The notes beneath the pieces are model-generated. The model did not search any database. It had not been told where the DNA came from and saw nothing but the letters and a program-made list of their open reading frames with translations. A stretch of DNA of 20,083 bases, taken from positions 1 through 20,083 of IMG/VR virus record IMGVR_UViG_3300005288_000120; one strand, written 5' to 3'. A program made the translations under genes and the position numbers. Origin of the DNA: a virus. How positions within the stretch are numbered: position 1 is the stretch's first letter; each line of letters begins with the position of its first letter. Positions 1 through 20,083 of this stretch are shown here, in pieces.

Positions 1-7
1 CTCCGAG

Positions 8-289
8 TTACTTCCGTTTGTTTATCGATCCAAAATACAGGTCTAATCTAGCAAGCAAATCAGAACGCATCCCTTCAATGTTAGTAACTAGTCGCTGCTC
101 TGTATCCTTGAGCTGCTGATTACTAACTTTGTCTGTGTAGAGGAATAAAACTCTACTCTCAAGCTCTTTGTTCTGTGTTCGGATATCTTGGATAACTAGC
201 ATACCAAGTGCCATAACTACAGAGAGAAGCCCAATAGCAAACTTTTCCCATAAAGCTGTAATACGGTTGTTCGCAGAATCATCGGACAT
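8..289 (-). CDS. Small membrane protein with coiled coil after the spanins
   Basis: A 93-residue protein, function not recognised. One membrane segment lies at about residues 18-34 (AIGLLSVVMALGMLVIQ), preceded by a polar start (SDDSANNRITALWEK). A heptad-like helix follows (NKELESRVLFLYTDKVSNQQLKDTEQRLVTNI). The ATG at 289 is preceded by GAGGCTCTCTATA, and the gene overlaps the Rz1 3' end by 11 bases, so it belongs to the lysis operon. It may be an antiholin, a second holin or an accessory spanin-like part; nothing in the sequence settles this. The stop TAA is at 8-10, so the gene is complete in the window. Confidence 0.72.
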   Translation of the reverse strand: MSDDSANNRITALWEKFAIGLLSVVMALGMLVIQDIRTQNKELESRVLFLYTDKVSNQQLKDTEQRLVTNIEGMRSDLLARLDLYFGSINKRK

Positions 290-557
290 TATAGAGAGCC
301 TCTTGTTTCTTTTTGTTATCCCTAATCTTATTCATCTGATTTTCCCACTTAGCAATACAACCTACATTAGTGTTCTGAGCAATAGCTAAGTCGATAAGAC
401 TCTCGCCAGCACTTACTGGTTTACAAGGGTTTACCAGCAGATTGTCTGGTGGAAAGACATTGGTCACTGTCGGGGTAGACACTACACCAGCCGTCGCGAA
501 GCAGCCCTGTAACATTAGGACTAAGAAGCCCATCATCAGGCAAGAAATTACTTTCAT
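279..557 (-). CDS. Outer-membrane spanin (Rz1-like lipoprotein)
   Basis: A 92-residue protein starting at ATG 557, chosen because it gives a short signal peptide. It has a positively charged start (MKVIS), a hydrophobic stretch (LMMGFLVLML) and a lipobox LQGC with the acylated cysteine at residue 19. An upstream ATG at 599 would add 14 residues and an unusual signal. The mature part (74 residues) has a Pro-containing region (STPTVTNVFPPDNLLVNPC) and a charged helical end. The first half overlaps the Rz-like gene in another frame, and its 3' end overlaps the next gene by 11 bases. It is the outer-membrane half of the spanin pair. Confidence 0.85.
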   Translation of the reverse strand: MKVISCLMMGFLVLMLQGCFATAGVVSTPTVTNVFPPDNLLVNPCKPVSAGESLIDLAIAQNTNVGCIAKWENQMNKIRDNKKKQEALYNVR

Positions 558-897
558 CTTTAATAGTCTCGTTTTGTTTAGGTGCCACAATAGTGACAAC
601 TTTGCTTGGTGTTTTCTTTACTGTAGCTAATTCTTTAAGTTGACTGTTTACAGGAGAGATCCCTTCATCAATCTTATTCTTCTCAGCCACAAGCTCAGCA
701 CCAGATTGCGAGTCAATCTGACAACTCAAATCCTTTAAGTTAAGGGATTTTTGCATATCAGAATTGACGTTAATAGCTTGGACAAGTGCTTGCTCAGCTA
801 TCACCTTATCGTCGTGCAGAGATAGAGATAACCAGCCTAAACCAAGGGTACTTGCAGATAGTCCAAGAATAATGTAGAACATCCAGCTATTGAACAT
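421..897 (-). CDS. Inner-membrane spanin (Rz-like)
   Basis: A 158-residue protein. The start is set to ATG 897, nine bases after GAGG, within the holin end; an ORF running further upstream would overlap the holin far more and lacks an SD. The N-terminal membrane segment is at about residues 6-23 (MFYIILGLSASTLGLGWL), followed by a periplasmic part with helical, heptad-like spacing (VIAEQALVQAINVNSDMQKSL). The C-terminal part is less ordered and has two cysteines (GWCSVYPDSDQC). It pairs with the lipoprotein o-spanin to fuse inner and outer membranes at the end of lysis. The o-spanin gene starts within it at 557 in another frame, a classic layout. Confidence 0.8.
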   Translation of the reverse strand: MFNSWMFYIILGLSASTLGLGWLSLSLHDDKVIAEQALVQAINVNSDMQKSLNLKDLSCQIDSQSGAELVAEKNKIDEGISPVNSQLKELATVKKTPSKVVTIVAPKQNETIKDESNFLPDDGLLSPNVTGLLRDGWCSVYPDSDQCLSTRQSAGKPL

Positions 898-1135
898 TCT
901 CTTCATCCTCATCTTCTTTGAACTGCTTAAGGAATTTGCCAATACTTCCCAAGCAAGCAACAAATCCCATAGCCAATACAATGTACATAGGACTCAAACT
1001 GACAAGACCCATACCAAAGGCTAAGCTGATTCCATAAGCTAATGCAATTAGCACATTAGCCAGAAGAGAGATAAATGAATAACTACGAAGTTGGGCTTTC
1101 CAGTCACTTACCACTTTTGGTTTTGTTAGCTTCAT
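887..1135 (-). CDS. Holin
   Basis: An 82-residue protein with a positively charged N-terminus (KLTKPKVVSDWKAQLRS) and two hydrophobic segments: residues about 20-45 (FISLLANVLIALAYGISLAFG) and about 49-68 (PMYIVLAMGFVACLGSIGKF). The charged C-terminal tail is KQFKEDEDEENVQ. Size, topology and the place between endolysin and spanin genes fit a class II holin, which forms holes in the inner membrane and triggers SAR endolysin release. The ATG at 1135 lies inside the endolysin gene. The last codons overlap the Rz-like gene, which starts at 897. Confidence 0.82.
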   Translation of the reverse strand: MKLTKPKVVSDWKAQLRSYSFISLLANVLIALAYGISLAFGMGLVSLSPMYIVLAMGFVACLGSIGKFLKQFKEDEDEENVQ

Positions 1136-1673
1136 TGGCTAAATCCTTTACTTCTTGTGGGACATCACCTATACACCATCGGTACTCTGCTGAAGCCCTA
1201 TTAACCAGACCTTTGATAATAACCTTCTGACCTTTCATATTCTTGCCATAAACCCATTTATTGAGTTCATCACAAACAAGGTCATGTCTACCAGCATTAA
1301 AATGTTCCAACATTGTGCTAGACTGTAAATTACCAATACCTTTGTTAAAAGTGAAGTCTAGCATTGCTCCATATTCCCAGTCTGACTTGAAAGGAACTTT
1401 GGTTACAGAACGAAGTTGTTTATCATGTTTGATTAGATCATCGGCATACTTCTGAATGCATTGGTCGTAAGTAAGAGACTTCCCAACCTTAACATCTGGT
1501 CCTGTACTCCCTAGACAGATAGTAGGAACACCACCTGTATCTAGGTAAGTTTTCAGAACAGGTTGTCCATTAGGTGCTTCTGAAGGTGCTGTAAGGAAGG
1601 CACCGGCTAGCGCAAGAGAGCTGGCCAACCCAACCCCAAGAAGCTTTTTATACAAATTAGAGTTGGTTGACAT
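1104..1673 (-). CDS. SAR-type endolysin, GH24 lysozyme-like
   Basis: A 189-residue lysozyme of the T4/P21 (GH24) type, which cleaves peptidoglycan. Residues 9-29 (KKLLGVGLASSLALAGAFLTA) form a weakly hydrophobic, Gly/Ala/Ser-rich segment, typical of signal-anchor-release endolysins that are held in the membrane and freed when the potential collapses. The catalytic Asp and Thr are seen as D45 and T51 (YLDTGGVPTIC). The usual Glu nine residues before the Asp is not there; position 36 is Gly and the nearest upstream acidic residue is E32. Later features FTFNKGIGNLQSSTML, CDELNKWVYGKN, GLVNRASAEYRWC match the family. The ATG at 1673 follows AAAGGTTTGAT. The 3' end overlaps the holin gene by 32 bases. 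Confidence 0.85.
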   Translation of the reverse strand: MSTNSNLYKKLLGVGLASSLALAGAFLTAPSEAPNGQPVLKTYLDTGGVPTICLGSTGPDVKVGKSLTYDQCIQKYADDLIKHDKQLRSVTKVPFKSDWEYGAMLDFTFNKGIGNLQSSTMLEHFNAGRHDLVCDELNKWVYGKNMKGQKVIIKGLVNRASAEYRWCIGDVPQEVKDLANEANKTKSGK

Positions 1674-1690
1674 ATCAAACCTTTATTTAT

Positions 1691-2272
1691 TTACCAAGTA
1701 ATAACATTAACTTGCGCATTAGTTGTAGCGGCATCTACAGCCGCAAGTTTAGAGGCAAGTTTGACTTGGGCAGTTTTGATATGCTCATTCATGTCAATCA
1801 TCACCTCCATAATCTCAGTTGCTGTATGAGGGGTCCATTCATAACGAGTACCATCCGAAGCCCAAAGTGGTTCGCTAGCTGAGGTTGCTAATGCAATGTC
1901 ATACCTAACTTTAAGGTTAACCTGATCTACTAGTCGGCAATCATAGTTGTATATGGCACCAAGCGCATCAGATTGATAGCTTGAACGAGTGATTTCATTT
2001 GAGCAAGCGTCACGCATCTCTGACCGCTTGTCATTAGCTACATCAACCAACGGTCTTTCTGGGGGGATATCTTCAACCCAACAGGGCTTGCCCTCCGCTG
2101 TTGCACCAATCTTAAAGCCCATAGGGGCTTGTACTCGCCAATACGTCAGCGTCTCTTCTTCGGTTAAAAGTACTGCCGTAGGTGGCCAGTTTCCCCCGTT
2201 GTAAGCCCCATCGTTCCATTCCTCCGGGATAAAATAACAACCGTCCGAAACAAAATAAGCGAGACCAGTCAT
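1691..2272 (-). CDS. Tail fibre assembly protein with DUF4376-like C-terminus
   Basis: A 193-residue tail fibre assembly chaperone. The N-terminal half (GYFIPEE-like start, GNWPPTAVLLTEEETLTYW, then IGATAEGKPCWVEDIPPE) resembles the common fibre assembly family. The C-terminal half has KRSEMRDACSNEITRSSYQSDALG, and then YEWTPHTATEIMEVMIDM. This is the DUF4376 pattern (R-x-x-x-C-x-x-x-I...G...Y-D...T-W). The start ATG at 2272 overlaps the fibre stop codon by four bases, so translation is probably coupled. The protein would help fold or trimerise the fibre tip. Confidence 0.88.
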   Translation of the reverse strand: MTGLAYFVSDGCYFIPEEWNDGAYNGGNWPPTAVLLTEEETLTYWRVQAPMGFKIGATAEGKPCWVEDIPPERPLVDVANDKRSEMRDACSNEITRSSYQSDALGAIYNYDCRLVDQVNLKVRYDIALATSASEPLWASDGTRYEWTPHTATEIMEVMIDMNEHIKTAQVKLASKLAAVDAATTNAQVNVITW

Positions 2273-3021
2273 GGGGAAACTCCAACAGCAAAGTATCTAA
2301 TGTTTGTACCAGAGACAAGGGCTCCAGCTTGGTTATATGCCTGAACGAACACGGTTGAGTTTGTAGGCGCTTGGTGTGTCGTATTCACATCCACTGTTTG
2401 CAGTGCATTAGTTACCACGTTCAGCACTGTTCCGAACGGTGTGGCAAATGTAGCGGTGATTCCTGATGCGCCAGTCACAACCGAACCCCACTGGATGAGC
2501 AGGCCACCGGGCACATCAGGAATCCTGATGAAATCTGTGGTTGTAAATACCCTTTTACTAAACAAGCTCATCACAGCAGCAACACTAGGCACACGGGTAG
2601 CATCTGTCCCTGTTGCCATTTCAGCATTTGTTGCCAACTCTACAATACCAGCCAGTGTGGTTGTAGCAAGGTCTGGACTAGCAAACGCCAACTTCCAATA
2701 AGTGTCTGTAGTATCTGTTACAGGGTTTTGACCAACACTGTCTGCAACAGCTACATAGATCTTACCGTCACTTCCTTGTACGTAAGACCGTACGCCAGAG
2801 GCTGTAAAATAATAGTTAGATGCTACATCCCATTCACTAATACCCTTCTGGAACAAGTGTAAGATTGCATTGTCTTGACGATTCTGTGACCAGTTTTCCC
2901 ACTGGAAAGGGGGTACTTCTGCTGTCCAACCTGTCTGCTTCTTTACGTCACTGGGTGCTACAATTGCACCACCCGATGCCCAAACGTATGAAAAGTCAGG
3001 CTTATTTACTTCTGCTGCCAT
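2269..3021 (-). CDS. Tail fibre protein
   Basis: A 250-residue short tail fibre. The N-terminal attachment part has PDFSYVWASGGAIVAPSDVK, then TGWTAEVPPFQWENWSQNRQD, a start shared by many phage fibres. ISEWDVASNYYFTASGVRSYV, ending in DTYWKLAF, has the layout of a small carbohydrate-binding type (CBM5/12-like) domain. Residues about 115-155 (TTTLAGIVELATNAEMATGTDATRVPS) match the fibre shaft repeat. The C-terminal head has GGLLIQWGSVV and then a beta sandwich, as in gp53-like receptor-binding ends. At 250 residues it is short for a fibre. AAAGGAAATTAATA precedes the ATG at 3021. The stop overlaps the assembly gene (ATGA). Confidence 0.88.
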   Translation of the reverse strand: MAAEVNKPDFSYVWASGGAIVAPSDVKKQTGWTAEVPPFQWENWSQNRQDNAILHLFQKGISEWDVASNYYFTASGVRSYVQGSDGKIYVAVADSVGQNPVTDTTDTYWKLAFASPDLATTTLAGIVELATNAEMATGTDATRVPSVAAVMSLFSKRVFTTTDFIRIPDVPGGLLIQWGSVVTGASGITATFATPFGTVLNVVTNALQTVDVNTTHQAPTNSTVFVQAYNQAGALVSGTNIRYFAVGVSP

Positions 3022-3033
3022 TATTAATTTCCT

Positions 3034-3783
3034 TTAAAGAAGCTGACCATATTGTCCGCCCAACGATAAATCACTTAAATCTCCATAGCCTCGGGCATTA
3101 GGAGCACCCTGAAAACCAAAATAGTTTTCAGCAATAAATTCACCAAAATTGACTCTTACGCCAATTGGTTTAGGAACAAATCTTGAAGGATACCCTGAGG
3201 AATAAGATGTGTAATTAAGCAACACTTTCTCAAAGGATGTGAGTTCTCTTCCCATCATCAACGTAAACTCAGCATTCCCTTCAGCTACAACTAAGTTGAT
3301 ATTAATATCAAATACAAACTGCATGAATTCTATGAATTGATTTGGTGTTGCATTGGTATTATTTTTAATAATCTTAGCTTTAATGAACAAACGATACTGT
3401 TCATCTGTTAAAAGGGTGTTACCAGCTAGTGGATTATTGATATCGTAATACGGTCCACCTAAAGACGGGTTGTTCAAGTCCCCATAGGACTGAGCATCTG
3501 GATAACCTTGGAAGGCAAAGAATACCAACAATGCTGTATCAACAAGCTCTCTTGGTTGCCCTACAATATCTCCAATGATATCTAGTTGAGCGCCTACAGC
3601 TGTATCAATAGAACGCTCTTGCATCAGTTGACGGAAGATTTCTTGAAGTTCAATCTTCCCGCCGAGGAGAAGCTGGAGGTAGCGGTCGAATATAGGAGCA
3701 GACTCAGTTTTGAACTGCTCCGTGACTCTTGATCTAGCAACAGAAAGGTAGTCTTCTATGTTGAAAATATTCAGTTCAGACAT
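3034..3783 (-). CDS. Baseplate protein, DUF2612-like
   Basis: A 249-residue protein of the DUF2612 type, which takes the place of P2 gpI-like baseplate proteins next to gpJ. The N-terminal SVARSRVTEQFKTESAPIFDRYLQLLLGG is followed by a helical region with SIDTAVGAQLDIIGDIVGQPRE, the typical A-x-G-x-QLD-x-iG-x-iVG-x-pR segment. Two copies of a F-x-FQG-x-P-x-A-x-x-YGDL...SLGG-x-Y motif are present, at about residues 88-110 and at the C-terminal end. AAGGAG precedes the ATG at 3783. Directly downstream is the tail fibre, so the protein is likely to be the fibre attachment point. Confidence 0.8.
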   Translation of the reverse strand: MSELNIFNIEDYLSVARSRVTEQFKTESAPIFDRYLQLLLGGKIELQEIFRQLMQERSIDTAVGAQLDIIGDIVGQPRELVDTALLVFFAFQGYPDAQSYGDLNNPSLGGPYYDINNPLAGNTLLTDEQYRLFIKAKIIKNNTNATPNQFIEFMQFVFDININLVVAEGNAEFTLMMGRELTSFEKVLLNYTSYSSGYPSRFVPKPIGVRVNFGEFIAENYFGFQGAPNARGYGDLSDLSLGGQYGQLL

Positions 3784-3792
3784 GAAAACTCC

Positions 3793-5232
3793 TTACGTGA
3801 TCACGATGTTAGTTGCACTGATACTTGCAATACTATCGAAAGGTATAATTATGTTCGTGGTTCCAACAGGGCTAGGCGATGTACCAATCTTTAACGAGAC
3901 AACTTCATGACCGTTAATACTGTTGATCGGCGTATACAAACGACTGTAGATAACATCATCGCCAGTGCCAAGATTATCTGCAAAGTATTGAATGATTGCG
4001 CTTTTAATCGCATCATTGCCATTTGCTGGGAAGTTAACATCTGTGGTGATATCAACACTAATGTAGATTACAACAGGCGTTGGTCTGGAGAAACTTACGT
4101 TATGAGGAAAGCCTTGCACGTCGTTAATTGATACAGTAGTATTGCCATAACTCAAAATACCAATTGGTTTGTTATCCCAAATAGCATTAGCAATATCTGT
4201 ACTCAAACCACCAACAACAATAGGGAGGAAGCTATGTGCAGGAACACCATTACCATCTACAGCGCTTGTATCATTCTCATAGATAGTTACTTCACTGACA
4301 TTATCCAAGTTGATAAGTGCAGAATAAATAGCATCAAGAGTGTTGGTGGCTCTATCAAACTTACCGTTACGAAAGCGTAGACGAAGCTGTTCGTCTGTCT
4401 CACGATCTTCACCGGGAGTGGCTGGAACAGGGTTAATTACGCTGTCCCATCCAAGCATTGGTGTGAGAATTGTATCAATAGTATTTGCTGGTTGGACGAC
4501 AATACCAGAATCAACAGCGACTACTTCCCCAACGGCTCTTACCTTGTTAATACCAAGATTAACTGAAGTAGTGAAGTTTACGGTTTGGAAGATATCATTA
4601 CGATCAATTACTAACGTGGTGCCAACAACAGAAGCTGTCAGTGTCGGGTGAGCACCAGCAATAACACTTTGCAATCCAGCCAAGATTTCAGCAACCGTAG
4701 CACTCGCATCAGATGTAAATGTGATGGTGTTAGAGGTTGTTGTATTGGCATAAGTGATGGTATAAGCTGTGCTATTCTGTAAGGTGACTACTGATACGGT
4801 TATGCCGCTAGCGTTGCTGGCAGCTAGAGAAATAGCGCCAGTTGTAGTGAATTGTTCGCCAGTTGTAGAGCTACTTACAGTTTGTCCAACTGGGATAAGA
4901 ACGTTAGTGTCACCAGCTACTAGAATAGAGGAAGTTGTGAAGGTTTGTTCTTTACGTGTCAGACCAGCATAAGCTACAAGGTTATCAAGAGCAATACCTG
5001 TTGCAGAGTTTGGGTCAAAGGCTGCATATACTTCTTGAGCAGCTTCCCATAGGTCGGCTTCACTTGGAGCAGCCAGGGAGATAAGTCGTCCCAGTGCAGA
5101 ACTATCTGATGTGTCTACGATATCATTAGGTTGGACTAAATCTTGAAAGAGTTGTACAGCCAAAGCCCTGTCATCGGCTAAGATATCAGCTAATCGCTTG
5201 GTGACAAAACCTGAATTAGTTACGCCTGCCAT
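3793..5232 (-). CDS. Baseplate J-like wedge protein
   Basis: A 479-residue baseplate J/gp47-like protein, the core wedge subunit. Family markers are DLWEAAQEVYAAFDPNSATGIALDNLVAYAG at residues 60-90, then KEQTFTTSSILVAGDTNVLIPVGQ, and PGEDRETDEQLRLRFRNG, the classic G-x-D-x-E-tDeqlR-x-R motif. Further markers are VTIYENDTSAVDGNGVPAHSFLPIVVGG. Residues about 150-228 form an extra module shared with the sheath, which lengthens the protein beyond simpler J members. The ATG at 5232 follows AAGGATTCAATAT. The C-terminus has YSRLYTPINSINGHEVVSLKIG, as in other members. Confidence 0.92.
   Translation of the reverse strand: MAGVTNSGFVTKRLADILADDRALAVQLFQDLVQPNDIVDTSDSSALGRLISLAAPSEADLWEAAQEVYAAFDPNSATGIALDNLVAYAGLTRKEQTFTTSSILVAGDTNVLIPVGQTVSSSTTGEQFTTTGAISLAASNASGITVSVVTLQNSTAYTITYANTTTSNTITFTSDASATVAEILAGLQSVIAGAHPTLTASVVGTTLVIDRNDIFQTVNFTTSVNLGINKVRAVGEVVAVDSGIVVQPANTIDTILTPMLGWDSVINPVPATPGEDRETDEQLRLRFRNGKFDRATNTLDAIYSALINLDNVSEVTIYENDTSAVDGNGVPAHSFLPIVVGGLSTDIANAIWDNKPIGILSYGNTTVSINDVQGFPHNVSFSRPTPVVIYISVDITTDVNFPANGNDAIKSAIIQYFADNLGTGDDVIYSRLYTPINSINGHEVVSLKIGTSPSPVGTTNIIIPFDSIASISATNIVIT
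4549..4785 (-). repeat. Structural module shared with sheath (baseplate J copy)
   Basis: Counterpart of the sheath module at 14131-14356. The J copy has a four-residue insertion after STAYTITYAN. The 17 bases at 4759-4775 are identical to 14312-14328, coding for STAYT. The rest of the module is similar only at protein level. Confidence 0.6.
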
Positions 5233-5249
5233 ATATTGAATCCTTTAAA

Positions 5250-5624
5250 TTAAATGTTTACGGTCAGGGGCTCAGAGACAGTTCCATCTACAACCTTAAT
5301 ACTGAATACAAGGGTGTATTTACGAGTACTGGATAGGGTTGAACTCCAAGATACAATCTCTCTCACACCGGAATCAGACAGCACTTGTTGTTGGAGGATC
5401 AAATCAACTCCAGCTTTAGAGATATTCTTTTTTGCGATAATACGTTGTTCGTAAGGTATCCCGTAAGCTGTGTTGATAAACCACTCACCCAGCCAAGTTC
5501 TTAGTTGTATAAGAAGACGTTGGCCCGTCACTTCTACACGAGTCTGTGTAGTGTCTTCTTTAAGAAGTGGCCCGTTGTGCCAGATGATATCGTTTGGTTC
5601 TGTATAGCTAAGTTTGAAATCCAA
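5250..5624 (-). CDS. Baseplate wedge protein, gp25-like
   Basis: A 124-residue protein of the gp25-like baseplate wedge family, which links the sheath to the baseplate. Features are QRLLIQLRTWLGEWFINTAYGIPYEQRII, which matches the family L-x-x-x-L-x-T-x-x-GEw-x-x-x-x-x-x-GipY segment. A helix with KAGVDLILQQQVLSDSGVREIV follows, then the closing beta strands. The start is TTG at 5624, seven bases downstream of AAGGAG; no ATG fits. It is placed between the spike and the J-like wedge, the standard order V-W-J. Confidence 0.85.
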   Translation of the reverse strand: MDFKLSYTEPNDIIWHNGPLLKEDTTQTRVEVTGQRLLIQLRTWLGEWFINTAYGIPYEQRIIAKKNISKAGVDLILQQQVLSDSGVREIVSWSSTLSSTRKYTLVFSIKVVDGTVSEPLTVNI

Positions 5625-5635
5625 AAAGTATCTCC

Positions 5636-6403
5636 TTATGCTGTAGGAGTACCTGAAGTACCGCTGCCAGTCGTGACGCCGATATGTTTGTGTGTAGAAA
5701 ATGGTATTCCGTTGAAAGTTGCGATACCTGTGATTGTATAATTACCAATCTGTACAAGATTACCTTGAAGATTAATATTTCCTAGCCAATCGGTGGTGCC
5801 AACATCCACAGTCATGGTTTGTGAGGTCAGCTGAATACTTTCATTAGCATTCACAATGGCGTTAGAACAGTTGATAGTTACGTTTTGATTAGATGTATTA
5901 ATCTCAATACTACCATCAGCTTTCAATCTAACTTCACACTCTGCACTACCCAAATTAGCGAACATTACGACATCATTGATAGCATGTGTAAGAACATGCT
6001 TGCCGGGGTTGTTCACGGCTGAACTAGAAGGTTGAATACCCGGAAGAAAGATTGCATCTCCCTTATCCATTTTAGCGAAGTTCGTAGGACTTACAGGACG
6101 ACCGTTACCGCCCTTCCAACTGTCCATACTTCTCATGGAGAAAATAGCTAAACCTGTATCCCCAGATTTAATTGGGAAAGTCATACCACCTGTACTGGAG
6201 ACAGGGAAGCTTACTGGTACGCCTAAGATAACAGGCCGCTCTTTGACTGTACCATCTTTAAACTTTTGGTTGATAGTAGGCTGAATATCAACCATCTGAC
6301 CATCTCTTACACTAACAACAATACAAGGGATGGCTGTATATAAATTCTGCATTTGAGAGTTGAATGCAGATATAAGTACGTCTTGAATTACATCTGCGGT
6401 CAT
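5636..6403 (-). CDS. Central spike protein, gp138-like
   Basis: A 255-residue membrane-piercing spike with the gp138 N-terminal OB-fold domain. Characteristic features are AIPCIVVSVRDGQMVDIQPTIN, then VPVSFPVSSTGGMTFPIKSGDTGLAIFSMRSMDSWKGG. The C-terminal part is a beta-helix with repeats of the type INTSNQNVTINCSNAIVNA. It ends with THKHIGVTTGSG, in which H238-x-H240 matches the HxH metal-binding tip motif of P2 gpV / gp138 spikes. The ATG at 6403 overlaps the hub stop. It follows hub and precedes wedge genes, as in other simple contractile tails. Confidence 0.9.
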   Translation of the reverse strand: MTADVIQDVLISAFNSQMQNLYTAIPCIVVSVRDGQMVDIQPTINQKFKDGTVKERPVILGVPVSFPVSSTGGMTFPIKSGDTGLAIFSMRSMDSWKGGNGRPVSPTNFAKMDKGDAIFLPGIQPSSSAVNNPGKHVLTHAINDVVMFANLGSAECEVRLKADGSIEINTSNQNVTINCSNAIVNANESIQLTSQTMTVDVGTTDWLGNINLQGNLVQIGNYTITGIATFNGIPFSTHKHIGVTTGSGTSGTPTA

Positions 6404-7287
6404 GTCACACTCACTTTCTTAATTACTTCTGCACGGATTTCTGTAGTCCAGTCATTTGAACGCCATCCACCCGAGTGTCGAATGTCTGTTACTTTATACC
6501 AACCATTGAACAGTGTATCTTCAATCTTAATAATGTCGCCAGCACGAATATCTGAGTTCAACAGAATCTTCATCTGGACACCGGGCTTCTTTGCCTTATC
6601 TTTCTTAGAACGTTTTCTGTCCCCGGATACTCGGTAAGGAAGTTCAATCAGGCCTGAGTATTTAGATATAATATAGGCCTGATTGAAGTTTTCAGAATTT
6701 CCCCTATCATTATCATGAACGTACAAAACCCCCTCCTCAAGCTGCCAATCTAAATTATACTTCTCAGATAACTCATCTAACATCTCTTTAGGTGTACCGC
6801 TCATTGGATATCCGTAGATAATCTGATTGCTCAGGTTAACTCCATTATAGACTCCACGATTGGCACCGATGGCTTTCCGTAGAAACTCCACAGCAGCTTT
6901 TACATCTTGTCCGGGAGGGACTAAGGCAGACAAGACTTCATGGTTTAGCTCAACATACCCAGAACCCATTGTGATGTGAGTAACCCTATCTGTTCCAGAC
7001 TTACGCGTAGAGACATTATTAACCTGTCCAGAGAAAAGTCTTTTAACACCGCCTGTGTCTAAATAACCGGCACTAAAGACTGCTGCTGGGTAAGCAACAT
7101 CAAACAGTGCAATGTGATCTTCCGATAGATTGGTAATCTCAATGGAAGCTGAATTAGTACGTTTTTTATTATCTGTACTTTTGCTGATATCAAAGGTTAC
7201 TTGTAAGTCATGTATCTCTAAGGCATTACCTGTGACCGTATCCCCAACGATCAGAGAGTACACCCTGTTCTTTTGGAAAGGGTCCAT
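6400..7287 (-). CDS. Baseplate hub protein
   Basis: A 295-residue protein with the features of phage baseplate hub proteins (gp44/gp27-like), which form the trimeric hub that holds the spike. The N-terminal stretch FDISKSTDNKKRTNSASIEITNLSEDHIALF matches the usual start of these proteins, with K-S-x-x-x-x-x-N-x-x-x-I-x-I-x-NLS. VTHITMGSGYVELNHEV follows. A lysine-rich linker DRKRSKKDKAKKPGVQMKIL precedes the closing domain, where VTDIRHSGGWRSNDWTTEIRAEVI is a common ending. The ATG at 7287 follows AGGATTAACT. The stop overlaps the spike gene start (ATGA). Confidence 0.82.
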   Translation of the reverse strand: MDPFQKNRVYSLIVGDTVTGNALEIHDLQVTFDISKSTDNKKRTNSASIEITNLSEDHIALFDVAYPAAVFSAGYLDTGGVKRLFSGQVNNVSTRKSGTDRVTHITMGSGYVELNHEVLSALVPPGQDVKAAVEFLRKAIGANRGVYNGVNLSNQIIYGYPMSGTPKEMLDELSEKYNLDWQLEEGVLYVHDNDRGNSENFNQAYIISKYSGLIELPYRVSGDRKRSKKDKAKKPGVQMKILLNSDIRAGDIIKIEDTLFNGWYKVTDIRHSGGWRSNDWTTEIRAEVIKKVSVT

Positions 7288-7289
7288 AG

Positions 7290-7625
7290 TTAATCCTCAG
7301 TGGTGTAGATGAAGAAGAGATTATAATACTGGTCAATAGAGTCTGGGTAAGTCTTGTAGGGTTCAGATGCAATATTAGCCTTTTCTTCCATCAATATAAA
7401 CCCAGTCAACGGGAAGATTGCATAATCCAGAAAGATTGGGTAGTTAGGAACTAATGCCTCTCCCATAACGATTGGATTATTATCTGCATCAAATAGGTTG
7501 ATGAAATATAGTCTTGAACGCTCATTATAAGTGAACTCGAAAATATAAGAATCACCTTGAAGGGCTATCGAGTAGGTGTAATAAATATCCGGAAAAAGAG
7601 GCATTGTAATATAGTGGTCAGCCAT
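7290..7625 (-). CDS. Baseplate plug-like protein
   Basis: A 111-residue protein resembling the small baseplate plug family described in cyanophage Pam3-type contractile tails. The pattern is ITMPLFPDIYYTYSIALQGDSYIFEFTYNERSRLYFINLFDADNNPI, followed by a G-x-x-LVPNYP turn and a C-terminal beta part. This is P-x-x-P..F-x-x-L-x-G-x-x-x-x-F-x-x-x-YN-x-R-x-x-x-W/Y...L-x-D in that family. It is very rich in Tyr and Phe. A strong GGAGG precedes the ATG at 7625. It sits between the Dit-like and hub genes, the expected place. Confidence 0.7.
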   Translation of the reverse strand: MADHYITMPLFPDIYYTYSIALQGDSYIFEFTYNERSRLYFINLFDADNNPIVMGEALVPNYPIFLDYAIFPLTGFILMEEKANIASEPYKTYPDSIDQYYNLFFIYTTED

Positions 7626-8414
7626 TTATGTTATACCTCCCGAAGATTTCGGTCTTTTGGGGTCAATATCCCCGGGAGCTGTACCAACGTCTGGTGTCCC
7701 ATCTTGATTACCCTTAGTAGTCTTACTTGAAGACTTCTTCTGTATAGGTTCAGCAACATCTTTCGGGATCGTTGTTTTGCGTAGCTGAGGGAAGGTGACT
7801 TGCTCGAATGTAAAATTGCAGTACAAACCGTAGCCCGTATTCTGATCTTCTCTGACAAGCATACTAGTCATAACAAGATTAATCTGAGGCTTCCTAATAA
7901 TAGCGCCATCAAACTCATATATGGTGATCAGCTGAATATTAGGATCGAACTGCTTAGTCTTCTCGTTGAACACTTCCCCGGACATTAGATTTCTAAGAAT
8001 CAACTCAATTTGGTCTAGTTGATCCTCTCGTCTAATATCTATAGTGACAATGGGTTTAACGTCAGGAAAGAACTGACCGATACTGCTAGGAATCAATCTA
8101 CTTAGAACACCATTATCCGTGCTTTGAATAGACACAGGAGCTGGTGCTATATGGGCATTAAATGCTGTATTACCTTCGGGGTCTTCAATCAAGTAGGTGA
8201 TGGTGGAGATATCTACTGCTGTGATTACTGCTGTGATATTAAACTTACTGTTGTTTTTAACAAAGTGATCACTGATTAGTCCCGCACCATCAATAGGGTG
8301 TGAAGTGACTTTACCTGTGTGACTCTGTGTATAAGCAGTTACAGCATCTAGGTAAATTCTTCCTGATGTGTCAATATCACCTGTACCATCACCCCAACTT
8401 ATCATTAACGACAT
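7626..8414 (-). CDS. Dit-like baseplate protein
   Basis: A 262-residue protein whose N-terminal half resembles Dit-like phage tail proteins: VTAYTQSHTGKVTSHPIDGAGLISDHFVKNNSKFNITAVI is the characteristic V-x-x-HPI-D-G-x-x-ISDH signature. It continues with INLVMTSMLVREDQNTGYGLYCNFTFEQV, a beta-rich region typical of the family. The C-terminal 50 residues are Lys/Pro/Gly-rich and probably disordered. The start is set to ATG 8414, six bases after AAGGA; a TTG at 8420 would touch the SD. It follows the tape measure stop, which itself forms part of the SD. Its role would be a baseplate ring linking tube and hub. Confidence 0.78.
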   Translation of the reverse strand: MSLMISWGDGTGDIDTSGRIYLDAVTAYTQSHTGKVTSHPIDGAGLISDHFVKNNSKFNITAVITAVDISTITYLIEDPEGNTAFNAHIAPAPVSIQSTDNGVLSRLIPSSIGQFFPDVKPIVTIDIRREDQLDQIELILRNLMSGEVFNEKTKQFDPNIQLITIYEFDGAIIRKPQINLVMTSMLVREDQNTGYGLYCNFTFEQVTFPQLRKTTIPKDVAEPIQKKSSSKTTKGNQDGTPDVGTAPGDIDPKRPKSSGGIT

Positions 8415-8423
8415 GTGCAATCC

Positions 8424-10295
8424 TTATTCTTTTTGGGGAAATTGTACAGAAGCTTGCTCTAGTTGTGCCCTAAACCAGTTACCAAGATCTTCGGCTTGAG
8501 TTTTAACATCCATATTAGCCAATGTAACAGGGTCAACGTTAATGCTAATATCAAATTGATTAGTAGTCACAATAGAAGCGCTTGCTTGCTCCTTGGCTAA
8601 GTCCATACCCATATTCTTCTGGTTATCATCATAACCTTCAGGGTCGTGGTAAAACAAAGAACTAGGGTCTCCGTAAAGAGCTTGTTGACGTTCTTTTGCC
8701 CGGTTAAGATTTACCCCTGTGTTGTTGACAACAGCACCTATTACACCTACTGGACTTTTGTAGCTACCCAAACCGAACGGGTCAATTTCAGGAATATCTT
8801 CTAAGTCGGTGGTGGTGGCTGTTGAAGTCCCACTCTTCCAGCGCTGAAATTCCCCAATAGCATTCATGATCTTAGCAATTTCTTCTGAAGTGCTTTTAAG
8901 AGTGGGTAGAAAATCAAATTGGATAGATGAGATATCTGTAAAGATTTGTTTGATATCTTTCCAGTCTTGTTTCAAATCTTCAGTCTTGTCTTTACCAAGC
9001 CAATCAGCTACAACACTATCACGCCCTTCTAATGCTCGCATGAATGACTGAGGCCAAAGAAGTAAGTCATCTGCCCATTTAGTGGCTTCATTAAAGCCTT
9101 CTGACAGACCCTTAACCAAATCACTGCTTTCACCCAACCCAGCGTTCAGAGTACGGAAAATACGGGCGAAACCTTCTTCCACACCTGAGTTTGAAGCTAC
9201 TACAGCAAGGTCGTTTACAGTATTTTGATAGCGAGCTTGTTCGGCTTGGGAAGCTTGGGAAGCTATACCTAATGCCCCACCCTTGTTTGCTCTTTCTGAA
9301 GCCGCTGTACCAGCATAGGTCAGAATATCACTTGTTACCTTACCCTTCTTCATATCAGCCAAGAGCTGTTGAATTGCCTCAGTGCCAGTCTTATTACCAC
9401 CAATCTTTGTTTGATATGCTTGAGCAAACAGTGCTGTGCCACCGGGGAGTGCCTCTGCGATCTGTCCAGTAAGTTCCTCAGACATCAACTTACCCTTGCC
9501 CGCAACTTGGGACAAGGCACGGAACAAACGGTTCTGAGTAGTCTTGTCGAGTTTGTTTACGCGGGCAAGTTCAGCAAAACCAGAGAATACTTTCTGACTT
9601 TCTTTTAAGCCAATACCAGAACCTGTAAGGCCTGAGATTAACTTGTTATAATCTTGGGAAGCGTCGAGGTAATTAAATCCTACGCGCCGGCCTTCACTAC
9701 GGAGATACTGGAAGGAGTCAACACCTTGTTGTGCAGTACCACCGGCTTGTTGAACAACAGCGGAAGTTTGTAGTTGGGCAGATACGACTTGTTGGTTACG
9801 TTCATTAAGATTAGAAAGACCATAGCCTCCAAGACCTAATGCAATAGCCGGCCCAAGTAGGCTAGGCATTCCACGACCACGTACAGCACCAGCAGCTACC
9901 CCTGTTACAGCAGCTTCCCGAGTACGACTACCTTGTGGGTTTACAGGGGGGAGATTTGGGCGTAATGGAGGTTGAATATTTGGACGAAGTGTGTGTGTAG
10001 CACCAGCCCGTGCCATTGCTACACCAACTGTCTGATTCAATGCAGCTTGGTTTACAACAAACCTATTGATATCAAAGACTACACGATTACTAGCCATGTC
10101 CAAAGCATTACCCAGAACAAGGTCGAGTTTACGTTGGTCAACAGTGAAGTTACCAATCCCTAAACTCAGGGAATTGCCAAAACCGCTAAACCTCTTAAGT
10201 TTCTTTTCTAGGGTTTCTAAAGTCTTATCAACTTTTTTCAAACCTCTAGTATCTACATCAAACCCGATTGACGCGAAATACTTGGCTATTTGCAA
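8424..10295 (-). CDS. Tape measure protein
   Basis: A 623-residue tape measure protein, which spans the tail lumen and sets tail length. The N-terminal helix region has KKVDKTLETLEKKLKRF. A Pro-rich linker at residues 104-120 (RPNIQPPLRP) is followed by a hydrophobic, Gly-rich stretch at 143-160 (MPSLLGPAIALGLGGYGL). The segment at about 165-350 has the typical tape measure domain pattern, with YNKLISGLTGSGIGLKESQ, LARVNKLDKTTQNRL and KLMSEELTGQIAEALPGG. The start is TTG at 10295, backed by ACGGAG nine bases upstream; no ATG fits better. By the rule of about 0.15 nm per residue the tail would be roughly 90 nm, which is an estimate. Confidence 0.92.
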   Translation of the reverse strand: MQIAKYFASIGFDVDTRGLKKVDKTLETLEKKLKRFSGFGNSLSLGIGNFTVDQRKLDLVLGNALDMASNRVVFDINRFVVNQAALNQTVGVAMARAGATHTLRPNIQPPLRPNLPPVNPQGSRTREAAVTGVAAGAVRGRGMPSLLGPAIALGLGGYGLSNLNERNQQVVSAQLQTSAVVQQAGGTAQQGVDSFQYLRSEGRRVGFNYLDASQDYNKLISGLTGSGIGLKESQKVFSGFAELARVNKLDKTTQNRLFRALSQVAGKGKLMSEELTGQIAEALPGGTALFAQAYQTKIGGNKTGTEAIQQLLADMKKGKVTSDILTYAGTAASERANKGGALGIASQASQAEQARYQNTVNDLAVVASNSGVEEGFARIFRTLNAGLGESSDLVKGLSEGFNEATKWADDLLLWPQSFMRALEGRDSVVADWLGKDKTEDLKQDWKDIKQIFTDISSIQFDFLPTLKSTSEEIAKIMNAIGEFQRWKSGTSTATTTDLEDIPEIDPFGLGSYKSPVGVIGAVVNNTGVNLNRAKERQQALYGDPSSLFYHDPEGYDDNQKNMGMDLAKEQASASIVTTNQFDISINVDPVTLANMDVKTQAEDLGNWFRAQLEQASVQFPQKE

Positions 10296-10318
10296 TGTCT
10301 ATTACTCCGTCAATTCGG

Positions 10319-10860
10319 TTATTTCTTGTTCTTATCGATAGCTTGTTTCTTTAGGCTGTCATAGACATCTAATTGCTCAAGCATACTATAAAGCTGTTTT
10401 GTAGAATATTTCCAACTCATATCGGCAGCTATATCTAGTCCACCTTTATCGTGCACTGCTATTCTATATATCTGCCAAGGCTGGGAGAATTTATCTTCAA
10501 TTTCTTTATCCAGCCTTGTTTTACTTCCCGATTCAGGGTTGTCAATTACTCTTCTGAATCGGGTTGTTGAAAAACTTCTGCAAAGTTAAACTGCAACACC
10601 TCTTGATAAAGCTTTTGAAGGTGTCCATATTTACGAGAGAACGTTACGTCAAATACTTTCTCAGTGATTTGCATGTTGTCTTTGGATACATGGTTGCAGA
10701 TTATTTGCCTCATCATTGCAAGGTCGGGCTTACCTTTATCCAAAGCTTCCTGATGCTTCTCTAGGAATGCCAAGCCCTGTGTTGCAGGCATGGCTGTGCA
10801 AAGATATTCTTTATCTTCAACAGTGATTGTAATTTGTTCTAGTGCTTGAAACGTTGCCAT
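10319..10860 (-). CDS. Tail assembly chaperone, -1 frameshift product (gpG-T-like)
   Basis: The 0-frame gene (10860-10546, 104 residues) opens ATFQALEQITITVEDKEYLCTAMPATQGLAFLEKH and ends QQPDSEE. This is the form of a short tail assembly chaperone that coats the tape measure. The -1 frame is open from about 10570 to a stop at 10319 and codes for 83 protein-like residues, including QPWQIYRIAVHDKGGLDIAADMSW, with no usable start codon of its own. Joining the frames at the U-run 10574-10570 gives 97 + 83 = 180 residues. Paired short and frameshifted chaperones between tube and tape measure genes are the rule in long-tailed phages. The split fits this, although the slip site is not the classic heptamer. 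Confidence 0.75.
10546..10860 (-). CDS. Tail assembly chaperone, short 0-frame product (gpG-like)
   Basis: A 104-residue protein read without frameshifting, which should be the more abundant product. It is mostly alpha-helical after the N-terminal beta strands, with an acidic C-terminus (QPDSEE). It lies between the tube paralogues and the tape measure, the fixed place of these chaperones. The ATG at 10860 is preceded by GAGATAAAATAA. It shares its first 97 residues with the longer frameshifted product. Confidence 0.75.
   Translation of the reverse strand: MATFQALEQITITVEDKEYLCTAMPATQGLAFLEKHQEALDKGKPDLAMMRQIICNHVSKDNMQITEKVFDVTFSRKYGHLQKLYQEVLQFNFAEVFQQPDSEE
10569..10575 (-). promoter_or_regulatory. 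Candidate -1 ribosomal frameshift site
   Basis: The minus strand reads GTTTTTC, in the 0 frame as GTT TTT CAA. A Phe tRNA on TTT can re-pair one base back on TTT within the U5 run, giving the -1 frame. The -1 frame has a TAA at the upstream sequence GTTTAAC, so the shift must happen after that and before the 0-frame stop at 10546; this run is the only good slip sequence in that stretch. The phase differs from the X-XXY-YYZ rule. Confidence 0.5.
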
Positions 10861-10881
10861 TTATTTTATCTCAGAGTGAAG

Positions 10882-11373
10882 TTAGAAAAGACTACCGATG
10901 CTGTCAATGGCTCCACTGATTGCATTAGTTGCAGCATCAAATAAGGAGCTATTCGGACGGCCATTACCACCAACTACATAATCAGTTGTGGTTTGGCAAA
11001 AGATTTCCCAAGGTCGGTCTTGAAATTGACCGCTAAATGTTGCACTTGGGAAGCCTGTGACATAGGCTTCATCAGATGTGAATGCACTGCTACCTGATTT
11101 ATCAATCAAAGTTAAAGAAATCCTTGCAGTACCATTGATAATATCTTGAGTAAGTATCTCAGAGAATACATCATTACCGGGACTAGTTTGCATTAAACTG
11201 ATAACAATAGTTGCAGATGTGTCTGTGTTTTGTACACGAGTGTGTTTACCTCGAATACCCTTCACAGTAAGGAAGGGTCTAGGTCTTGTAATTATGATGT
11301 TATTCCAACCAGCGAATATATACCCACCAATTACAAGTTTTACATCTTGAGGACTATATGTATAACTATTCAT
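10882..11373 (-). CDS. Tail tube-fold structural protein, paralogue 3
   Basis: A 163-residue protein, the most diverged of the three tube-like paralogues. It begins YTYSPQDVKLVIGGYIFAG, has SLMQTSPGNDVFSEIL in the place of the SPSN motif, then TLIDKSGSSAFTSDEAYVTGFPSATF, then DRPWEIFCQTTTDYVVGGNG. The C-terminal 20 residues (AATNAISGAIDSIGSLF) are amphipathic. Proteins of this type may form a tube-baseplate interface ring. The ATG overlaps the previous stop by one base (TAATG). It is followed by the tail assembly chaperone. Confidence 0.65.
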   Translation of the reverse strand: MNSYTYSPQDVKLVIGGYIFAGWNNIIITRPRPFLTVKGIRGKHTRVQNTDTSATIVISLMQTSPGNDVFSEILTQDIINGTARISLTLIDKSGSSAFTSDEAYVTGFPSATFSGQFQDRPWEIFCQTTTDYVVGGNGRPNSSLFDAATNAISGAIDSIGSLF

Positions 11374-11876
11374 TAAAATAGATCCCCGACAACACCACCC
11401 GCCAATCCGCCTGCAATGTTAATCAAGTCTTGTAAGATACTACTAGGATCTTGGTTGCTGCCAACATTAAGGGCAGACTGTGTGGCCCGCAATATCCATA
11501 CTCGTGTATCCATTGACGAACTTTTAGTTACTGTTGGTACACCTTCAATCCATGCGCTGGTTGAGAAGAACAAGTCAGTGCCTGACAAGTCCTTTATAAA
11601 TAACGGGAATCGACCTTTCTTGGTAAGCTCATCAAGCAACCAGAACTTTGTCAATACATCATTTGAAGGGGAGCCACAGTGGAAAGTTAGTGCGATGGTG
11701 TAGGTTTGACTCTTATTGAAAAGTCTAGAGGGAACTCCATCAGCAGATTCCCCCATTGTAAATGGAACTTTATCTTTAACAATAGAGATAAAAGTTCCAT
11801 CAGCAAATCCGTCTAATTTGATACCGAATGCCATACAATTAACATCGTCTGGGCAATAGTTCGCGATGGTGCTCAT
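11373..11876 (-). CDS. Tail tube-fold structural protein, paralogue 2
   Basis: A 167-residue relative of the two neighbouring genes. Shared motifs are NYCPDDVNCMAFG, GFADGTFISI, FHCGSPSNDVLTKF, FIKDLSGTDLFFSTSAWIEGVPTV and MDTRVWIL. The C-terminus (residues about 140-167) is an Asp/Ser then Ile/Gly-rich tail ending GGVVGDLF, similar in character to the end of paralogue 3. The likely role is a tail-tube or tube-terminal (initiator) ring. AAGGAAG precedes the ATG at 11876. The stop TAA overlaps the start of the next gene (TAATG), so the two are translationally coupled. Confidence 0.65.
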   Translation of the reverse strand: MSTIANYCPDDVNCMAFGIKLDGFADGTFISIVKDKVPFTMGESADGVPSRLFNKSQTYTIALTFHCGSPSNDVLTKFWLLDELTKKGRFPLFIKDLSGTDLFFSTSAWIEGVPTVTKSSSMDTRVWILRATQSALNVGSNQDPSSILQDLINIAGGLAGGVVGDLF

Positions 11877-11894
11877 AAAATCTTCCTTAAAATA

Positions 11895-11924
11895 TAGGGG
11901 TTTTGAATTATTCCATCACCCCTA
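11895..11924 (-). terminator. Hairpin between tube paralogues 1 and 2
   Basis: The minus strand has TAGGGGT (11924-11918) and ACCCCTA (11901-11895), a perfect 7-bp stem with a 16-base loop. It is followed by TATTTTAAGG, a short T-rich run. It lies 10 bases after the stop of paralogue 1. It could be a partial terminator or RNA stabiliser that sets a higher dose of paralogue 1 mRNA, which would fit a major tube subunit. The dosage idea is inference. Confidence 0.45.
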
Positions 11925-11934
11925 ATACTAACGA

Positions 11935-12465
11935 TTAAGGATTCAAACGCCATCTTTCATCCACTGTGCCGCCCGCTGCTTCAACAGCTGCAACTTCGGC
12001 AGGTGCCAACGGCATGTTACCACCAACAAACAAGTCACTGCCAAACAGGTAGATTTGCCAATCACGTGTGGAAGTATCAGAGCTAAATGCTACAGTAGGA
12101 GGGGCCGCGATGATTGCACTGTTGGAGGATGCGACAGTTTGCCCACTCAAATCTCTGATTGTGACTGAGAAAACCCATGTATTGTCGCTAGTTTGGGCGT
12201 CGGCAATTTGAAGCTGTTGTAGGACGGTATTAGATGGAGAGTATTGATGCAAAGTAACATCAACAGTCATACCAGTTACTTTACGTTTCACCCTCGCGAA
12301 TGATGATCCCCCAACTCCTTGATAAGGTGTGGAAGTTGGAACGAGTCTATTAAGTGATGCAAATGTTCCGTCAGCGAAGCCAGTAACAGTATGAACAAAG
12401 TCACCTTTTGAAATTACGATAGTAAAATCATCCGGGCAATAGTTTCCGATATACGAAGTAGCCAT
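11935..12465 (-). CDS. Tail tube-fold structural protein, paralogue 1
   Basis: A 176-residue protein of the DUF3277-like, tail-tube-type group. It begins with NYCPDDFTIVIS, then GFADGTFASL. The middle has VTLHQYSPSNTVLQQL and TIRDLSGQTVASSNSAIIAAPPTVAF. The end has TSTRDWQIYLFGSDLFVGGN. The same series of motifs recurs in the next two genes. It directly followed the sheath before endonuclease insertion, the usual place of the major tube protein, so it is the best candidate for the main tube subunit. The start ATG at 12465 follows TAGGAAATAAA. It has no amphipathic C-terminal tail, unlike the other two. Confidence 0.72.
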   Translation of the reverse strand: MATSYIGNYCPDDFTIVISKGDFVHTVTGFADGTFASLNRLVPTSTPYQGVGGSSFARVKRKVTGMTVDVTLHQYSPSNTVLQQLQIADAQTSDNTWVFSVTIRDLSGQTVASSNSAIIAAPPTVAFSSDTSTRDWQIYLFGSDLFVGGNMPLAPAEVAAVEAAGGTVDERWRLNP

Positions 12466-12473
12466 TTTATTTC

Positions 12474-13277
12474 CTATGCATATTGAAAATCTGGATGATT
12501 TTCTTTTATTCTTGAATTGATAATATATTTGGAGTAGCCAGTAGCTTCAGTTGCCTGCTTTATGCTATCAAATTTAATATCATTGATAATTACAGAAATG
12601 GATGATGGATGATCTTTTGGATCAATACCGAACATGTGGTTCTGCTCAGAAGATTGTTCTCTGTAAGATCTTTTAGCTTCAACATAGCCCTTCTGCACTC
12701 TGTTATTCACAGTTGCATATGGTATACCTAGATTAAGTGCTGCTAAGCTTCTGTTTGTAAACCAAAAACCACTTACATAAACGGGATTAACTGCTTCGGT
12801 ACGGTCGTAGACTATATCTTTCCTTCCACGAACAATGTCTCCAAGAGTTCCTTCTCGTTGCCTGTTCTTGTAAATATGCGTAGTAATATTTAAAGCTCTA
12901 ATTGCAACTCTTCGAACAGGGAACCACCAACCACTCACGAATACTGGAGTATCCCGTTTACTGGATGCTATCGTGTAACCACACCCTGATTCACCACCGG
13001 GTTTTATATTATATCCAAGATTACGGGTACGAGTCTTATATAAATTAATAGCTCTAACTTCTAAATCAAGGATATAGTCTTTTTCACCAACACAAATAAT
13101 TTCAAATTCAAAATTTTCTCTTCCGTGTTTATCCATAGCAGTGCGAATAACTGTCTGGTTGGTTTGTTTCGACTTGGAAAAGTGTTTGGATTTTCTCCTC
13201 TTTACGTCAGAGGTAATTCCAATGTAGAGTTTATTATTTACTTTATTGGTAATTTTGTATAAGTAATAAGGTTTCAT
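12474..13277 (-). CDS. GIY-YIG homing endonuclease (downstream of sheath)
   Basis: A 267-residue GIY-YIG endonuclease. The nuclease domain is residues 1-96: YLY (5-7), LYIG (17-20), R27/R28, catalytic Glu in DLEVRAI (E73) and GYNIKPGGE (N90). Three tandem NUMOD/IENR-like repeats follow, at about 113-148 (VSGWWFPVRRVAIRALNI), 168-200 (VSGFWFTNRSLAALNLGI) and 229-265 (INDIKFDSIKQATEATGY). The start ATG at 13277 follows AGGAGG with a short 4-base spacer, and this SD lies in a hairpin with a promoter-like sequence in front. Its stop TAG runs into the GGAAA of the next gene's SD. It is related throughout to the gene at 14635-15390, including the sequence GTLGDI, but clearly diverged. Confidence 0.93.
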   Translation of the reverse strand: MKPYYLYKITNKVNNKLYIGITSDVKRRKSKHFSKSKQTNQTVIRTAMDKHGRENFEFEIICVGEKDYILDLEVRAINLYKTRTRNLGYNIKPGGESGCGYTIASSKRDTPVFVSGWWFPVRRVAIRALNITTHIYKNRQREGTLGDIVRGRKDIVYDRTEAVNPVYVSGFWFTNRSLAALNLGIPYATVNNRVQKGYVEAKRSYREQSSEQNHMFGIDPKDHPSSISVIINDIKFDSIKQATEATGYSKYIINSRIKENHPDFQYA

Positions 13278-13326
13278 AGAGCCTCCTAGATAAAATCATT
13301 GTAGATCATAACACCTAAAAGGCTCT
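13278..13326 (-). promoter_or_regulatory. Hairpin masking the RBS of the second GIY-YIG gene
   Basis: AGAGCCU (13326-13320) pairs perfectly with AGGCUCU (13284-13278), and an inner UAG/CUA can extend the stem across a UU/GG internal loop. The 3' arm covers the last part of the strong SD AGGAGG and reaches the base before the ATG. In read-through transcripts from the sheath gene the SD would be hidden. In transcripts starting near 13299 it would be free. Confidence 0.6.
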
Positions 13327-13333
13327 GTGTAAA
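13305..13333 (-). promoter_or_regulatory. Putative sigma70-like promoter for the second GIY-YIG gene
   Basis: TTTACA (13333-13328), a 17-base spacer, then TATGAT (13310-13305) on the minus strand: each hexamer is one base from the bacterial consensus and the spacing is ideal. Transcription would start near 13299, about 22 bases before the ATG at 13277. It lies just past the sheath stop codon. The start point falls in the loop of the hairpin at 13278-13326, so the transcript would lack the masking arm. Confidence 0.5.
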
Positions 13334-13336
13334 ACC

Positions 13337-14623
13337 CTAGACCGAGAGATAAAACTGGATGGAAACGCTGCGAATGGCGCCTTGCAAGCGAGCTTGAATA
13401 ACAAATACACCAGCAGCACGTTGGGCACGGAGGGTAGCCGGAATCGACAATACTGGTGGTGTCGAAACTTTCCACCCGCTATCAATCATGCCGTTACTTT
13501 CAGCCAAGGAAAGTACGGAACGAATCTCATTTTCAACAATTAAAAGTCCCGGATCGGTCATCGGAATTTTCAAACTGTTGATGATGCGGAAGTAAATACC
13601 TTCCTGAAGTCGTGCTTTCAACCAGTCTTTCGAAATTTGGATGTCGATTGGCTTCGAATCAAACATGTTACCGTCTTGGAAGACATCAACACCACCTTTA
13701 CGGCGGAAGAAGTTCCACGATTTGGCACGCAAGTTAACAATCTGTGTCGGGCTAAGGATACTACGAGTAACGCCTACAGCACGCTTAAAGTCCCAGTCAT
13801 TGGAGCCAGGAGTAACAGCCAGCTGACTACCGGACCAAGCTGCTTCAGGGAATTCAGTTGCAGCAGTTGCAGACCACACACCAAATGTACGACCAGCAGA
13901 CTTAGCATTAAGTTTGTAGCCAATATCTGTAATACCATTAGTAGGTGCAACAACGTCAGCAGAAGACAGACCATAGATCTTATCCATTGCTTGAATGGTA
14001 TCGGACAGAGCTTCTTGTTCAGCGACTACTTGAGTTTCAGCAGTCAGCTCATACCAGATATCATTATCTGCATCGACTGCCAGAAGTGCAGCAGGCCAAG
14101 TTTCAGTGGCAGTGTTTACACCAACAAGGTTGGTTGAAGTAATGACACTCCAAGCAGTACCAAGGACAGTGGTGGTCAGGATCAGGGTGGTTGTGCCGGT
14201 GACAGTGATGCCAGCGGGGGAACCAATAGCTGCTTTCAAACCAGTTACGATAGTGGTTGCAGTAGCACCTACACCAGAGGTAAAGGTGTAAAGTACGTCG
14301 TTAAGAGTAACGGTATAAGCTGTGCTATCAGCAACAGTTGGTGTAAAGACTACACTATCAACTTGACGACGACCAACAACCAGAGACGGGATTGGTGCAC
14401 CAATTACAGAGTCTTGACCGAAGGCTTTACTAGCCATCTTGTAGACATTACTGGTGGTTGCAAAGTCTGCACCAACTTCTGTAATACTCAGGTAGGTACG
14501 AGCACGTTCAGAAAAGTTAGTGAACGTAGCAAGGATAAGGGGAATTGCGAAGCTAGCCGTAGCAATAGCAGTGGTCTGATCGGTAATAACAACTTGTACT
14601 ACATCATCAAGGTCATTGGACAT
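13337..14623 (-). CDS. Tail sheath protein, DUF3383-type
   Basis: A 428-residue contractile tail sheath protein of the DUF3383 type. The sheath surrounds the tube and contracts to drive it through the cell envelope. Family-like features are the start (DDVVQVVITDQTTAIATASF), the segment PLILATFTNFSERARTYLSI, and VYKMASKAFGQDSVIGAP. The C-terminal region has the expected DIQISKDWLKARLQEGIYFRIINSLKIP and the closing beta part. Residues about 90-165 form an inserted-looking module that also occurs in the baseplate J protein. AAGGAG precedes the ATG at 14623. The gene is bracketed by two paralogous GIY-YIG genes. A sheath gene next to tube paralogues and a tape measure supports a myovirus-type tail. 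Confidence 0.87.
   Translation of the reverse strand: MSNDLDDVVQVVITDQTTAIATASFAIPLILATFTNFSERARTYLSITEVGADFATTSNVYKMASKAFGQDSVIGAPIPSLVVGRRQVDSVVFTPTVADSTAYTVTLNDVLYTFTSGVGATATTIVTGLKAAIGSPAGITVTGTTTLILTTTVLGTAWSVITSTNLVGVNTATETWPAALLAVDADNDIWYELTAETQVVAEQEALSDTIQAMDKIYGLSSADVVAPTNGITDIGYKLNAKSAGRTFGVWSATAATEFPEAAWSGSQLAVTPGSNDWDFKRAVGVTRSILSPTQIVNLRAKSWNFFRRKGGVDVFQDGNMFDSKPIDIQISKDWLKARLQEGIYFRIINSLKIPMTDPGLLIVENEIRSVLSLAESNGMIDSGWKVSTPPVLSIPATLRAQRAAGVFVIQARLQGAIRSVSIQFYLSV
14131..14356 (-). repeat. Structural module shared with baseplate J protein (sheath copy)
   Basis: Sheath residues about 90-165 align with residues about 150-228 of the J-like protein: STAYTVTLND with STAYTITYAN, TFTSGVGATATTIVTGLKAAI with TFTSDASATVAEILAGLQSVI, and a later TSTNLVGVN with TTSVNLGIN. 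A run of 17 identical bases coding for STAYT lies at 14312-14328 here and 4759-4775 there. Such small beta modules recur in phage structural proteins. Confidence 0.6.
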
Positions 14624-14634
14624 GGAAGAACTCC

Positions 14635-15390
14635 TTAGTTAGTGGTGTATTCATATGAATAGCCTTCTTTATTTTGGTAAAAATACTGTCTTAGAGTATT
14701 ATATGGAACACTCGTGACTAAGGATGCTGCCCTTAAATCATCATATGTAGTACCATTAATTACTGGTTTTCTTTTAGGTGGTATATTACGGAACTTTGAG
14801 TTTTCTTCAAACTTACCTAAAAGAATGTACTTTCTGATTGTCTCTTTAGGTTTATTAAAAACCTCTGAAGCTTTTGTGATGCTATAAAACCAAAAACCTT
14901 TAAAATATACTGGACTGTCCATCACTGGTGATGGCTTTGGTCTACATATATCCCCAAGAGTCCCAGCTTTCTTCCAAATATAAAACACGTTTGTGTTAGT
15001 TATATCAAGAGCTTCGCAGGCAGTTCGTTTATTAGGGAACCAAAAACCAGAGACAAAACAATCATAATCATCTGATCTTTCCTTGACTTTCCCTACACTT
15101 GCCCCCTCACCACCTTTTGATATATTGTATCCACTTTCAATGGAGTCATATAATTTAATGGCTTTCACTTCAAGGTCGAAGATATAGTCTCTATTACCGA
15201 TGCAGAGAACTTCAAAACTAAAACTATCAGGTCCGTACTTGAGAGCAGCACTTTTAATTAAAGAGATTCGCCCTTTCTTTGGTTTTTCATATAGGTGCTG
15301 TCTTTTTCTTTTTTCAGGAAAAGCGGTTACACCAATATAGAGTTTACCATTTACAAGGTTTGTGATTTTATATAGGTAATAACTCACCAC
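14635..15390 (-). CDS. GIY-YIG homing endonuclease (upstream of sheath)
   Basis: A 251-residue GIY-YIG endonuclease. The nuclease domain is residues 1-95: YLY (5-7), LYIG (17-20), basic patch with R28/R30, catalytic Glu in DLEVKAI (E74) and GYNISKGGEG (N89), all as expected. Three tandem NUMOD/IENR-like DNA-binding repeats follow, at about 112-147 (VSGFWFPNKRTACEALDI), 162-194 (FKGFWFYSITKASEVF) and 209-245 (INGTTYDDLRAASLVT). GTG at 15390 or the second GTG at 15387 is the start; the second has the better spacing from GAGG. The RBS lies in a predicted hairpin. The stop TAA forms part of the TAAGGAG SD of the sheath gene. It is a diverged paralogue of the gene at 12474-13277. Confidence 0.93.
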   Translation of the reverse strand: MVSYYLYKITNLVNGKLYIGVTAFPEKRKRQHLYEKPKKGRISLIKSAALKYGPDSFSFEVLCIGNRDYIFDLEVKAIKLYDSIESGYNISKGGEGASVGKVKERSDDYDCFVSGFWFPNKRTACEALDITNTNVFYIWKKAGTLGDICRPKPSPVMDSPVYFKGFWFYSITKASEVFNKPKETIRKYILLGKFEENSKFRNIPPKRKPVINGTTYDDLRAASLVTSVPYNTLRQYFYQNKEGYSYEYTTN

Positions 15391-15397
15391 AAACCTC
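15355..15397 (-). promoter_or_regulatory. Hairpin masking the RBS of the first GIY-YIG gene
   Basis: In the transcript, GAGGUUUGUG (15397-15388) can pair with CACAAACCUU (15364-15355) over 10 consecutive positions, nine Watson-Crick and one G-U, with a 23-base loop. The 5' arm holds the SD (GAGG) and the first GTG start codon; the 3' arm is within codons 10-13 of the endonuclease. Folding would block ribosome access. No internal promoter was recognised in the loop. Confidence 0.6.
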
Positions 15398-15398
15398 G

Positions 15399-15938
15399 CT
15401 ACGGATAAATGATACTTTCTGGAATTTTTATAATTACTGGAATCTCTGAAGTCTCATCAGCAATGACTGCGCCTTCAACAACGTCAACAAGTTGGTCAGT
15501 AATAACGATGTAGTTAAATGTTACATCAAGATTATGATACTCAACCCATTTGGTATCTCTTTTCTGAGGTGCCCGACGAATCTGACTTTTCCTCATCAAC
15601 CCCAATTTATTTCTTTGTAATTCTAAACGAGTCAAAGGGTTGTTATTAATGTTCTGTGTGAAGCTTTGTGACATATCTCCACTCAAGCTTCCGATGAAAC
15701 TTAGTTGGCACATGACCTCGTAAGCCCCTTGAAACGTCAATGTTTCATTAGTATTAGCTAAGGTAGAAGTACTATGGTGACCTTGCTGTTCAATACTAAG
15801 GATGTTTACAACAACATAACTCTCAGCAGGCTCACTTCCGTTCGAATTACTGAAAATCACGATAGGGTTTGTAAATTCTGAAAGGGCTGCTAAAGCACCT
15901 TTACGGATACTCGCTCGGACATCACTATAAACTGACAT
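15399..15938 (-). CDS. Tail (neck) terminator protein
   Basis: A 179-residue protein resembling phage neck terminator proteins (gp12-like / LIC12616-type), which cap the head-proximal end of the tail tube. The sequence has an N-terminal helix, a strand YVVVNILSIEQQG, and a strand-rich middle. A conserved-looking stretch RRAPQKRDTKWVEYHNLDVTFNY is the R-x-P-Q...W...DV...Y pattern of this group. The start is set to ATG 15938, preceded by AAGGAAG with 6 bases of spacing; the TTG three bases upstream is a less likely start. The gene overlaps the tail completion stop by one base. It is followed after 8 bases by a GIY-YIG endonuclease gene inserted between it and the sheath. Confidence 0.72.
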   Translation of the reverse strand: MSVYSDVRASIRKGALAALSEFTNPIVIFSNSNGSEPAESYVVVNILSIEQQGHHSTSTLANTNETLTFQGAYEVMCQLSFIGSLSGDMSQSFTQNINNNPLTRLELQRNKLGLMRKSQIRRAPQKRDTKWVEYHNLDVTFNYIVITDQLVDVVEGAVIADETSEIPVIIKIPESIIYP

Positions 15939-16420
15939 CAATCACTTCCTTTCTTATCTACTTTAAAATCAACAGACTCATAAAGAAGTCCGCTATCAAT
16001 CAGTGGGTTGTCAAACCCTTTAAGGTCAATCGTATAAGGGCTGTTCCGTGGGGAATCCCACAGCTCAACAGCTTCTTTCAAGTCAACCTTAGCCATGGCA
16101 CCAATCCTTATGTACTCTTGTTTGAAGGTGCTTTTTCCCTCAGCAATACGCTGAATACTTTCAACAAAGTAGGAGCCATACAGTCCTTTTTTAATAGGAG
16201 CCATGAAACCAACTCTGATGGCTGGTCGTGTTGGGATATTCTGTGCTGGAACACCCTCCTCTTGCCATTGCCAGACCTGAGCAACAGAGAGGTTATCGTT
16301 ATCACTTCCATAGTAGGTAGGTTCAACAATACCAACTTGGACTTCTAGTTGATTACCTTTGAGAAGTTCCTTCTTCATCTTCTCCCAACAAGACTTATCA
16401 ACCTTCAACTTAAAAGACAT
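15938..16420 (-). CDS. Tail completion protein, HK97 gp10-like
   Basis: A 160-residue protein with features of the gp10-like / virion morphogenesis family, which acts at the head-tail junction. The segment QVGIVEPTYYG followed by LSVAQVWQWQEEGVPAQNIPTRPAIRVGF matches the typical order of a V-G-I strand, a helix with hydrophobic anchors (here V-W-x-W), and IPxRP-x-x-R. Near the C-terminus, NPLIDSGLLYESVDFKV matches the hallmark PLIDTGxLxxSI of this family. The start ATG at 16420 is preceded by AGGATAGCAAA. Its stop TGA overlaps the start of the next gene (TGATG). It lies between head-closure and terminator genes, in keeping with a neck role. Confidence 0.8.
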   Translation of the reverse strand: MSFKLKVDKSCWEKMKKELLKGNQLEVQVGIVEPTYYGSDNDNLSVAQVWQWQEEGVPAQNIPTRPAIRVGFMAPIKKGLYGSYFVESIQRIAEGKSTFKQEYIRIGAMAKVDLKEAVELWDSPRNSPYTIDLKGFDNPLIDSGLLYESVDFKVDKKGSD

Positions 16421-16431
16421 TTTGCTATCCT

Positions 16432-16455
16432 TTAGTTTGGGGTGAGTTCTATGCG
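16432..16455 (-). repeat. Probable displaced original 3' end of head closure gene (copy 2)
   Basis: CGC ATA GAA CTC ACC CCA, then AAC and TAA, encode RIELTPN-stop at the end of the HNH gene. This is the counterpart of 17199-17222 with every codon changed. Directly after it comes AGGATAGCAAAATG, the SD and start of the tail completion gene, as would be expected if this was once the end of the head-closure gene itself. Confidence 0.7.
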
Positions 16456-17202
16456 GGCAGAATAACTATCTTCCATTACATTCGAATACCCTTGGAGAAG
16501 GATTGTCATGTAGGGGTCTACGGTGGAGTTCCCATCTTTGTGGATGTTCTTATGGCAAGCTACGCAAAGAGTCACTAGATTGGTAGGAGTAAACCTTAGC
16601 TCTGGGCTTCTGATCCAAGTGTCTAAGTGGTGCACATTAAGTTCACCAGATTTCTGAGAGCACCAAGCACAAGTAAACAAATCGCGTTTCAATATTTCAG
16701 CGGATAGTGGTTTAAACTCAAGACGTTCTAGGTTATATTCTGTTGACATTGGAATATCTTCAGGCAGTCCACGCTCATGTCTTTTTGCTTTGTGCATATT
16801 CAGCATATTTTCACCAGCCTTATCTTTCTGCCAGCAACCACAACTTTTAATATCTCCATTTCGTAAGGACGTTATTCCTGCAAGAGTTTCGGAACCGCAA
16901 TCACAAAGACACTTCCAGAATTGAGAATCTTGTTCTCTACTTATTACTGTAAGCCTTGTGAATTTCTGACCAGCAATATCTTGACGCCTTGATCTATTAC
17001 TCTCTATACGCTGACAGCCGCAAGATTGTGTATTTTTCAAGCTAGCTTGTCGGATCACTGCTTTATTTCCACAATCGCATAAACAATTGAAGAAAATAAC
17101 CCTTTGAATAGTCCTATTGTCTTGTGTGTATTGTTCAACTCTATTAAAAGATTCTACATAAAGCTTAAAGTTCTTTGTCCCAACTGCTTTATAGGTCTTC
17201 AA
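16432..17202 (-). CDS. HNH homing endonuclease with two zinc ribbons
   Basis: A 256-residue free-standing HNH endonuclease. Such enzymes cut a specific phage sequence lacking the gene, so that repair copies the gene in. Two zinc-ribbon units precede the nuclease: C40, C42, C44 with C61, C63 (CLCDCG...SCGC), and C98, C100, C102 with C121, C123. The HNH domain spans about residues 165-222: C178-x2-C181, H191-H192, N208, C213-x2-C216 and H217/H221. All key residues are present. The start is TTG at 17202, overlapping the stop of the head-closure gene, with no strong SD, so it is probably translated at low level or by coupling. The C-terminal RIELTPN duplicates the end of the upstream gene, and the stop TAA runs straight into the AGGA of the next gene's SD. 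Confidence 0.92.
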   Translation of the reverse strand: MKTYKAVGTKNFKLYVESFNRVEQYTQDNRTIQRVIFFNCLCDCGNKAVIRQASLKNTQSCGCQRIESNRSRRQDIAGQKFTRLTVISREQDSQFWKCLCDCGSETLAGITSLRNGDIKSCGCWQKDKAGENMLNMHKAKRHERGLPEDIPMSTEYNLERLEFKPLSAEILKRDLFTCAWCSQKSGELNVHHLDTWIRSPELRFTPTNLVTLCVACHKNIHKDGNSTVDPYMTILLQGYSNVMEDSYSARIELTPN

Positions 17203-17222
17203 TTAGGTGTCAACTCTACTCT
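17199..17222 (-). repeat. Recoded 3' end of the head closure gene (copy 1)
   Basis: Eight codons, AGA GTA GAG TTG ACA CCT, then AAT and TGA, encode RVELTPN-stop. They match the 3' end of the downstream HNH gene at protein level (RIELTPN-stop at 16432-16455), yet each of the eight codons differs between the copies (10 of 24 bases). The pairing is seen directly. The idea that this is a replacement end brought in by the mobile gene is inference. Confidence 0.7.
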
Positions 17223-17570
17223 TGTAGCTTTAATTTCCCAGTGATCGCGAATTGACATAGAGTACTTTTGGCTCTTCATAGCTTCATAAAGATCCCCGTC
17301 CCAATAGAATCTATCTGCGCCATGTGGATCAGCAGATCCTTCTTTCTTGACCCTAACTTCACTAGATGTAAACATCCACAACCAAGACTTAGAACGGTCG
17401 GACTCGGGCATAATACTCACTTGATAGTCTGTGAAGGGGTGGACGTTAGCCATAATATCAACTGTAGTCTCAACCCCTTCTACCCATTCACCATCTATAT
17501 ATGAACCTGCCGTATGCCGTAGAAGGGTTACAGGAACTTTTCTAACCAAACTAAATTCTGCAATTGACAT
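17199..17570 (-). CDS. Head closure / head-tail joining protein
   Basis: A 123-residue protein with the beta-rich character and place of head-closure proteins (Hc1, SPP1 gp16-like), which plug the portal and join the tail. Visible features are the opening VRKVPVTLLRHTAGSYIDGEWVEG, a middle stretch ending SWLWMFTSSEVRV, and a late motif DRFYWDGDLYEAMKSQ. This last is the D-x-x-x-W/Y-x-G-x-x-Y pattern common in such proteins. AAGGAGG precedes the ATG at 17570. The last seven residues, RVELTPN, are nearly repeated at the end of the HNH gene that follows, and the stop TGA overlaps that gene's TTG start (TTGA). This suggests the present 3' end was supplied by the mobile gene. Confidence 0.68.
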   Translation of the reverse strand: MSIAEFSLVRKVPVTLLRHTAGSYIDGEWVEGVETTVDIMANVHPFTDYQVSIMPESDRSKSWLWMFTSSEVRVKKEGSADPHGADRFYWDGDLYEAMKSQKYSMSIRDHWEIKATRVELTPN

Positions 17571-17581
17571 TTAATTCCTCC

Positions 17582-18076
17582 TTACTCAAAAGCATCCAAT
17601 TCCCATCCGATAAACTGGATGGCTGAATCAATGCCAAAGAATGTAGAAGCATCTCGTGTTGAGTTACCATGATTATAAGGCTTCTCACCCTTATCAAATC
17701 CTTGATAAATAGGTTGGATATTATTATCTTGATTGCTGTCATTATTGAACATGTCAGCTTTACTAATACCACCAGCATAAGGGATGATACGCGTAGACAA
17801 TAGGCTTGCCGGGGTCTTGATAATATTCTGTAGAGCAGCTAGGTAAGCAGTAGAATAGCTGTTCCACACTTCATAGTTTCCTGCCCTTTCTCGGGTAGGA
17901 TAACTAGCAATTCGTAATGAGATAATGATTGCAGCTTTGATTGCAGCTTGCCAAACATCACCATTAGTTGTTTCTAAAAGATATTCGTAGGTTTCATCAT
18001 CTAAGATTGGATATAGCGGATTACCCGGAACATCGCCAACAATGATTTTAACCTTGTCTACATCAGTGAGCGCCAT
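17582..18076 (-). CDS. Head-tail adaptor (head completion) protein
   Basis: A 164-residue protein resembling gp6/gp15-type head-tail adaptors, which bind the portal ring after DNA packaging. The N-terminus (TDVDKVKIIVGD, then PILDDETYEYLLETTNGDVWQAAIKAAIII) matches the family pattern: a short helix, a GD turn, a DDE-Y-LE helix, then an Ala-rich helix beginning with W or Y. The C-terminal third (residues about 105-164) is longer than in minimal members and rich in Asn and Gly (NNDSNQDNNIQP), so it is probably flexible. The start at 18076 follows a strong GGAGG. The position between head and neck genes supports the role. The exact connector subtype cannot be fixed from sequence alone. Confidence 0.68.
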   Translation of the reverse strand: MALTDVDKVKIIVGDVPGNPLYPILDDETYEYLLETTNGDVWQAAIKAAIIISLRIASYPTRERAGNYEVWNSYSTAYLAALQNIIKTPASLLSTRIIPYAGGISKADMFNNDSNQDNNIQPIYQGFDKGEKPYNHGNSTRDASTFFGIDSAIQFIGWELDAFE

Positions 18077-18100
18077 GTAGCCTCCTTATAAAGTAAAGGA

Positions 18101-18117
18101 GGGCAGACAAGCTGCCC
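18101..18117 (-). terminator. Hairpin after the head fibre-like gene
   Basis: The minus strand carries GGGCAG-CTTGT-CTGCCC, a perfect 6-bp stem with a 5-base loop, just past the stop of the head fibre-like gene. It is followed by TCCTTTACTTT, a pyrimidine-rich but imperfect U-tract. It could act as a partial terminator or an RNA processing site between the capsid and connector genes. The SD of the next gene (GGAGG) is not within the stem. Confidence 0.4.
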
Positions 18118-18122
18118 CAATA

Positions 18123-18467
18123 TCAACTTGCAGGCATAATCCCGGCAGTGATCAGTTTAGTCAACAAAGCATTATAAGCAGTGGTGACAGCGGTCAAACT
18201 AGCAAAGTCACCAGACTGTTGTGCAGTGAAAGTGATTTGTTTTACAATACCAGCAGTAGCGGTAGTTGCTGCAACAGTACCAATAGCGGTACGTACCGCA
18301 GATGCATCTGCAGCGGTGAGAACAGTACGACCAATAGCGGTAGAGTCAGTAATATCAGCAGCTTGTACCGAAGCACCACCACCGTTTACATCAGTGACAA
18401 CACGATCAATAACAGTAAATACATCACCCCAAGAACGTTCTTGGATTGTAGTCTTTGCAATAGCCAT
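18123..18467 (-). CDS. Head fibre-like protein
   Basis: A 114-residue protein very rich in Ala, Thr and Val. The N-terminal part (MAIAKTTIQERSWGDVFTV) is followed by low-complexity repeats such as TVLTAADASAVRTAIGTV. The C-terminal half (ATAGIVKQ, then FASLTAVTTAYNALLTKLITAGIM) resembles the C-terminal segment of phage head-fibre proteins, which end in a helix of the type NALLAALRAAGLM. It sits directly after the capsid gene, where such proteins are often encoded. The likely role is a trimeric fibre displayed on the head surface, not essential for assembly. A good SD (TTAGGAG) precedes the ATG at 18467. The same A/T/V-rich signature also occurs in tail fibres, so the head location is inferred from gene order. 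Confidence 0.6.
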   Translation of the reverse strand: MAIAKTTIQERSWGDVFTVIDRVVTDVNGGGASVQAADITDSTAIGRTVLTAADASAVRTAIGTVAATTATAGIVKQITFTAQQSGDFASLTAVTTAYNALLTKLITAGIMPAS

Positions 18468-18495
18468 TTTATACTCCTAATCTATTTAAACTGTA

Positions 18496-18515
18496 AGGGC
18501 ACCTTTCGATGCCCT
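18496..18515 (-). terminator. Hairpin with GAAA loop after the capsid gene
   Basis: On the minus strand the RNA would fold as an 8-bp stem, AGGGCAUC paired with GGUGCCCU, closed by a GAAA tetraloop. It lies 11 bases past the capsid stop codon. The downstream tract (TTACAGTTT) is only partly T-rich, so this may be a weak terminator or a 3'-end stabiliser that makes capsid transcript more abundant than downstream transcript. The structure is seen in the sequence; its role is inferred. Confidence 0.45.
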
Positions 18516-18526
18516 GTATCTTCAAC

Positions 18527-19570
18527 TTAGGTCGAAGAAATCAGTTTAACAAGTACTTGTGGCTGAGTTGCGAAGTACAGAGGCGAAGTCTCTACTTGCA
18601 TTTCGTGGAACTCATCTTTCGGGTCGGTGAATTCATAAGCGAACATTTCAACGCCCGGACCATTAGCACCCGACAGTTTGTTGCTTGGGCCGTAGTAACC
18701 ACGGAACAAATCATTTACAACTGGGATGACGTGACCAGTGTCGGTAGCGACGGCTACTTCAGTGGTATCGTTAGGCAGTTTGAAGATATGATCGTAAGTG
18801 ATGAAAGTTACACCTTTGTAGGTGAACTGGTCTACCGAACCCCAAGCCAAGAATTGGTTGGTGCTGTTACGGTTGATTTCAACTTGGGAAGCGTAGTACA
18901 GATAAGCTTGACGAATCTGTGGGTGGCTAACCAGTTTGTCAAAGAACGAACCATCTACAACAACACGAATACCACCACCAATTGCCGAACCAGTTTTCAG
19001 GTTGGTTTGCAGGTAACGCTTCAGTTGCGAGATTTTAGCATTGATATCGGTAGTTGCATCACCAAGATCAAAGTCAATCACTTGTTGAGTAACACCAAAC
19101 TCAGTGAACATGTCAGCAATGACAGCACCATCTGGGGTCTTCATGATACCCTTAACAGCTTGGAGTTCCATGTACTCTAGCGATTGCTCTACTTGGGCTT
19201 TCATGTCGGTCAGCTTCTGTACACGAACACGGGCCAGCTGCTCAGGAGCGTCTGGGGTGCCCGGCATACGCCAGCCTTGAATATCTTCAGGGGTGATGTA
19301 GTCACTATGCTTGAAGTAGGCCAAAGGCAGCGAGAAAGTCTGTACTTGACGATCATTACCTTTAGTAGTCTCACGACTACGACGGGATACTTGCGGCAGC
19401 AGAGTGGTATCATTCATGCTCTTGTCAAAAACAATAGCAGTTTGAGTGGTGCCTTGAGTGCGGAACAGATCCATGCCACGGATCAGGCCAGCTTGGTTAT
19501 CAAGGTTGTTGATTTCAGCGGTCCAATCTACGAGTTGGAAGCCATTACCATAACTACGGGTAGTTGCCAT
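18527..19570 (-). CDS. Major capsid protein, lambda gpE-like
   Basis: A 347-residue major capsid protein of the lambda E type, with the HK97 fold expected of this family. It forms the icosahedral shell together with the decoration protein encoded just upstream. Family-like features are an N-terminal arm, the stretch around residues 60-110 (SRRSRETTKGNDRQV, then FSLPLAYFKHSDYITPEDIQGWRMPG) and the pattern LARVRVQKLTDMKAQVEQSLEYM. The C-terminal part has GGIRVVVDGSFFDKLVSHPQI, and the end reads FHEMQVETSPLYFATQPQVLVKLI. All of these are typical of phage capsid E proteins, and the length matches the family. The ATG at 19570 follows AAGGAATAG. No separate scaffold or protease gene lies in the window; these would be upstream of 20083. 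Confidence 0.93.
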   Translation of the reverse strand: MATTRSYGNGFQLVDWTAEINNLDNQAGLIRGMDLFRTQGTTQTAIVFDKSMNDTTLLPQVSRRSRETTKGNDRQVQTFSLPLAYFKHSDYITPEDIQGWRMPGTPDAPEQLARVRVQKLTDMKAQVEQSLEYMELQAVKGIMKTPDGAVIADMFTEFGVTQQVIDFDLGDATTDINAKISQLKRYLQTNLKTGSAIGGGIRVVVDGSFFDKLVSHPQIRQAYLYYASQVEINRNSTNQFLAWGSVDQFTYKGVTFITYDHIFKLPNDTTEVAVATDTGHVIPVVNDLFRGYYGPSNKLSGANGPGVEMFAYEFTDPKDEFHEMQVETSPLYFATQPQVLVKLISST

Positions 19571-19583
19571 TATTTACTATTCC

Positions 19584-20012
19584 TTACGCGAATTGATTTG
19601 GTTGATCGATTACTTTGATGCCTACAGCTTCCATTTGGGCATATACAGCAGCCAGTTCAGGAGCAGTATCAACAGAAGCACCGAAAACGAGGTAGGCTTT
19701 ACCTACACCAGCAGGGCCTCGGAACAGAACAGTCACGTTGGTATCAGTGGTAGCGGCGATGGTTTGTTTGTTGTCACCATCTGGTTTGCCAATATAAATA
19801 CCAGCAAAGTTTTGACTACCATCAACAGCAGTAGCTTCAAGGATTTTGTATTTACCGTTAGCGGTTACTTTACCAAGAACAGTACCAATCACGTAGGATT
19901 TGATTGCAGCTTCGTTAGCTACAACTACATCACGGCAGTGACCGTATTCTGGGTGATCTTCATATTGCAGTACAGCGCCAAGGCGAGTAGAGCGAGTGTC
20001 AATTGCAGCCAT
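19584..20012 (-). CDS. Head decoration protein, lambda gpD-like
   Basis: A 142-residue protein resembling the lambda D family of head decoration (capsid-stabilising) proteins. Such proteins bind as trimers at the three-fold axes of the expanded capsid. The N-terminus carries an aspartate/arginine stretch and a HPEYGHCRD segment. It is followed by a beta-rich body (KYKILEATAVDGSQNFAGIYIG) of the kind seen in this family, where a lag phase of small residues precedes short strands. The ATG at 20012 is preceded by an AGGAG about 11 bases upstream. The next gene is the major capsid protein, the usual D-E order. The family call rests on sequence character and this order, since no single catalytic motif exists. 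Confidence 0.8.
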   Translation of the reverse strand: MAAIDTRSTRLGAVLQYEDHPEYGHCRDVVVANEAAIKSYVIGTVLGKVTANGKYKILEATAVDGSQNFAGIYIGKPDGDNKQTIAATTDTNVTVLFRGPAGVGKAYLVFGASVDTAPELAAVYAQMEAVGIKVIDQPNQFA

Positions 20013-20083
20013 ATTATTTGAAACTCCTAGCTAGGATTTTATTGATAAACAATATTATTGTTTTTTACTTTTGTTAATAAGTT
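20013..20083. other. AT-rich leader upstream of the decoration gene
   Basis: Contains the SD of the decoration gene and a 17-base perfect palindrome, AAACAATATTATTGTTT, at 20047-20063, in an A/T-rich setting. The palindrome is followed by T residues only on the plus strand, so it is not a terminator for the minus-strand genes. It could be a protein-binding site, or be chance in AT-rich DNA. No clear promoter was found before the window ends. Confidence 0.35.

Follow-up and report, generated by a model that had tools for sequence, protein, structure and literature searches.

A promoter-like element nested in a predicted ribosome-binding-site hairpin precedes homing endonuclease genes between the tail sheath and tube genes of myophages

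Introduction

In phage T4, homing endonuclease genes are controlled through the structure of their own leaders. For I-TevI, and also for I-TevII and I-TevIII, a hairpin covers the ribosome-binding site (RBS) on RNA initiated upstream, and the gene's own promoter yields an RNA that lacks the 5' arm of that hairpin; I-TevI stays off early, and a late promoter then switches it on (PMC2988022). The genes of this group lie in introns of early or middle genes and have middle or late promoters, and accounts of the T4 case have rested on intron splicing and on late timing. Similar promoter arrangements are described in a review for T4 segB and Aeh1 mobE (PMC2988022), both of them free-standing, of the GIY-YIG or HNH type, and with a hairpin at the RBS, and in T4 e and soc the RBS or the start codon is held in a helix on the long RNA (PMC3014915, PMC2988022).

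The locus analyzed here shares with the I-TevI group both an RBS hairpin, predicted here, on upstream-initiated RNA and a promoter within it, but the gene is free-standing, lies in a structural operon and has a sigma70-like promoter, and the predicted timing is reversed because that promoter sits in what is, by analogy, a late operon. It differs from segB and mobE in phage group, target site and promoter class, and unlike them it belongs to a layout that recurs over many leaders and several endonuclease families at one site; e and soc are the phage's own genes and are on late, whereas here the gene is mobile and predicted to be early. The principle is known from T4-type phages; what is new is the promoter class, the operon context and the breadth across endonuclease families. 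We propose that the 59-nt leader is very probably an I-TevI/segB-type switch between two modes of expression, from which early endonuclease synthesis and later silence would be expected.

Results and Discussion

The window (the whole stretch of viral DNA that was analyzed, 20,083 nt) comes from a relative of the Pakpunavirus and Nankokuvirus myophages. Three genes define the locus:

11935..12465, minus strand: tube-type virion gene, downstream of the endonuclease
12474..13277, minus strand: free-standing GIY-YIG homing endonuclease gene, 267 aa (Pfam GIY-YIG 1e-11; PHROG homing endonuclease 1.5e-32)
13337..14623, minus strand: tail sheath gene, upstream of the endonuclease (PHROG tail sheath 7.8e-92; Pfam DUF3383)

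The Pfam match gives the product the GIY-YIG domain expected of a homing endonuclease. The sheath stop codon is at 13339-13337 (minus), the leader between it and the endonuclease is 59 nt long, and the minus-strand sequence 3' of the stop is GGTTTTACACAGAGCCTTTTAGGTGTTATGATCTACAATGATTTTATCTAGGAGGCTCTATG. The nearest named sheath, at 49%, is that of Pseudomonas phage vB_PsaM_M1, which has no insert at this place; when phage records were searched at the DNA level with this 3.5-kb region, only one sheath match came back.

The leader is predicted to fold over the Shine-Dalgarno (SD) sequence of the endonuclease gene through the following elements:

13282..13287, minus strand: Shine-Dalgarno AGGAGG, 4 nt before the ATG at 13277-13275 (sequence)
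13312..13326, minus strand: 5' arm of the RBS-occluding stem (fold z -6.2; covariation)
13278..13292, minus strand: 3' arm of the stem, holding the SD and the spacer (fold; covariation)
13330..13339, minus strand: 5' half of an outer stem, from the sheath stop codon (fold)
13267..13276, minus strand: 3' half of the outer stem, endonuclease codons 1-4 (fold)

The SD (13287-13282), the ATG (13277) and the perfect 7-bp repeat of the initial annotation, AGAGCCT/AGGCTCT (13326-13320 with 13284-13278), are all present on the minus strand; the annotation's statement that the repeat covers the SD is correct only for the last half of the SD, and it is a longer stem that takes in the whole of it. By itself the 7-bp repeat is weak evidence, since one touching the stretch from SD to start arises in about 5% of shuffles, and it forms the base of a 15-bp stem (counting G-U pairs; 13326-13312 with 13292-13278) that is itself enclosed by a further 10-bp stem joining the sheath stop region to codons 1-4 (13339-13330 with 13276-13267). 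The 86-nt region has a minimum free energy of -32 kcal/mol against -15.8 +/- 2.6 for shuffled sequences (z -6.2; 0 of 200 as good), and the predicted cost of opening the SD-to-start stretch falls from 21.2 kcal/mol in the read-through RNA to 3.6 in the short RNA.

With its perfect base, the stem could also be read as an intrinsic terminator or as one end of an element resembling a transposon, a reading to which we give next to no weight: it is followed by ATGAAACC and by no U-run, it is absent from the list of the terminator scan, and the leaders of different relatives have their layout in common and not their sequence. The position of the outer stem, which starts at the sheath stop codon, raises another possibility, namely that ribosomes terminating on the sheath gene melt the structure, so that translation of the endonuclease would depend on that of the sheath and come late. 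With the 10 nt that follow the stop taken away, however, the predicted opening cost is still 17.2 kcal/mol in the window's leader, so in this model the outer stem is not needed for SD occlusion; the corresponding values are 8-19 kcal/mol across all leaders of the survey below, whose arms in several cases lie 20-40 nt past the end of the sheath gene. Opening of the lock by a terminating ribosome is unlikely in these models because the inner hairpin persists, and coupling to sheath synthesis is, in our estimate, very improbable.

Within the same DNA as the hairpin lies a candidate promoter:

13328..13333, minus strand: -35 element TTTACA (promoter scan; kept in relatives)
13305..13313, minus strand: extended -10 element TGtTATGAT (promoter scan; TGnTA... 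in 23/30 leaders)
13298, minus strand: predicted transcription start between the arms, 7 nt after the -10 element

The proposed TTTACA-17-TATGAT promoter (13333-13305, minus) is thus where it had been placed, with an extended -10 TG in addition, and the predicted start differs by one nucleotide from the earlier position in the loop, 13299; an RNA begun at 13298 would lack the 5' arm. It is the best site and the sole 10-of-12 sigma70-like match in the 8.5 kb scanned, where promoter-like sites overall are at chance level (20 versus 20.5), so conservation had to decide on the promoter. The best match of the window's leader to the T4-type late promoter TATAAATA has 3 mismatches, which rules out a T4 late promoter there. 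The likeness to I-TevI drawn in the initial annotation stands for the predicted hairpin with its internal promoter, but the timing would be the opposite: in T4 a late promoter lets the gene escape the silencing of early RNA, whereas here a sigma70-like one lies in an operon that is late by analogy.

Five close GIY-YIG relatives (53-70% protein identity; two have identical leaders) keep the -10 element as TATGAT or TAGAAT and the -35 element as CTTTACA or CTTTACG, the latter element being kept also in an HNH leader (L069), and they retain the stem through compensating paired changes. Among nine leaders, 96.3% of stem cells are paired, and the covariation score is 0.398 against 0.242 +/- 0.026 for shuffles (0 of 500) and at most 0.17 for slid controls. 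The arms do co-vary, then, the point that the initial annotation had left to a homologue search; the covariation is real but rests on few positions, with only 3 pairs changed on both sides, a number that 246 of 500 shuffles also reach. Together, the predicted fold and the covariation point to sequestration of the RBS on read-through RNA.

To place the window's leader among others of its kind, an IMG/VR scan for the sheath yielded 74 loci, and 30 leaders at the sheath-tube site were defined, 20 ahead of GIY-YIG and 10 ahead of HNH-type genes. Each received one score for a sigma70-like promoter and another for the free energy that opening of the SD-to-start stretch would take in the read-through and the short RNA, and 416 other gene starts on the same contigs served as controls. 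At a promoter score of at least 9, 28 of the 30 leaders qualify against 24 of 416 controls, the search span being slightly different for the two groups; an opening cost of at least 12 is found in 27 of 30 against 33 of 416, and the two features together in 25 of 30 against 5 of 416, with cut-offs that were set after inspection of the data and on which the rank tests do not depend. The leaders that fall below the thresholds are L107, L127 and L082 for opening cost and L133 and L094 for promoter score. Three of the five control starts with both features are themselves endonuclease genes elsewhere, encoding a LAGLIDADG-type protein (L107), a PHROG endonuclease (L075) and a GIY-YIG protein (L130). 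The leaders are related by descent, and the 30 collapse to 11 sequence clusters; at this level, both features are present in 7 of 11 clusters against 5 of 409 controls (p 6e-10), and the opening cost drops by 9.7 kcal/mol when the RNA is begun at -22 (11 clusters), against 0.44 (409 controls; p 3e-8).

These counts bear on two further explanations. If the hairpin silenced the gene fully and the promoter-like site were accidental or dead, the mobile gene would simply be off and its phage spared, and the chance-level total of such sites in the region would fit; we judge this improbable, as the promoter-score excess is accompanied by an extended -10 TG in 23 of 30 leaders against 19% of control starts, and the -35 and -10 elements are retained in relatives with altered arms. 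Alternatively, only the promoter would matter to the gene. The hairpin would then be incidental, or would serve the sheath mRNA as an RNase III or stability element and not as a translational lock, protecting or processing the 3' end of that mRNA, since the paired stems jointly reach across the sheath stop. This we hold to be decidedly improbable: the best-folding model puts the SD inside a paired stretch in nearly every leader despite sequence differences, and cutting the RNA back to the promoter start exposes the SD to a much greater extent than it does in control genes.

The retention of promoter and hairpin in relatives, in a combination almost exclusive to endonuclease leaders, agrees with the initial annotation, which had also named relatives lacking both as the case against it. 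One such case exists among 31 sheath-tube leaders, the GIY-YIG gene of L132, which has a 22-nt leader with neither promoter nor occluding hairpin.

In a separate observation, the L107 LAGLIDADG-type gene (L107:676-1632), upstream of a GIY-YIG gene on the same contig, is preceded by TTGAAA-17-TAGAAT and a AAAACCTCCT/AGGAGGTTTT hairpin over its SD.

Occlusion of the SD in the long RNA, its loss in the promoter-started RNA and the conservation of both are computed results, and from this anatomy and conservation we infer that the endonuclease is poorly translated on read-through RNA. In the proposed switch, RNA reading through from the sheath gene would form the 15-bp hairpin and hide the SD, so that little endonuclease is made; the sigma70-like extended -10 promoter in the same DNA would start a short RNA between the arms, and this RNA, having no 5' arm, would leave the SD open and allow synthesis. 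Use of the promoter and synthesis from the short RNA are likewise inferred. The endonuclease would then be made early and silenced in late read-through RNA, a likely order, the reverse of that of I-TevI, which is expected because the promoter resembles the annotated sigma70-like promoters of relatives and because the structural operon is late in PAK_P3.

A related phage with one such leader is PAK_P4 (KC862300), which is culturable and has an RNA-seq-based annotation. Its GIY-YIG gene follows the sheath at the same site and has a leader of the same layout, TTGACA-16-TGGTATCAT with a strong hairpin, but the protein is only 31% identical to that of the window, the leader sequence is unrelated, and the 5' arm pairs across the start and codons 2-7. 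Among 120 plus-strand CDS of PAK_P4, this start is 3rd by opening cost and 2nd by promoter score, and the place that corresponds to the window's predicted transcription start lies around 9136 of KC862300. The KC862300 annotation marks no promoter at the endonuclease; several promoters that it does mark have the TTGACA...TGnTA make-up found in the endonuclease leader. In PAK_P3, structural genes are mostly late and some ORFs of that region are over-expressed early (PMC4933390), and two of these, gp34 and gp45, lie directly downstream of annotated TTGACA/TTGCCA-type promoters. The PAK_P3 sheath-tube site is empty, so these ORFs serve only as a precedent and were set aside as direct proof.

The leader is missing from insert-free phages and appears to be part of the mobile insertion. 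In phages without an insert the tube gene directly follows the sheath, with a gap of mostly 11-34 nt and few longer ones (41 nt in L134, 114 nt in L105), so that empty alleles are at hand in relatives; an intervening endonuclease usually has a leader of 58-84 nt. The HNH leader L069 and the GIY-YIG leader L083 are 83% identical and their sheath ends 67%, from which this leader type is seen to precede unrelated endonucleases, presumably via exchange or replacement of the reading frame. L007, PAK_P4 (L138) and the HNH types L081 and L089 have the same layout in unrelated leader sequences.

We put at about even the chances of a broader reading for Pakpunavirus/Nankokuvirus-like myophages, in which one layout, with an early-type promoter set inside an RBS hairpin, is common to unrelated endonucleases (GIY-YIG, HNH and probably LAGLIDADG) or was acquired by them more than once; it would invert the T4 programme and would in part move between families as a leader module. 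A free-standing gene in a late operon whose promoter looks early, and a layout that recurs before unrelated endonucleases at one site, suggest the general rule that mobile endonucleases must be uncoupled from the operon in which they sit. The set of leaders allows promoter and lock to be tested separately.

Several further features of these sites were observed. The 114-nt gap of L105 (L105:4788-4901) holds no ORF and contains pieces like the leader start and the 3' end of the L102-type HNH insert, probably a remnant of a lost endonuclease. GIY-YIG and HNH inserts have a common 3' tail, GGGAGCGATCCCATAATTAAAAGGTA or close variants, directly before the tube gene (L127, L102, L106, L089, L091, L096, L099 and L101), which suggests a common insertion border. 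A comparison of leader and empty junction for an I-TevI-like autorepressor operator detected no operator-like copy of the junction, the best match being 9 nt, equalled by 279 of 500 shuffles. Rfam group I introns occur at the sheath gene of relatives (L128:3903-4193, L130:4064-4354, L137:4474-4764 and L139:2685-2918), with a second in L128 at 6338-6562; the KIL4 GIY-YIG gene (L139) was left out, its ORF being broken and the intron at 2685-2918 separating the endonuclease from the end of the sheath CDS as annotated.

The window itself carries a second GIY-YIG endonuclease gene (14635-15390, minus), between the neck-terminator and sheath genes and with hardly any leader. In the predicted fold, early codons of this gene pair with its SD and GTG start, at an opening cost of 11.8 that is the same after truncation at -22, and L020 and L028 show the SD/HYLYK-codon pairing at apparently the same site. 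Further upstream, an HNH ORF (16432-17202, minus, ending ..RIELTPN*) and the ORF upstream of it (17199-17570, minus, ending ..RVELTPN*) have similar ends, possibly a gene tail duplicated at insertion.
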